A stretch of 64,000 nt of DNA, from NCBI RefSeq assembly GCF_001577365.1, contig NZ_CP014513.1, positions 2,480,001 to 2,544,000 of the forward strand, in the 5' to 3' direction. Under the pieces are notes generated by a model. The model was not told where the DNA came from. It ran no database searches and was given only the letters and a program-made list of their open reading frames with translations. This document shows positions 1 through 64,000 of the stretch, one piece after another (position 1 is the first letter of the stretch; each line of letters begins with the position of its first letter). Both the position numbers and the translations under genes were made by a program. Source of the stretch: Frondihabitans sp. PAMC 28766 (lineage in GTDB: Bacteria; Actinomycetota; Actinomycetes; Actinomycetales; Microbacteriaceae).

Positions 1-2
1 TC

Positions 3-1352
3 GACACCGATCGGGTCGACGGCTCGGTCGAGACCGACTCGCGTCTCGTCACGCCTGGTTCGATCTTCTTCGCGCTGCCCGGCGAGGTGACCGACGGAAT
101 CCTGTTCGTGCCTGCGGCTGTCGAGCAGGGCGCCGCCCTGATCGTCGCCGAGAGCGCCGCCTCGACGATCGCCCCGGTGATCGTCGTCGAGAACGGCGTC
201 ACAGCCCTCGCCGACCTGGCCCGTGAGGTCGTCGCCCGCGTCCGCGAGTCAGCGGCCGACGACGACAGCAGGATGCGAGTGGTCGGCATCACCGGCTCCA
301 ACGGCAAGACGAGCACCAAGAACATGCTCCGCGCGATCCTGTCCGACCTCGGCCCGACCGTCGCGCCCGAGGGGTCGTTCAACAACCACGTAGGAGCCCC
401 GATCTCGATGCTCCGCATCGACGAGGGCACGAAGTACCTCGTGGTCGAGATGGGCGCCTCCGGCTCGGGCGAGATCGCTCGACTGGTGTCGATCGCACAG
501 CCCGACACAGGCGTCGTGCTCAAGGTCGGACTCGCCCACGCGGGCGAGTTCGGCGGCATCGAGGCCACCAAGAAGGCGAAGTCGGAGATGGTGACCGATC
601 TGCCCGAGACGGCGACCGCGATCCTGAACGTCGACGACTTCCGCGTCGCGAGCATGGCCGAGATCACCAGAGCCCGCGTCGTCGGCTTCGGTCTCGGCGA
701 CGAGGCGACCTATCGCGCGAGCGACATCGACGTGACCGCCGACGGCACCTCGTTCACGTTGCACGCGCCCGGCGCCACCCGCCGCGTCGCACTCCGCATC
801 CTGGGCGAGCATCATGTCATGAACGCCCTCGCCGCGTTGACGGTCACGGGGGAGTGGGGTCTCGACGTCGATCGCGCCGCCACCGTGCTCGAGGGCGTCA
901 CGCGCGCCGAGCGCTGGCGCATGGAGGTGCTGCCCGTCGAGGGCGGCGTCACCGTGATCAACGACGCGTACAACGCCAGCCCCGACTCGGTCGCCGCGGC
1001 CCTCAAGACCCTCGCCACGATCGTCGGCCCCGAGCAGCGCTCCATCGCGGTGCTCGGCGAAATGGCCGAGCTCGGCGAGTACGCGCTCGAAGAGCACGAC
1101 CGCATCGGCCGGCTCATCGTGCGCCTCAACATCCAGAAGCTCGTGGTCGTCGGCGACGGCGCCCGGCACATCCACATGGCGGCCGGCCTCGAAGGGTCGT
1201 GGGACGGCGAGTCGATGCTCGTGCCCGACATCGAGGCCGCCTACGAGGCGCTGCACCCCGACCTGCGTGAAGGAGACGTCGTGCTCGTGAAGTCGTCCAA
1301 GTCGGCAGGGCTCCGGTTCCTCGGCGACCGCCTCGGCGGGGTGACCGCGTGA
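3..1352 (+). CDS. murF: MurF, UDP-MurNAc-tripeptide--D-Ala-D-Ala ligase (5' end outside window)
   Basis: Cytoplasmic Mur ligase that adds D-Ala-D-Ala to the UDP-MurNAc tripeptide, the last soluble step of peptidoglycan precursor synthesis. The frame is open from base 3 and reads [20 protein letters not shown], the conserved MurF N-terminal domain, so only about 20-25 residues lie outside. The ATP P-loop [10 protein letters not shown] lies near base 294, and the central ligase motif [10 protein letters not shown] near base 960. A GTG at 87 is a possible start only in a trimmed reading and would cut into the conserved domain. The TGA stop overlaps the GTG of mraY by 4 bases, so translation is probably coupled. 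Family identity is clear. Confidence 0.95.
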
Positions 1353-2443
1353 TCGCGCTCCTCATCGGCGGCGGCGTGTCGCTCGTCTTCACGCTGCTGC
1401 TGACGCCGCTGTTCATCAAGCTGTTCCACCGGCTCGGCTGGGGCCAGTTCATCCGCAGCGACGGCCCGCAGTCGCACCACACCAAGCGCGGCACGGCCAC
1501 GATGGGGGGCACGGTGCTGATCCTCGGCACGGTGCTCGGCTACTTCGTGGGGCACATCGTCGGCGGCGACCCGCTGACCCTCTCGGGCATGCTCGTGCTG
1601 CTCATGATGGTGGGCCTCGGCTTCGTCGGCTTCCTCGACGATTTCACCAAGGTGCGCCGACAGCGGAGCCTCGGGCTCACCGGCTGGGCCAAGATCCTCG
1701 GCCAGGTCATCGTCGCCGTCGTCTTCGCGGCCCTCGCGCTGTCGATCCACAACGGCCCGCACGCGATGAGCGCGGCCTCGCACTTCATCTCGGGCGTGCG
1801 CGACATCCCGTGGCTCAACCTGTTCGTCTTCGGGCCGATCGTCGGCGGCATCGCCTTCGCGATCTGGGTGACGCTGATCACGGTGTCGGCCTCGAACGGC
1901 GTCAACGTCGCCGACGGGCTCGACGGCCTCGCGACCGGTGCGTCGATCCTGGCCCTCGGCTCGTACATCTTCATCGGCTTCTGGCAGTCCAACCAGTCGT
2001 GCTTCAGCCTCAGGGCCGTGCACGCCGCCTGCTACAACACGACGAACCCGCTCGATCTCGCTGTGGTCGCGGCCTGCATCTCGGGCGGCCTGATCGGTTT
2101 CCTGTGGTGGAACACGTCGCCGGCGCAGATCTTCCTCGGCGACACCGGCTCGCTCGGCCTGGGCGGTGCCCTGGCGGCCCTCGCGATCCTCAGCCGCACC
2201 GAGCTGCTGCTCGTGCTGATCGGCGGCCTCTTCCTCGTCGTGACCGGCTCGGTGATCCTGCAGCGGATCTACTTCAAGCTGACGCACGGCAAGCGCATCT
2301 TCCTGATGAGCCCCTTGCATCACCACTTCGAGCTCAAGGGCTGGGCCGAGGTGACGGTCGTGGTGCGCTTCTGGATCATCGCGGGGCTCTTCGTCGCGGC
2401 CGGAATCGGCGTGTTCTACCTCGAGTGGATCAGCAAGTCGTGA
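1349..2443 (+). CDS. mraY: MraY, phospho-MurNAc-pentapeptide transferase
   Basis: Integral membrane enzyme that transfers phospho-MurNAc-pentapeptide to undecaprenyl phosphate, giving lipid I. It has 364 residues, the usual length, with about ten hydrophobic segments. Visible family motifs are the Asp pair in [10 protein letters not shown] (about residue 97), [11 protein letters not shown] (about 183), [10 protein letters not shown] (about 262) and the His cluster [11 protein letters not shown] (about 324). The segment usually written GTPTMGG reads GTATMGG here, a small substitution. It starts with GTG in a 4-base overlap with murF and ends in a 4-base overlap with murD. Confidence 0.96.
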
Positions 2444-3996
2444 GCGACGGCACTCCAGAGCAGCGCCGACTCGACACGCTCGTCAGCTGGCACGCCGACT
2501 GGACGGGTCTGCGCGTCGCCGTGCTCGGCCTCGGCGTCAGCGGCTTCTCGTCGGCCGACACTCTCGCCGAGCTGGGCGCCGAGGTGCTCGTGGTCGCGCC
2601 GCAGGCCCAGGAGGGCCCCGCGGCCGAGAGGGCCGACCTTCTGAGCGTGATCGGCGTCGGCTTCGTGCCCTCCGACCTCGAGGCGGCCCCCGCCGAGCTG
2701 GTCGGGTTCGACCCCGAGGTCGTCGTCGTGAGCCCGGGCCTCGCACCGCACCACCCGATCGTGCTGTGGGCGGCGGCGTCACCGGCCGCGGTCTGGGGCG
2801 ACGTCGAGCTCGCCTGGCGCGTGCGCGACAAGTTCACGCCCGTGGCCGACTGGCTGCTCGTCACCGGCACGAACGGCAAGACGACGACCACCCAGCTCGT
2901 CGCGGCCATGGTCGCAGCCGACGGCAAGAGCGTCGCCGCCTGCGGCAACATCGGCCTGCCCGTGCTCGACGCCGTGCGAGAGCCCAACGGGTTCGACGTG
3001 CTGGCGGTCGAGCTCTCCAGCCACCAACTGCACTACCTGCCGCTCCAGGGCCCGGGTGCCCTGCATCCTGCTGCCAGCGTCTGCCTCAACGTCGAAGACG
3101 ACCACCTCGAGTGGCACGGCGGTGCCGACGCCTACCGCGCGGCCAAGGGTCGCGTCTACGCGAACACCCGCGTCGCCTGCGTCTACAACCGGGCCGACGC
3201 GACCACGATGCGCCTGGTGCAGGATGCCGACGTTGAAGAAGGCTGCCGCGCCGTCGGCTTCGGTCTCGACCTCCCTCCCGTCAGCGACTTCGGCATCGCC
3301 GAAGACCTGCTCGTCGACCGCGCCTTCCTGCCCGACCGCCAGAACAAGGCACTCGAGCTCACCACGCTCGAGACCCTGCGTTCGTCGGGGCTCGGCGCCG
3401 ACCACCTGGTCGCCGACGTGCTCGCCGCCGCCGCCCTCGTCCGGGCGATCGACGTGGCGCCCGACTCGATCCAGCTCGCGGTCAGCGTCTTCCACGCCGA
3501 CCACCACCGGTCCGAGCCCGTCGCGGCCAGCGACGGCATCGACTGGATCGACGACTCGAAGGCGACGAACCCGCACGCGGCCTCGGCGTCGCTCCGCGCA
3601 GCGAAGTCGCCGATCTGGATCGTCGGCGGCCTGTTCAAGGGCGTCGACGTCGCGCCCCTGGTCGAAGACATCGCCGACCGGGTCAAGGCGGCCGTGCTGA
3701 TCGGCACCGACCGGCAGATACTCAGGGAAGCCTTCGAGCGACACGCGCCCGGCATACCGCTGTTCGAGGTCGACGAGACCGACACTGAACTCGTGATGAC
3801 GCGGGCCGTGGCTTTCGCGGCGTCGGTCGCCGAGCCGGGAGACACCGTCCTGCTCGCGCCGGCAGCGGCATCGTTCGATCAATTCGCCGACTACGGCGCC
3901 CGCGGCGACGCGTTCGCCCGGGCAGTCCACGAACACCTGGGAGGTGACGCCGATGGCCGACACGCCATCGAGCCTCCCGCGACGCCGAACCCCTAG
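2440..3996 (+). CDS. murD: MurD, UDP-MurNAc-L-Ala--D-Glu ligase
   Basis: Adds D-glutamate to UDP-MurNAc-L-Ala in the cytoplasm. The open frame runs far upstream of the gene, but the homology begins at GTG 2440, which overlaps the mraY stop as GTGA. This gives 518 residues, somewhat longer than the E. coli enzyme. The N-terminal nucleotide-binding strand reads [14 protein letters not shown], the P-loop [12 protein letters not shown] lies near residue 140, and the C-terminal domain carries [15 protein letters not shown]. The 3' end overlaps the ftsW start by 44 bases in another frame. Confidence 0.95.
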
Positions 3997-5233
3997 GGCT
4001 TCGCCGGCCGCGGATCCGACACTCGCCGAGTCATCGCTTTTCAGCGCGAACGGCGCGGCCGTCGTCCGGGTCAAGAAGATCTTCGCCGCCGAGGGGTCGA
4101 CGTTCTTCGTCGTGCTCGGCACCGCGCTCTTCCTCACGGTCTTCGGCCTGGTCATGGTGCTGTCGTCGTCGAGTGTCGAGCAGTACGTCGCCACGCACGA
4201 CTTCTTCGGCGCTTTTGTGCGCCAGGGCATCTTCGCCGCGATCGGCGTGCCGCTCATGCTGATCGCCACGCGGGCCCCGGTGTCGTTCTGGCAGAAGTAC
4301 TCGTGGCACTTCCTCGGCCTGGCGCTCTTTTTGCAGTTGCTCGTCTTCACGCCCCTCGGCGTCGACATCCAGGGCAACCGCAACTGGATCCATATCGGTT
4401 CGTTCAGCGCGCAGCCGTCGGAGTTCTTGAAGCTCGCCCTGGCCATCTGGATCGGGGCGATCCTGGTGCGAAAGCAGAACAAGCTAGCCGACTGGAAGCA
4501 GGTGGCCGTGCCACTGGTGCCGGTCGTGCTGATCGCCGTGGCCCTCGTCATGCGCGGCGGCGACCTGGGCACGACGCTCATCATCCTCATGGAGGTCGGC
4601 GTCGCGGTCTTCCTGGCCGGTGTGCCCCTGCGCTTCCTCGTCGTGCCGCTGATCGCGATCCTGGTGATGATCCCCGTCGTCACGCTGGGCGGCAATTCGC
4701 GCACCAGCCGCATCTCGGCCTGGCTCTCTGGCTGCTCCACCGCCGAGGCCTACCAGTCGACCTGCTGGCAGACGACCCACGGCATCTGGGCCCTCGCCTC
4801 CGGTGGCGTCTTCGGTGTCGGGCTCGGCAACTCCAAGGCCAAGTGGTCGTGGCTGCCCGAGGCCGACAACGACTTCATCTTCGCCATCATCGGCGAGGAG
4901 CTCGGGTTGATCGGCGCGTGCGTCGTGCTCGGCCTGTTCATCGTGCTCGCCGTGTCGTTCTTCAAGGTCGTGCGCCGCTCGGACGACGCCTTCGTCCGCA
5001 TCACGACCGGCGCCATCATGATGTGGCTGATCGGCCAGGCGTTCGTCAACGTCGCTGTGGTGCTCGGCCTCCTGCCCGTCCTCGGCGTCCCGTTACCCCT
5101 GATATCCGCGGGAGGATCATCGCTCATCTTCGCACTGCTCGCGATCGGCGTCGTGCTCTCGTTCGTGCGGCAGTCGCCGACCAGCAGCATCCCAGCAGCC
5201 CCGGCGCGCGAGACGGTAGGGTCTCTCCGGTGA
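3953..5233 (+). CDS. ftsW: FtsW, SEDS-family peptidoglycan glycosyltransferase of the divisome
   Basis: Polytopic SEDS protein that polymerises lipid II at the septum together with its partner class B PBP. An in-frame GTG at 3944 exists, but ATG 3953 is preferred because GGGAGG sits 8 nt upstream (3939-3944). This gives 426 residues. The N-terminus is a charged, proline-rich cytoplasmic tail of about 45 residues, followed by about ten membrane spans. Family segments include the GGDLGTTLI stretch and the C-terminal PLISAGGSSL signature near base 5095. Position between murD and murG is canonical and argues against the paralogue RodA. Confidence 0.94.
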   Translation: MADTPSSLPRRRTPRASPAADPTLAESSLFSANGAAVVRVKKIFAAEGSTFFVVLGTALFLTVFGLVMVLSSSSVEQYVATHDFFGAFVRQGIFAAIGVPLMLIATRAPVSFWQKYSWHFLGLALFLQLLVFTPLGVDIQGNRNWIHIGSFSAQPSEFLKLALAIWIGAILVRKQNKLADWKQVAVPLVPVVLIAVALVMRGGDLGTTLIILMEVGVAVFLAGVPLRFLVVPLIAILVMIPVVTLGGNSRTSRISAWLSGCSTAEAYQSTCWQTTHGIWALASGGVFGVGLGNSKAKWSWLPEADNDFIFAIIGEELGLIGACVVLGLFIVLAVSFFKVVRRSDDAFVRITTGAIMMWLIGQAFVNVAVVLGLLPVLGVPLPLISAGGSSLIFALLAIGVVLSFVRQSPTSSIPAAPARETVGSLR

Positions 5234-6369
5234 CGACGTACCTGCTTGCCGGCGGCGGCACTGCCGGCCACGTGAATCCGCTTCTCGCCACGGCCGATCG
5301 GCTGCGGCGGCGCGAAGCCGATGCGACGATCCTGGTGCTCGGCACGGCCGAGGGCCTCGAGTCGCGCCTCGTGCCCGCTCGTGGTTACGAGCTGCTCACA
5401 GTGCCGCGTCTGCCCTTCCCTCGCCGTCTCAACGGCGCAGCCCTGCGGTTCCCGAAGCGCATCGTCTCGTCCATCGCGGGGGTTCGACGTCTGCTGCGCG
5501 AGCACCACGTCGACGTCGTCGTCGGGTTCGGCGGCTACGCGGCCGCCCCCGCCTACCTCGCAGCGTGGCGGTCGAAGGTGCCTATCGTCGTGCACGAGGC
5601 CAACGCCAAGCCCGGCATCGCGAACGTGCTCGGGTCGTACGTCACCACGCACGTCGGCGTGGTCTTCGCCTCGACGAAGCTGCGCCACTCGCGCCAGGTC
5701 GGCATGCCTCTCCGCGACGAGATCGAGACGCTCGACCGCCGTGCGACGCACTCCGAGGCGCAGCAGTACTTCGGGCTCGACCCCGCCAAGCCCACCGTGC
5801 TCGTCACCGGCGGCTCGACCGGGGCTCGGCGTCTCAACGACACGATCTCGCGCTCGGCCGAGGCGATCCTCGGCGCCGGGTGGCAGATCCTGCACATCAC
5901 CGGCGAGAAGTCCGATCTGACGTCGACCTCGCTCGCCGACTACCACCTGCTGAGGTACTGCGACCGGATGGACCTGGCACTGTCGGCCGCCGACTTCGTC
6001 GTCTCGCGCTCGGGCTCGGCGACGGTCAGCGAACTGACCGCCCTCGGCCTGCCCTCGATCCTGGTGCCGTACCCCGTCGGCAACGGCGAGCAGAGGTTCA
6101 ACGCCACTGACGTCGTCGCCGCCGGCGGAGCCGAGATCGTCGCCGACGAGCAGTTCACTCCGGCGTGGGTGCGCAAAGAGCTGGTGCCGACTCTGCTCGA
6201 TCGGGCCCGGATCGCCGACATGGCGGCGCGCGCCGCGTCCGTCGGCGTTCGCGACGGCGCCGATCGAATGGTCGACCTCGTGCTCGAGGCGACGCCGCGG
6301 TCAGCACAGAGCTCTGCGCCGGCGCCTCACGTTCCCCCCGCTGCTGCGACCCGATCGGAGGGGCGATGA
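5230..6369 (+). CDS. murG: MurG, lipid II-forming GlcNAc transferase
   Basis: Membrane-associated GT28 glycosyltransferase that adds GlcNAc to lipid I to make lipid II. It starts with GTG in a GTGA overlap with ftsW. It has 379 residues, with a non-conserved Ala/Pro-rich tail of about 25 residues. The N-terminal glycine-rich loop [12 protein letters not shown] (about residue 5), [11 protein letters not shown], the second glycine loop [11 protein letters not shown] and the donor-site [11 protein letters not shown] are all present. The stop overlaps the murC ATG as ATGA. Confidence 0.95.
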
Positions 6370-8876
6370 TCAAGCCCGACCTCGACCAACCCCTGCCCGA
6401 GACCATCGGCAGCGTCCACTTCGTCGGTGTCGGTGGCTCGGGCATGAGCGGCATCGCCCGCGTCTTCCTCGCCCAGGGGCACCGGGTGACCGGCTCCGAC
6501 TCGCGCGAGAGCGCCAACGTCCAGGCCCTCCGCGACCTCGGCGCGACGATCGCCGTCGGGCACGACGCCGCCAACGTCGGCGACGCCGACACGCTGGTCG
6601 TCACCGGTGCCCTCTGGCAGGACAACCCCGAATACCAGTACGCCCTCGCCCACGACATCCCGGTGCTGCACCGCTCGCAGGCGCTCGCCTGGCTGATCGG
6701 CGGCCACCGTCTCGTCTCGGTCGCCGGCGCCCACGGCAAGACGACGTCGACCGGCATGGTCATCACGGCGCTGCTCGAGGCCGGCCGCGACCCGAACTTC
6801 GTCAACGGCGGCGTGATCCAGTCGCTCGGCGTCAGCGCACGCGGCGGCGGCGACGACCTCTTCGTGATCGAGGCCGACGAGTCGGACGGCTCCTTCTTGC
6901 TCTACGACACCTCGATCGCCCTCATCACCAACGTCGACGCCGACCACCTCGATCACTACGGCTCGCGCGAGGCCTTCGACCAGGCGTTCGTCGAGTTCGC
7001 CTCGGCTGCGGCCGAGTTCGTCGTCATCTCGAGCGACGACACCGGGGCCGTCGAGGTCACGAAGTCGCTCGATGCCTCGCGAGTCGTCACGTTCGGCCGG
7101 GCGCAGGATGCCGACGTGAAGGTCTCCGACGTCACCTCCTCCGGCCCCGTCGCCTTCACGCTCTCGCACGAGGGCGTCGACCGGCGCGTGCAGCTCGCCG
7201 TGCCCGGGCACCACAACGCCCTCAACGCGGCCGGCGCCTACGCCGTGCTCGTCGGCGTCGGCCTCACCCCCGAGGAGGCGATCTCGGGGCTCGAGATCTT
7301 CGGCGGCACTCAGCGCCGCTTCGAACTGCACGGCACCGTGCGCGGCGTCAGCGTCTACGACGACTACGCGCACCACCCGACCGAGGTGCAGGCGGCCCTG
7401 CAGGCCGCGCGCTCGGTCGTCGGCGGCGGCCGTCTCATCGCCGTGCACCAGCCGCACCTCTACAGCCGCACGCAGATGATGGCGGGGGAGTTCGCCGACG
7501 CCTACGAGACCCTCGCCGACCACACGGTCGTGCTCGACGTCTACGGCGCGCGCGAAGACCCGGTGCCCGGTGTCACCGGGGCTCTCGTCTCCGAGCGCTT
7601 CCACGACGCGTCGAAGGTCGACTACGTGCCCGACTGGCAGGCGGCCGCCGACCGCGTCGCCGAGGTCGCCCGCGACGGCGACTTCGTGATCACCCTCGGC
7701 TGCGGCGACGTCTACCGCATCGTGCCGCAGCTGCTCGGCAGCCTCGAGCGCACCGAAGTCGCGGCCGCCGCGTCGCCGGGCGCGGGGAGTGACCGAGGCC
7801 CGATGAAGCGTCCCGAGGGGTTCGACCGGGTTCCGCCGCCGCGGCCGAAGGCGGAGGCGTCGCCCGAGTCGGCGACGGCCGAGCCGACACGTGCAGCGGC
7901 AGGAGACCAGGCGCAGGCGGAGCGCTCGAAGACCAGGGCCGCAACCAGCACCGCGACCAGCACCACGACCGCCACACGGCCCGCCGAGAAGGCGCGGCCG
8001 ACCGAGGCGCCGGGGCCGACACGTGAAGCCGAGCCCGCCGATCCTGCGTTCCTCCCCGCTCGTGACACGTCGAAGGCCGAGGCGCGCCAGCGCTCCGTCG
8101 CCGCGCGTCGCCTCGCGCGCCGAGCCCGCGCGGCCCGCCGCGCTGTCGAGCGCGCCGAGGTGCGCCGCTTCACCCGCCGCAGCCGACATCGGCGCGCCAC
8201 CTGGATCACGGCGGGCGCCGTCGCGGTCGTGCTCGTGGGGTCGGTCACGATCAGCGTCTTCTCGCCGCTGCTGTCGCTGCAGCACATCGACGTCGAGGGC
8301 ACGAGCCGGGTCGATCGCACCGCCGTGCTCAAGTCGCTCGACGGCCAGATCGGCAAGCCCCTCGCGACCGTCGACTTCACCACCGTCAAGCACGACCTGT
8401 CGAACTTCCCGCTGATCGAGTCGTACGTCACCGAGACCCGACCGCCCCACACCCTGGTGATCAGGATCACCGAGCGCGAGCCGATCGCGTCGGTGAAAGT
8501 CGGCACGACCTTCGAGCTCGTCGACCCGGCGGGCATCGTCATCTCGACGTCTCCGAAGCAGCCGGCCGGCGTGCCGCTGGTCGACATCAAGGGCGCGACG
8601 GTCGACGGCACCGTCTATCGGGCAGCGGCCGAGGTGCTGCTGTCGCTGCCGGCCCAGCTCCGGGCGACCGTGAAGACGGTCTCGGCATCGACTCCCAACG
8701 ACGTCACGCTGGGGCTCACGACGGGCGAACAGGTCGTCTGGGGCGGCGCCGACTCGTCGACGCAGAAGGCTCAGCTGCTGACCGGCCTGATCAAGAGCCA
8801 CAAGGCCACGAACCCGAACCAGTCGGTCGAGTACGACGTCTCGGCGCCCGACAACGGCATCATCCGCACCAAGTGA
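6366..8876 (+). CDS. murC: MurC ligase read in one frame with FtsQ (836 codons, no stop between)
   Basis: MurC adds L-Ala to UDP-MurNAc. The MurC part is residues 1 to about 470: [13 protein letters not shown] near 18, P-loop [11 protein letters not shown] near 122, and the C-terminal [10 protein letters not shown]. It ends at the typical [14 protein letters not shown]. The frame then continues without a stop through a Pro/Ala/Thr-rich linker into a full FtsQ. ATG 7803, in the same frame, would be the normal ftsQ start. Either this is a real fusion, topologically sensible because FtsQ begins in the cytoplasm, or one base is missing near 7770-7780. One added base would end murC at TGA 7790-7792, 10 nt before ATG 7803. 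The second reading fits other apparent base losses in this window. Confidence 0.9.
7803..8876 (+). CDS. ftsQ: FtsQ divisome protein (internal start within the murC frame)
   Basis: Bitopic division protein that links early and late divisome proteins. From ATG 7803 it has 357 residues. A cytoplasmic tail of about 130 residues is rich in Pro, Ala and Thr and then strongly basic ([13 protein letters not shown]). One membrane span follows near bases 8200-8265, then a POTRA domain beginning [16 protein letters not shown] and an FtsQ-type beta domain ending at IIRTK. Possible ribosome sites are GAGG at 7795 (4 nt spacing) and GGGGAG at 7784 (13 nt), neither ideal. The domain is certain; whether it is made separately or fused to MurC is not. 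Confidence 0.85.
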
Positions 8877-8891
8877 GACCGATTCGCCGCG

Positions 8892-8914
8892 GTGTTTCGC
8901 GACACGCGGAACAC
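8892..8914 (+). terminator. Hairpin directly after ftsQ
   Basis: GTGTTTCGCG at 8892-8901 pairs with CGCGGAACAC at 8905-8914 (one G-U pair, 3-nt loop), beginning 16 nt after the ftsQ stop. No T-run follows, so it may be a weak terminator or an mRNA processing or stability element that separates mur-ftsQ from ftsZ expression. Confidence 0.4.
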
Positions 8915-8945
8915 ATCGAGGCGGGGGCCAGTTCGCGCACCTACC

Positions 8946-9052
8946 TTGTGACTGCACGATATGCATACTCCGCATAACTTTAACCCTCAAGTAGATGTTT
9001 AGGGTTAGGCGCGAGTCAGCTCTTGTGATTTTCCCGTATTTTCAGCCGGAGG
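8946..9052 (+). promoter_or_regulatory. ftsZ upstream region with inverted repeat and ribosome site
   Basis: Unlike the 4-base overlaps upstream, 182 bases separate ftsQ from ftsZ. The stretch is more AT-rich than its surroundings and holds TAACCCT (8981-8987) and AGGGTTA (9001-9007), a perfect inverted repeat with a 13-nt spacer. The ftsZ ribosome site GGAGG is at 9048-9052. TTGTGA (8946) followed by CATAAC (8973) could be a promoter but the spacing is poor. This suggests independent control of ftsZ. Confidence 0.45.
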
Positions 9053-9058
9053 CCGGAC

Positions 9059-10210
9059 GTGACAACGAACCATAACTACCTCGCCGTGATCAAGGTCGTC
9101 GGTGTCGGCGGCGGTGGCGTCAACGCCGTCAACCGCATGATCGAACTCGGTCTCCGCGGAGTCGAGTTCATCGCCATCAACACCGATGCCCAGGCGCTGC
9201 TGCTCAGCGACGCCGACGTCAAGCTCGACGTCGGCCGCGAGCTCACCCGCGGTCTCGGCGCCGGCGCCGACCCCGAGGTGGGCCGTCGCGCCGCCGAAGA
9301 CCACGCCGAAGAGATCGAGGAGGCCCTCGCCGGGGCCGACATGGTCTTCGTCACCGCGGGCGAGGGCGGTGGCACCGGCACGGGCGGTGCTCCGGTCGTG
9401 GCTCGAATCGCCAAGTCGATCGGCGCCTTGACGATCGGTGTCGTCACGAAGCCGTTCGGCTTCGAGGGCCGTCGCCGCCAGGCTCAGGCCGAGGCCGGCG
9501 TGGCACAGCTCAAAGAAGAGGTCGACACCCTCATCGTGGTGCCGAACGACCGCCTCCTCGAGATCTCCGAGCGCGGCATCTCGATGGTCGAGGCCTTCGG
9601 CACGGCCGACCAGGTGCTGCTTGCCGGTGTGCAGGGCATCACCGACCTCATCACGACCCCGGGGCTCATCAACCTCGACTTCGCCGACGTCAAAAGCGTG
9701 ATGCAGGGCGCAGGATCCGCGCTGATGGGCATCGGCTCGTCCCGCGGGGCCGACCGCGCGATCAAGGCCGCCGAGCTGGCAGTCGCATCGCCTCTGCTGG
9801 AGGCGTCCATCGACGGCGCCCACGGAGTGCTGCTCTCCATCCAGGGCGGCTCGAACCTCGGCATCTTCGAGATCAACGACGCCGCCCGCCTGGTGCAGGA
9901 GGCCGTCCACCCCGAGGCCAACATCATCTTCGGCGCCGTGATCGACGACACCCTCGGCGACGAGGTCCGCGTCACAGTGATCGCCGCCGGCTTCGACAAC
10001 GGCGAGCCGACTACCAAGTCGAAAGAGCGCCGCGAGAGCTTCGTCGCGACCGACGGCCCCGCCACCACCACGGTCGCCGGCGTCAGCGCGATCGCCGACA
10101 GCGGCTCGGTGCCCTCGTACCAGCGCGCCGAAGAGCCTGCGACGCAGAGCCCCGACCCGGTGTTCGACGACGGTGACGACGACCTCGACGTCCCCGACTT
10201 CCTGAAATAG
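9059..10210 (+). CDS. ftsZ: FtsZ, tubulin-like division GTPase
   Basis: Cytoplasmic GTPase that assembles the Z-ring. It has 383 residues from GTG 9059, with GGAGG 6 nt upstream. The N-terminal [13 protein letters not shown] (about residue 12), the tubulin signature [10 protein letters not shown] (about 104) and the T7-loop region [11 protein letters not shown] are present. A variable linker of about 50 residues leads to the conserved C-terminal peptide [10 protein letters not shown], the docking site for SepF and other partners. The next gene but one encodes SepF, the usual actinobacterial membrane anchor. Confidence 0.97.
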
Positions 10211-10218
10211 AGGGTCGT

Positions 10219-10908
10219 ATCACGGCTGACAGCTCTGAACTCGCGGGCCGTGTCGACGACGTCTTCGGGCGTATCGCCGACGCGGCCCGTTCGGCGTCCC
10301 GCGACCCCGCCGAGCTCACGACGATCGTGGTGACGAAGTTCCACCCGGCGTCGCTCGTCCGCGAGCTCCACGCTTTGGGGCTCCGCGACGTCGGCGAGAA
10401 CCGCCACCAGGAGGCCCAGGCGAAGGCTCTCGAGACCGCCGACCTCTCCGGGCTCCGCTGGCACTTCGTCGGCCAGCTGCAGTCGAAGAAGGCCCGACAG
10501 GCGCGCGCCTACGCGTCGTCCGTGCACTCGCTCGACCGCGACTCGGTCATCGACGCGCTCGCCTCGGACGACGGCTCGGTGATCGACGGGTTCGTGCAGG
10601 TCAACCTCACCGACGACCCGGCGCGGGGCGGGGTGCGAGAGCAGGATCTCGAGAAGGCGGCTTTGCGCGTGCTCGAGGCCCCCGGCATCGTGCTGCGCGG
10701 TGTGATGGCCGTGGCGCCCCTCGACGAGGAGCCCGGCCGGGCCTTCGCCCGGCTGCGGGGGATGAGCGAACGCGTGATCTCGCTCGACCGTGCGGCGACC
10801 GCCATCTCCGCCGGGATGTCGCACGACTTCGCCGAGGCGATCGCGGAAGGCGCGACACACCTGCGAATCGGAACGGCAATCACGGGAAACCGCCCGGACG
10901 CTCGTTAA
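10219..10908 (+). CDS. YggS/PROSC family PLP-binding protein, with no normal start codon
   Basis: PLP homeostasis protein with an alanine racemase-like barrel, commonly found beside ftsZ/sepF. Homology-like sequence (ELAGRVDDVFGRIADAARS) begins near 10237, but the frame has no ATG, GTG or TTG between the stop at 10174 and GTG 10327. GTG 10327 would leave only MVTK before the PLP lysine and remove the first helix. ATC 10219, just after GAGGG, lies where a start is expected. It is either a rare start or a changed or dropped base; one extra G would give GTG-ATC. From 10219 it is 229 residues, normal for the family. HFVGQLQSKK and the C-terminal RIGTAITG are family features. Confidence 0.85.
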   Translation: MTADSSELAGRVDDVFGRIADAARSASRDPAELTTIVVTKFHPASLVRELHALGLRDVGENRHQEAQAKALETADLSGLRWHFVGQLQSKKARQARAYASSVHSLDRDSVIDALASDDGSVIDGFVQVNLTDDPARGGVREQDLEKAALRVLEAPGIVLRGVMAVAPLDEEPGRAFARLRGMSERVISLDRAATAISAGMSHDFAEAIAEGATHLRIGTAITGNRPDAR

Positions 10909-10953
10909 TCTGGCCGCACACGATTTGTTCGGGACTGCTAGACGGAGGACACC

Positions 10954-11547
10954 ATGGCGAACCCGCTGAAGAAGAGCCTGATCTACCTCGGCCTCGCCGA
11001 CGAAGAGCTCGAGTACGACGACCAGCACGACCGCGCCGCGGCCGACGCGCAGGAGACCGTGCCGCAGCCCGTCGTGCAGCCCGTGCCCCAGCAGGCTCCC
11101 GCGCCGCACGCCTCGTCGTCGCACGCCCCGGCCACCGCCCGCGCCTCGCAGAAGCGCGCACCGGCCTCGCCCGCGCAGGCCGCAGCCGCCCCCACGCCCA
11201 CCCGCGCACCCGTGACGCCTCTGCGTCGCCCCACGTCGACAAAGATTGCGGCCCCCACCGAGATGAACGAAATCCTTACGGTCCACCCGCGCGAGTACAA
11301 GGACGCGCAGTCGATCGCCGCCAGCTTCCGCGACGGGATCCCCGTCATCATCAACCTGTCGCAGATGAGCGAGAGCGACGCGCGCCGCCTGGTCGACTTC
11401 GCCAGCGGTCTGTCGCAGGGGCTCTACGGCAAGATCGAGCGCGTCACCAATAAGGTGTTCCTGCTCTCGCCGTCGCACATCGCAGTGAGCGGGGATCAGG
11501 CTGAGGTAGAGTCCGACATCGAGGCGTCGTTCTTCGCCCAGTCGTGA
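10954..11547 (+). CDS. sepF: SepF, membrane anchor of the Z-ring
   Basis: Peripheral membrane protein that bundles FtsZ and tethers it to the membrane. It has 197 residues from ATG 10954, preceded by GGAGG. The N-terminal [14 protein letters not shown] is an amphipathic membrane-targeting helix. A disordered Pro/Ala/Gln-rich linker spans about residues 25-95. The globular SepF domain begins at [13 protein letters not shown] and includes [16 protein letters not shown]. In actinobacteria lacking FtsA, SepF is the main FtsZ anchor, consistent with the position here. Confidence 0.95.
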
Positions 11548-11616
11548 CACCCCTTTCCTGAGTCCTACCCCCGCAGGGCACCCTGCGCCTGAGCCGTGCG
11601 AGTTGATGGCCCACCC

Positions 11617-11919
11617 ATGATCGTCCACCTGATCGCGTCCATCGTCTACGTCGCCCTTCTGATCTTCTTCCTGCTGATGTGGGCGCGGTTCATCTACGAT
11701 CTGACGCGGTCGGTGGCCCGGTCGTATCGGCCCCGCGGGGTGCTCCTCATCCTCGCCGAGGTCACCTACACGGTGACCGACCCGCCCATCAAAGCCCTGC
11801 GGCGTGTCCTCCCGCCCATTCGCCTGGGTTCGGTGGCGCTCGACTTCGGCTGGAGCATCGTGATGCTGATCGTCGTGATCCTGATGAGCGTCGCGTCAAG
11901 CCTCAGCCACTCGTACTGA
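11617..11919 (+). CDS. YggT family membrane protein
   Basis: Small integral membrane protein (100 residues from ATG 11617) of the YggT family, typically found between sepF and divIVA. Two hydrophobic segments flank a basic loop: the first near the N-terminus (YVALLIFFLLMWARF), the second at the C-terminus (SIVMLIVVILMSVASS). The conserved middle reads TDPPIKALRRVLPPIRLG. A longer reading from GTG 11596 adds seven unlikely residues. No strong ribosome site precedes either. The function is not established. Confidence 0.82.
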   Translation: MIVHLIASIVYVALLIFFLLMWARFIYDLTRSVARSYRPRGVLLILAEVTYTVTDPPIKALRRVLPPIRLGSVALDFGWSIVMLIVVILMSVASSLSHSY

Positions 11920-12014
11920 CCGGCTCCCTGCGCGTCGTGATTGACGCCATGCCCTTCGCGACATTCCGCGCGGCACGACCTTCAGCCTTCAGGTCAGGTC
12001 GACTGTTGTCGTTG

Positions 12015-12020
12015 TAGGCT
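12015..12020 (+). promoter_or_regulatory. Putative -10 box for divIVA
   Basis: TAGGCT about 100 nt before the divIVA ATG, in the 200-bp gap after yggT. The same hexamer precedes several other genes in this window. No good -35 is seen. Confidence 0.35.
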
Positions 12021-12119
12021 GTCAACGCACGGTGCTCTGCGTGCGCCCTGCCGTTCACCCGGCGGGCAATCCGGGGCATCACCCAGACCATGATCCAGAA
12101 GATTCACGAGGTGACGGCA

Positions 12120-12959
12120 ATGGCTTTGACGCCTGAAGACGTAGTCAACAAGCGGTTCCAGCCGACCAAGTTCCGTGAGGGGTACGACCAAGACGAGGTC
12201 GACGACTTCCTCGACGAAGTGGTCGTCGAACTCCGCCGACTCGGCCAAGAGAACGAAGACCTGCGGCAGCGCCTCGCGACGAGCGATTCGAAGGCCGAAG
12301 AGATGCAGCGCACCGCTTCGGCTGCGCCCGCGCCGGTCGAGGCACCCGTTGCCGCCACGCCGGCACCCGAGCCCGAGCCGGTCGTCGAACCCGAGCCCGT
12401 CGCTGCCGCGCCCGAGCCGGTCGCCGCGCCCGAGCCCGCCGCCCCGGCTGCTGTCGCCGCGGCGCCGGCCTACGTCGCCCCGTCCGTCGACGAGACCACC
12501 AGCACCAACAACCTCCTGCAGCTCGCTCGCCGCCTGCATGAAGAGCACGTGCGCGAAGGCATCGAGAAGCGCGACGCGCTCATTGCCGAGGGTCACGCCA
12601 CCGCCGCTCGGATCGTCTCCGAGGCCGAGACCGCGCAGAAGGCGCAGGTCGAGCAGTTCGAGAACGAGCACCGCGCCCAGGTCGCCCAGGTCGAGGCCGA
12701 GCAGAAGGCCAAGAACGACGCCTTCGAGGCCGACTTCGCCGCCCGCCAGCAGAAGATCGAGACCGAGCAGCGCGCCCAGGTCGAGCGCCTCGATAACGAG
12801 CGCATCGGCCTCGAGCACCGCATCGACGACCTGCGCACGTTCGAGCGCGACTACCGTTCGAAGCTCAAGTCGTACATCGAGGGCCAACTGCGCGAGTTCG
12901 AGGGCGACGCCTCGTCGACGCCCGAGCCCGTGTCCGCTCAGGGCTTTGGCAGCAACTAG
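12120..12959 (+). CDS. divIVA: DivIVA/Wag31 polar growth coiled-coil protein
   Basis: Cytoskeletal protein that binds curved membrane at poles and septum and directs polar cell-wall synthesis in actinobacteria. ATG 12120 is chosen over ATG 12090 because GAGGTGA (12108-12114) lies 5 nt upstream and MALTPEDVVNKRF is the conserved start. It has 279 residues. The N-terminal lipid-binding domain contains KFREGYDQDEVDDFLDEVV. A Pro/Ala/Glu-rich linker (about residues 70-135) follows, and then a long Gln/Glu/Ala/Arg-rich coiled coil (about 140-260). Confidence 0.94.
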   Translation: MALTPEDVVNKRFQPTKFREGYDQDEVDDFLDEVVVELRRLGQENEDLRQRLATSDSKAEEMQRTASAAPAPVEAPVAATPAPEPEPVVEPEPVAAAPEPVAAPEPAAPAAVAAAPAYVAPSVDETTSTNNLLQLARRLHEEHVREGIEKRDALIAEGHATAARIVSEAETAQKAQVEQFENEHRAQVAQVEAEQKAKNDAFEADFAARQQKIETEQRAQVERLDNERIGLEHRIDDLRTFERDYRSKLKSYIEGQLREFEGDASSTPEPVSAQGFGSN

Positions 12960-13650
12960 CTCGTCCCCTCGGTCGAGCACCTCCGCAGCCCCGAAGGCCA
13001 GTGTCCGCGTTCTGCTGACACTGGCCTTCGTCGCTGTCGTCGTCTATCTGCTCGACCAGGGCACGAAGCACCTCATCGTCTCGAGCATGACGGTGGGCCA
13101 AGACAGATCGCTGTTCGGTGGTCTTCTGCACCTGCACTTCGTCAAGAACCCGGGCGCCGCTTTCTCGTTCGCCACGGGCCAGACCTGGATCTTCTCGCTC
13201 GTCGCCGCAGCTGTCGTCGCGGCCATCGTCGTGCTGATCCGCCGCATCCAGTCGACCCGCTGGGCCCTCATGCTCGGCATGCTGCTCGGCGGCACCTGTG
13301 GCAACCTCACCGACCGCCTCTTGCGCGAGCCGGGGTTCGGTGTCGGCCACGTCGTCGACTTCATCTACCTCCCCTGGATCCTGCCGGCCATCTTCAACAT
13401 CGCCGACACGTTCATCGTCTCGAGCATGGGCCTGCTGCTGCTGCTCACTCTGCTCGGGGTCGGGCTCGACGGGCGCCGCGCGTCCAAGCGACCGACGACG
13501 GCCGACGCCGACGGCGCCGTGGCGCAGGCGCAGGCCGCCGAAGACCGGGCCCTCGAAGTCGAAGCGATCGAGGCCGATCTCGCGGACGACCGCGCTGTCT
13601 CGCAGCCGACGGAGCCCGCCGCCGACCGGCCAACCGAGTCGCCCTCGTGA
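12946..13650 (+). CDS. lspA: Signal peptidase II (prolipoprotein signal peptidase)
   Basis: Membrane aspartyl protease that cleaves lipoprotein signal peptides after lipidation. Four membrane segments are visible from [21 protein letters not shown] onward. The two catalytic Asp motifs are [11 protein letters not shown] and FNIADTFIV. An acidic Ala/Glu/Asp-rich tail of about 65 residues extends the C-terminus beyond the core. The start is uncertain: no ATG or GTG exists in frame after divIVA, and TTG 12946 (overlapping the divIVA end by 14 bases, weak ribosome site) is the only reasonable candidate, giving 234 residues. The 3' end overlaps the next gene as GTGA. Confidence 0.88.
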
Positions 13651-14570
13651 GCGAGACCAGGTCGCTGCCCGTCCCCGACGGGCTGGCCGGCGAACGCGTC
13701 GACGCCGCCCTCGCCAAACTGCTCGGGTTCAGTCGCACCTTCGCCGCCGAAGTGGCGTCGTCAGGCGGTGTGACCGTCGACCAGAAGGCCGTCGGCAAAT
13801 CGGATCGCCTGGATGCCGGATCCTGGCTCGAGGTCACCTGGGAGCCCAAGCAGGGGCCGACCGTCGTGGCGGTCGACGTGCCGGGCATGGGCATCGTCTA
13901 CGACGACGACGACCTCGTGGTCGTCGACAAGCCCGTCGGTGTCGCCGCGCACCCGTCGGTGGGCTGGACGGGCCCCACCGTGCTCGGAGGACTCGCCGCC
14001 GCGGGCTTCACCATCGCCACCAGCGGCGCCGCCGAGCGCGCCGGCATCGTGCACCGGCTCGACGTCGGCACGTCGGGCCTCATGGTCGTCGCCAAGAGCG
14101 AGCGCGCCTACACGATCCTCAAGCAGGCCTTCCGCGAGCGGACGGTCGAGAAGATCTACAACGCCGTCGTGCAGGGCCACCCCGATCCGCTCGTCGGCAC
14201 GATCGACGCACCCCTCGGCCGACACCCCTCGTCGTCGTGGAAGTTCGCCGTCGTGGTCGACGGGAAGCCCTCGGTGACGCACTACGAGACCGTCGAGGCG
14301 TTCCGTGCCGCGTCTCTGCTCGAGGTGCACCTCGAGACCGGCCGCACCCATCAGATCCGGGTGCACATGGCCGCGCAGCGGCACCCCTGCGTCGGCGACA
14401 CGCTGTACGGCGCCGACCCGACGCTGTCGGCGCGTCTCGGCCTCACGAGGCAGTGGCTGCACGCCGTCCAGCTCGGCTTCGACCACCCGGCGACGGGAGA
14501 GTGGGTGTCGTTCCGCTCGGAGTATCCCGCAGACCTTCAACTCGCACTTGAAGTGCTTCGGGCCGCCTGA
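13647..14570 (+). CDS. rluD: RluA/RluD-type 23S rRNA pseudouridine synthase
   Basis: Isomerises uridines to pseudouridine in RNA, probably 23S rRNA. It has 307 residues from GTG 13647, coupled to lspA. An S4-like RNA-binding domain occupies about residues 10-75 ([16 protein letters not shown]). The catalytic domain follows, with [16 protein letters not shown] (the Asp of HRLD is the nucleophile) and the C-terminal [13 protein letters not shown]. The lspA-rluD pair is common in bacteria. The precise target among RluA/C/D subclasses cannot be fixed from sequence. Confidence 0.92.
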
Positions 14571-14667
14571 CCCGACCGACCCGCGCGACACGCCGAGCCG
14601 TGTCGGCGGTCGCCGTTAGTCTCTAAGAAGTCCACTACTCGAGCGGTCGATTTTCACAGGAGAGCCG

Positions 14668-18183
<3,516 letters not shown>

Positions 18184-18339
18184 CGTCTGCTCTGATGCGA
18201 TCCGGGGCCACTGCCAGTGACGGGCGGCCGCGGCCAGCGCTCGCGTCTGCGTGAAATCGCCACGTTCGTCGCTCGCGGAGCCCAGGGGCGACCGTGGTCG
18301 CGATGTCGCGGCCGGGATCGCATCGCGGCACGGTGTCAA

Positions 18340-18387
18340 ATGGCCTGTCCGACCGCGCGGCGAGCTCTGATCCGTCGGACGGGCCAT
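18340..18387. repeat. Long inverted repeat between dnaE and hisD
   Basis: ATGGCCTGTCCGAC (18340-18353) and GTCGGACGGGCCAT (18374-18387) are inverted copies with one mismatch that is G-U compatible in RNA, separated by 20 nt. The 285-bp gap (18184-18468) holds no convincing gene. The structure could be a dnaE terminator without a T-run, a leader element or an operator for hisD. Confidence 0.5.
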
Positions 18388-18453
18388 CTCGCGGCGGTAG
18401 TGAGGGCTGCGGGCGTGAGTCAGCCGGCCAGAGTCAGGCCGGAGGGCGGCCGG

Positions 18454-18459
18454 TAGGCT
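18454..18459 (+). promoter_or_regulatory. Putative -10 box for hisD
   Basis: TAGGCT 9 nt before ATG 18469, with no ribosome site between. This suggests a leaderless hisD transcript. Confidence 0.4.
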
Positions 18460-18468
18460 GGGTGGGCC

Positions 18469-19779
18469 ATGATGACGCTCACAGACCTCCGCGGTCAGAC
18501 CCTCAGTTCGGCGCAGCTGCTTGCGATCGTGCCCCGCGCCACGGGCAACGTGAACGACGCGACCGCGGCCGCCGCGACTCTGATCGACGACGTGCGCCAG
18601 CACGGGTCCGCTGCCCTGCTCGAACAGGCCGAGCGCTTCGACCGCGTGCGCCCCGCCGCCCTTCGTGTACCGGCCGCGGCCATCGCCGATGCCGTCGCCG
18701 GGCTCGACCCTCTCGTCCGCGCCGCGCTCACCGAGTCGATCGCCCGCGTGACCGAGTCGAGCCGCGCGCAAGTGCCCGAGTCGAAGACCACTCACCCCGC
18801 AGCCGGCGCCACCATCGTGCAGCGGTGGCAGCCCGTCGCCCGCGCCGGCCTCTACGTACCCGGCGGCAAGGCCGTCTACCCGTCGAGCGTCGTGATGAAC
18901 GTCGTCCCCGCCCAGGTCGCCGGCGTCAAGTCGATCGCTCTCGCGTCTCCAGCGCAGGCCGAGTTCGGCGGGTCGGTGCACCCGGCGATCCTCGGCGCGG
19001 CCGGCCTGCTCGGTATCGACGAGGTCTACGCCATGGGCGGTGCCGGGGCGATCGGCGCGCTCGCCTACGGTGTCGACGACCTCGGGCTCGAGCCCGTCCA
19101 GGTGATCACCGGCCCGGGCAACAACTTCGTCGCGGCCGCGAAGCGCCTCGTCCGGGGCCGAGTCGGGATCGACGCGGAGGCCGGGGCGACCGAGATCCTG
19201 GTCATCGCCGATGCATCGGCCGATGCCACGCTCATCGCCGTCGATCTCATCAGCCAGGCCGAACACGACGAGCAGGCTTCTTCCCTGCTGGTCACCGACT
19301 CGGCCGCCCTGGCCGAGCGCGTCGACGCCGAGGTCGCCCGGCTGACCCCGCGCACCCGGAGTGCCGAGCGCGTGACGACTGCGCTGACCGGGCCGCAGTC
19401 GGCCCTCGTGCTGGTCGACGACCTGGCGACTGCCGCAACCTTCAGCAATGCCTACGGGCCCGAGCACCTCGAGATCCAGACGGCCGACGATGAGGCCGTC
19501 CTCGCGCTGATCCTGAATGCCGGCGCGATCTTCGTCGGGCCGAGCACGCCGGTGAGCCTCGGCGACTACCTCGCCGGGTCGAACCACGTGCTGCCGACAG
19601 GCGGGCAGGCCCGGTTCTCGTCGGGGCTGGGCGCCTACACCTTCCTGCGCCCGCAGCAGATCGTCCGCTACACGGCCGAGCCGCTGGCCGAGGTGGCCGA
19701 ACGCCTCGTCGCCCTGTCGCAGGCCGAGCTCTTGCCGGCGCACGGCGAGGCCGTCTCGGCGCGCCTCGAACGACCCTGA
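18469..19779 (+). CDS. hisD: Histidinol dehydrogenase
   Basis: Zinc- and NAD-dependent enzyme that oxidises L-histidinol to histidine in two steps, the end of histidine biosynthesis. It has 436 residues from ATG 18469; ATG 18472 is equally possible. Family segments seen: ARAGLYVPGGKAVYPSSV, the ITGPGNNFVAAAKR signature, GIDAEAGATEIL, the zinc/active-site region SQAEHDEQASSLL, and YGPEHLEIQT. It is not followed by other his genes in this window, so it may be separately transcribed or head an operon with nrdR. Confidence 0.95.
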   Translation: MMTLTDLRGQTLSSAQLLAIVPRATGNVNDATAAAATLIDDVRQHGSAALLEQAERFDRVRPAALRVPAAAIADAVAGLDPLVRAALTESIARVTESSRAQVPESKTTHPAAGATIVQRWQPVARAGLYVPGGKAVYPSSVVMNVVPAQVAGVKSIALASPAQAEFGGSVHPAILGAAGLLGIDEVYAMGGAGAIGALAYGVDDLGLEPVQVITGPGNNFVAAAKRLVRGRVGIDAEAGATEILVIADASADATLIAVDLISQAEHDEQASSLLVTDSAALAERVDAEVARLTPRTRSAERVTTALTGPQSALVLVDDLATAATFSNAYGPEHLEIQTADDEAVLALILNAGAIFVGPSTPVSLGDYLAGSNHVLPTGGQARFSSGLGAYTFLRPQQIVRYTAEPLAEVAERLVALSQAELLPAHGEAVSARLERP

Positions 19780-19819
19780 CTCGCGGCCCCGTGGCATCCT
19801 GGGGCCCGACTCCTCGCGG

Positions 19820-19825
19820 TAACCT
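19820..19825 (+). promoter_or_regulatory. Putative -10 box for nrdR
   Basis: TAACCT 9 nt before the nrdR ATG, without an intervening ribosome site. Confidence 0.3.
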
Positions 19826-19834
19826 TGGTGCACG

Positions 19835-20320
19835 ATGTTCTGCCCCTTCTGCCGTCACCCCGATTCCCGCGTAGTCGACTCCCGCACCAGCGACGACGGC
19901 ACCTCGATCCGCCGCCGGAGGCAGTGCCCGAACTGCGGTCGCCGCTTCTCGACGACCGAGACCGCGAGCCTCGCGGTGATCAAGCGCAACGGCGTGCTCG
20001 AGCCCTTCAGCCGCGAGAAGATCATCTCGGGCGTGCGCAAGGCGTGCCAGGGCCGACCGGTCACCGACGGCGACCTGGCGGTGCTGGCGCAGAAGGTCGA
20101 GGAGGCCGTCCGGGCCAGCGGCGCGTCTCAGATCGATGCGAACGAGGTGGGGCTCGCGATCCTGCCGCCCCTCCGTGAGCTCGACGAGGTGGCCTACCTG
20201 CGATTCGCGAGCGTCTATCAGGCGTTCGAGTCGCTCGACGACTTCGAAGACTCGATCCGCCAGCTGCGTGCCGAGCACGCCGGCAAACCTGCGCGCGAGG
20301 CGTCGGCGGCCGCCGAATGA
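19835..20320 (+). CDS. nrdR: NrdR, ribonucleotide reductase repressor
   Basis: ATP/dATP-sensing repressor of ribonucleotide reductase genes. It has 161 residues. The N-terminal zinc ribbon has two CxxC pairs ([17 protein letters not shown] and [12 protein letters not shown]). It is followed by an ATP-cone domain beginning [16 protein letters not shown]. Typical NrdR proteins are about 150-160 residues. The ATGA overlap with pyrD ties the two genes into one transcript. Confidence 0.95.
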
Positions 20321-21381
20321 CCTCCGAGCCCGGCGTCGGCGACAAGGGCCTCTACCACTTCATCTTCGCGAAGTTCTTCGTGCGCACGGACCCCGAGTGG
20401 GCGCATCACTTCGCGTTCTCATTCATCCGCGCCGTCCCGCGGTTGCACCTCGGCGGCATCGTGCGGCGCTTCACCAAGCCGCACCGGTCGCTGCGCGTCG
20501 ACACGTTGGGTCTCACCTTCCCGTCGCCCTTCGGCGTGGCGGCAGGATTCGACAAAGACGCCCGCGGGATCGCCGGCCTCGGTGTGCTCGGCTTCGGGCA
20601 CGTCGAGGTGGGCACCATCACGGCGAAACCCCAGCCCGGCAACGACCGCCCGCGCCTGTTCCGCCTGGCGGCCGATCACGCGGTGGTGAACCGCATGGGA
20701 TTCAACAACGGGGGCGCCGTCAAAGCGGCCGGCGAGGTCGGGCGAGCGCGTCACATTCGTCACCGTCCCGTGATCGGCGTCAACATCGGCAAGAGCCGCG
20801 TCGTCGACGTCGACGACGCGGTCGACGACTACCTGATCTCGACTCGGCTGCTGGCCCCGCTCGCCGACTATCTCGCCGTCAACGTGTCGTCGCCCAACAC
20901 TCCGGGCCTTCGCGGCCTTCAGGAGATCGACAAGCTGGCACCCCTCCTGACCGCGGTGCGCGACGCCGCAGGCCGCACGCCGGTGCTCGTCAAGATCGCG
21001 CCGGATCTCGACGACGACGCGATCCGCCGCGTGACCGACCTGGTCGTCGAGCTCGGCCTGGCGGGCATCATCGCCACGAACACCACGCTCTCTCGGGCGG
21101 GCCTCGCCTCGTCGAAGCGCGACGTCGAGACGGCCGGCGCCGGGGGGCTCTCCGGGGCGCCGTTGGCGCCGCGATCGCTCGACGTGCTGCGCATCATCCG
21201 CGACTCGGCGCCGGCCGGGCTGTGCGTGATCTCGGTCGGGGGAGTGTTCACCGCGGCCGACGTGCACGAGCGCCTCGAAGCCGGGGCCACACTGGTGCAG
21301 GGTTACACGGGATTCCTGTATCTCGGGCCGCTGTGGGCCCGCGCGATCAACCGCGGCCTGCTCGCCCTGCGTCGCGGCTGA
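20317..21381 (+). CDS. pyrD: Dihydroorotate dehydrogenase (quinone), class 2
   Basis: Membrane-associated flavoprotein that oxidises dihydroorotate to orotate with a quinone acceptor, in pyrimidine synthesis. It has 354 residues. The N-terminal extension typical of class 2 enzymes ([15 protein letters not shown]) precedes the barrel. [10 protein letters not shown], the active-site [14 protein letters not shown] (catalytic Ser), [10 protein letters not shown] and a C-terminal phosphate-binding [17 protein letters not shown] are present. Because oxidation is quinone-linked, it feeds the respiratory chain encoded further along the window. Confidence 0.95.
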
Positions 21382-21411
21382 GCAGAACCGTCACCACGAC
21401 CAGTTGACGCG

Positions 21412-22026
21412 CTACAGAGCGGGGTGCTGCCCGCGCTTCACCTGCGGCTTGGGCTGACGCATGACGCGCAGCTGGCAGGCACGCATGCCGACGTACAGCC
21501 GCAGACCGCGCTCGACGTTGTCAGCCCCGAACTTCTCGGCGAGCTTCTTGTTGATGCGCTGCCCGGCGAGCAGGCAGTCGACGATCGCAATGACGAGGTA
21601 GGCCCAGATGATGTAGGTCGAGTAGCGCGAGACCGCGGGCACCGCCGTCAGGATGAGGATGAGCACCATCATCGGGATCAGCAGCTCGCCGACGCTGTAC
21701 CGCGCGTCGACGTAGTCGCGCACGAAGCGGCGCTGCGGCCCCTTGTCGCGGGCCGGCATGAACTTCTCTTCGCCGTTCGCCATTCCGATGCGGGCGCGGT
21801 TGCGCTGCTCGGCGACGCGGTCACGCTGGGCCTTCTGCGCTTCCTTGCCCGTCGCGACCAGCGGCCGGAGGTTCGCCTTCTCGCGCTCACGCCTGCTCGG
21901 CGTCGGGCGGCCCTTGCCGACGACCTGGGAGCCCGAGTCGTCGGTCGAGTTGTCGGGGAGATGATGGGTGCCTTGGCCACGAGGAGATCCTTGGTGTGAG
22001 TCGGAGTACCTAAGATTACCTGTCAT
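21412..22026 (-). CDS. DUF3043 family membrane protein, 5' end uncertain
   Basis: Actinobacterial membrane protein of unknown function. The conserved part GKGRPTPSRREREKANLRPLV, a basic stretch, two membrane segments (LLIPMMVLILILTAVPA; YIIWAYLVIAIVDCLL) and a basic tail fit DUF3043. ATG at 22026 gives 204 residues and overlaps the start of the opposite M20 gene. However, GTG at 21978, in another frame, is preceded by AAGGA and encodes MAK, as I recall for family members. One extra base just after it would join it to the conserved frame. So the true start may be GTG with a base lost near 21970. Confidence 0.75.
   Translation of the reverse strand: MTGNLRYSDSHQGSPRGQGTHHLPDNSTDDSGSQVVGKGRPTPSRREREKANLRPLVATGKEAQKAQRDRVAEQRNRARIGMANGEEKFMPARDKGPQRRFVRDYVDARYSVGELLIPMMVLILILTAVPAVSRYSTYIIWAYLVIAIVDCLLAGQRINKKLAEKFGADNVERGLRLYVGMRACQLRVMRQPKPQVKRGQHPAL
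22011..22016 (+). promoter_or_regulatory. Putative -10 box for the M20 peptidase gene
   Basis: TAAGAT 8 nt before ATG 22025, with TTGGTG (21991) as a poorly spaced -35. There is no ribosome site, so the mRNA is probably leaderless. Confidence 0.35.
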
Positions 22027-23449
22027 GACCGTGACCTCACACCCCGTCGAGCCGACCGACCCCGAACTCGCAGACAAGCTGCGCGAAGCCGTCCAGGGCG
22101 GCCTGCCGAAAGCGATCGCCGATCTGTCCGCTCTGGTCAGGATCCCGTCGGTCTCGTGGGATGCCTTCGACCCGTCGACCGTCTCCGCCAGTGCCGACGC
22201 CGTGGCGGCCCTGGTCGAGAGCACGGGCCTGTTCGACTCCGTGAAGACGAGCCGGGCGCCGATCGAGGGCGACGTGCTCGGGCATCCCGCCGTCCTCGCT
22301 ACCCGTACGGCGAAGAACGGCCGCCCGACCGTGCTCCTGTACGCGCACCACGACGTGCAGCCCGAGGGCGACCACGACCTGTGGGAGACTCCGCCGTTCG
22401 AGCCCACCGTGCGCGGTGACCGCCTCTACGGCCGCGGCGCCTCTGACGACAAGGCCGGCGTCATGACGCACGTGGGCGCCCTCCGCGCCGCCGCCGAGGT
22501 CATCGGCGACGACCTGCAGGTCGGCATCGTCGTCTTCATCGAGGGCGAGGAGGAGTTCGGCTCGCGCTCGTTCACGAACTTCCTCGCGCAGCACCGGTCA
22601 GAGCTCGCCTCCGACCTCATCATCGTGGCCGACGCGGACAACTGGAGCATCGACGTTCCGGCCCTCACGGTGGGCCTCCGCGGCAACGTGACCTTCCGCC
22701 TCACGGTCAAGACCCTCGAGCACGCCTCGCACTCGGGTATGTACGGTGGGGCGGTGCCCGACGGCATGATGGCCATGATCAAGCTGCTGGCCACCCTCCA
22801 CGACGACGCAGGATCCGTGGCGGTCGCCGGCATGACGGGGCAGGACAACGACTACCCCGACTACCCGGAGGCGAAGCTCCGTGCCGAGGCTGCGCTGCTC
22901 GAGGGCGTCACGCCGATCGGCACGGGGCACGTGCTCAGCCGCCTCTGGTCGAAGCCGTCGATCACGGTGACCGGCATCGACGCGCCGACCGTCGCGAACG
23001 CGTCGAACACGCTGAGCCCGTCGACTTCGGTGCGCATCAGCGCTCGCGTCGCCCCCGGCCAGACCGCCGACGAGGCGTTCGAGGCGCTGCGCGCCCACCT
23101 CGTCGAGCACGCTCCGTTCGGCGCCACGATCGAGATCTCGGACGTCGACCGCGGCGACCCGTTCGTCGTCGACACGACCGGCTGGGGCTTCGCCGAGGGC
23201 ATGACCGCGCTCGAGGAGGGCTGGGGTACCACGCCGGTCGAGACCGGGATCGGCGGCTCGATCCCGTTCATCTCGGACCTCGCCGAGGTGTTCCCCGAGG
23301 CGCAGATCCTCGTCACCGGCGTCGAGGACCCCGACACGCGAGCCCACAGCCCGAACGAGTCGCAGCACCTGGGCGTCCTACACCGCTCGATCCTGAGTGA
23401 GGCCATCCTTCTGGCTCGTCTCGACACGCGAGAGGGCTTCGGAGCCTGA
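22025..23449 (+). CDS. M20 family dipeptidase/deacylase
   Basis: Cytosolic zinc peptidase of the M20 family (474 residues from ATG 22025). The metal-ligand motif YAHHDVQPEG and the catalytic glutamate motif FIEGEEEFGSRS are clear, with GRGASDDKAG between them and a dimerisation domain following. The sequence resembles the Dug1/carnosinase-type dipeptidase branch more than DapE or ArgE. The substrate is unknown. An earlier in-frame ATG (21968) would extend into the opposite gene and is unlikely. Confidence 0.88.
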   Translation: MTVTSHPVEPTDPELADKLREAVQGGLPKAIADLSALVRIPSVSWDAFDPSTVSASADAVAALVESTGLFDSVKTSRAPIEGDVLGHPAVLATRTAKNGRPTVLLYAHHDVQPEGDHDLWETPPFEPTVRGDRLYGRGASDDKAGVMTHVGALRAAAEVIGDDLQVGIVVFIEGEEEFGSRSFTNFLAQHRSELASDLIIVADADNWSIDVPALTVGLRGNVTFRLTVKTLEHASHSGMYGGAVPDGMMAMIKLLATLHDDAGSVAVAGMTGQDNDYPDYPEAKLRAEAALLEGVTPIGTGHVLSRLWSKPSITVTGIDAPTVANASNTLSPSTSVRISARVAPGQTADEAFEALRAHLVEHAPFGATIEISDVDRGDPFVVDTTGWGFAEGMTALEEGWGTTPVETGIGGSIPFISDLAEVFPEAQILVTGVEDPDTRAHSPNESQHLGVLHRSILSEAILLARLDTREGFGA

Positions 23450-23476
23450 GGGCTCGACTCGCCCAGGCGACCCGCT

Positions 23477-23482
23477 TAGACT
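23477..23482 (+). promoter_or_regulatory. Putative -10 box for the Fe-S carrier gene
   Basis: TAGACT about 44 nt before ATG 23526. A GAAGGAGG ribosome site follows at about 23513-23520. Confidence 0.35.
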
Positions 23483-23525
23483 CGAATGGTGCGCTCGTTC
23501 GCGCACCCCGCACGAAGGAGGCACC

Positions 23526-23906
23526 ATGACAGACATCGCAACCGCTCCTGTCGACGCCGCGAAGCTCGACGAGCTCCCCACCCACGGGGTCGGCCTCAGC
23601 GCCGCCGCCGCCGACAAGGTCAAGAGCCTTCTCACGCAGGAGGGTCGCGACGACCTCCGACTGCGTGTCGCCGTGCAGCCGGGTGGCTGCTCGGGCCTCA
23701 TCTACCAGCTCTACTTCGACGAGCGTCTGCTCGAGAACGATGCGACGCGCGACTTCGACGGCGTCGAGGTCGTCGTCGACAAGATGAGCGTTCCCTATCT
23801 CGACGGTGCCTCGATCGACTTCGAAGACACCATCGAGAAGCAGGGCTTCACCATCGACAACCCGAACGCTCAGGGCAGCTGCGCCTGCGGCGACAGCTTC
23901 CACTGA
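23526..23906 (+). CDS. erpA: A-type iron-sulfur cluster insertion protein (ErpA/IscA family)
   Basis: Carrier that delivers Fe-S clusters to target proteins. It has 126 residues from ATG 23526 behind a strong GAAGGAGG. The three cluster cysteines are visible: VQPGGCSGLIY near residue 58 and CACGDSFH at the C-terminus. It sits directly upstream of the oxidase operon and close to the Rieske protein gene, a location common in actinobacteria. A strong terminator-like hairpin follows. Confidence 0.92.
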   Translation: MTDIATAPVDAAKLDELPTHGVGLSAAAADKVKSLLTQEGRDDLRLRVAVQPGGCSGLIYQLYFDERLLENDATRDFDGVEVVVDKMSVPYLDGASIDFEDTIEKQGFTIDNPNAQGSCACGDSFH

Positions 23907-23959
23907 TTCAGAGGCTTTCAAGGGCAAACGGGGCTCGTCGTGAGGCGGCTTTCAGCCAT

Positions 23960-23995
23960 CGAAGGGGAACCATCCAGGCGGGTGGTTCCCCTTCG
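23960..23995 (+). terminator. Hairpin terminator after the Fe-S carrier gene
   Basis: A perfect 13-bp stem, CGAAGGGGAACCA (23960-23972) with TGGTTCCCCTTCG (23983-23995), and a 10-nt loop. No immediate T-run; a T6 run lies about 20 nt further on. Confidence 0.65.
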
Positions 23996-24082
23996 TGCAT
24001 TCTCGAGCCGCGTGTCGGTTTTTTCGTCTCGGAGTCGACAGACCCGCCCGGCCCTGCGACAAAAGCACCACCTGCCTGCGAG

Positions 24083-24088
24083 TAGGCT
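24083..24088 (+). promoter_or_regulatory. Putative -10 box for ctaCDF
   Basis: TAGGCT about 66 nt upstream of the ctaC GTG, downstream of the terminator-like hairpin. Confidence 0.4.
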
Positions 24089-24154
24089 AAGCATGTTCCG
24101 TCTCTTTCTGGGAGCCTGGACACGCCCCACACTCGCGTCATCCGAGAGGTAACA

Positions 24155-25054
24155 GTGCGCTCAAAACGTCGTCTTCGTCTGGCAGCCCTTCCCGCGGCCG
24201 CCGGCCTGATCCTGGCCTTGTCGGGCTGTTCGCAGCAGGAGCTCCGCGGCTGGCTGCCCGGAACCTCCGACAATGTGACGAACCACACCAGCGCCACCAT
24301 CGGCCTGTGGGTCACTTCCTGGATCGTTCTCCTCGCTGTCGGTCTGATCACCTGGGCCCTCATCATCTGGGCCGTCGTCGTCTACCGCCGCCGGAAGAAC
24401 CAGACCGGCCTCCCCGTGCAGCTGCGCTACAACATGCCGATCGAGATCTTCTACACGATCGTTCCGCTGTTCCTCGTCCTCGGCTTCTTCTTCTTCACCG
24501 CCCGCGACCAGGCCAACATCGAGAAGCCGACGGCTCACCCCTACGCGAAGATCACGGTCTACGGCAAGCGCTGGGCGTGGGACTTCCAGTACAACGACAC
24601 CGCCGACATCAAGAACAGCGTCTACACCCAGGGCATCCAGGCTCAAGAGCTCGGCAACGGCAACGTCGACGAGTCGAAGCTGCCGGTGCTCTACCTGCCC
24701 AAGGGCAAGAGCGTCGAGATCGAGCTCAAGTCGCGCGACGTCATCCACGACTTCTGGGTCATCGACTTCCTCTACAAGAAGGACATGATTCCCGGCAAGA
24801 CCAACTACGAGTACTTCACTCCGATGAAGGAGGGCACGTACGCCGGCAAGTGCGCCGAGCTGTGCGGCGAGTACCACTCGCTCATGCTCTTCAACGTGAA
24901 GGTCGTCTCGCCGTCCGCGTACCAGGACTACCTCGCGACGCTCCGCCAAGACGGAAACGTCGGCGACATCGGCAACTCGTACGACCAAGGCACGAACAAC
25001 CCCACCAACACCGCTCCCGTCGCCGCCGGCGCCACGAGCACCTCGAGTAAGTAA
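24155..25054 (+). CDS. ctaC: Cytochrome c oxidase subunit II
   Basis: CuA-bearing subunit of the aa3 oxidase. It has 299 residues from GTG 24155, preceded by GAGAGGTAAC. The signal peptide ends in the lipobox LALSGC, so it is probably a lipoprotein. Two membrane helices follow ([39 protein letters not shown]). The periplasmic cupredoxin domain contains the aromatic WAWDFQY and the CuA ligands [13 protein letters not shown] Thr/Ala-rich tail ends the protein. It leads the ctaC-ctaD-ctaF operon. Confidence 0.96.
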
Positions 25055-25065
25055 GGCAGCGTTCG

Positions 25066-26811
25066 ATGAGCTCAGCCACCGCAACCCGCCCCGCCACAGG
25101 GGGGCAATCTTCCGGTCAGAACTTCACCACGACACGTGTCGGGCGCAAGGGCAACGTCGTCGTCAGGTGGGTCACGTCGACCGACCACAAGGTGCTCGGC
25201 TACCTCTACCTGATCACGTCGTTCATGTACTTCCTCGTGGGCGGTGTGATGGCCCTGGTCATCCGCGCTCAGCTCTTCGAGCCGGGCCTGTCGGTCGTGG
25301 CCACGAAAGAGCAGTACAACCAGCTGTTCACGATGCACGGCACGATCATGCTGCTGCTGTTCGCGACACCGTTGTTCTCGGGGTTCGCGAACGCGGTGAT
25401 GCCGCTGCAGATCGGCGCGCCCGACGTCGCGTTCCCGCGACTGAACGCCTTCGCCTTCTGGCTCTACTTCTTCGGCGCGCTCGTCGTCATGGCCGGCTTC
25501 CTCACCCCGCAGGGTGCGGCCTCGTTCGGATGGTTCGCGTACGCGCCTCTGTCAGACACGACGTTCACTCCAGGGTTAGGCGGAAACCTCTGGGTCTTCG
25601 GGCTGGCGCTGACAGGCTTCTCGACGATCCTCGGTGCAGTCAACTTCATCACCACGATCATCACCATGCGTGCGCCCGGCATGACGATGTTCCGGATGCC
25701 GATCTTCACTTGGAACACGCTCGTCACCTCGATCCTCGTGATCATGGCCTTCCCGGTGCTCGCTGCGGCACTGTTCGGTTTAGGGTTCGACCGAGTATTC
25801 GATGCCAACGTCTTCAATCCGGCGAACGGTGGGGCGATCCTCTGGCAGCATCTGTTCTGGTTCTTCGGGCACCCCGAGGTGTACATCATCGCGCTGCCGT
25901 TCTTCGGCATCGTCTCCGAGGTGTTCCCGGTCTTCAGCCGTAAGCCGATCTTCGGCTACAAGACGCTGATCTATGCGACCATCGCCATTGCCGCCCTCTC
26001 GGTCACCGTGTGGGCTCACCACATGTACGTGACTGGATCAGTGCTGCTGCCGTTCTTCTCTCTGATGACGATGCTCATCGCCGTGCCGACGGGTGTGAAG
26101 ATCTTCAACTGGGTCGGCACCATGTGGCGGGGCTCGATCACCTTCGAGACGCCCATGCTGTGGGCGATCGGCTTCCTCATCACGTTCACCTTCGGTGGCC
26201 TGACCGGCGTGATCCTGGCTTCGCCGCCGCTCGATTTCCACGTCTCCGACTCGTACTTCGTCGTGGCGCACTTCCACTACGTGGTCTTCGGCACCGTCGT
26301 CTTCGCGATGTTCTCCGGGTTCTACTTCTGGTGGCCGAAGTGGACGGGCAAGATGCTCAACGAGCGTCTGGGCAAGGTGCACTTCTGGTTGCTGTTCATC
26401 GGCTTCCACACGACCTTCCTGATCCAGCACTGGCTGGGTGTGCTCGGTATGCCGCGTCGGTACGCGACCTACCAGCCGAGCGACGGGTTCACGTGGATGA
26501 ACCAGCTGTCGACCACCGGGGCCATGCTGCTCGGTGTCTCGATGCTGCCCTTCGTCTACAACGTCTACATCACGGCTCGGCTCGCGCCGAAGGTCGCGGT
26601 GAACGACCCCTGGGGTTACGGCCGCTCGCTCGAGTGGGCGACATCCTGCCCGCCGCCGCGCCACAACTTCACGTCGATCCCACGTATCCGTTCGGAGTCA
26701 CCGGCGTTCGACCTCAACCACCCCGAGGCGGGCCTGCCCGTCGGCATCGGGCCGTTGAAAGACGCGCCGGACGCCCCAACCTACGACGCATCGTCAGAGA
26801 GTGTGAAATAG
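25066..26811 (+). CDS. ctaD: Cytochrome c oxidase subunit I
   Basis: Catalytic heme-copper subunit that reduces O2 and pumps protons. It has 581 residues with about 12 membrane spans. Heme and CuB ligands are visible: His in [11 protein letters not shown], the cross-linked His-Tyr pair in [11 protein letters not shown], the CuB pair in [10 protein letters not shown], and two His in [11 protein letters not shown]. The C-terminal SCPPPRHNF stretch is typical of actinobacterial CtaD. The gene lies 11 nt after ctaC. Confidence 0.97.
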
Positions 26812-26817
26812 CCAGCC

Positions 26818-27240
26818 ATGAGAGCTCAATCCAATATTTTCTGGGTCCTCGCCGGCTTCTTCATCGTTTCCGACGCGGCCTACACGATCTGGAGCCTGAT
26901 CTCCGCCGAGTTCCACAAGGTCGAGTGGACGGGCACGGTCGGCATCGGCCTGGCCGCTGTCATGGCGATCTTCCTCGGGTTCTACATGAACCGGTCGCAC
27001 TTCGCCCAGAGCGGTGAGTTGCCCGAAGACCGCCTCGACGCCAACATCGACGACGGCGACCCTGAGATCGGCTTCTTCAACCCGTGGAGCTGGTGGCCCA
27101 TCGCCCTGGCCGCTGGCGCGACGCTGTGCTTCCTCGGTCTGGCCATCGGCACCTGGATCTGCTTCTTCGGCGGGGCGATCGTCGCGGTCACCCTCGTCGG
27201 ATGGGTCTTCGAGAACTACCGGGGCATTCACCAACACTGA
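26818..27240 (+). CDS. ctaF: Cytochrome c oxidase subunit IV (CtaF)
   Basis: Small actinobacterial subunit of the aa3 oxidase. It has 140 residues and four hydrophobic segments, starting NIFWVLAGFFIVSDAAYTIW. The charged loop SGELPEDRLDANIDDGDPEIGFFNPWSWWP carries the conserved GFFNPWSWWP segment. It starts 6 nt after ctaD, has no obvious ribosome site, and ends the operon before a terminator. Confidence 0.92.
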   Translation: MRAQSNIFWVLAGFFIVSDAAYTIWSLISAEFHKVEWTGTVGIGLAAVMAIFLGFYMNRSHFAQSGELPEDRLDANIDDGDPEIGFFNPWSWWPIALAAGATLCFLGLAIGTWICFFGGAIVAVTLVGWVFENYRGIHQH

Positions 27241-27260
27241 CTGCTGTTGTCGTTCTGCCG

Positions 27261-27300
27261 AGCGGGGCGTCACCTACGGGTGCCGCCCCGCTTTGTTCTG
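27261..27300 (+). terminator. Rho-independent terminator of the ctaCDF operon
   Basis: AGCGGGGCG (27261-27269) pairs with CGCCCCGCT (27284-27292), with further pairing inside the loop, followed by TTTGTTCT. It begins 20 nt after the ctaF stop. Confidence 0.75.
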
Positions 27301-27317
27301 CCAGCCACGCGGTCGAG

Positions 27318-27323
27318 TAGCGT
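27318..27323 (+). promoter_or_regulatory. Putative -10 box for the aldo/keto reductase gene
   Basis: TAGCGT 7 nt before ATG 27331, immediately after the ctaF terminator. A leaderless start is likely. Confidence 0.35.
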
Positions 27324-27330
27324 TCGGAGT

Positions 27331-28152
27331 ATGACTGCACTGACCGATAAGTTCACTCTTTCCAACGGTGTCGAGATCCCGAAGATCGGGTTCGGCACCT
27401 GGCAGATCCCCGACGGGGCGCCCGCCTACGAGTCTGTGGCCGAGGCCCTGAAAATCGGCTACCGGCACATCGACACGGCCCGCGCCTATGGCAATGAGGC
27501 CAGTGTCGGCCGCGCCGTCCGCGACAGCGGCATCCCTCGTGATGACATCTTCATCACCACGAAGCTGCCGGCCGAGGTCAAGGACTACGACGAGGCCAAA
27601 GCCAGCTTCGAGACGACGATGTCGCTCCTCGAGCTGGACCGCGTCGACCTCTACCTGATCCACGCGCCGTGGCCGTGGTCTGACATGGGTTCCGATCATC
27701 GGGACGGCAACGTCGCGGCGTGGAAGGCCATGGAAGAGATCTACCAGGCGGGGCGTTCACGATCCATCGGCGTGTCCAACTTCGACGTGGCCGACCTCGA
27801 ATCTCTGATCGAAAGCACGGACGTCGTGCCGCACGCCAACCAGATCCGCTGGTTCATCGGCAACACGCAGCACGACACCACTGCGTATTGCAAGGCCAAT
27901 GGCATCCTCGTGGAGGGGTATTCGCCGTTGGCGACAGGGGCAATCCTCCACAACCCGGATGTGACCCGCATTGCCGACAAGTATCACCGCTCGGTGGCGC
28001 AGATCTGCATCCGCTATCTCCTCGAGAACAACGTGCTGCCCTTGCCGAAGACGACGACCCCGTCGCGGATGGCCGAGAATGCCGATGTCGACTTCGAGAT
28101 CAGCGGCGACGATCTCGGGACTCTCGACGGTCTCGTCGACACCGTGGCCTGA
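27331..28152 (+). CDS. Aldo/keto reductase
   Basis: NADPH-dependent AKR-family oxidoreductase (273 residues), probably acting on small aldehydes or ketones. The catalytic tetrad is visible: Asp in HIDTARAYGN, Tyr in the same segment, Lys in ITTKLPAEV and His in YLIHAPWP. The cofactor region LPLPKTTTPSRMAEN replaces the common IPKS motif. It has its own promoter-like box and sits between two terminators, so it is likely independent of the oxidase genes around it. The substrate is unknown. Confidence 0.9.
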   Translation: MTALTDKFTLSNGVEIPKIGFGTWQIPDGAPAYESVAEALKIGYRHIDTARAYGNEASVGRAVRDSGIPRDDIFITTKLPAEVKDYDEAKASFETTMSLLELDRVDLYLIHAPWPWSDMGSDHRDGNVAAWKAMEEIYQAGRSRSIGVSNFDVADLESLIESTDVVPHANQIRWFIGNTQHDTTAYCKANGILVEGYSPLATGAILHNPDVTRIADKYHRSVAQICIRYLLENNVLPLPKTTTPSRMAENADVDFEISGDDLGTLDGLVDTVA

Positions 28153-28173
28153 CCGCCGGGACAGACGACAAGC

Positions 28174-28209
28174 AGAAGGCCCGCCCACGCGATCGTGGGC
28201 GGGCCTTCT
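28174..28209. terminator. Bidirectional terminator between the aldo/keto reductase and qcrB
   Basis: A perfect 16-bp stem: AGAAGGCCCGCCCACG (28174-28189) and its complement at 28194-28209, with loop CGAT. It lies between two converging genes and probably serves both. Confidence 0.8.
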
Positions 28210-28227
28210 GGCGCGGGGGAGTGGAGC

Positions 28228-29919
28228 CTAGTGCTGCGAGCCCGACTCGATCTCGCCGTGCTCGGAGTGGGCGTGTGCGGCCTCGAGTTCGGACGGGGTA
28301 ACGGGCGCGATGCGGTCTTCGAAGAAGAAGCCGGAGATCGCGGCCCGCGCACGCTCGATCGGGGTGATGACACCCTTGTCGTTGGGGCGTGCCATGAGCG
28401 GCTCGTACTCGTTGAAGCTCGTGAGGCTCCACAGCTCGTACGCGTCGAGAGGCTGGTGCACCTCGATGAACTCGCCGCCGGGGAGACGCACGATGCGACC
28501 CGACTCGTGCCCGTGCAGGGCGACCTCGCGGTCTTTCTTCTGGAGTGCGAGGCAGACGCGCTTCGTCACCCAGAAGGCGATGAACGGCCCGATCACTGCG
28601 AAGAACTGCATCACGTGGATGACCTGCTCGACCGACAGCTTGAAGTGCGTCGCCATCAGGTCGGACGAGGCAGCACCCCAGAGTGCCGCGTAGAGAACCA
28701 TGAACGCCGCACCGAAGCCGGTGCGCGTCGGAGCGTTGCGCGGTCGGTCAAGGATGTGGTGCTCGCGCTTGTCGCCCGTGACCCAACCTTCGATGAACGG
28801 GTACAGCGCAACTGTCCCGAGCAGGCCGACCAGAACGACGATCGGAACCAGGATGTTGAAGGAGACGAGATAGCCGCCCCAGCTGACTTCCCAGTGCGGT
28901 GGTACGAGGCGAAGCGCTCCGTCGGCAAAGCCGATGTACCAGTCCGGCTGCGTACCCGCCGAGATCGGTGAGGGGTCGTAGGGGCCGTACGTCCAGACCG
29001 GGTTGATCGTGAACAGCGACGCGATGAGGACGATGACACCGAAGACGATGAAGAAGAATCCACCGGCCTTCGCGGCGAACACCGGCATGACCGGCACGCC
29101 CACGACATTGTCGTTCGTCTTGCCCGGGCCTGCCCACTGCGTGTGCTTGTTGATGACGAGCAGCAACAAGTGCGCGCCGAGCATGGCTATGAGGAGAGCC
29201 GGCAGGAGCATGATGTGCAGCGAGAACAACCTGCCCACGATCGCCGTGCCCGGGAACTCTCCGCCGAAGAGCAGATACGAGATCCAGACGCCGACCACCG
29301 GTATCGCCTCGACCATGCCGGCGATGATTCGCAGACCGTTGCCCGACAGGAGGTCGTCGGGCAGCGAGTAGCCGGTGAACCCCTCGGCGAGGGCCAGCAC
29401 GAAGAGGACGAAGCCGATGAACCAGTTCAGCTCGCGAGGCTTGCGGAAGGCGCCGGTGAAGTAGATGCGCAGCATGTGCAGGCCGATGGCCGCGATGAAG
29501 AGCAGGGCCGCCCAGTGGTGGATCTGACGGAACAGCAGGCCACCGCGCACGTCGAACGAGATGTTCAGCGTCGACTGAAGCGCGGCCGACATGTTGATGC
29601 CCTTGAGGGGCACGTACGTGCCCTGGTAGGTCACCTCGGCCATGGACGGCTGGAAGAAGAACGTCAGGAACGTGCCCGAGAGCAGGATCACGACGAACGA
29701 GTAGAGCGCGACCTCACCGAGCATGAACGACCAGTGGTCGGGGAAGATCTTGCGACCCACCTCTTTGACCAGGCCGGAGATCGATGTGCGCTCGTCGACG
29801 TAGTTGGCCGCGGCGCCCATGAACTTCATGCCCTTGGCGGGGCGGAGGGGCAGGTTGCCCTGCTCTGCGTACGAGAACTCGTGCGTCTCGTCGTTGGTGG
29901 AGGGGGTTGTCGTGATCAT
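28228..29919 (-). CDS. qcrB: Cytochrome bc1 complex cytochrome b subunit
   Basis: Di-heme cytochrome b of the menaquinol-cytochrome c reductase. It has 563 residues, with the long C-terminal region usual in actinobacteria. Membrane helices carry heme-ligand histidines in IHHWAALLFIAAIGLHMLR and SLHIMLLPALLIAMLGAHL, and the quinol-site sequence PPHWE is present. It overlaps the qcrA stop by 4 bases and ends the ctaE-qcrC-qcrA-qcrB operon. With CtaCDEF it forms the known bc1-aa3 supercomplex. Confidence 0.96.
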   Translation of the reverse strand: MITTTPSTNDETHEFSYAEQGNLPLRPAKGMKFMGAAANYVDERTSISGLVKEVGRKIFPDHWSFMLGEVALYSFVVILLSGTFLTFFFQPSMAEVTYQGTYVPLKGINMSAALQSTLNISFDVRGGLLFRQIHHWAALLFIAAIGLHMLRIYFTGAFRKPRELNWFIGFVLFVLALAEGFTGYSLPDDLLSGNGLRIIAGMVEAIPVVGVWISYLLFGGEFPGTAIVGRLFSLHIMLLPALLIAMLGAHLLLLVINKHTQWAGPGKTNDNVVGVPVMPVFAAKAGGFFFIVFGVIVLIASLFTINPVWTYGPYDPSPISAGTQPDWYIGFADGALRLVPPHWEVSWGGYLVSFNILVPIVVLVGLLGTVALYPFIEGWVTGDKREHHILDRPRNAPTRTGFGAAFMVLYAALWGAASSDLMATHFKLSVEQVIHVMQFFAVIGPFIAFWVTKRVCLALQKKDREVALHGHESGRIVRLPGGEFIEVHQPLDAYELWSLTSFNEYEPLMARPNDKGVITPIERARAAISGFFFEDRIAPVTPSELEAAHAHSEHGEIESGSQH

Positions 29920-30983
29920 TTGTCGCGCTCCCAGAAGCTCGGGCCCACAGGTTCGTGGAAGTCACTCTGAGCTACGAGGTAGCCATCCGCGTCGACCTCG
30001 ATCGGCAGCTGAGGCAGCGGCCGGCTCGCAGGCCCGAAGATGACCGCGCAGTTCTGGGTGACGTCGAACGTCGACTGGTGGCAGGGGCAGAGAAGGTGGT
30101 GCGTCTGCTGCTCGTAGAGGGCCACGGGGCACCCGACATGCGTGCAGATCTTGGAATAGGCAACGATTCCGTTGTACTGCCAGTTCTCGCGGCCTGCAGG
30201 TTCGTGCAGGTCGTCGGGGTTCAACCTCATGAGGAGAACGGCGGCTTTGGCTTTCTCTTCGAGCATGTCGTCGCTGGTGAGAAGGTTCTCGGGGATCACA
30301 TGGAACACCGAGCCGATCGTCACGTCGGTTGCCTTGATGCGCGTGCCCGTGGGGTCGAGCGTCAGGTGCATGCCCTTTTTCCAGAGGGTCTGCTTCAGGA
30401 CCACGTTCGGGTCGACGCTCGGAGCGAGATCGCGGAAGATCACGACGCCCGGAAGGATGAAGGCGACCAGGGCGCCGAAGAGGCTGTTGCGGATCAGGGC
30501 GCGTCGGCCGAAGCCGGACTCCTTGTTGCCGAGGGCGAAGACCTCGGCGGCCTTCTCACGCGTCGGGGCGGAGCCCTTCGTGAGGTGCCGCATCTCGGTG
30601 ATCTCACGGGCGGGCATAAGCGTCTTGGACCAGTGGACCGCGCCGACGCCGATGGAGAGCAGACCGAGGGCGATGCCCAGGCCGAGGAAAAGGTTGTTCA
30701 GGCGGATCGAGTGCGTGTCGCCGGGCTTGATCGGGAAGGCGATGTAAGCCGCGACCGCGAGGCAGCTGAAGATGACCGACAGGAAGAAGAGAGCCGAGAC
30801 CTGGCGCTCGGCGAGCTTTTCTTCTCGAGGGTCTTTGTCGGTGACGCGAAGCCGGTGCGGCGGCTCGCCGGGGTTCTCGAACGCCTCGGTCGGGATGACC
30901 GCGGTGCCGGACGAGATCGGACGAGGCTCATTCTGAGCGACAGCCGACCCCGGTGCGGGGGTCTCGTCGTCGTGATCTGCCAT
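29916..30983 (-). CDS. qcrA: Cytochrome bc1 complex Rieske iron-sulfur subunit
   Basis: Rieske protein that passes electrons from menaquinol to the c-type hemes. It has 355 residues. An acidic N-terminal tail is followed by three membrane helices, the actinobacterial arrangement, then the Rieske domain. Its 2Fe-2S ligands are in CTHVGCPV and CPCHQSTFD near residues 280-305. The ribosome site GAAAGG lies upstream of ATG 30983. The stop overlaps qcrB as ATGA. Confidence 0.96.
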   Translation of the reverse strand: MADHDDETPAPGSAVAQNEPRPISSGTAVIPTEAFENPGEPPHRLRVTDKDPREEKLAERQVSALFFLSVIFSCLAVAAYIAFPIKPGDTHSIRLNNLFLGLGIALGLLSIGVGAVHWSKTLMPAREITEMRHLTKGSAPTREKAAEVFALGNKESGFGRRALIRNSLFGALVAFILPGVVIFRDLAPSVDPNVVLKQTLWKKGMHLTLDPTGTRIKATDVTIGSVFHVIPENLLTSDDMLEEKAKAAVLLMRLNPDDLHEPAGRENWQYNGIVAYSKICTHVGCPVALYEQQTHHLLCPCHQSTFDVTQNCAVIFGPASRPLPQLPIEVDADGYLVAQSDFHEPVGPSFWERDK

Positions 30984-31060
30984 GATGCTGCCTTTCGGTG
31001 AGTGCAGGACTCGGGAGTTCGTGACTCGCGAGAAGAGAGTGCGGGGTCGGCGTTACCGGA

Positions 31061-31897
31061 TCAGTTCGACTTGGCTGTCAGCCACACGGTGATGGCGACG
31101 ATCGCGCCGAGGCCGAAGATCCAGATGAACAGACCCTCCGACACGGGTCCGAGGTTGCCCAACTCGAATCCGCCCGGGGACGGGTTCTTCTCGAGGTACT
31201 TCAGGTAGGTGATGATGTCGGCCTTCTCCTGCGGCTTGATGTTCAAGTCGTTGAAGACGGGCATGTTCTGCGGGCCGGTCAGCATGGCCTCGTAGATGTG
31301 CTTGGACGTGACGCCTTTGAGCGGGGGAGCGAACTTGCCGTCCGTCAGGGCGCCGCCGGCGCCGGCGACGTTGTGGCACATGGCGCAGTTGACGCGGAAG
31401 AGCTCAGCGCCCTTGGCGGCATTGCCGTTGGCCTGCAGGTACTTCGACGAGGGCTCGGCGGGGCCGGTGCCCAGCGAGGCCACGTAGGCGGCCATGGCCT
31501 GGATCTGGGTGTTGCTGAACTGCACGGGCTTCTGGAGCGCCTGAGGCCCGTTGGCGGCGGCAGGCATACGGCCCGTGCCGACCTGGAAGTCGACCGCCGC
31601 GGCACCGACGCCGATGAGGCTGGGGCCGGCCTTGGTACCCGAGCCCTCCATGTTGTGGCAGCTGGCGCAGTTGGCGTTGAAGAGCTTCTGGCCCTCGTTG
31701 ACCTGCGACTGCGAGGTCGCGGCGGTCGCGGTCGCCGTGGTGCCTGAATCGGCGCTGGCCGTCGACGTGAACAGGGCGTACGCGCCGCCGGTCGTCAGGA
31801 GACCGACGACGATGAGCGAGAAGGTGGCAAGCGGCGAACGACGCCCGCGCTTCTTCTTCCCCTGGGCCGAGGAGCCGGATTTCTGTGAAGAGAACAT
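31061..31897 (-). CDS. qcrC: Cytochrome bc1 complex diheme cytochrome c subunit
   Basis: Membrane-anchored diheme cytochrome c that links bc1 to the aa3 oxidase without a soluble cytochrome c. ATG 31897 gives 278 residues; a TTG six codons upstream (31915) is an alternative. After a basic N-terminus and one membrane span come two heme motifs, CASCHN and CAMCHN, each followed by a cytochrome c fold. A C-terminal helix (GLFIWIFGLGAIVAITVWL) anchors it again. This two-heme form is diagnostic of actinobacteria. Confidence 0.95.
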   Translation of the reverse strand: MFSSQKSGSSAQGKKKRGRRSPLATFSLIVVGLLTTGGAYALFTSTASADSGTTATATAATSQSQVNEGQKLFNANCASCHNMEGSGTKAGPSLIGVGAAAVDFQVGTGRMPAAANGPQALQKPVQFSNTQIQAMAAYVASLGTGPAEPSSKYLQANGNAAKGAELFRVNCAMCHNVAGAGGALTDGKFAPPLKGVTSKHIYEAMLTGPQNMPVFNDLNIKPQEKADIITYLKYLEKNPSPGGFELGNLGPVSEGLFIWIFGLGAIVAITVWLTAKSN

Positions 31898-31918
31898 GTG
31901 GTGATTGGAGTCCAATGC

Positions 31919-32563
31919 CTATTTGAGGATGTAGATGACCAGGAACAGGCCGATCCACACGACGTCGACGAAGTGCCAGTAGTACGAGATGACGATTGCG
32001 CTTGTCGCCTCACGGTGCCCGAAGTTCTTGGCCGCATAGGCGCGGCCGATGATGAACAGGAAGCAGATGAGACCACCCGTCACGTGGGCGGCGTGGAAGC
32101 CGGTCGTGAGGTAGAAGGCGGAGCCGTAGGCACTCGACTGCAGCGTCACGTGGTCGGCAACGAGGTTCGTGTATTCGTACATCTGGAGCGAGACGAAGGT
32201 CGCGCCCATCGCATAGGTCAGGAAGAACCACTCGACGAGACCCCACTTGGAGACCTGGAAGAGCTTGCCGGTGCGCTTGCCCTGCAGCCGCTCGGCAGCG
32301 AAGACGCCGAACTGGCAGGTGACACTCGACAGCACCAGGGTGATGGTGTTGAAGGCGGCGAAGGGCACGTCGAGTTTGCTCGACTGCGAAGCCCACAGCT
32401 CGGGTGACGTGCTGCGAAGAGTGAAGTAGATCGCGAACAGGCCGGCGAAGAACATCACCTCGCTGCCCAGCCAGACGATGGTGCCCACGGCAGCGGTGCT
32501 CGGCCGGTTGACGACCGGAGCACCTGAGGTTCTCGAGAGAGGGGTACTTGTCACAAAAGCCAT
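31919..32563 (-). CDS. ctaE: Cytochrome c oxidase subunit III
   Basis: Membrane subunit III of the aa3 oxidase, 214 residues from ATG 32563. Five hydrophobic segments are visible, with the conserved [13 protein letters not shown] and [14 protein letters not shown] motifs at the C-terminus. There is no ribosome site before the ATG, so the transcript may be leaderless. It is the first gene of ctaE-qcrCAB, divergent from trpD across a 93-bp gap. Confidence 0.95.
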
Positions 32564-32643
32564 TATGGCCGAAAAACCGTCGAGTGATTCGCCTTGACAG
32601 CTTGCCAGTCTCGTCATCGAGATATCTGAAAGAAGGTGCTTAG

Positions 32644-32649
32644 TAGGCT
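32644..32649 (+). promoter_or_regulatory. Putative -10 box for trpD
   Basis: TAGGCT 7 nt before ATG 32657 and no ribosome site, a leaderless arrangement. TTGACA at about 32594 is too far away to be its -35. Confidence 0.4.
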
Positions 32650-32656
32650 GAGAAGC

Positions 32657-33709
32657 ATGAACGCCGAGCTCACCTGGCCCCGAATCATCGACTCCCTGCT
32701 GGACGGCACCGACCTGTCCATCGCCGAGGCCACGTGGGCGATGGAGCGCGTGATGGTGGGGGAGAGCAGCCCGGCCCAGCTGGCCGCGTTCTTGGTCGCA
32801 CTGCGGTCGAAGGGCGAGACGGTCGACGAGATCGTGGGCTTCCGCGACGCGATCCTGGCCCACGCCCTTCCCCTGCCCGTCGACAGCATGGGCGTCGACA
32901 TCGTGGGCACCGGCGGCGACCGGTTCGGCACCGTCAACATCTCGACGATGGCCTCGATCGTGGTCGCGAGCGCCGGGGTTCCCGTGATCAAGCACGGCAA
33001 CCGCGCTGCCAGTTCGGCCTCAGGCTCGTCCGACGTTCTGGCAGCACTCGGGGTGGATCTGACCCGGGACCCTGGGCGTGTCGCCGAGATCCTCGGCGAG
33101 GTGGGCATCACCTTCGCGTATGCAGCGGCCTTCCACCCCGGTTTCCGCCACGCCGCTGCCACCCGCGCCGAGATCGGCGTGCCGACCGTATTCAACTTCC
33201 TCGGCCCGCTCACCAACCCGGCTCGCCCCGAGGCCAGTGCCGTCGGCGTGGCGAACGCCTCGAAGGTCGGCTTGATCGTCGGCGTGTTCCAGACGCGCGG
33301 CGCGACCGCCCTCGTCTTCCGCGGCGACGACGGCCTCGACGAACTGACCACCACCGGTCACAGCCACATCTGGGAGGTCACCGGCGGCTCGGTCACCGAG
33401 CACGACCTCGACCCGCTCGAGCTCGGTCTGCCCCGCGTGTCGATCGACGCCCTGCTCGGCGGCGACGGCGCGCACAACGCCGAGGTCGCACGGCGAACGC
33501 TTGCCGGTGAGACCGGCGCCGTGCGCGACATCGTGCTGCTCAACGCGGCCGCCGGCCTCGTCTCGTACCGCCTGGCGCAGGATCCCACCGAACAGGGCCG
33601 CCCGATCGTCACGCGGTTCCGCGAGCAGCTGGCCGTCGCGGCCGAAGCAGTCGACGACGGGCGCGCCTCGGCGAAGCTCCAGCAGTGGGTGGAGGCGACG
33701 CAGCGCTGA
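32657..33709 (+). CDS. trpD: Anthranilate phosphoribosyltransferase
   Basis: Transfers a phosphoribosyl group from PRPP to anthranilate in tryptophan synthesis. It has 350 residues. The PRPP loop [14 protein letters not shown], the [15 protein letters not shown] segment, and [10 protein letters not shown] are present. It stands alone, away from other trp genes, and ends at a strong terminator. The trpD-ctaE divergent pair is, as far as I recall, conserved in related actinobacteria. Confidence 0.95.
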
Positions 33710-33726
33710 CCGGGCGGGCGTCGAGA

Positions 33727-33755
33727 GGCCCGGCAGGAAGGGATCCTGCCGGGCC
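33727..33755. terminator. Terminator between trpD and glpF
   Basis: A perfect 12-bp stem GGCCCGGCAGGA / TCCTGCCGGGCC with loop AGGGA, lying between converging genes. Confidence 0.75.
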
Positions 33756-33773
33756 ATCGATGGTTCGCCGAGA

Positions 33774-34715
33774 CTACTTCTCGGTCGTGTCGGTTCCGAC
33801 CAGAGCCGCGGGAAGCGCCCGGGCGACCGTTACCTGGTAGACCCCGCCGCCGACGAGACCGCCGACGATCGGGCCGACGATCGGCACCCAGAAGAACACG
33901 TTGCCCCTCTGGTCCTGCCAGGCGCTGTGGTAGCCGACGATGTACTCCATGAGGCGCGGCCCGAAGTCACGAGCCGGGTTGATCGCGTAGCCGTCGTTCG
34001 TGCCGAGCGCGAAGCCGATGCCCACGACCACCAGGCCGACGGCGATGGCCGACACCGCGGGGGTGGGGTTCGCGCCCAGCGCGTCGGTGATGGCGAAGAT
34101 CAGGAACACCAGGATCGCCGTGCCGAGCACCTGGTCCATGAACGCCTGGGGGATGTGGACGTCGTAGGCGTTGTTGCCGTTGCCGGGCAGCGTCGAGAAG
34201 ATGCCCTGCGTCTTGATGGTGTGGCCCGGGTCGATCTTGTTGATCGAGTACATGTAGTTCAAGAAGATGAACAGCGCCCCGAGGAAGAAGCCGATCACCT
34301 GGGCCAGGATGTACGGCCCGACCTTCTTCCAGGGGAAGCCCTTGTAGGTGGCGACCGCGAGAGTGACGGCCGGGTTCAGGTGAGCGCCGGACACTGTGCC
34401 TGCCACGAAGATGCCGAACGTGACGCCGAGGCCCCACGACCAGGCGATCGAGTCGTGGCCGCCGAGAGCGCCGGCGCCGACGGTCACCTGGGCGACCACG
34501 CCGAAGCCGAAGACGGCGATCATCATCGAGCCGAGCACTTCGACCACCATCTCGCCGAGGAGGGTGGGGGTGGTGCCCGTCGGCGGGTTGGCCGAGCCGG
34601 CGAGGTCGTTGGTCTCGTGGGCCCGGCGGAGGGTCCAGAAGCCGCGGTTGGTCTGCGCGGTGCGCTGTGCGGCCAGGCCCCGCCTCGGGGCGGCGGGGAA
34701 GGGGAGGATTGCCAT
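33774..34715 (-). CDS. glpF: Glycerol facilitator / aquaporin
   Basis: MIP-family channel, most likely for glycerol because glpK follows in the same operon. It has 313 residues, with a non-conserved N-terminal extension of about 45 residues before six membrane helices. Both pore motifs are present: GAHLNPAVT and GYAINPARDFGPR. The Asp after the second NPAR, part of NPARD, is the glycerol-facilitator pattern. AGGAAC precedes ATG 34715. The order glpK-glpF (glpK first) is read from right to left. Confidence 0.92.
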   Translation of the reverse strand: MAILPFPAAPRRGLAAQRTAQTNRGFWTLRRAHETNDLAGSANPPTGTTPTLLGEMVVEVLGSMMIAVFGFGVVAQVTVGAGALGGHDSIAWSWGLGVTFGIFVAGTVSGAHLNPAVTLAVATYKGFPWKKVGPYILAQVIGFFLGALFIFLNYMYSINKIDPGHTIKTQGIFSTLPGNGNNAYDVHIPQAFMDQVLGTAILVFLIFAITDALGANPTPAVSAIAVGLVVVGIGFALGTNDGYAINPARDFGPRLMEYIVGYHSAWQDQRGNVFFWVPIVGPIVGGLVGGGVYQVTVARALPAALVGTDTTEK

Positions 34716-34755
34716 GATGTGTTCCTATCGACTCTGAAAGAAATGACGGTGGTGG

Positions 34756-36273
34756 TTAGAGGACGTCGTCGTCGACCCAGTCGAACGTCTTGGTGACGGC
34801 TTTCTTCCAGAGGCGCAGCTGGCGTTCGCGCTCCTTCTCGTCCATGTTCGGCTCCCAGCGCTTCGACTGCTGCCAGTTGGCGCGGAGGTCGTCGAGGTTC
34901 GCCCAGAAGCCGACGGCGAGACCGGCGGCGTAGGCGGCACCGAGAGCGGTGGTCTCGGCGACGACCGGGCGGACGACGGGCACGTTCAGGATGTCGGCCT
35001 GGAACTGCATGAGCGCGTCGTTGCCGGTCATGCCGCCGTCGACCTTCAACTCGGTGAGGTCGACGCCGGAGTCGGCATTGACGGCATCGAGCACCTCGCG
35101 GGTCTGGAAGGCGGTCGCCTCGAGAGCGGCGCGGGCGATGTGCCCCTTGTTGACGTAGCGGGTCATGCCCACCAGGGCGCCGCGGGCGTCGGAGCGCCAG
35201 TACGGCGCGAACAGGCCGGAGAACGCGGGCACGAAGTACACGCCGCCGTTGTCGTCGACGGTCGTCGCGAGAGCTTCGACCTCGGGGGCCGAGTTGATGA
35301 TGCCGAGGTTGTCACGAAGCCATTGGATCAGCGAACCCGTGACGGCGATCGACCCCTCGAGAGCGTAGTGGATCGGCCCGTCGCCGAGCTTGTAGCCGAT
35401 GGTCGTGAGCAGGCCGTTCTCGCTCTTCACCTTCTCTTCGCCGGTGTTGAAGATCAGGAAGTTGCCGGTGCCGTAGGTGTTCTTCGACTCGCCCTTGTCG
35501 AACGCGGCCTGACCGAACGTCGCGGCCTGCTGATCGCCCAGGATGCCCGCGATGGGCACTTCTCGCAGCAGCGAGGACGACGACGCGTAGCCGTAGATCT
35601 CGCTGGACGACTTGACCTCGGGCAGCATCGACGCCGGCACGCCGAACACATCGAGGATGTCCTGGCGCCACTCGAGGGTCTCGAGGTCGAGGAAGAGGGT
35701 GCGGGAGGCGTTCGTCACGTCGGTGACGTGCACGCCGCCGTCGACGCCGCCGGTGAGGTTCCAGAGCACCCAGGTGTCGGTCGTGCCGAAGATCAGATCG
35801 CCGGCCTCGGCCTTCTCGCGCGCCCCCTCGACGTTCTCGAGGATCCAGACGATCTTCGTGCCTGCGAAGTAGGTGCTGAGCGGCAGGCCGACGATGTCCT
35901 TGAAGCGCTCGACACCGCCGTCGGCCGCGAACCGATCGACGATCTCCTGCGTGCGGGTGTCCTGCCAGACGATGGCGTTGTAGACGGGCTCACCGGTGTT
36001 CTTGTCCCAGACCACGGCAGTCTCGCGCTGGTTGGTGATGCCGATCGCCTTGATGTCGTGCCGGGTGATGTTGGCGCGCGAGAGGGCCTGGCCGATCACC
36101 TCGCGCGTGTTCTCCCAGATCTCCTTCGGGTTGTGTTCGACCCAGCCGGCGCGGGGGAAGATCTGCTCGTGCTCGAGCTGGCCCGTCGAGACGATCGACC
36201 CGGAGTGGTCGAAGACGATGGCCCGGCTGGATGTCGTGCCCTGATCGATGGCGAGAATGTAGTCGTCGCTCAC
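34756..36273 (-). CDS. glpK: Glycerol kinase
   Basis: Phosphorylates glycerol to sn-glycerol 3-phosphate. It has 505 residues from GTG 36273, with a GAAGGAG ribosome site, and is collinear with E. coli GlpK. Visible segments: [34 protein letters not shown] and [18 protein letters not shown]. It forms an operon with glpF. A longer reading to 36351 adds sequence not found in the family. The dhaKLM genes run the other way, giving the cell two entries for C3 polyols. Confidence 0.96.
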
Positions 36274-36348
36274 GGTTGGTGCTCCTTCGTCGTTGATGGT
36301 GCGGGGTGGAACCGGTGTGCGCTGACACGTCCTGCACACAGCAGGTGC

Positions 36349-36502
36349 CACCCGGGCACCATTGCCCGGGTGTCATGTCGGGATCAGATTAGCGCCGCGT
36401 CGGACTTTGCGATACCAACAGAGGCAGACTTTGTTTTGTGTCTATGTGTGTCCGTTCTGGACGCGCTACCTTGTTGTCAGAAACGTGCTGTCAGGTTGAC
36501 AG
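36349..36502. promoter_or_regulatory. glpK/dhaK intergenic control region
   Basis: The 253-bp divergent gap holds several signals. A 9-bp hairpin CACCCGGGC/GCCCGGGTG is at 36349-36372 and a direct repeat GACTTTG at 36403 and 36427. TACCTT (36467) is a possible -10 for dhaK. CTGTCA-GGT-TGACAG, a perfect 15-bp palindrome at 36488-36502, lies between that box and the dhaK ribosome site. TAATCT on the minus strand (36386-36391) may be the glpK -10. The regulator is not in the window. Confidence 0.45.
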
Positions 36503-36526
36503 AAGCGCTCATACGGGAGGACTTCG

Positions 36527-37528
<1,002 letters not shown>

Positions 37529-37583
37529 TCCTCGCCGAATCCCACGCTCGTCGCCCCGCCCGCCACGAAAGGAACACCGCACC

Positions 37584-38228
37584 ATGAGTCTCGGCCTGCC
37601 CTGGGTGACCGCCTGGATCGACGACACCGTGAACGTCGTCGCCGACAACCGCATACGCCTGATCGCCCTCGACCGCGAGATCGGCGACGGCGACCACGGC
37701 GAGAACCTCGACCGCGGCTTCCAGGCCGTCAAGGCGAAGTTCGAGGCGCTGCCGGAGGGCTCGACCCCGGGCTCTGCGCTCAAGCTGGTGGCGACCACGC
37801 TGATCTCCACCGTCGGCGGTGCGTCCGGCCCGCTGCTGGGGACGGCGTATCTCAAGGGCTCGCAGGCCCTGGGCGACGCGACCGAGTTGGATCCTGAGGC
37901 GATCGTGGCGTTCTTGACCGCGGCCCGCGACGGTGTCGTGATGCGCGGCAAGGCCGTGGTCGGGGACAAGACCATGATCGACGCGTGGAGCCCCGCGGTG
38001 GATGCAGCGGCTGCCGCTGCGGCCGACGGCAAGACCTGCAGCGAGGTGCTCGCGGCGGCCGCCGACGCCGCCGCCGCGGGCGCCGTGTCGACCGAGCCGC
38101 TCGTCGCCCACAAGGGCCGCGCCAGCTATCTCGGCGACCGGGCCATCGGCCACCGCGACCCGGGGGCGGAATCCTCTTCCCTCATCATCAGAGCGGCGGC
38201 CGACGCCGCTGCAGCAACGGAGAAATGA
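37584..38228 (+). CDS. dhaL: Dihydroxyacetone kinase subunit DhaL
   Basis: ADP-binding subunit that moves phosphate from DhaM to the dihydroxyacetone held by DhaK. It has 214 residues. The Asp residues that bind Mg-ADP are in DREIGDGDHGENLDRG, followed by the family sequences SGPLLGTAYL and GDKTMIDAWSPA. The C-terminal YLGDRAIGHRDPGAESS is conserved. AGGAACACC precedes the ATG. Confidence 0.94.
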   Translation: MSLGLPWVTAWIDDTVNVVADNRIRLIALDREIGDGDHGENLDRGFQAVKAKFEALPEGSTPGSALKLVATTLISTVGGASGPLLGTAYLKGSQALGDATELDPEAIVAFLTAARDGVVMRGKAVVGDKTMIDAWSPAVDAAAAAAADGKTCSEVLAAAADAAAAGAVSTEPLVAHKGRASYLGDRAIGHRDPGAESSSLIIRAAADAAAATEK

Positions 38229-38230
38229 CC

Positions 38231-38923
38231 ATGGCCCAGACCGTAGGAATCCTGGTCGTCTCGCACAGCGCGAAGATCGCCGAAGGCACGCTCGAGCTCG
38301 CGAAGCAGATGGCCCCGACCGTCACGATCGTGGCCGCCGGCGGCACCGACGATGACGGGATCGGCACGAGCTTCGACCGCATCTCTCAAGGCATCACGCG
38401 GGCGCAGTCGGGCACGGGCGTCGTGATCCTGTGCGATCTCGGCTCGGCCATCCTGACCGCCGAGACCGCGGTCGACTTCCTCGACGACGCTGACAAAGCG
38501 CTCGTGGTCATCGCCGACGCGCCGGTCGTCGAGGGCACGGTCGCCGCGGCCGTCGCCTCCGAGACGGGTGGGAGCCTCGCCGACGTCGTCGCAGCTGCGC
38601 GCACCGCCACCGGCGTCGCCGACCCGCACGCCGACGAGCACACGCTCTCGCACGCGGACGTGTCAGGCGCCGTCGAACGCTCGGCCACGCTGGTCAATCC
38701 GTCGGGCCTCCACGCGCGCCCGGCCGCCGAGTTCGTCAAGCACGCCTCGACCTTCGACTCGACCGTGCAGATCAACGGCGTCGACGCGAAGAGCCTGTTG
38801 CGAATCATGGGGCTCGGGCTCGCTCAGAGCTCAACGGTCAGCATCGTCGCGACCGGGCCGGATGCGAACAAGGCCGTCGACGAGCTCGTCGGTCTCGTCG
38901 AGAGCGGTTTCGGCGAGATCTAG
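38231..38923 (+). CDS. dhaM: Phosphotransferase DhaM, EIIA-Dha domain fused to HPr
   Basis: Relays phosphate from the PTS to DhaL. ATG 38231 is chosen (230 residues) because GGAG lies 8 nt upstream; ATG 38225, overlapping the dhaL stop, is too close. The EIIA-like domain (about residues 1-130) has its active His in LVVSHSAKIAEG. The HPr domain (about 150-230) has NPSGLHARPAAEFVKHAS with the phosphorylated His. There is no enzyme I domain, unlike E. coli DhaM, so a separate enzyme I must supply it. Confidence 0.93.
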   Translation: MAQTVGILVVSHSAKIAEGTLELAKQMAPTVTIVAAGGTDDDGIGTSFDRISQGITRAQSGTGVVILCDLGSAILTAETAVDFLDDADKALVVIADAPVVEGTVAAAVASETGGSLADVVAAARTATGVADPHADEHTLSHADVSGAVERSATLVNPSGLHARPAAEFVKHASTFDSTVQINGVDAKSLLRIMGLGLAQSSTVSIVATGPDANKAVDELVGLVESGFGEI

Positions 38924-38983
38924 GAGGCTGGCCGCCGCTGGCGCAGCGGTGGCGTTCGTTCGCGAGGAAGTATTGTCCGCAAC

Positions 38984-39276
38984 GGAGGAGGAACCCTCGA
39001 CTTGCGCGCTTCGGGGAGGAAAGTCGGTTCCGGCGAGACGTGCGGGGAGGATGGCCCGGCACGGCTTCCTCGCCAATGCGCGGCACCCCGCGAACGGCCG
39101 CGGTTTCGGGAGGATCTCCACACGCGGGAGGAACTAGTCACGGCCGCGGAGGAAGGTCGGCCGAGACCGCCGGCTAGGGAGGAAAACCTAGCCTCGCCAC
39201 GCCGCGCGGAGGAGTGCAGGTCGCGATTTCCTCCCCGATAAAGTGCCTCCCGGGGCATCCTGTGCGGCAGGGAGGA
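38984..39276. repeat. Non-coding array of nine GGAGGA boxes with roughly 30-nt spacing
   Basis: The 411-bp gap between dhaM and the YchJ-like gene has no convincing ORF. GGAGGA begins at 38984, 39015, 39046, 39109, 39127, 39148, 39178, 39208 and 39271. Most boxes are preceded by one to three G. Steps are 31, 31, 63, 18, 21, 30, 30 and 63, so many fall on a 30-31 nt grid. One box in the other orientation (TCCTCC) is at 39229. The boxes look like Shine-Dalgarno sequences on the plus strand, or anti-Shine-Dalgarno on the minus, but no start codons follow at useful distance. Function unknown. Confidence 0.7.
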
Positions 39277-39334
39277 TTCTCGACCGCGAGGCGCGCTGAG
39301 CGGAAGATCAAGTGGCAGGGCAGCCCCGCGCGGG

Positions 39335-39748
39335 TCAGAGGGCGTCGACGTAGAGCCAGCGGCCCGAGCGCTTCGCGAAGCGGCTGGTCTCGCGCTGCTG
39401 CGCGGCAGAGCCGCCAGCGCGGTAGTGCGCCGCGAACTCGACCGTGCCGGTCGTGTCCAGCAGCCCGCCGCGGGTCGCCCCGAGGATCTCGAGGCGGAAC
39501 CACCTCACGGCCGGGTCGAGCTCGAGGCCGGCCGGCCGGGTCGCAGGATCCCACGTGGCCAGCAGGTACGCCGCGTCGCCCACCACGAACGCCGAGTAGC
39601 GCGATCTCATCAGCCGCGTAGCGGTGGGCGCCGTCTGCGACCCGCGGTGCAGCGGCCCGCAGCACGAGCCGTAGGTCTCGCCGCTCAGACACGGGCAGCG
39701 GTCTCCGTCGCCGATGGTGGGGAAGGAGCGCGAAGGAGCAGATGGCAT
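39335..39748 (-). CDS. YchJ-like (UPF0225) SEC-C motif protein
   Basis: Small protein of 137 residues from the minus-strand ATG at 39748. The N-terminal metal-binding motif CPCLSGETYGSCCGPLH is the SEC-C type. LMRSRYSAFVVGDAAYLLATW and the C-terminal SRFAKRSGRWLYVDAL segment match the YchJ family. The molecular role of the family is not established. A longer reading to 39883 has no supporting similarity. Confidence 0.85.
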   Translation of the reverse strand: MPSAPSRSFPTIGDGDRCPCLSGETYGSCCGPLHRGSQTAPTATRLMRSRYSAFVVGDAAYLLATWDPATRPAGLELDPAVRWFRLEILGATRGGLLDTTGTVEFAAHYRAGGSAAQQRETSRFAKRSGRWLYVDAL

Positions 39749-39776
39749 CCTGCGATTCTCGCATCGTGATCGCGAG

Positions 39777-39782
39777 TAGCCT
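39777..39782 (+). promoter_or_regulatory. Putative -10 box for a small membrane protein gene
   Basis: TAGCCT 6 nt before ATG 39789, the same leaderless pattern seen at other genes. Confidence 0.3.
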
Positions 39783-39788
39783 CGACCC

Positions 39789-39983
39789 ATGCGGATCATC
39801 GTGCTCATCGTCGCTGCTCTGGCGAGCATCGCTGCCGTCGTGTCGTCGAGGCGTTCGGCCTCCGAGGCGAAGAAGCACGCCAAGTTCGAAAGGCGCCTGC
39901 ACTCGGTCGAGCACGCTGCGCATCAGAAGCCGGGTCAGGTCTCCGTGCCCAAGGTGCCGAAGGTCAAGCGCGCCAAGCTCTAG
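39789..39983 (+). CDS. Small single-span membrane protein, function unknown
   Basis: A 64-residue ORF: one hydrophobic N-terminal segment (IIVLIVAALASIAAVVSS) followed by a basic tail rich in Lys and His (SEAKKHAKFERRLHSVEH; KVPKVKRAKL). A TAGCCT box directly upstream supports expression. The gene is divergent from the YchJ-like gene and converges on the acyl-CoA dehydrogenase. I do not recognise a family. Confidence 0.5.
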   Translation: MRIIVLIVAALASIAAVVSSRRSASEAKKHAKFERRLHSVEHAAHQKPGQVSVPKVPKVKRAKL

Positions 39984-39992
39984 CAGGTCGGG

Positions 39993-41165
39993 TCATCGGA
40001 AGGCGGCGACGCCCGTGATCGCCTGCCCGATCACAAGCGTATGCACCTCGTCGGTCCCCTCGTAGGTGCGGACGCTCTCGAGGTTGTCGGCGTGGCGGAA
40101 CGGCGCGTGCTCGAGCGTGATTCCGTTGCCGCCGAAGATCGTGCGTGCCTGGCGGCAGATCGCGATGGCCTGCCGCACGTTGTTGAGCTTGCCCATCGAG
40201 ATCTGATGGGGCGCCAACGATCCGGCGTCTTTCAGGCGCCCGAGGTGCAGGGCGAGCAGCTGCCCCTTCTGCAACTCGAGCAGCATGTCGACGAGCTTCT
40301 GCTGGGTGAGCTGATACGAGGTGAGCGGCTTGCCGAACTGCAGGCGTTCGGACGCGTAGGCGAGAGCTGCCTCGTAGCTGTCGCGCGCAGCGCCCAGCAC
40401 ACCCCAGACGATGCCGTAGCGGGCCTCGTTGAGGCACTCGAACGGCCCGCGCAGACCGCGGGCGCCCGGCAGGATCGCATCGGCCGGCACTCGCACCGAG
40501 TCGAGCTCGATGTCGCACTGGATCGAGGCGCGCATCGAGAGCTTGCCGGTGATGGGTGTGGCAGCGAAGCCCGGTGTCGAGGTGGGCACGAGGAAACCGC
40601 GGATGCCGTCGTCGGTCTGCGCCCAGATCACGGCGACGTCGGCGATGGAGGCGAGACCGATCCAGCGCTTCGACCCTGAGATCACCCAGTCGTCGCCGTC
40701 GCGGCGGGCGAAGGTCGCCATCGTGGCCGGGTCGGATCCTGCCGTCGGCTCTGTCAGCCCGAAGCACCCGATCAGCGACCCCTGAGCCATCAGGGGCAGG
40801 TAGTGCTGCTTCTGCTCTTCCGAGCCGTGCTTGTGGATCGCCGACATCGCGAGCGACCCCTGCACGCTCACCGCGGTGCGGAGCCCGGAGTCGCCGGCCT
40901 CGAGCTCCATTGCGGCAAGCCCGTACTCGACGGCCGAGCGGCCGGGGCAGCCGTACCCCACCAGGTGCATGCCCAGAAGGCCTCGCGAGCCGAGCTCGGC
41001 CATGATCGACGCAGGGAAGGTGGCGGTCTCGAACCACTCGGCGACGTGCGGTCGGATGGCGTCGTCGACGAACGAGCGAACCGAGGCGCGCAGGGCGAGC
41101 TCGTCGGCCGAGAGCAGCCCGTCGATGCCCAGGAGGTCGGTGGTGCTGTCGAACGTGGTGGTCAT
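39993..41165 (-). CDS. Acyl-CoA dehydrogenase, glutaryl-CoA dehydrogenase-like
   Basis: FAD-dependent acyl-CoA dehydrogenase of 390 residues. Visible family features are GCFGLTEPTAGSDPATM (substrate and flavin binding), KRWIGLASIADVAVIWA, RLQFGKPLTSYQLTQQKL, and YEGTDEVHTLVIGQAITG, with the catalytic Glu in YEGT. The sequence and the paired CoA-transferase suggest glutaryl-CoA oxidation, in lysine or tryptophan breakdown. The ordinary short-chain function cannot be excluded. It lies 3 nt after the transferase gene. Confidence 0.9.
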   Translation of the reverse strand: MTTTFDSTTDLLGIDGLLSADELALRASVRSFVDDAIRPHVAEWFETATFPASIMAELGSRGLLGMHLVGYGCPGRSAVEYGLAAMELEAGDSGLRTAVSVQGSLAMSAIHKHGSEEQKQHYLPLMAQGSLIGCFGLTEPTAGSDPATMATFARRDGDDWVISGSKRWIGLASIADVAVIWAQTDDGIRGFLVPTSTPGFAATPITGKLSMRASIQCDIELDSVRVPADAILPGARGLRGPFECLNEARYGIVWGVLGAARDSYEAALAYASERLQFGKPLTSYQLTQQKLVDMLLELQKGQLLALHLGRLKDAGSLAPHQISMGKLNNVRQAIAICRQARTIFGGNGITLEHAPFRHADNLESVRTYEGTDEVHTLVIGQAITGVAAFR

Positions 41166-41168
41166 GAC

Positions 41169-42365
41169 TCAGGCCTTTCGGGGGGAAGAGGATGTCGCGG
41201 CGTCGAGCAGGTCGGCGGCGCTGGTGTTGCCGAGCCGCGGGGGAGGGCCGGGCTGCCGGGCCGGAGTGCGGGAGAGCCGCACCGGGTTGCGGACCTGCCT
41301 CAGCTCGCCGTCGCCCGGGCTCCAGGTCGGGTCGAGCCCGAGCCTGTCAGCGAGTGCGAACGCGTCGGCGATCGTGCCCACAGCCCCGGCGGCGATCCGC
41401 GCGCTCTGCAGGCGCGCCTGCCACACGGCGGCGGGCTCGGTGCGCAGGATCTCCTCCGCGGCGGCGGCGAGCGCGTCGCGATTCGCGACCCGCAGGGCGT
41501 TCGTCGCGAAGCGCGTGTCGACGGCGAGCGACGGCAGGCCGAGCGCGACGGCGAACCGCCCGAACTGCTCGTCGTTGCCGACCGCGACCGCGAGGGGGCC
41601 GTCGGCGCACTCCAGCGTCTCGTACGGTGCGATCGAGGGGTGCCGGTTGCCGAGCCGCCCGGGCGGGGTGCCGGTAGCGAGGTAGCCGCCGGCCTGGTTG
41701 ACGAGCGAGCCGAGCAGGCTCGAGAGCAGGTTCACCTCGACGTGCTGGCCGCGGCCGGAGGTCTCGCGTTCGCGGAGGGCCGCCAGGATGCCGATGACGG
41801 CGTCCTTGCCGGTGAGCACGTCGACGAGGGCGACGCCGGCTTTCATGGGCGCGGCCCCCGGTTCGCCGGTGATGCTCATCAGCCCTCCGACGGCCTGCAC
41901 CACGAAGTCGTAGCCGGGGATCTCGGACCCTGCCCCCGACCCGAAGCCGGAGATCGAGCACACGACGACGCCCCGGTTCGCGGCCGAGAGCGCAGCGTGG
42001 CCGAGCCCGAACGAGTCCATGAGGCCGGGGCGGAAGTTCTCGACGACGACGTCGGCCCGGAGGGCGATGGCGCGCGCCGTGCGGCGGTCGTCGGGGTCGG
42101 CGAGATCGAGGGCGATGCTGCGCTTGCCGCGGTTGACCGAGTCGAAGTACGAGCTGGTGCCGCTCGGCGACCAGGGCGGGCCCCAGTGGCGGGTCTCGTC
42201 GCCAGTGCCCGGCCGTTCGATCTTGATCACGTCGGCCCCGAGGTCGGCAAGGGTCATCGTGGCGAAGGGGCCGGCGAGGACCCGGCTGAAGTCGGCGACT
42301 GTGAGGCCGGCGAGGGGGCCGTCAGCCGACGAATGGTCAGCGGGGACAGGATCGACGTCGATCAT
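41169..42365 (-). CDS. Class III (CaiB/BaiF) CoA-transferase
   Basis: Formyl-CoA-transferase-family enzyme of 398 residues that moves CoA between carboxylic acids. Near the N-terminus are LAGLTVADFSRVLAGPFATMTLADLGADVIKIE and the conserved NRGKRSIALDLADP. The catalytic Asp-containing region of the family follows near VVVENFRPG. Being paired with a glutaryl-CoA dehydrogenase-like gene, it may activate glutarate, like the eukaryotic glutarate CoA-transferase. That is inference from context. Confidence 0.9.
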   Translation of the reverse strand: MIDVDPVPADHSSADGPLAGLTVADFSRVLAGPFATMTLADLGADVIKIERPGTGDETRHWGPPWSPSGTSSYFDSVNRGKRSIALDLADPDDRRTARAIALRADVVVENFRPGLMDSFGLGHAALSAANRGVVVCSISGFGSGAGSEIPGYDFVVQAVGGLMSITGEPGAAPMKAGVALVDVLTGKDAVIGILAALRERETSGRGQHVEVNLLSSLLGSLVNQAGGYLATGTPPGRLGNRHPSIAPYETLECADGPLAVAVGNDEQFGRFAVALGLPSLAVDTRFATNALRVANRDALAAAAEEILRTEPAAVWQARLQSARIAAGAVGTIADAFALADRLGLDPTWSPGDGELRQVRNPVRLSRTPARQPGPPPRLGNTSAADLLDAATSSSPRKA

Positions 42366-42436
42366 GCGTGCTCCTCGGGCTGCTCGGGCTTCGGCTCTGC
42401 TGCCCGTCGAGAGAGGTTACCTCACCCGATGGGGCG

Positions 42437-43186
42437 CTACCGCCGCGCAGTATCGACGGCCGCCAGCGCTCGATACGTCCGCGGTATCACATAGCGGTTC
42501 CACAGCGTCAAGATGATCGTGGTGGCCGCCACCGACCAGAGCAGCGATGCGATGACGTCGGTCGGATAGTGCACGCCGAGGTAGATCACACTGAGGCCCA
42601 CGACTGCCGCCCCGACGATGCCGAGCGTGATCGCGAGCCCCTGGAAGCGCGTGCCCCGGGCCAGGAAGATGAACGCCATCGCCAGGCTGGCAGCGAAGAC
42701 GACATGGCCGCTCGGGTACGACGGGTCGGGCGGCGTGGGCAGGAAGGGGTGCGCGAGTGCGGTCGGGTCGGGGCGGTGCCGGTGCACCAGGATCTTGACG
42801 ATGTCGCTGGGCACCCAGCTGACGGCCACGAGCACGGCGAACGTGACGGCGGCGCGCAGGTTGCGGGTGCGCGCCCAGATGATCGCCGTCAGAATCGCCG
42901 TGATGACGATCGCGGGTGCCGGGCTGATGATCGTGTAGACCGCGTGCGTGATCGTTGTCAGCACCTGCCGGTGAGCGTGGCTGAAGGCCTTGTCGACGGA
43001 CAGGTCGGCGTGGGTCACTGCGTAGGTGTGCGACAGCACGAACCCGAACACGATGACGATCACCAGGGCTGCGGCCCCGAACGAGATCGCGTCGGACTGC
43101 CGGCGCACGACATGCAGGATGCCGGGCAGGTGGGGCGCGACGTCGACTCGGTCGCCGGCCGGGGCACTGTCTTTCATCCATGACAT
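42437..43186 (-). CDS. PAP2-family membrane phosphatase
   Basis: Integral membrane phosphatase of 249 residues with about six hydrophobic segments. All three PAP2 motifs are present: KILVHRHRPDP, PSYPSGH and SVIYLGVHYPTDV, containing the catalytic histidines. Such enzymes dephosphorylate undecaprenyl pyrophosphate or phosphatidic acid. Neighbouring wall-polymer genes make a polyprenyl pyrophosphatase role plausible. It diverges from the glycerophosphotransferase gene across 66 bp. Confidence 0.9.
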   Translation of the reverse strand: MSWMKDSAPAGDRVDVAPHLPGILHVVRRQSDAISFGAAALVIVIVFGFVLSHTYAVTHADLSVDKAFSHAHRQVLTTITHAVYTIISPAPAIVITAILTAIIWARTRNLRAAVTFAVLVAVSWVPSDIVKILVHRHRPDPTALAHPFLPTPPDPSYPSGHVVFAASLAMAFIFLARGTRFQGLAITLGIVGAAVVGLSVIYLGVHYPTDVIASLLWSVAATTIILTLWNRYVIPRTYRALAAVDTARR

Positions 43187-43237
43187 GCCGTCAGTCTCCT
43201 GCCCCGAGTCTCAGAAACGACCCAGAGGCGCGCCCGA

Positions 43238-43243
43238 TAGGAT
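43238..43243 (+). promoter_or_regulatory. Putative -10 box for the first glycerophosphotransferase gene
   Basis: TAGGAT 9 nt before ATG 43253, without a ribosome site between. Confidence 0.35.
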
Positions 43244-43252
43244 CGGCGAGCC

Positions 43253-44860
43253 ATGCCGACCATCGCCGAACGTCTCGCTCGAACGGCTCGGCGCGAGAGC
43301 ATGGCCCGGGCGCGTCGGCGGCGGATCCGCCCCGACACCGTCTTCTACGAGTCGTTCGACGGCAACGGCGCGCTCTGCAACCCCGAGGCGATCTTCCGGC
43401 TGCTCGTCAGCGACCCCCGGTACCGGCGGTTGCGGCACGTGTGGTCGCTCGAACCCGGGCACGAGTCCGACCGGATCCGCGCCGAGTTCGCCGCCGACTC
43501 GCGGGTGACCTTCGTGACCCGCGGCACCCGAGCCTGGGTCACGGCCCTCTCGACGAGCGGATGGCTTGTCGGCAACGCCACCTTCCCCCGCTGGTTCTCG
43601 AAGCGGCCCGGCCAGACGTACCTCAGCACCTGGCACGGCGTGCCGCTCAAGGCGATGGGCTTCGACATCGGCGACCCGGCGTCACGCGTCGCGAACGTGC
43701 TGCGCACCTTCCTCCACGCCGACGTGCTGCTCTCGACCGGCCCGTACATGACCGACCGGCTCTACCGCGACGCGCACAAGCTCGGCAGGATCGCGGGTGC
43801 TCGGGTGCTCGAGACCGGGTATCCGCGCATCGACCACCAGTTCGCCTCCGCCCCCGACGTCGAGGCGACGCGCGCCGCCCTGCGAGAGGCCGGTGTCGAC
43901 CTCGACGGGCGCGAGCTCGTGCTCTACGCGCCGACGTGGAGGGGCACGAACTTCTCGAAGCCCGACGACGACGCGGCGGCACTGCTCGCCACGGTGAACG
44001 AGCTGCAGCGGCGGCTCGGCGAGCGCTACCGGGTGCTTGTGAAGACGCACCAGGTCGTGCACGCGTTCGCCCGGGGGCGAGGCGAGTTCGAGGGCGTCCT
44101 GGTGCCGAACGACCTACCGACCAACCGGGTGCTCGCCGTCGCCGACCGGTTGGTCACCGACTATTCGAGCATCTTCTTCGACTACCTCGTCAGCGGCCGG
44201 TGCATCCACTTCCTTGTGCCCGACCTCGCCGACTACTCGCAGTATCGCGGCCTCTACATCGAGCCGAGTGACTGGCCGGGCTCCGTGTCGACGGATGTCG
44301 CGAGCGTCGCCGAGGTCATCGCGCACGGAGAAGTCGTCGACACGTCGGCCGCCCGCGGGCGCTTCGTGCCGCACGACGACGGCGGGGCGGCGCGGCGCGT
44401 CGTCGACTCCGTCTTCGGCGGCATCGGCGACCAGGGCTTCACACTGACTGCCCCGGGCCAACCGGCCGTCCTGCTGGTGGTCGGCGGCTTCCCGGCAGGC
44501 GACAGGGCGACCCGCGTCGAGGCCGAGCTCGCCCGCATCGACCTCGACGAGGTCGACGTGAGCGTCATCGTCTCCGACGACCGCCGACCCGCCTTTCTGG
44601 CCTGGCAGGTCGATCTCGACAGCCGCGTGCGCATCATGGTGCGGCAGGGCGAGATCGCAGGATCGACCGTGGCCCAGATCGCGCGCCGCCTCGGCCTCGG
44701 CCGCCACACCGGTCTGTGGTCGGCCGAGGTGACAAGGCTGTTCGGCAGCGCCCGTTTCACCCGCGTGGTCGACCTCTCGGGCAGCCCCGACTTCTGGGCG
44801 CCACTCGCCCGTGCCGTCTCGGTCACCTCTGCGACACCCGGGCCCGTCACCCTTTCTTAG
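43253..44860 (+). CDS. CDP-glycerol glycerophosphotransferase family protein
   Basis: TagF/TagB-like enzyme, 535 residues, likely to build a polyol-phosphate (teichoic-acid-like) surface polymer. Family features: DTVFYESFDGNGALCNPEAIF, the catalytic His in LSTWHGVPLKAMGFD, VLYAPTWRGTNF, VKTHQVVHAF, and LVTDYSSIFFDYLV. The C-terminal 130 residues start another Rossmann-like glycosyltransferase half (LLVVGGFPAGDRATRVEAELARI) that is incomplete by comparison with its neighbour. The next gene is a paralogue. Confidence 0.88.
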   Translation: MPTIAERLARTARRESMARARRRRIRPDTVFYESFDGNGALCNPEAIFRLLVSDPRYRRLRHVWSLEPGHESDRIRAEFAADSRVTFVTRGTRAWVTALSTSGWLVGNATFPRWFSKRPGQTYLSTWHGVPLKAMGFDIGDPASRVANVLRTFLHADVLLSTGPYMTDRLYRDAHKLGRIAGARVLETGYPRIDHQFASAPDVEATRAALREAGVDLDGRELVLYAPTWRGTNFSKPDDDAAALLATVNELQRRLGERYRVLVKTHQVVHAFARGRGEFEGVLVPNDLPTNRVLAVADRLVTDYSSIFFDYLVSGRCIHFLVPDLADYSQYRGLYIEPSDWPGSVSTDVASVAEVIAHGEVVDTSAARGRFVPHDDGGAARRVVDSVFGGIGDQGFTLTAPGQPAVLLVVGGFPAGDRATRVEAELARIDLDEVDVSVIVSDDRRPAFLAWQVDLDSRVRIMVRQGEIAGSTVAQIARRLGLGRHTGLWSAEVTRLFGSARFTRVVDLSGSPDFWAPLARAVSVTSATPGPVTLS

Positions 44861-44922
44861 AGCTTTCTGCGAGTTGCCACGTGAACTGGCGTTCGCGGAC
44901 GACTCCGGAAGGCAGAGGTGGC

Positions 44923-47511
44923 ATGAGCGCAGCATCGAAGGCGAAGAGAACCATGAAGAGGGCGCGCACGGCGTTGCGGTTCGAGCAGATCGCACGAGCT
45001 CGGCGGCTGCCCGTCGAGGCCGACACGGTGCTCTACGAGTCGTTCGCCGGCAGCGGGGTGCTCGACAATCCCGAGGCGATCTTCCGCGAGATCCTGGCGT
45101 CGCCCGATCTCGCCCACCTGCGTCACGTCTGGGCCCTCGACAAGTCGAGCGCCCACGACGCCGTGCGCCGCGAGTTCCAGAGCGACCGCCGCGTGCGGTT
45201 CGTCGAGCGCGAGAGCGCCGACTACTGGAAGGCGCTCTCGACCAGCGGAACCCTGGTCAACAACGCCACGTTCCCCGTGCAGTTCGGCAAGCGGCCCGGC
45301 CAGGTCTACCTCAACACGTGGCACGGCACACCCCTCAAGGCGATGGGCTACGACATGCCCGACGGCGCCCGCGAGTCGGCGAACACCATCCGCAACTTCG
45401 TGCAGGCCGACTACCTGCTGGCGCAGAACGCCTTCATGGCCGAGCAGATGTACGGCCGGGCCTACAAGCTCGACGGCGTCTTTCGCGGCACCGTGATCCG
45501 CGAGGGTTACCGCGGGTCGACCGCCAGCGGCTCGCGCCCGACGACGTCCTGCGAACGCGCGATGCTCTCGACGCCCGCGGCCTGGGCCTCGGCAGCCGCC
45601 GCATCGTGTTGTACGCGCCGACCTGGCGCGGCGACTCCTTCGGCAATCCGTCCGACGACGTCGAAACCCTCGTGCGAACGGTCGCCGATCTGCAGCAGCG
45701 CCTCGGCGACGAGTACGTCGTGCTGCTGAAGACTCATCAGATCGTCGAGCGATTCGTCGGTGGGCGACCGGACCTCGCTCGCATTCTGGTGCCCGGCTCG
45801 ATGCCGACCAACGTCGTTCTTGGTGTCGCCGACAGCCTGATCACCGACTTCTCGTCGATCTTCTTCGACTTCCTCGCCACCGGGCGCCGCATCGTCTTCT
45901 TCACCCCGACCGCGACTCGTACGATGCGGCCCGAGGCCGCTACTTCACCGACGACGAGCTGCCCGGGGTGGTCTGCGAGAGCGTCGACCAGGTGGAGGAC
46001 GCCCTCACGGCGGCCCCCGGCGACCCTCTCCTGCGCGAGAGCACGCGGGACGCTTGGCAGCAGCGCTTCACGAGCGACGGCGCGGGGCAGAGCGCTCGCC
46101 GCGTGGTCGACATCGTCTTCCGGCAGCGCACCCGCGGCTACGACGTGCACCGGGTCACACACGACGACCGCACGTCGATCCTGATCCACGCCGGCAACCT
46201 CGCCTCCAACGGCATCACGGCCTCGCTGCTCAGCCTGCTGCGAGCCCTGCCGCCCGAGCGCTTCGACGTGTCGATCGCCTACACCCGGTCGCAAGCCGCC
46301 CAGCAGCTCGTCAACAGCGAGCACGTGCCGGCGCACGTCCGGCAGTTCCCACGCATCGGCGGTATGAACGGGACGAAATGGCAGCAGCTGCGGCGTCACC
46401 AGGCCTACCGCGGCCGTCGCCCCGACGCACACCGCCTCGACCCCGACCAGCGTCGGCTGTGGGACGACGAGTGGGCGCGTTGCTTCGGCGACGTGACCTT
46501 CGACCGCATCGTCGACTTCAGCGGCTACAGCCCGCTCTGGGCGCAGCTGCTGCTGCACTCGCCCGAGGCACCCCGCGCCATCTGGCTGCACAACGACATG
46601 GCCGCCGAGGTGCACCGCGAGGTGCACGGCAAGCACCCTCTCGAGCTCAGCCTGCCGGCCATCTTCGGCACCTACCCGAGCTATGACGACCTCGCCGCCG
46701 TCTCGCCGCGCCTCGCCCGAATCAACGAGAAGAGCCTTCCCGACTCCGTCGTCACAGGCCGTCGCATCCACCCGGTCGCGAACGTCGTCGACGCGCACCG
46801 CATCCAGACCCTCGCCGCGGCCGAGCCGTACGCGGGGGAGTCGCCGCACCTCGCCGACCCGAGAGCGAGCGGATCACTCCCGAATGGGTGCGCGACCTGG
46901 TCGCACCGACGTCGACAGCGCCCGCGCCGAAGTGGTTCGTCACGGTCGGCCGCTACACCAACGAGAAGAACCACGAGCGCCTCATCACCGCGTTCGCCTC
47001 CGTCCACCGTCGGCACCCGGAGGCGCGCCTGCTGATCGTCGGCCACGGGCCCCTTCAGGAGTCGCTCGCCCGGCTGATCGTGCGCCTCGGCCTCGTCACG
47101 GTCGCGCACATCACCGGGGCGCTGTCCAACCCGTTCTCGGTGATGAGCCGCGCCGACTGCTTCGTGCTCTCGAGCGACTACGAGGGGCAGCCGATGGTGC
47201 TGCTCGAAGCCTCGGTCCTCGACATGCCCATCGTCTCGACCCGATTCGCGACAGTTGAAGACGCCCTGCCGGAAGACACCATCCACATCGTCGAGCAGGA
47301 TGCCGAGGCGCTCGCCGAGGGCATGATCGCCTTCCTCGACGGGCGTGTCGAGCGGTCTCACCTCGACAGCACCGCCTACAACGAGCGGGCTGTCGCCAGC
47401 TTCCTCGAGGCGTTGCGGCTTCCCGTCGCCGCGCGGTCGACGCCTGCGCCTGCCCTTGCGCCTGCCACTGCCACTGCCACTGCCACTGCCCCGACGGTCA
47501 GGGCTCTCTGA
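44923..47511 (+). pseudogene. CDP-glycerol glycerophosphotransferase fused to GT4 glycosyltransferase, three single-base frameshifts
   Basis: One gene of about 863 codons, broken into four frames: 44923-~45510, ~45511-45905, ~45906-46858 and ~46859-47511. The first half is a TagF-like domain (DTVLYESFAGSGVLDNPEAIF, LNTWHGTPLKAMGY, VLYAPTWRGDSFG, LITDFSSIFFDFLA). The second half is a GT4 glycosyltransferase (ILIHAGNLASNGITASLLS, TVGRYTNEKNHERLI, SSDYEGQPMVLLEAS). Each break is repaired by one extra C: TACCG to TACCCG at 45510, ACCCCG to ACCCCCG at 45907, ACCCG to ACCCCG at 46860. The three losses sum to one codon. Protein-level conservation is high throughout, so an assembly error is more likely than decay. 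Confidence 0.85.
47464..47490 (+). repeat. Hexanucleotide repeat in the glycosyltransferase C-terminus
   Basis: Four copies of GCCACT followed by a partial copy. They encode Ala-Thr repeats at the end of the fused glycosyltransferase, after an Ala-Pro stretch. Copy number could vary between strains without shifting the frame. Confidence 0.7.
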
Positions 47512-47516
47512 TCGGG

Positions 47517-49103
47517 ATGACGAGCACCGCCGAGATCCGGATCGCGCCACCGTCGACGGTCGGGCGACCCACCACCGACGTCGCTCGCTCGTCATCCCTG
47601 GCCCCATGGGTCCTCGGCCTGATCGCCAGCGTCGTCGCGTCGCTCGGCTCGTGGATCCCGTCCCTCTGGGGCGACGAGGCCGCGAGCGTCCTGTCGGCCA
47701 CGCGGCCGATCGGCAGCCTCTTCGCCATGCTGACGCACGTCGATGCCGTGCACGGCACTTACTACTTCGGGCTGCATTGGTGGATCGCCGTGTTCGGCGC
47801 GTCGCCGTTCTCGGTGCGGATGCCGCCGGCGATCGCCGTCGGGCTCGCCGTCGTGGCGGTGGTGCTGCTGGTTCGCCGCCTCGCCGACCCCCGCACGGCG
47901 CTGGTCGGCGGGGTGATCTGCATCCTGCTGCCGCGTTTCACGTACATGGGCGAGGAGACGCGGTCGTACGCCTTCTCGGCGGCGGTCGTCGCCTGGGCGA
48001 TGCTGCTGCTCGTCGATCTCGTGAGCGGTCGCCGCGGCGGCCGGCGCTGGTGGGTGCTCTACGGCGTGCTCATCGCCGTGGGCGTCTACATCTTCATGTA
48101 CACGGCGCTGCTGCTCGTCGCGCACGCGATCCTGCTCGCGGCGGTCAGGGCACCCCGGCGCACCTGGCGATCCTGGCTGATCGCCGCCGTCGTCGGTGTT
48201 TCAGCGGCCGGCCCCGTCGTCGTCTTCTCCGTGCTCGAGCGCAGCCAGATCGCGTTCCTCTCGACCGAGACCACCACCGACTTCACCTCCCTGGCCGTCG
48301 GGCTGTGGTTCTGGACGTGGTGGTACGCGCTGATCGCGTGGGCGCTGATCGTCGGGGGCGTCGCCTCCTGGTCAGCCGGTCTGATCCGGGCGCGTCGCCG
48401 TGCGGCTCGCGTCGCCCCCGGGTCGGATGCCGCGCGGTCGGCGCGCGTGCCGAGCCTCGAGCTCGTCGGGCTGGTGTGGCTGGCCGTGCCAGGGGTGATC
48501 CTGCTGCTCTCGAACATCCCGTTCGCCGACTTCACCGGCCGGTATCTCTCGATGTCGGCGCCGGGCGCCGGTCTGCTCATGGCGGCGGGCGTCCGGGCGC
48601 TGGCCGCGCTACCGTGGCGGACGGCCCGGGTGCGCGGCCTCGTCGCCGTTCTCCTCGTCGTCGGCGTGTCCGTTGCGGCTCTGCCGAGCTGGGTGTCCCA
48701 GCGAACCCTCTACGCCAAGAACCAGAGCGACTGGGCCGAGATCAGCACCGCCGTCGGGGCCCATGCGAGCCCCGGGGGCGCCGTGGTGTTCGACGAGTCC
48801 ACCCGACCCTCGAAGCGACCCCGCCTCGCACTCCACACCTACCCGGCGGGCTTCCGCGGCCTCACGGACGTCACCCTGTCGGTGCCGTACACGCGGAGTC
48901 CGACCTGGTACGACCGCGAACTGACGGTGCCGCAGGCGCTCGCGGACGGGCGATTCCGCGGATACAGAGAGGTGTGGCTGATCGAGTACTCGACGGGGAA
49001 GACCACCGACACGTACGGTCTCGCCGACCTCGAGAAGGCGGGCTACCGGGTCTCGGCGACGTATCGAACCCACCGCAGCGAGATCCTCGAGCTTCGCGAC
49101 TGA
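47517..49103 (+). CDS. GT-C type membrane glycosyltransferase (mannosyltransferase-like)
   Basis: Polytopic membrane protein of 528 residues with about ten hydrophobic segments. The first periplasmic loop after helix 1 carries WGDEAASVLSATRP, the Asp-Glu pair expected for polyprenyl-phosphate-sugar-using GT39/GT-C enzymes. MGEETRSYAFSAA follows. A soluble C-terminal domain of about 130 residues ends the protein. It starts 5 nt after the upstream gene, so probably shares its transcript and helps decorate the same surface polymer. Sugar donor and acceptor are unknown. Confidence 0.82.
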   Translation: MTSTAEIRIAPPSTVGRPTTDVARSSSLAPWVLGLIASVVASLGSWIPSLWGDEAASVLSATRPIGSLFAMLTHVDAVHGTYYFGLHWWIAVFGASPFSVRMPPAIAVGLAVVAVVLLVRRLADPRTALVGGVICILLPRFTYMGEETRSYAFSAAVVAWAMLLLVDLVSGRRGGRRWWVLYGVLIAVGVYIFMYTALLLVAHAILLAAVRAPRRTWRSWLIAAVVGVSAAGPVVVFSVLERSQIAFLSTETTTDFTSLAVGLWFWTWWYALIAWALIVGGVASWSAGLIRARRRAARVAPGSDAARSARVPSLELVGLVWLAVPGVILLLSNIPFADFTGRYLSMSAPGAGLLMAAGVRALAALPWRTARVRGLVAVLLVVGVSVAALPSWVSQRTLYAKNQSDWAEISTAVGAHASPGGAVVFDESTRPSKRPRLALHTYPAGFRGLTDVTLSVPYTRSPTWYDRELTVPQALADGRFRGYREVWLIEYSTGKTTDTYGLADLEKAGYRVSATYRTHRSEILELRD

Positions 49104-49284
49104 CACGACGCGACGTCCTGACGGGAAGAGACGGCGGTTGGAGCGCGACATCCTCCCGTGTCGCAGGTTTCTTCTGCGGCGTGGCCCGGCTTCCTCCCCG
49201 AGCGGCGGCCGATCCTGGTGAGCCGCTGCCTCCTGCCCTGGCGGCGCGAGGGTCGCTCGCGCGCAGGGCGACGCCCGCGGCGGC
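49104..49284. other. Convergent intergenic spacer with two TCCTCC boxes
   Basis: No gene is seen. TCCTCC occurs at 49151 and 49192 (GGAGGA-like boxes on the minus strand), with related TTCTTC and TCCTG sequences around them. The spacer resembles a short copy of the box array at 38984-39276, which also lies between converging genes. Confidence 0.35.
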
Positions 49285-49749
49285 CTACTCCGGGTGGCGG
49301 TCGCCCGCGGCGGGGCGCGCCGTCAGGATCTCGACGAGCCGATCGAGCAGCGGCATCGCACCGGCCAGGGCATCGCGCTCGTCGGCCGTGAACTCGTCGA
49401 GCGCCCGCTGCAGCACCTGTGTGCCGGCCTCGTCGTAGCGCACGAGGTTGGCGAGCGCCTCGGGCGACGGCGAGATCGCCGTGCTGCGCGAGTCGACCGT
49501 ATCGGTTTCGCGCGTGATCAGCCCTGCGGCGAGCATCGCCTTGATGAGGTTGCTGACGGTCGAGCGCGCGAGTCGCAGGTTGTCGGCGAGTTCGCCAGGG
49601 CTCTGCGGGCTGTGAGCATGCAACGCGCGCAGGATCTCGACGTGCGCCTCGGGCAGGTCTGGCAAGGCGGCCTCGGCGCGGGTGGTGCGCAGGGCGGCGC
49701 GGCGGAGGGGGCCGAGCAGGCGGTTCAGGTCGGCGGCGGTGGTGTCCAT
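49285..49749 (-). CDS. MarR-family transcriptional regulator
   Basis: Winged-helix regulator of 154 residues from the minus-strand ATG at 49749. The DNA-binding part reads SPGELADNLRLARSTVSNLIKAMLAAGLITRETDTVDSR, with the wing Asp-Ser-Arg. Dimerisation helices flank it. It is divergent from argG. A minus-strand TAGGAT at 49803-49808 may be its -10. The target is unknown, possibly itself. Confidence 0.88.
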   Translation of the reverse strand: MDTTAADLNRLLGPLRRAALRTTRAEAALPDLPEAHVEILRALHAHSPQSPGELADNLRLARSTVSNLIKAMLAAGLITRETDTVDSRSTAISPSPEALANLVRYDEAGTQVLQRALDEFTADERDALAGAMPLLDRLVEILTARPAAGDRHPE

Positions 49750-49809
49750 GGGTGGCCTCGGCAAGCAAAAAAAGGGGGGCGTGATCGTCACCCCGTGCTG
49801 AAATCCTAG

Positions 49810-51338
<1,529 letters not shown>

Positions 51339-51522
51339 CCCCCCGGCACGTTCCGCCGGGCCTCGCGGCACCTCTCGCGGGGCGTGCGCCTCGCCGGCAA
51401 GACCCCGGGTTCCGGCCGTGGTCCCCGTGCCGCGGCGCTGGGACCTTGGCCGAAAGGCGGGGTGTCACTCCTAGGCTGCTTCGGGTGGGCGTCTGTCGGC
51501 GGAAGTGCGATCTCGCGGTGCG
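51339..51522. other. Intergenic region after argG
   Basis: There is no gene in these 184 bp. It is GC-rich with short inverted segments that could end either converging transcript. A TAGGCT hexamer at about 51474 has no gene in the right position. Confidence 0.3.
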
Positions 51523-53013
51523 TCAGGCGCCGGCTCCGGCGGGGGCGGGGGCGGGCGAAGAGCGCCGGGCACGGACGATGCCCCAGGCCACCAGCGTCGC
51601 GGCGATGGCGGTGAGCGCGAGCCCGCCGACGAGCACAGCCGCGTGGAACTGCCCCGTTTGCACGGTAGACCAGTGACCCGCGGCGAAGTCGCCGACGAAC
51701 AGCCCGGTGATCACCGTGCCGGCGATGGCGATCGCGACGCCGGTGGCGACCTCCGAAGCGGTGTCGACGAGCGCCGAGCCGATCGACGTGCGGTTCTCGG
51801 GCAGGCCGCGCAGCACGTTCATGCCGGCGATCACGCCGTTGACACGGATCGCTGCGGCGACGAGCGCCAGCGCGATCGCAACCCAGACGTAGCCGTACGA
51901 CCCGAGCACGGCGAACACCGCGAGACCGACGACGACGGCGATCGAGCTGAGCCATGCGGCGGCGTCATAGCCGACCTTCTCGACGAATCGGTTGACGAAG
52001 GGTCCGGCGCCGATCAGCACGATCACCTGGGGCAGCATGCCGATCGAGGCGAGCGCGGGCGGCCAGCCCCAGTCGAGCTGCAGCTGCAGCGTGACGAAGT
52101 AGCCGAGGCCGGCCACCGCGAGACCGGTCGCGGCCTTGTATGCCAGGCCGCTTGAGACGAGAGGAAGCGCGATGAGCTTCAGGTCGATCAGCGGGTGGCG
52201 GGCGCTGCGCTCTCGTGAGACGAACGAGACCGCTGCGGCGACGGCGGCCACGACGGCGAGCCAGGGGGCCCAGGATCCTGCGCCCTCGTTCACGAAGAGG
52301 CTGGGAGCCACGAGGGCGAGCACGATCGTGACCGTGCCGAGCACGGCGCCGATCACGTCGATCGGGTCGCGGTGCAGCTCTGCGGGCTCGTCGCGGGCGA
52401 TGCCCGTGCGGATGCCGACGAACGCGAGGGCCGCGATCGGCACGTTGACGAGCAGCAGCACCTGCCACGGGGCGACGGCGAGGACGAAGCCGCCGGCGGT
52501 CGGCCCGATGGCCAGACCGACCAGGCCGACGGTGGAGACGAGGGTCATGGCGCGGACGCGCAGGGCATCGGTGGTGAACAGGCGGAAGGCGAGGGCGATC
52601 GAGCCGGGGGTGGTCATCGCCGCGGCGACGCCCATGAGGGCGCGGACGGCGATGAGCTCACCCGAGGTCGAGACGAAGGCGGTCGCGAGGCTGGCGACGC
52701 CGAGCAGCACGAGGCCGATCAGCATGACTCGTCGGCGGCCGAAGCGGTCGGCGAGGGCGCCGAACGCGAGCATCAGGCCGCCGAAGACGACGGAGTAGGC
52801 GCCGGTCACCCACTGGAGGGAGGTCGTGGTCGCGTCGAGGTCGCGGCCGATGGTGGGGAGGGCGACGTTGAGGATCGAGTTGTCGAGCATCTCGAAGAGG
52901 AAGACGGCTGACAGGCCGGCGAGGGCGATCCACGCCTCGCGAAGGGAGCGCGGCGAGCGCTTCGCCGTGGCGGAGGCAGCGGGAACCAGCTGCGGGGGAG
53001 TCGATGTAGTCAC
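51523..53013 (-). CDS. MFS drug/metabolite exporter (DHA2, 14-span type)
   Basis: Major facilitator of 496 residues from GTG 53013, with about 14 hydrophobic segments. LDNSILNVALPTIGRDL in helix 1 and GALADRFGRRRVMLIG in loop 2-3 are typical of DHA2 multidrug exporters. The start is fixed by the promoter: minus-strand TTGACA and TAGAAC lie upstream with 17-bp spacing, and GTG comes 7 nt after the -10. It is divergent from a TetR gene that probably controls it. The substrate is unknown. Confidence 0.9.
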   Translation of the reverse strand: MTTSTPPQLVPAASATAKRSPRSLREAWIALAGLSAVFLFEMLDNSILNVALPTIGRDLDATTTSLQWVTGAYSVVFGGLMLAFGALADRFGRRRVMLIGLVLLGVASLATAFVSTSGELIAVRALMGVAAAMTTPGSIALAFRLFTTDALRVRAMTLVSTVGLVGLAIGPTAGGFVLAVAPWQVLLLVNVPIAALAFVGIRTGIARDEPAELHRDPIDVIGAVLGTVTIVLALVAPSLFVNEGAGSWAPWLAVVAAVAAAVSFVSRERSARHPLIDLKLIALPLVSSGLAYKAATGLAVAGLGYFVTLQLQLDWGWPPALASIGMLPQVIVLIGAGPFVNRFVEKVGYDAAAWLSSIAVVVGLAVFAVLGSYGYVWVAIALALVAAAIRVNGVIAGMNVLRGLPENRTSIGSALVDTASEVATGVAIAIAGTVITGLFVGDFAAGHWSTVQTGQFHAAVLVGGLALTAIAATLVAWGIVRARRSSPAPAPAGAGA

Positions 53014-53078
53014 GAACACTGTTCTACTTACGAACGGCGTTCTTGTCAAGTACGGTGTTCGTGTCAAGTACAGTAGGG
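53014..53078. promoter_or_regulatory. Divergent promoter with four 18-bp operator units
   Basis: Units start at 53014, 53032, 53050 and 53068: GAACACTGTTC, GAACGGCGTTC, GTACGGTGTTC and GTACAGTAGGG, each 18 bp apart. The first two are palindromic; the last keeps only the left half. For the exporter (minus), -35 TTGACA is at 53044-53049 and -10 TAGAAC at 53021-53026, with a 17-bp spacer that contains unit 2. For tetR (plus), -10 TACAGT at 53069-53074 lies 6 nt before the ATG. A TetR bound here would block both genes. Confidence 0.7.
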
Positions 53079-53080
53079 GC

Positions 53081-53770
53081 ATGCCCGAGACGACCGAATG
53101 GCACGAACGCCGACCGTCACGACCGCGCAAGGCCCCGATCACGGTCGAGCGCATCATGGCCACGGCTTTCGCCCTCGTCGAGGCGGAGGGGTTCGACGCG
53201 CTCACCATGCGGCGCGTGGCGGCAGCCCTCGAGACCGGGCCGGCATCCCTCTACGCGCACGTCAAGAACAAGGCGGAGCTCGACGACCTGCTGATCGGAG
53301 AGCTCAGCTCGCGCGTGCCGCTGCCCGCCCCGGATCCTGCGCACTGGCAGGAGCAGATCGGGGCCGTCTGCGGTCGTCTCCGCGACGAGTTCCTGCGATT
53401 TCCCGGCATCTCGCGCGCCGCCCTCGCGGCGGTGCCGAACAGCCTCGACACCCTGCGGATCAGCGAGGGCATGCTCGGAATCCTGCTGGCCGGGGGAGTG
53501 GCGCCGCGTCGAGCCGCCTGGGCGATCGACGCGATCTTCCTCTACGTCTGCGCGTACACGCTCGAGGCGTCGCTGCGCGTCGATCACACGGACGGCGTCG
53601 AGGGGCAGGCGTTCGATCGCGCCGAGGTCGTCGCGCGGCTCGAGTCGCTGCCGGCCAAGCGCTTCCCGAACACCGTCGAGCACGCGCGAGAGCTGACCGC
53701 GGGCGCCGGGCACGACCGGTTCGATTTCGTGCTCGACACGCTGCTGCGCGGGTTGGTGTCGGAGGTCTAG
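53081..53770 (+). CDS. TetR-family regulator beside the MFS exporter
   Basis: Repressor-type regulator of 229 residues. The helix-turn-helix reads LTMRRVAAALETGPASLYAHVKNKAELDDLL. The C-terminal half resembles the tetracycline-repressor type ligand domain. It has its own leaderless-looking promoter among the operator units, so it probably represses itself and the exporter until a ligand binds. Its 3' end overlaps the converging tetR by 4 bases. Confidence 0.9.
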   Translation: MPETTEWHERRPSRPRKAPITVERIMATAFALVEAEGFDALTMRRVAAALETGPASLYAHVKNKAELDDLLIGELSSRVPLPAPDPAHWQEQIGAVCGRLRDEFLRFPGISRAALAAVPNSLDTLRISEGMLGILLAGGVAPRRAAWAIDAIFLYVCAYTLEASLRVDHTDGVEGQAFDRAEVVARLESLPAKRFPNTVEHARELTAGAGHDRFDFVLDTLLRGLVSEV

Positions 53771-54303
53771 CCCTTCGTTCCGCGCGAGAGAAGCTCGTTC
53801 GCGGCCTCGACGAGGGCGTCGATGTCGATGCGGTCGAAGGCGTCGAGCTTCAAGAAGTGTCGCGCGATCGTCAATCCCAGGATGCTGCTGACGGCGAGTG
53901 TGGCGCGGACGTCGGCGTCGTCGCCCTCGAACGACTTCTCGAGGTTCTCGACGCGCTCGTCGAGGAAGGCCCTCATCGACGCCGCGGCCTCGGGCACGGT
54001 GAACATCGACCGGACGAGCGCGCGGGTCTCGGGCGGCAGGTCGCCGAGGCGCATGCTCAGCACGTCGGCGAGGTGATCGGATGCGGCCGCGGAGTCGTCG
54101 GCGGGCAACTGGGCGGCGTTCGCGAAGAGCTGCGCCTTCGACCCGAAGTGCTGCATGACGAGCGAGGCGTGCACCCCGGCGCGTTCGGCGATGCCGCGGA
54201 TCGTCGCGCCGTCGAAGCCGTGCTGCGCGAACTCCTGCTGGGCGGCGTGCAGGATCTTCTGCGACGTCTCGGCCCTGCGTGCGTCTCTCGTGGTGCCCGG
54301 CAT
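53767..54303 (-). CDS. TetR-family regulator beside the amidohydrolase genes
   Basis: A TetR regulator of 178 residues from the minus-strand ATG at 54303. The DNA-binding helices are ATIRGIAERAGVHASLVMQHFGSKAQLF. A minus-strand TAGAGT at 54311-54316 lies 7 nt before the start, suggesting a leaderless mRNA. It probably controls itself and the divergent amidohydrolase-SDR operon. Confidence 0.88.
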   Translation of the reverse strand: MPGTTRDARRAETSQKILHAAQQEFAQHGFDGATIRGIAERAGVHASLVMQHFGSKAQLFANAAQLPADDSAAASDHLADVLSMRLGDLPPETRALVRSMFTVPEAAASMRAFLDERVENLEKSFEGDDADVRATLAVSSILGLTIARHFLKLDAFDRIDIDALVEAANELLSRGTKG

Positions 54304-54310
54304 GGGATTC

Positions 54311-54368
54311 ACTCTACAAGCGTTTAGCGAAAGTGCTACCGTGCTCGCTAGACATCTGTTTAGCGAAA
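54311..54368. promoter_or_regulatory. Operator repeats between tetR and the amidohydrolase gene
   Basis: GTTTAGCGAAA occurs at 54322-54332 and again at 54358-54368, 36 bp apart, the same face of the helix. Each contains TAGC, matched by inverted GCTA at 54335 and 54347. These are likely TetR binding sites covering both promoters. Confidence 0.55.
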
Positions 54369-54384
54369 TCCCGAGGAGACACCC

Positions 54385-55365
54385 GTGACGATCATCGCCA
54401 TCGAAGAGCACTGGACGACACCGGAGCTCGCCTCAGCACTGAAGGCGCTGCCGACCGAGCGGCAGGACGACAGCCTCGCCCTCAACCAGATGGGCGACAG
54501 CCTCGAACGGCTGCACGACGTGGGGGAGGGGAGGATCGCCGCGATGGACGAGCAGGGTATCGACGTGCAGATCCTCTCGGTGGCGCCGCCCGCGACCGGG
54601 CCCCTCGATCCTGCTGACGCCCTCGCGTTCAGTCGCGACCTCAACGACATCGCTGCGGCCGCGGTCGCCGAGCATCCGACGCGTCTGAAGGCGATGGCCA
54701 CGCTGCCGATGGCGTCGCCCGGCGATGTCGCGGCCGAGCTCACCCGCGCGGTCGGCAACGGGGCCGTCGGCGCCATGGTCTACGGGCGCACAGGGGAGAG
54801 GGCGCTCGACGACCCGGCCCACGACGACCTCTTCGCGACGGCCGCGGCCCTCGGGCAACCGATCTTCATCCACCCGCAACTGCCGGCGCCGTCGGTGCGC
54901 GACGCGCTCTACTCCGGCTTCGACCCTCTGACGAACCTGGGGCTGTCGACGTTCGGCTGGGGCTGGCACATCGAGGCCGCGACCGCCGCCCTGCGCCTGA
55001 TCACCCGCGGCACCTTCGACCGGCACCCCGGCCTCAAGCTCGTGCTCGGCCACTGGGGCGAGCTGCTGCTGTTCTGGCAGGATCGCGTCGACAGCCTCTC
55101 GCGCATCGCCGGCCTCGATCGCACGGTCTCCGAGGTGCTGCGCACCAACGTCTTCATCACCAGCTCGGGCATGCTCAGCCCGGCCCTGCTGCACCACGCG
55201 CTCGAGGTCTCGTCGATCGACCAACTGCTCTTCTCGACCGACTACCCCTTCCAGCAACCCACCGCCTCCGAGATCCAGGCCTTCCTCGGCGAGTTCGCCA
55301 GCGACCAGGATCGCGAGAAGTTCACCTCCGCCACCGCACGAAAGGTCTTCGGCCTCCATGACTGA
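54385..55365 (+). CDS. Amidohydrolase family 2 protein
   Basis: Metal-dependent barrel hydrolase or decarboxylase of 326 residues from GTG 54385, with GAGGAG 6 nt upstream. IAIEEHWTTPE at the N-terminus, IFIHPQLP, LVLGHWGELLLFW and LFSTDYPF carry the expected metal and catalytic residues. It resembles the gamma-resorcylate/ACMS decarboxylase branch of the family, in which aromatic acids lose CO2. The real substrate is unknown. It overlaps the following SDR gene by 8 bases. Confidence 0.85.
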   Translation: MTIIAIEEHWTTPELASALKALPTERQDDSLALNQMGDSLERLHDVGEGRIAAMDEQGIDVQILSVAPPATGPLDPADALAFSRDLNDIAAAAVAEHPTRLKAMATLPMASPGDVAAELTRAVGNGAVGAMVYGRTGERALDDPAHDDLFATAAALGQPIFIHPQLPAPSVRDALYSGFDPLTNLGLSTFGWGWHIEAATAALRLITRGTFDRHPGLKLVLGHWGELLLFWQDRVDSLSRIAGLDRTVSEVLRTNVFITSSGMLSPALLHHALEVSSIDQLLFSTDYPFQQPTASEIQAFLGEFASDQDREKFTSATARKVFGLHD

Positions 55366-56077
55366 CACCACCACCGCCACCAAGCACGCCCTCGTCATCG
55401 GCGCGTCCCGTAACCTCGGCCTGGGGCTCGCGGAGGAGCTGTCCTCCCGCGGCTGGCACGTCGTCGGCACCGTCCGCGGCTCGGCACGCACCGGGCTGCA
55501 CGATCTCGCATCTCGGGGCGACGACGACGGCCGCAGGATCACGGTCGAGCACGTCGACATCACCGTCCCGTCGTGCATCGCCGGCCTTCGCGACCGGCTG
55601 ACGTCGGCGGAGTCGGCGCCGTTCGATCTGCTCTTCGTCAACGCCGGCATCACCGACGACGACATCCCCGTGGGCGAGGTCTCCGCCGACGTCTTCAGCC
55701 GAGTGCTGCTGACGAACGCGTGGGCTCCGATGCAGGTCGTCGAGACCCTCGGCGCCCTCGTCACACCTCGCGGAACGATCGCCGTGATGTCGTCGCGGCA
55801 GGGCAGCATCGGCATGAACGAGCGGGGAGGCCACGAGGTCTACCGCGCCAGCAAGTCAGCGCTGAACCAGCTCATGCGCAGCTACGCCGCTCGCGCGGAC
55901 GGCGCGCAGACGCTGCTGCTCGTCCACCCGGGCTGGGTGCAGACCGAGCTCGGCGGCGCCGGCGCGCAGCTCACCGTCGCCGACAGCACGCCCGGCATCG
56001 TCAACATGCTCGAGGCGCACGCGGGGGAGCCGGGGCTGCAGTTCCGCGACTACCGCGACCAGGTGGTGCCCTGGTGA
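55358..56077 (+). CDS. Short-chain dehydrogenase/reductase
   Basis: An NAD(P)-dependent SDR of 239 residues. The cofactor loop reads GASRNLGLGLAEEL, FVNAGITDDDI holds the NAG motif, MSSRQGSIG the catalytic Ser and YRASKSALNQLM the catalytic Tyr and Lys. Translationally coupled to the amidohydrolase, so both may act on the same aromatic or carbonyl compound under the neighbouring TetR. Confidence 0.88.
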   Translation: MTDTTTATKHALVIGASRNLGLGLAEELSSRGWHVVGTVRGSARTGLHDLASRGDDDGRRITVEHVDITVPSCIAGLRDRLTSAESAPFDLLFVNAGITDDDIPVGEVSADVFSRVLLTNAWAPMQVVETLGALVTPRGTIAVMSSRQGSIGMNERGGHEVYRASKSALNQLMRSYAARADGAQTLLLVHPGWVQTELGGAGAQLTVADSTPGIVNMLEAHAGEPGLQFRDYRDQVVPW

Positions 56078-56105
56078 CCGCGTCGCACCGGGCTCCGCAG
56101 CGCGA

Positions 56106-56840
56106 TCAGATCACCGTGGTGCCGCCGTCGACGACCAGCTCCTGGCCGTTGACGTAACTCGAGTCGTCGGAGGCGAGGAAGAGCGCGACCGATGCGATCT
56201 CCTCCGGCTGGCCCATCGACCGACGGGGGATCACGGACTCGAACTGCGCTTTCAGCTCGGGGGTCATCACCGCCGCCATCATCGGCGACGAGACCTGGCC
56301 CGGGGTCAGCACGTTCACGCGGATTTTCCGGTCTCTCAACTCGGAGGTCCACACGCGTGCGTAGGCGGGCAGCACGGCCTTGCTGCCGGCGTAAACGCTC
56401 CAGTCGGGGTAGCCCCGAAGCGAAGCGTTCGACCCGGTCATGATGATCGAGCCGCCGTCGACAAGCAGCGGCAGCGCCTTTTGCACCGTGAACAGCGTGC
56501 CCTTCGCGTTCAGCGAGAAGGCTGCGTCGAACTGCTCCTCGGTGATCTCGCCGAGCTTGCCCTGCGCTCCTGCGCCGGCACTGGCCCACAGCACGTCGAT
56601 CGAGCCCCTCTCGCGCCGGACGGTCTCGAACAGGCGGTCGAGGTCGGCGAGGTTCGCCGAGTCGCCCTGCACTCCGGTGACGTTGCGGCCGACCAGGGCG
56701 ACGGCGTCGTCGAGGGCATCCTGCCGCCGACCCTGGATGAAGACGTGCGCGCCCTCGTCGACGAACAGCTTCGCGCCAGCCAGAGCCATCCCGCTCGTCG
56801 CGCCCGTGATCACGGCGACCTTGCCCTCGAGCTTGCCCAT
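56106..56840 (-). CDS. Short-chain dehydrogenase/reductase
   Basis: A classical SDR of 244 residues from the minus-strand ATG at 56840. The cofactor motif reads GATSGMALAGA rather than the usual GxxxGIG. The Ser motif is IIMTGSNAS, the Tyr-Lys pair VYAGSKAVL, and the C-terminus EELVVDGGTTVI-like. It follows the NADP-binding protein gene by 2 nt, in a two-gene operon divergent from a tetR. Confidence 0.88.
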   Translation of the reverse strand: MGKLEGKVAVITGATSGMALAGAKLFVDEGAHVFIQGRRQDALDDAVALVGRNVTGVQGDSANLADLDRLFETVRRERGSIDVLWASAGAGAQGKLGEITEEQFDAAFSLNAKGTLFTVQKALPLLVDGGSIIMTGSNASLRGYPDWSVYAGSKAVLPAYARVWTSELRDRKIRVNVLTPGQVSSPMMAAVMTPELKAQFESVIPRRSMGQPEEIASVALFLASDDSSYVNGQELVVDGGTTVI

Positions 56841-56842
56841 GA

Positions 56843-57454
56843 TCACTTCACCGCCAGAGCGCTGTCGAAGCCGGCGCCGTTGTTCGCCAGTCCCACGAGG
56901 AGGATGCCGGCCCATTCGAGGGCGTAGGCCATGTCGAGCCCTCCGGCGTCTCGAGGGGTCATGCCGAGACTTTCGACGAAGTCGGCGAAGAGGGCTTTCG
57001 CCTCGGCGCTGTTGCTCGCGAAGAGCGCGTCGAGTGGTTCGTCTCGGGCGATGACGCCGCCGAAGATCGTGTTGAACGCCTTCACGACGTGGGTGTTCTC
57101 GGGGGCGACGGCGGCGATCCGGTGCGCGACCGAGTCGCCCGGCGTCGTGACGACCCCACTGGCGTCGGCGTTGAACGGGTTCGAGATGTCGACGAGGGTC
57201 TTGCCGGCGAGCGCGTCACCGAACTGCTCGACGACTCCGACGGCGTCGGCGAACAGGATCGCGACGATGACGATGTCGCCCGCTGGTGTCGCGCCGAACG
57301 CCGCGGTGGTGGCTCCGTGGCCGATCTGGTCGGCGAGAGTCTGGGCCTTGGCGGGGTCTCGGCTCAGGATCTCGACGGTGTGGCCGTGCTTCGCCGCCCG
57401 GGTGCCGATGGCGCTGGCCATGTTGCCCGAGCCGATGATGCTGATGGTGGTCAT
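56843..57454 (-). CDS. NADPH-dependent F420 reductase-like NAD(P)-binding protein
   Basis: A Rossmann-fold protein of 203 residues. ISIIGSGNMASAIGTRAAKHGHTVEILSRDP is the dinucleotide-binding segment; DISNPFNAD, HVVKAFNTIFGG and LGMTPRDAGGLDMAYALE match the F420-reductase-like family. Many such proteins are not shown to use F420. It is first in the operon with the SDR and divergent from tetR, separated by a clear pair of operator sites. Confidence 0.85.
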   Translation of the reverse strand: MTTISIIGSGNMASAIGTRAAKHGHTVEILSRDPAKAQTLADQIGHGATTAAFGATPAGDIVIVAILFADAVGVVEQFGDALAGKTLVDISNPFNADASGVVTTPGDSVAHRIAAVAPENTHVVKAFNTIFGGVIARDEPLDALFASNSAEAKALFADFVESLGMTPRDAGGLDMAYALEWAGILLVGLANNGAGFDSALAVK

Positions 57455-57512
57455 TGCGGTTCTTCCCTCTTCGTGAGTGGATCGGTTCGCCGGGGGAGTG
57501 GAGCATCAAGAT

Positions 57513-57555
57513 GAGGCACCCCTCCGGTTATGGGTTGCAACAGGAGGGGTGCCTC
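57513..57555. promoter_or_regulatory. Paired 13-bp operators between the reductase operon and tetR
   Basis: GAGGCACCCCTCC (57513-57525) and its exact inverse GGAGGGGTGCCTC (57543-57555), 17 nt apart. Each copy is itself partly palindromic (GAGG...CCTC). TAAGTT at 57580, 6 nt before the tetR ATG, is a possible -10. Confidence 0.6.
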
Positions 57556-57591
57556 CTGTTATTCCCGAGTGTTCCGAGGTAAGTTGACCGA

Positions 57592-58254
57592 ATGAGCACC
57601 ACCGACCTTCCCCAGACGCGGATGCCGCGGCGTCGGGACGCCCGGGAGCATCACGACAAGCTCCTCGCCGCAGCCCAAGAGGAGTTCGCCGTCCGGGGCG
57701 TCGACGCGTCACTGGAGAAGATCGCCCGAGACGCGGGCGTCGCCATCGGCACGCTCTACCGCCACTTTCCGACCCGGTTGGATCTGCTCGTCGCCGCCTT
57801 CGAGCCTCGGTTGCAGGCCTTCCTCGACGATGCCGCTCGGGCCCTGGAGATCGGCGACCCGTGGGAGGGTTTCGTCTCGTATCTCGAGAACCTCTTCCGC
57901 GTGCAAGCGGGGGACCGCGGCTTCAACGACTTCCTCTCGCGCCGCTTTCCCGGTAGCGCGGAGACCGAGCGCATCCATGACCGGATGTGCCAGCAGATCG
58001 GCGATGTGCTCGTTCGAGCGCAGGATGCCGGCGTCGTCCGCACCGACATCACGCTGGCCGACATCGTGAACCTCATCTGGTCGAACGGCCGGATGATCGA
58101 CGCCACCAGTGTCACCGCGCCGGGAGCCTGGCGCCGTCACCTCTATCTCATGCTCGACGCCTACCGGGCCGAGCGCGCGCACTCGATCCCCGAGCCGCCG
58201 ATGACCGACGAACAGCTCTACGACGCCATGGTGCGGCTCAGCCGGGTCGGCTGA
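57592..58254 (+). CDS. TetR-family regulator
   Basis: A regulator of 220 residues. The binding helices are ASLEKIARDAGVAIGTLYRHFPTRLDLL, a typical TetR HTH. It is divergent from the reductase/SDR operon and most likely its repressor. The parA gene begins 41 nt downstream on the same strand. Confidence 0.9.
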   Translation: MSTTDLPQTRMPRRRDAREHHDKLLAAAQEEFAVRGVDASLEKIARDAGVAIGTLYRHFPTRLDLLVAAFEPRLQAFLDDAARALEIGDPWEGFVSYLENLFRVQAGDRGFNDFLSRRFPGSAETERIHDRMCQQIGDVLVRAQDAGVVRTDITLADIVNLIWSNGRMIDATSVTAPGAWRRHLYLMLDAYRAERAHSIPEPPMTDEQLYDAMVRLSRVG

Positions 58255-58295
58255 CAGTCGCGGTCATCGATCCCCACTGGAGAAACAGGGAACAC

Positions 58296-59057
58296 GTGAA
58301 AGTCATCGCGGTCTACAGCACGAAGGGCGGCGTCGGCAAGACGACCGCAGCGGTCAACCTCGCCTGGGAGGCCTCGCGGGACTTCCGAGTGCTGCTCTGG
58401 GACCTGGATCCGCAAGGAGCCGCAACCTACCTCCTCAACGTCAAACCGAAGGTGAAGGGCGGGGTGGAGGCTCTGGTCGCCAAGAAGGCTTCTCTCGGCT
58501 CCGCGATTCGGCGCACGACCTTTGCCCGGCTCGATGTGCTTCCCGCTGACGCCAGCTACAGCGCACTGGACCTGGTCCTCGACCATGCGAAGAACTCGAC
58601 GGGCCGAGTCCGGGCAGCTCTCGACACCGTGCGCTCCGACTACGACGTCGTCCTCCTCGACTGCCCTCCCGGTTCATCGCTGGTTGCGGAGAACGCGGTG
58701 TCGGCCGCCGATCTCGTGGTCCTCCCCATAGTCCCGTCGCCCTTGAGTCTCCGTTCTGTGGATCAGGTGCACGAGTTCGTCGCTTCGTCGGAGGGCAAAC
58801 CGCCCCTCCTCGCGTTCCTGTCGATGGTCGACCGGCGCAAGGCACTCCACCGCGACGCGGTGATCTCTCTGCCACGCGCGGTCGCCGGCATGACCAACAT
58901 CGTCGTGCCCGGGACGGTGCTCATCGAGAAGATGGGCATCGAACGTCGCCCCATCGGGGTGTACGCCCCGAACACGGCGGCGGCACACGCCTTCGCCGAA
59001 CTGTGGGTGCGAATCCAATCGACGGCCAAGGCTCGGCAGCGCAAGCCGAAGAACTGA
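58296..59057 (+). CDS. ParA/MinD-type ATPase, no ParB partner
   Basis: A deviant Walker ATPase of 253 residues from GTG 58296. VYSTKGGVGKTTAAVNLAW is the deviant P-loop with the signature first Lys; LWDLDPQGAATYLL and VLLDCPPGSSLV are the switch and Walker B. Unlike the chromosomal ParA, no parB lies next to it. A small basic protein gene follows 99 nt later. ParA ATPases of this kind position DNA or protein cargo over the nucleoid; the cargo here is unknown. Confidence 0.88.
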   Translation: MKVIAVYSTKGGVGKTTAAVNLAWEASRDFRVLLWDLDPQGAATYLLNVKPKVKGGVEALVAKKASLGSAIRRTTFARLDVLPADASYSALDLVLDHAKNSTGRVRAALDTVRSDYDVVLLDCPPGSSLVAENAVSAADLVVLPIVPSPLSLRSVDQVHEFVASSEGKPPLLAFLSMVDRRKALHRDAVISLPRAVAGMTNIVVPGTVLIEKMGIERRPIGVYAPNTAAAHAFAELWVRIQSTAKARQRKPKN

Positions 59058-59156
59058 CACGGGAGGGTCGGCGACAGGTGAGGCGCAGGGGTGTTTACCT
59101 TGGCATGCCACACTGTCCACTTCGTGTTCACATCGCACGCGAAGGAAGGAACGACC

Positions 59157-59555
59157 ATGGCCAAGCAGAAGAAGCTCGAGAAGACGGCACGGAAGGCGTA
59201 CGACCACGCCAAAGACGCCGTGAAGACCGCCGAGAAAGCCGCGGCCAAGGTCGCGAAGAAGAAGCGCCCCGCCTCCGTCGACCTGGCACGAGACCTCGAG
59301 AACGTCAAAGCGTCCCTCAAATCGTCGAAAAAATCCGCACGCTCCACGGCTGCAGCCACGCTCGGGGCTGATGTGACGTCACCAGCCGATGTCTACACGC
59401 CACCACTGCCGGTGCCGTCGACCGGTTCGGACGTGTCGGCCGATCTTCACGCTCAGACCGTCATCGCACTGCGTGAGCTGGCGAAATCGAAGGGCCTGAC
59501 GAACATCGCGCGCTTGAACAAGGCCGCCCTGATCGACAAGATCGAGAACGCCTGA
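59157..59555 (+). CDS. Lysine-rich protein with C-terminal SAP/Rho-N-like motif
   Basis: A 132-residue protein from ATG 59157, with GAAGGAAGG upstream. Residues 1-40 are Lys/Ala-rich and histone-tail-like (KKLEKTARKAYDHAKDAVK; AAAKVAKKKR). A Pro/Ser/Thr-rich linker follows. The last 36 residues (TVIALRELAKSKGLTNIARLNKAALIDKIENA in part) resemble Rho N-terminal or SAP helix-extended-loop-helix motifs, which bind nucleic acid. It is probably nucleoid-associated and, from its position, may work with the ParA. TACCTT near 59095 is a possible -10. Confidence 0.7.
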   Translation: MAKQKKLEKTARKAYDHAKDAVKTAEKAAAKVAKKKRPASVDLARDLENVKASLKSSKKSARSTAAATLGADVTSPADVYTPPLPVPSTGSDVSADLHAQTVIALRELAKSKGLTNIARLNKAALIDKIENA

Positions 59556-59740
59556 CGGATCGGCCCTCACCGATGAGCGGCGACAAGCCCGAGCTTGATT
59601 GTCATTCCCTCGGGAAGGTGCCCGAACCGGTCAGTCGTGAGGGCGGCGATTTTCGCGAGCGAATGCGCCCAAAGAAGAGAGATCAGACCTGCCCGCGGCG
59701 GAGGCCGCATGGGTGCTGACCGCCGATGATGCAGATTGAC
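59556..59740. other. Intergenic spacer
   Basis: A 185-bp gap between converging genes with no ORF and no clear terminator. I see nothing specific in it. Confidence 0.3.
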
Positions 59741-60586
59741 TCACAGATTCACCGCGCTCGAAAAGTCCGTCGAAGAGGCGAGGTCGCGTTGCAGTTCGTG
59801 TGCTGCGAGCCGAGCGGTCAGCGTTGCCTTTATGGCTCCGAACGAGTCGCTGCCCAGCACAACGCGTCGCGGGGCAGGTGTCTGATCCACGGTCCGGATG
59901 ACGGCGGCGGCGATCTTCACGGGGTCTCCGCTGGATTCGTGTTCAGGTTGCTGGATTGCTCGCACCATCGCGGCAGGGCTTCCGTCGTAGGCCGACATGG
60001 GCTCCGCGAGCTGGAGGCTGCCGTGCCGGAAGTTCGTGCGGGCGCCACCGGGTTCGATGATGGACACCCCGATGCCGAATGCAGCGACTTCTTGAGCCAA
60101 CGCATCCATGAATCCCTCAATGCCCCATTTGCTGGCTTGGTAGAGAGATGCGCCGGGCATTGCTGTCTGACCGGCAACGCTGGACATCTGGATGATGCGG
60201 CCATGCCCTTGCATCCGAAGGTGGGGCAGCGCTGCACGCGCAACCTGGATCGAGCCGATGAGGTTCGTGTCGATAACGTGCGCGATCTGGTCGTCGCTGA
60301 CTTCTTCTGCTGCACCGAAGAGGCCGTAGCCCGCATTGTTCACGACGACATCGATGGACCCGAGCTCCGTGAAGGCGCGAGCGACGACCGCCTTGATCTC
60401 GTCGGTGTCCGTGACGTCGAGGTGAGCGACCCAGAGGCGGTCGCTGTATTCGGCCGACAGGTCGTCGGTCGAGCCAAGGGTGCGGACCGTTCCGGCGACC
60501 CGGTCACCGTGGTGGAGCAGCTGCTCCGTAAGTTCACGACCAAAGCCGCTATTGATGCCGGTGATGAACCAGGTGCGTTGTGGCAT
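59741..60586 (-). CDS. Short-chain dehydrogenase/reductase
   Basis: A classical SDR of 281 residues from the minus-strand ATG at 60586, preceded by GAAGG. The cofactor loop is ITGINSGFGRELTEQL, with VVNNAGYGLFGA, QMSSVAGQTAMPG (Ser) and YQASKWGIEGFM (Tyr-Lys). The sequence is of the oxidoreductase type common in soil actinobacteria. It is divergent from a TetR gene, with a perfect palindrome in the shared promoter. Confidence 0.9.
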   Translation of the reverse strand: MPQRTWFITGINSGFGRELTEQLLHHGDRVAGTVRTLGSTDDLSAEYSDRLWVAHLDVTDTDEIKAVVARAFTELGSIDVVVNNAGYGLFGAAEEVSDDQIAHVIDTNLIGSIQVARAALPHLRMQGHGRIIQMSSVAGQTAMPGASLYQASKWGIEGFMDALAQEVAAFGIGVSIIEPGGARTNFRHGSLQLAEPMSAYDGSPAAMVRAIQQPEHESSGDPVKIAAAVIRTVDQTPAPRRVVLGSDSFGAIKATLTARLAAHELQRDLASSTDFSSAVNL

Positions 60587-60650
60587 GTCTGCCTTCTTCC
60601 TGTGTCGGAGGGTCACGCTGAGTAGCGAGACGTCACTGCCGAGTAAATTA

Positions 60651-60666
60651 TGGCACAGCTGTGCCA
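60651..60666. promoter_or_regulatory. Perfect 16-bp operator palindrome
   Basis: TGGCACAGCTGTGCCA lies between the SDR gene and its divergent tetR, about 30 bp upstream of the tetR start. TAGATT at 60684-60689 is a likely -10 for tetR, 7 nt before GTG 60697. Confidence 0.65.
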
Positions 60667-60696
60667 CAATCGTCTGCAGGGTGTAGATTGAACGGT

Positions 60697-61290
60697 GTGG
60701 ATGGACAAACGATCAGGCTCCGCGAACGTACGCGCCGGGCCGTCCGAGCCGAACTCGTCGCCGAGGCAATGGCCCTCTTCCTCCACAAGGGCTTCGAAGC
60801 GACGACGGTGGAAGACATTGCCGTTGCGGCGGGGCTGTCCCGCCGCAGCTACTTCCGCTATTTCGCCAGTAAGGACGAAGTGCTCGCTGAAGGGCTCGCG
60901 GAGGTCGGTCGAGCGATCGCTGATTCCGTGGCCAGCAGACCTGACAGCGAGTCACCGTGGACTGCACTCCGTCGCGGATTCGATTCTCTGATCGACCAGG
61001 CCGAGAGGTACCCGCGAACTCGCGACATGGGAAGCCTAATGATCGATGGCCCGGCAATCGAGGCCAGTCACCAGAACAAGATGGTGCGCTGGCAAGCGTC
61101 GATCGCTGACGCATTGACGACGCGCCTACCGGAGGGAACCCGCAACGCCGCTTTCGTCGCTTCGTCCATTGCCGCGGCCGGTCTCGGGTGCTTCAACGTA
61201 GCGCAGGACGAATGGCGTCACACTGACAACCCGGTATCCCTTGGCGCGCTGACCGACGCCGCAATGACAGCACTCCAGCCGCTCAACTAA
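60697..61290 (+). CDS. TetR-family regulator
   Basis: A regulator of 197 residues. GTG 60697 is chosen because TAGATT ends 7 nt upstream and the longer reading from GTG 60661 begins inside the operator palindrome. The HTH reads TTVEDIAVAAGLSRRSYFRYFASKDEVL, the RSYFRYF form seen in many actinobacterial TetR proteins. It probably represses itself and the divergent SDR. Confidence 0.88.
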   Translation: MDGQTIRLRERTRRAVRAELVAEAMALFLHKGFEATTVEDIAVAAGLSRRSYFRYFASKDEVLAEGLAEVGRAIADSVASRPDSESPWTALRRGFDSLIDQAERYPRTRDMGSLMIDGPAIEASHQNKMVRWQASIADALTTRLPEGTRNAAFVASSIAAAGLGCFNVAQDEWRHTDNPVSLGALTDAAMTALQPLN

Positions 61291-61833
61291 TTGCCCGTCT
61301 AGTCTGACGGCCTGAGACGAGCCTTGATGGGTGAACCGCCTGCACGGCCAGGCAACCGGTCGACACTGTGTAGTCGCGATCAGTCGGCGTGCTCTGGGAG
61401 AAGGTCTCGGTCAGACGGGAGGGGGGGGGGCTCGAGTGTCACCGGTTTCTTCTCTGATTGCATTTTCTGCCAACAGAGTGATTACTACTTGACATAATGT
61501 GCATTATCAGCGCTCAGAAACACGATTTGTCTACCGTTCTGAATTCGCTGTCCGCCTAGGTGTGGAGGATCCTCATTGGCCTGATTCTTGCGAAGACGGG
61601 TGGCCGCTAGCGCGGTCGATCGCTGAGTCTCGCGCAAGTGTCGTCGACGCCACGCAGGAACTCGTGCCTCGAAAAGGTCTCGCGCCTTAAGACATTTGCT
61701 GACGGCAGTCAACTCGTGTTCCTAAGGGGGTCTCTCGCAATGGCGCTAATTCTTAGTTGAAATTTTACACGTGGAACGATAACTTTTGATCCGAGGCCAG
61801 AAGGCCCCGTCCACTCAACGAAGAGGTTTGATC
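61291..61833. other. Gene-poor, more AT-rich region with a G10 tract
   Basis: 543 bp without a convincing gene. There is a run of ten G at 61421-61430. Near 61489 TTGACA runs into a palindrome, ATAATG-TG-CATTAT (61494-61507), which looks like a regulator site. Short ORFs of 63-75 codons on both strands have no recognisable family. Base composition suggests acquired or decayed DNA. Confidence 0.4.
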
Positions 61834-62657
61834 ATGAAATGCTTTCGCGGGTCGCTCATTGGAAGTGCTGCTGTCGCTCTCGTCCCGGTCCTGGGCCTCA
61901 CGGCCCTGGCACCGCCGGCCTTCGCCGACAGTCGTTCGGCCGTCGCGGCTGTCCAAAGAGCCGAGCAGTCACGAGGAATTCCAGCGTCCGCGACAGGAGA
62001 AGTCTCGGAGGTTCCTGTTGGGCACGCGACGACTATCTCGGGGCAGGCAGGTCTCTGCGAATCGTCAGCGGCTCGGCTTCAAATCGGTCATCAGGTGCGG
62101 GCCCGGCCTACACGGCCGAGTCGATTGACCCATCGACCGCGCGCCTCGCAGCAGTCTTCTCTTCCCCGGAGACATCAACTGCGACGTGGGATCTCGGAAG
62201 CGGCCACCAGCTGCTTGTACTGCCGGACGGGCGTGTGAGTGTCTCCGACGAGGGCGGAGATTTGGAGGCGGGCGTCGAAGCTCCGTGGGCCGTCGACGCG
62301 ACTGGGAAAGCCCTGAAGACCTACTACACGGTGGAGGGAACGCGCCTCGTTCAGCATGTCCAGTTCACTCCGAATACTGCATTCCCGGTCGTTGCAGACC
62401 CAACTGTCCACAGGTACTTCGGGTACTACACGGTCAACCTCAACAAGTCCGAGAGCGCGGCAGCAGTCGGAACCGTAGCCGGCTGCGCAGCGCTCTTCGC
62501 GAGGGCTCCCTACCCGGCCTCCCTCGTCGGCGTTGGTTGCGGTGTCTTCGCCGCCTTCAGTACGGTTCAACTCGCCGGCGGAAAATGTCTCGTCGTGCAC
62601 ATCGTGGGCTTTCCGCCAGCCTTAGCCACGTGGTGGCCTACGTTCCCGAAGTGCTAG
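61834..62657 (+). pseudogene. Secreted protein of unknown function, frameshifted
   Basis: A signal peptide (SLIGSAAVALVPVLGLTALAPPAFA) follows ATG 61834 and its frame runs to about 62030. The rest of the protein is one frame back: TWDLGSGHQLLVLPDGRVSV, EAPWAVDATGKALKTYYTVEG, FPVVADPTVHRYFGYYTVNLNKSES and a C-terminal hydrophobic, Cys-containing part. This PVVADP layout is familiar from actinobacterial secreted proteins without known function. The break lies between about 61960 and 62090, and no C-run lesion is obvious there. It may be true decay or an error. Confidence 0.65.
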
Positions 62658-62666
62658 AAGGTGTTC

Positions 62667-62930
62667 ATGTTCGTCGCCGTGGGCCTGGCCGCGGGTCTCG
62701 CCTTCGGTCTGCCGGCCGCATGCCTCAACCGCATCTGGGGAACAGTGCTGTCGTTCGTACCCGTCGTCATCTGGTTTGTCGTTTTTGCCATGGCGCAGCG
62801 GGACGGGTATTCGAACGCCGAGGCCGCGCGTCTCGCATACGCCTTATGCGGCGTTCTGATCGGCCTCTTTTCGGCGAGTGCTGTCGTGCAGACTCGTCGG
62901 CGCTCGCGACGTCGCCGGGCACGCGACTAG
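62667..62930 (+). CDS. Small two-span membrane protein
   Basis: An 87-residue ORF from ATG 62667, with AGAAGG 5 nt upstream; GTG 62661 is an alternative start. Two or three hydrophobic segments (VGLAAGLAFGLPAACL; VLSFVPVVIWFVVFAM; LCGVLIGLFSASAVV) are followed by an Arg-rich tail. It starts 9 nt after the secreted protein gene and may share its transcript. No family is recognised. Confidence 0.55.
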   Translation: MFVAVGLAAGLAFGLPAACLNRIWGTVLSFVPVVIWFVVFAMAQRDGYSNAEAARLAYALCGVLIGLFSASAVVQTRRRSRRRRARD

Positions 62931-63529
62931 AGGCCATCGGCGAGCGCAGCGAAAGCCGCGGTGAGCGCAGCGCCATGCGCGGCCTCGAGGGCCGCCGGGG
63001 CGTCGCCGGCGAGACGGCGACGCATCGTCGACGTGGCGGCGTTGCGGTAGCCGGCGACGATCAGCGCGGCGGTCAGATCAGCGTCTCCGTCGAACCGCGA
63101 GTCGGCGGCGAGCTCGTCGGCCAGCACCCGCTCGATCTGGTGCTCGAAGACGCGCAGGCGCGCGATGAGTGCCGGCGACGCGACGACCATGCGCAAGAAC
63201 GGCTCGACGCCGTCGCCGAGACCCGAAAGTACGTGCTTCTCATCGGCAAGGCGGACCACCATTCGGCGGATCGCCTCGACGGGCCCGACGCCGTCGGGTC
63301 GATCCCGGATGGCCGAGCGCACGAGGTCGACGGCGCCCGGCAGTCGGTCGAGCAGCAGATCCTCTTTGCGGTCGAAGTGCGCGAACACGGTGACCTTCGA
63401 CACTCCCGCAGCGGCCGCCACCTCGGCGATCGTGACGTCCTCGAAACCGCGTTCGAGGAACATGCCCGTCGCCACGTCGGCGATCCTGGCCCTGGTTGCT
63501 GCTCCCCCGCGGTCTCCTCTGCTCGGCAT
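62927..63529 (-). CDS. TetR-family regulator beside the monooxygenase
   Basis: A regulator of 200 residues from the minus-strand ATG at 63529. VTIAEVAAAAGVSKVTVFAHFDRKEDLLLDRL is the DNA-binding helix-turn-helix. It is divergent from an FAD monooxygenase gene and separated from it by tandem operator-like repeats. Its stop overlaps the converging small membrane protein gene by 4 bases. Confidence 0.9.
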   Translation of the reverse strand: MPSRGDRGGAATRARIADVATGMFLERGFEDVTIAEVAAAAGVSKVTVFAHFDRKEDLLLDRLPGAVDLVRSAIRDRPDGVGPVEAIRRMVVRLADEKHVLSGLGDGVEPFLRMVVASPALIARLRVFEHQIERVLADELAADSRFDGDADLTAALIVAGYRNAATSTMRRRLAGDAPAALEAAHGAALTAAFAALADGL

Positions 63530-63552
63530 GTGATAACCGTAGCTTTCCGACG

Positions 63553-63588
63553 TAGGCTTATCAAGTAAGTTTACCGAGTAAGGATAAG
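63553..63588. promoter_or_regulatory. Promoter and tandem 13-bp operators for tetR/monooxygenase
   Basis: Two contiguous 13-bp sites of form YTTA-N5-TAAG: CTTATCAAGTAAG (63557-63569) and TTTACCGAGTAAG (63570-63582), followed by a half site GATAAG (63583-63588). TAGGCT at 63553-63558 is a likely -10 for the monooxygenase, directly against the first site, so binding should block transcription. Confidence 0.6.
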
Positions 63589-63596
63589 GACGCGTC

Positions 63597-64000
63597 ATGA
63601 CCATGAGGGAGAACACCAACGCCGACGTGATCGTCGTCGGCGCGGGGCCGACAGGGCTGCTGCTGGCGTCCGAGCTGGCTCTGCAGGGCGTGCGGGTGAC
63701 GGTGCTCGAGCGGCTCGACGAGCCCGACACGACGATCAAGGCGGGGTCGATCAGCGTGGCGAGTGCCGAGATCCTCGATCGGCGTGGCCTCCTGCCGGCG
63801 GCTCAGGCGGCGCAGCGACGCATGATGGAGTCGGTCGGGGCATTCGCCGGCGCTTCGGCGAGCAGTGCCCTGACCTCGCACCGCTTCCCCGTCGTGGGCC
63901 ACTTCGCTGGCATGTTCTTCCGCCCCGATCTCGTCGATCAGACCGACCCGGTGCTCAGCGCGCACACGGCCGTCGCGGACGGCGTGGTGGTCGCCCAGCG
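63597..64000 (+). CDS. FAD-dependent aromatic monooxygenase (3' end outside window)
   Basis: The frame is open from ATG 63597 to the window end (134 codons seen), with AAGGA 6 nt upstream. ADVIVVGAGPTGLLLASELALQG is the FAD-binding GxGxxG segment of the PF01494 group, followed by VTVLERLDEPDTTIKAGSISVASAEILDRRGL. Such enzymes hydroxylate phenols, polyketides or antibiotics such as rifamycin and tetracycline. With the divergent TetR this looks like an inducible detoxification or catabolic gene. Confidence 0.85.
   Translation, partial: MTMRENTNADVIVVGAGPTGLLLASELALQGVRVTVLERLDEPDTTIKAGSISVASAEILDRRGLLPAAQAAQRRMMESVGAFAGASASSALTSHRFPVVGHFAGMFFRPDLVDQTDPVLSAHTAVADGVVVAQ

Follow-up and report, generated by a model that had tools for sequence, protein, structure and literature searches.

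The gap between dhaM and a ychJ-like gene in Frondihabitans sp. PAMC 28766 holds an array of GGGAGGA boxes that is one member of a chromosomal family. In the core unit of this family, four boxes are direct and a fifth is inverted, at distances of 21, 30/31, 30/31, and 21 bp; 36 such cores were found. Computational analysis revealed the family, its recurring geometry, the unlike spacers between the boxes, phasing at ~10.4 bp, and a bias in the orientation of the neighboring genes. With confidence a little short of even, we interpret the arrays as a dispersed family of DNA-level, multi-site, helically phased putative protein-binding arrays.

Results

The Array in the dhaM–ychJ Gap

The window, i.e., the whole 64,000-nucleotide stretch of DNA that was analyzed, contains an array in which GGAGGA hexamers start on the plus strand at 38984, 38987 (overlapping), 39015, 39046, 39109, 39127, 39148, 39178, 39208, and 39271. 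The initial annotation had counted nine such hexamers in 293 bp (38984–39276), a number said to exceed chance; the count was confirmed, and becomes ten when the overlapping copy is included. The expectation after dinucleotide shuffling was 49.4 per 64 kb for both strands, or 0.11 per 293 bp of one strand, and the Poisson probability of ten or more was 8.5e-17, before any correction for the place chosen. The window overall showed no enrichment (41 GGAGGA in total, 30 of them outside the array). The spacings between boxes had been given correctly, and the statement that the intervening sequence is not a simple tandem repeat held: a repeat search returned only short, partial matches between the stretches separating the boxes.

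Two boxes with one changed letter, GCGAGGA (38962) and TCCTCGC (39067), together with the single inverted GGAGGA at 39229, complete two five-box cores (Table 1). The single changes in B1 and B5 of core 1 match each other. Core 2 was also matched by a specific central pattern (G000:C1:2519178-2519234) and has an extra box upstream; a box 17–18 bp upstream of B1 recurs at loci L123, L128, L129, L130, and L136 of the same genome. A simple scan of positions 38700–39500 revealed neither a σ70 promoter nor a T-run terminator, and the gap contained no stem plus T-run.

Table 1. Positions of array features and flanking genes in the window, and of the GTACATATGGACGGAGAT arrays in the G006 genome.
Feature	Sequence	Position	Strand	Remarks
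dhaM, left flank		38231–38923	+	EIIA-man plus HPr domains; stop at 38923
Array-bearing gap		38924–39334	.	between convergent dhaM and ychJ-like gene
Core 1		38962–39073	+	spacing 21/31/31/21; one of 36 cores
Core 1, B1	GCGAGGA	38962–38968	+	
Core 1, B2	CGGAGGA	38983–38989	+	
Core 1, B3	GGGAGGA	39014–39020	+	
Core 1, B4	GGGAGGA	39045–39051	+	
Core 1, inverted B5	TCCTCGC	39067–39073		
Extra box B0		39108–39114	+	18 bp upstream of core 2
Core 2		39126–39235	+	spacing 21/30/30/21
Core 2, B1	GGGAGGA	39126–39132	+	
Core 2, B2	CGGAGGA	39147–39153	+	
Core 2, B3	GGGAGGA	39177–39183	+	
Core 2, B4	CGGAGGA	39207–39213	+	
Core 2, inverted B5	TCCTCCC	39229–39235		
Outlying box	GGGAGGA	39270–39276	+	past core 2
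YchJ-like protein gene, right flank		39335–39748	-	PF17775 plus SEC-C
Array in G006, L284	GTACATATGGACGGAGAT	5760–5946		
Array in G006, L288	GTACATATGGACGGAGAT	6885–7093		same as the array in L248

Recurrence in Frondihabitans

Seven genomes of the genus were compared: that of the window (G000) and six others (G001 to G006). A three-box pattern had 49 overlapping matches in G000, eight of which were simple GGA repeats, versus 12 for the reversed control. The GGGAGGA version of the pattern matched 29 times in G000 and 24 times in G001 (controls, 0 and 2), and had no match in the five other same-genus genomes in a search of 60 genomes. With this loose pattern, 11 more distant genomes among the 60 had one to three matches each; by eye, a number of these matches were simple repeats, and controls were of like size. 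An exact central pattern matched 11 times in G000, 15 times in G001, and once in G397 among 398 family genomes (two single control matches), while among 396 order genomes it matched G000 and produced three single matches elsewhere, with ten single control matches. The exact pattern missed G006, where B4 is changed, and absence of arrays elsewhere is therefore unproven by it. A laxer geometry scan recovered five cores in G000 (400 kb), two in G001 (400 kb), three in 280 kb of G006, all at a single tandem locus, and none in G002, G003, and G004 (200 kb each), in G005 (400 kb), or in 80 named actinobacterial loci (1.46 Mb). By these searches, most of the genus is devoid of arrays, which were found in three species. 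A tree of six species built on two genes, with G005 left out, paired G000 with G001 (support 0.84). The initial annotation had named lack of conservation in relatives, or a box frequency ordinary for intergenic regions, as evidence that would speak against the array; this check did not count against it, as G001 carries the same geometry, in some cases in matching gaps.

From 29 stretches fetched around arrays, 31 clusters with at least four exact boxes were obtained (17 in G000 and 14 in G001, 241 boxes); clusters with fewer exact boxes, such as both in L143, were excluded. Even-grid 400-kb samples contained five (G000) and three (G001) arrays of at least four boxes, which suggests tens of arrays in each of the two genomes. 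When 6-mers in these samples were ranked by short-range pair enrichment, GGGAGG came first in G000 (ratio 4.8) and GGAGGA came first in G001, narrowly (2.2, the next words being at 2.0). A second clustering scan, which used 7- and 9-mers and another measure, did not place the box first: in G000, CCCTCCC was sixth and CGGGAGGAA seventh, and in G001 the box was absent from the top seven. Relative to parS-like sites at 0.86 Mb in G000 and 3.09 Mb in G001, taken as the origin side, the arrays listed had no single chromosomal focus by eye. Twenty-one viral contigs had one exact match each, with 3 to 11 boxes within ~550 bp, the match itself counting three; a few of these may be true repeats.

Repeats of other kinds emerged from word scans of G002, G003, and G005, and none of those looked at had the five-box geometry. 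G005 contains ten inverted pairs AATCGAAGG (AAATCGAAGGGGAT / ATCCCCTTCGATTT) at 64–66 bp with unlike interiors in 400 kb sampled (examples at L221 18874, L226 11506, and L319 4663 and 14307), and some of the interiors look like putative nested hairpins. In G003, elements with GAGACTCCA / TGGAGTCTC at their borders occur both dispersed and in tandem (L303 18634, L304 6382, L311 11131-18542). A long near-perfect hairpin repeat around GCGACAAAACGCGACACCTGCGACG is present in G001 in seven copies per 400 kb sampled (e.g., L205 5896 and L210 2557). Arthrobacter sp. Hiyo8 has, at L063 18784-18883, a tandem 32-bp repeat that starts with GACGCTCGCTCAC and is followed by an inverted copy of the first word.

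Five-Box Geometry and Helical Period

Cores were fitted with distances of 20–22 and 29–33 bp allowed and the best fit retained; a box match within one mismatch was required at four or more places, and the clusters had been picked by GGAGGA. Of the 36 cores, G000 contributed 21 and G001 contributed 15; two of the 36 form a recent duplicate pair. The cores have a B1–B2 distance of 21 bp in 33 cases and a B4–B5 distance of 21 bp in 34, while B2–B3 is 30/31 bp in 34 and B3–B4 is 30/31 bp in all 36. All five boxes lie within one mismatch in 31/36 cores; two cores (L131 and L140) have no recognizable B1. The box consensus is GGGAGGA with weak flanks, about TTCGGGAGGAARTC. Conservation of the box is partly built in by the selection criterion; this is much less so for the distances and places.

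Same-strand box distances peaked at 18, 21, 30, 31, 51/52, 61/63, and 82 bp, and distances between inverted boxes at 12, 21, 51/52, 82, and 103 bp; the 12-bp inverted form was nearly confined to G001 (15/16 rows of a looser listing). A number of arrays have inward-facing boxes on either side. Among periods of 6 to 16 nt, 460 same-strand distances were best described by 10.4 bp (R 0.52). When distances of 20–22 and 29–33 were excluded, the best periods were 9.0 and 11.3, with R at 10.5 of 0.40, and the 18-bp distance is a non-whole number of helical turns. The core distances correspond to about 2, 3, 3, and 2 turns, which would place the boxes close to a single face of the helix. The helical period fits a DNA reading better than an RNA one. 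Of the roles that had been put forward at the outset, we favor a protein-binding array with a spacing of about three helical turns, given the 10.4-bp period and the 21- and 30/31-bp distances in 36 cores.

In one intergenic stretch of G006, the same core geometry is repeated in tandem, in three or more copies of ~152 bp with a degenerate B4. Another and longer box, GTACATATGGACGGAGAT, forms inward-facing arrays in the same genome, spaced by 29–41 bp with a 66-bp inverted center: after three direct copies (40, 40 or 29, 31 apart), an inverted copy lies 66 bp farther on, and the spacing is then 40 or 41 bp. Sampling of 14 stretches gave two such arrays; one of the stretches had been picked for holding the site. 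The array in that stretch adjoins the same gene as the GGGAGGA arrays L137 (G000) and L139 (G001). The G005 homologue of the gene beside L137 consists of two overlapping pieces, one with an internal TGA (L250/L251, 3634053-3634648), and may be broken, or the break may be an assembly error.

Gene Context

All 31 arrays are intergenic according to a simple gene caller: 16 lie between convergent genes, 13 between codirectional ones, and two between divergent ones (in a few arrays the nearest called gene is more than 1 kb away and the orientations are uncertain). Background gaps of 80–1500 bp from 800 kb of even-grid samples, with the arrays left in, comprised 44 convergent, 165 codirectional, and 77 divergent ones (n = 286). 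By Fisher's test, arrays are enriched in convergent gaps (P 1.4e-5) and depleted in divergent ones (P 0.009). By eye, they occur in either orientation relative to genes. The intergenic placing, convergent enrichment, and rarity in divergent gaps suggest a role at the ends of transcription.

Spacers, Matching Sites, and a Possible Mobile Origin

Spacer identity between cores was 0.361, the same as after column shuffling (0.361), and the best value, 0.51, was shuffle-like, apart from the duplicate pair (0.87). The top eight local matches of 72 long spacers, searched for captured DNA in G000/G001 sequence, scored 30–36 bits versus 28–32 bits in one shuffle, and a distant blastn search returned no plasmid or phage match to the window array.

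For several arrays of G000, an array exists at the corresponding place in G001. Both flanking genes are common to the two arrays for L135/L141 and L137/L139; for L125/L144 and L136/L140 one flank is common, and an extra gene lies on the other side in G000; a fifth pair, G000 3812737 and the second array of L141, was inferred from position only. In the four matching pairs compared, the cores run in the same direction, boxes agree at 124/140 positions, and spacers and flanks agree at 135/400. Non-matching core pairs had a box identity of 0.905 and a spacer identity of 0.346, and cores at matching sites were thus no more alike in sequence than non-matching ones. Synonymous four-fold sites of dhaM were 0.61 identical (125 sites; random, 0.42). 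With spacers at the random level, either the spacers are rewritten faster than four-fold sites or the arrays were gained separately. Because box conservation partly reflects how the cores were picked, and because matching sites do not have more similar boxes than other sites, the protein-binding interpretation is slightly weakened, and the case for a mobile origin is slightly raised.

A non-autonomous mobile, or REPIN-like, population, with boxes serving as recognition sites for a transposase or recombinase by which the units are copied or moved, and with arrays devoid of host function, is a serious alternative, if on the whole an unlikely one. The finding of arrays in only three species of one genus, the tandem copies in G006, and matching-gap arrays with no common spacer sequence are in its favor, and the bias to convergent gaps is also described for REP elements in excerpts of PMC1525189. 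The dhaM–ychJ gap is near-empty in five relatives: in G001, G002, G003, G005, and G006, a ychJ-like sequence (by eye) begins less than ~100 bp after dhaM, with no array, while G004 has a different sequence downstream of dhaM. G001 contains a 175-bp unit with a recent, 93% identical inverted copy 3.2 kb away; the similarity stops at inward-facing boxes on both sides, which would fit a mobile element as well. Against this alternative, no target-site duplication was seen by eye at that one copy, and the shuffle-like spacers outside the single duplicate pair give no sign of ongoing copying. The Y1 transposase (PF01797) was found in none of the seven genomes of the genus, and ten proteins beside or between the arrays at L149 and L141 included no match to a transposase family (one matched nothing).

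RNA-Level and Termination Readings

The array could instead act as RNA, either through GGA boxes that bind CsrA in the manner of a CsrB-like sponge or through anti-Shine-Dalgarno UCCUCC loops like those of ar14/cuckoo; we consider this improbable. CsrA (PF02599) scored over the Pfam cut-off in 7/7 Frondihabitans genomes, so that a sponge is possible in principle; no structural support for it was found. CsrA occurs in all seven species and arrays were found in three, in dozens of copies with unlike spacers. By eye, each box had seemed to sit in a hairpin loop, an impression that was not borne out by a box-in-loop test: 241 boxes with 18-nt arms showed no excess over cross-shuffled flanks (12 shuffles), with z values of +3.15 (less stable) on the GGAGGA strand and +0.69 on the other strand. 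The covariance check proposed in the initial annotation was carried out on 35 cores, and covariation did not rise above permutation, either with Watson-Crick pairs (best stack 3.44 versus permuted maxima of 3.16 ± 0.34) or with G-U pairs included (3.36 versus 2.92 ± 0.26, the highest permuted value being 3.63). B1–B5 complementarity was slightly above shuffles (P about 0.03), and folding of the whole gap in the window was slightly stable (z -1.46 and -1.35). An Rfam search of the window array gave sub-threshold matches only, among them a weak minus-strand match to ar14 (RF02344; E 0.03, 23.9 bits versus a gathering score of 58.8). The proposal that the array is an RNA displaying Shine-Dalgarno-like or anti-Shine-Dalgarno motifs is thus unsupported by the loop test, the covariation, the occurrence of arrays in either orientation, and the scan for promoters and terminators.

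The arrays could also be signals for transcription termination or 3'-end processing that are readable in both directions and work by their sequence, not through a complex bound to the DNA. Such signals would agree with the convergent-gap enrichment and the inward-facing boxes, and are likewise a poor prospect, since the window gap has no stem plus T-run, relatives with the same gene neighbors and no array show that a terminator of this kind is not required, and the fixed 21- and 30/31-bp spacing would be left unexplained.

Comparison with Known Systems

Searches of open-licence literature brought up nothing like the five-box unit. The closest kinds are spaced motif pairs (Tong 2017) and REP/BIME elements, and the arrays did not show the defining features of the latter. 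A feature of REP/BIME elements is the binding of gyrase, IHF, or Pol I. REPs are described in excerpts of PMC2817692 as palindromic repeats of 21–65 bases, one class of which is linked to Y1 tyrosine transposases. As far as these excerpts and those of PMC1525189 go, REP/BIME elements and the arrays have in common a dispersed, extragenic location, often in convergent gaps (for the arrays, 31/31 intergenic by the simple gene caller and 16/31 convergent), regular spacing, and occurrence in both orientations. In place of a palindromic unit, the arrays have only a short box, with shuffle-like spacers and covariation at the permutation level, and the Y1 transposase (RAYT), found in 0/7 genomes of the genus, was found in 5/14 in control rings.

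Tong et al. 2017 (PMC5217627, seen in excerpt) describe spaced motif pairs with a fixed distance and a free spacer, which are intergenic and in some cases near 3' ends or in convergent gaps. Fixed distances and dissimilar spacers are also what the Frondihabitans arrays show. Among the pairs in these excerpts is the inverted pair GGGACAG(N)15TGTCCC of Bifidobacterium animalis, present in 21 copies, most of which are nearer to a 3' end; its 15-nt gap equals the one between B4 and B5. The pairs in this source are reported, in the part seen, as pairs with other sequences, whereas the Frondihabitans unit has five boxes at ordered distances, sometimes with more than one core per gap.

Excerpts of PMC4679880 describe TAACTGA heptamers of Beggiatoaceae as direct repeats mostly upstream of start codons; like the arrays, they are sets of a short heptamer scattered over intergenic DNA and present in only some of the relatives, but the Frondihabitans boxes are 11–24 bp apart, rare in divergent gaps, and have an inverted member. 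SARP operators, in the excerpted account of PMC5930380, are bound cooperatively by monomers at promoter heptamers placed about once per turn, with 3–4 bp spacers. The likeness lies in the mode of working; the arrays differ in their spacing of ~2 and 3 turns and in their rarity in divergent gaps. Operators of the SARP or iteron type have a cognate regulator or initiator that binds the boxes.

Other systems are more distant. The RF02344 ar14 small RNAs, also named cuckoo, resemble the arrays in having CCUCC motifs repeated on one strand; the match in the window stays far below the gathering score, and hairpin display was not found. CsrB/C-type sponge RNAs occur where the organism has CsrA and display GGA motifs in hairpin loops; in Frondihabitans, the first holds and the loop display does not (z +3.15). 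CRISPR arrays have long direct repeats of ~25–40 bp and spacers matching foreign DNA, whereas the recurring box here is ~7–14 bp and the window array has no plasmid or phage match by distant blastn. As to the terminal inverted repeats and target-site duplication of MITEs, one copy ends at inward boxes and a duplication was unseen by eye.

Discussion

From the array data, we infer that the arrays would function through protein binding, with cooperativity and a barrier or anchor function. The boxes would be bound cooperatively by a putative multi-subunit protein indifferent to the spacers. Located where transcription ends, the complex may act as a barrier to converging RNA polymerases, or it may serve as an anchoring point in the topology of the DNA or the structure of the nucleoid.

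That the arrays constitute a previously undescribed chromosome element, a five-site nucleoprotein platform of 2-3-3-2 turns, dispersed in gaps at gene ends, whose geometry is kept while the spacers and perhaps, in other Frondihabitans species such as G006 with its GTACATATGGACGGAGAT arrays, the box itself turn over, is a doubtful possibility on present data. If real, such a platform would point to a co-evolving family of binding proteins that organizes or insulates gene ends. Should the boxes be held at exact helical distances amid changing spacers, it is the geometry that would be read out, which is the signature of a multi-subunit complex. Tens of sites per chromosome would then provide a new handle on the ends of transcription units and on supercoils between convergent genes, and the arrays would serve as a concrete model for spaced motif pairs without assigned function that have been reported near gene ends in other bacteria.
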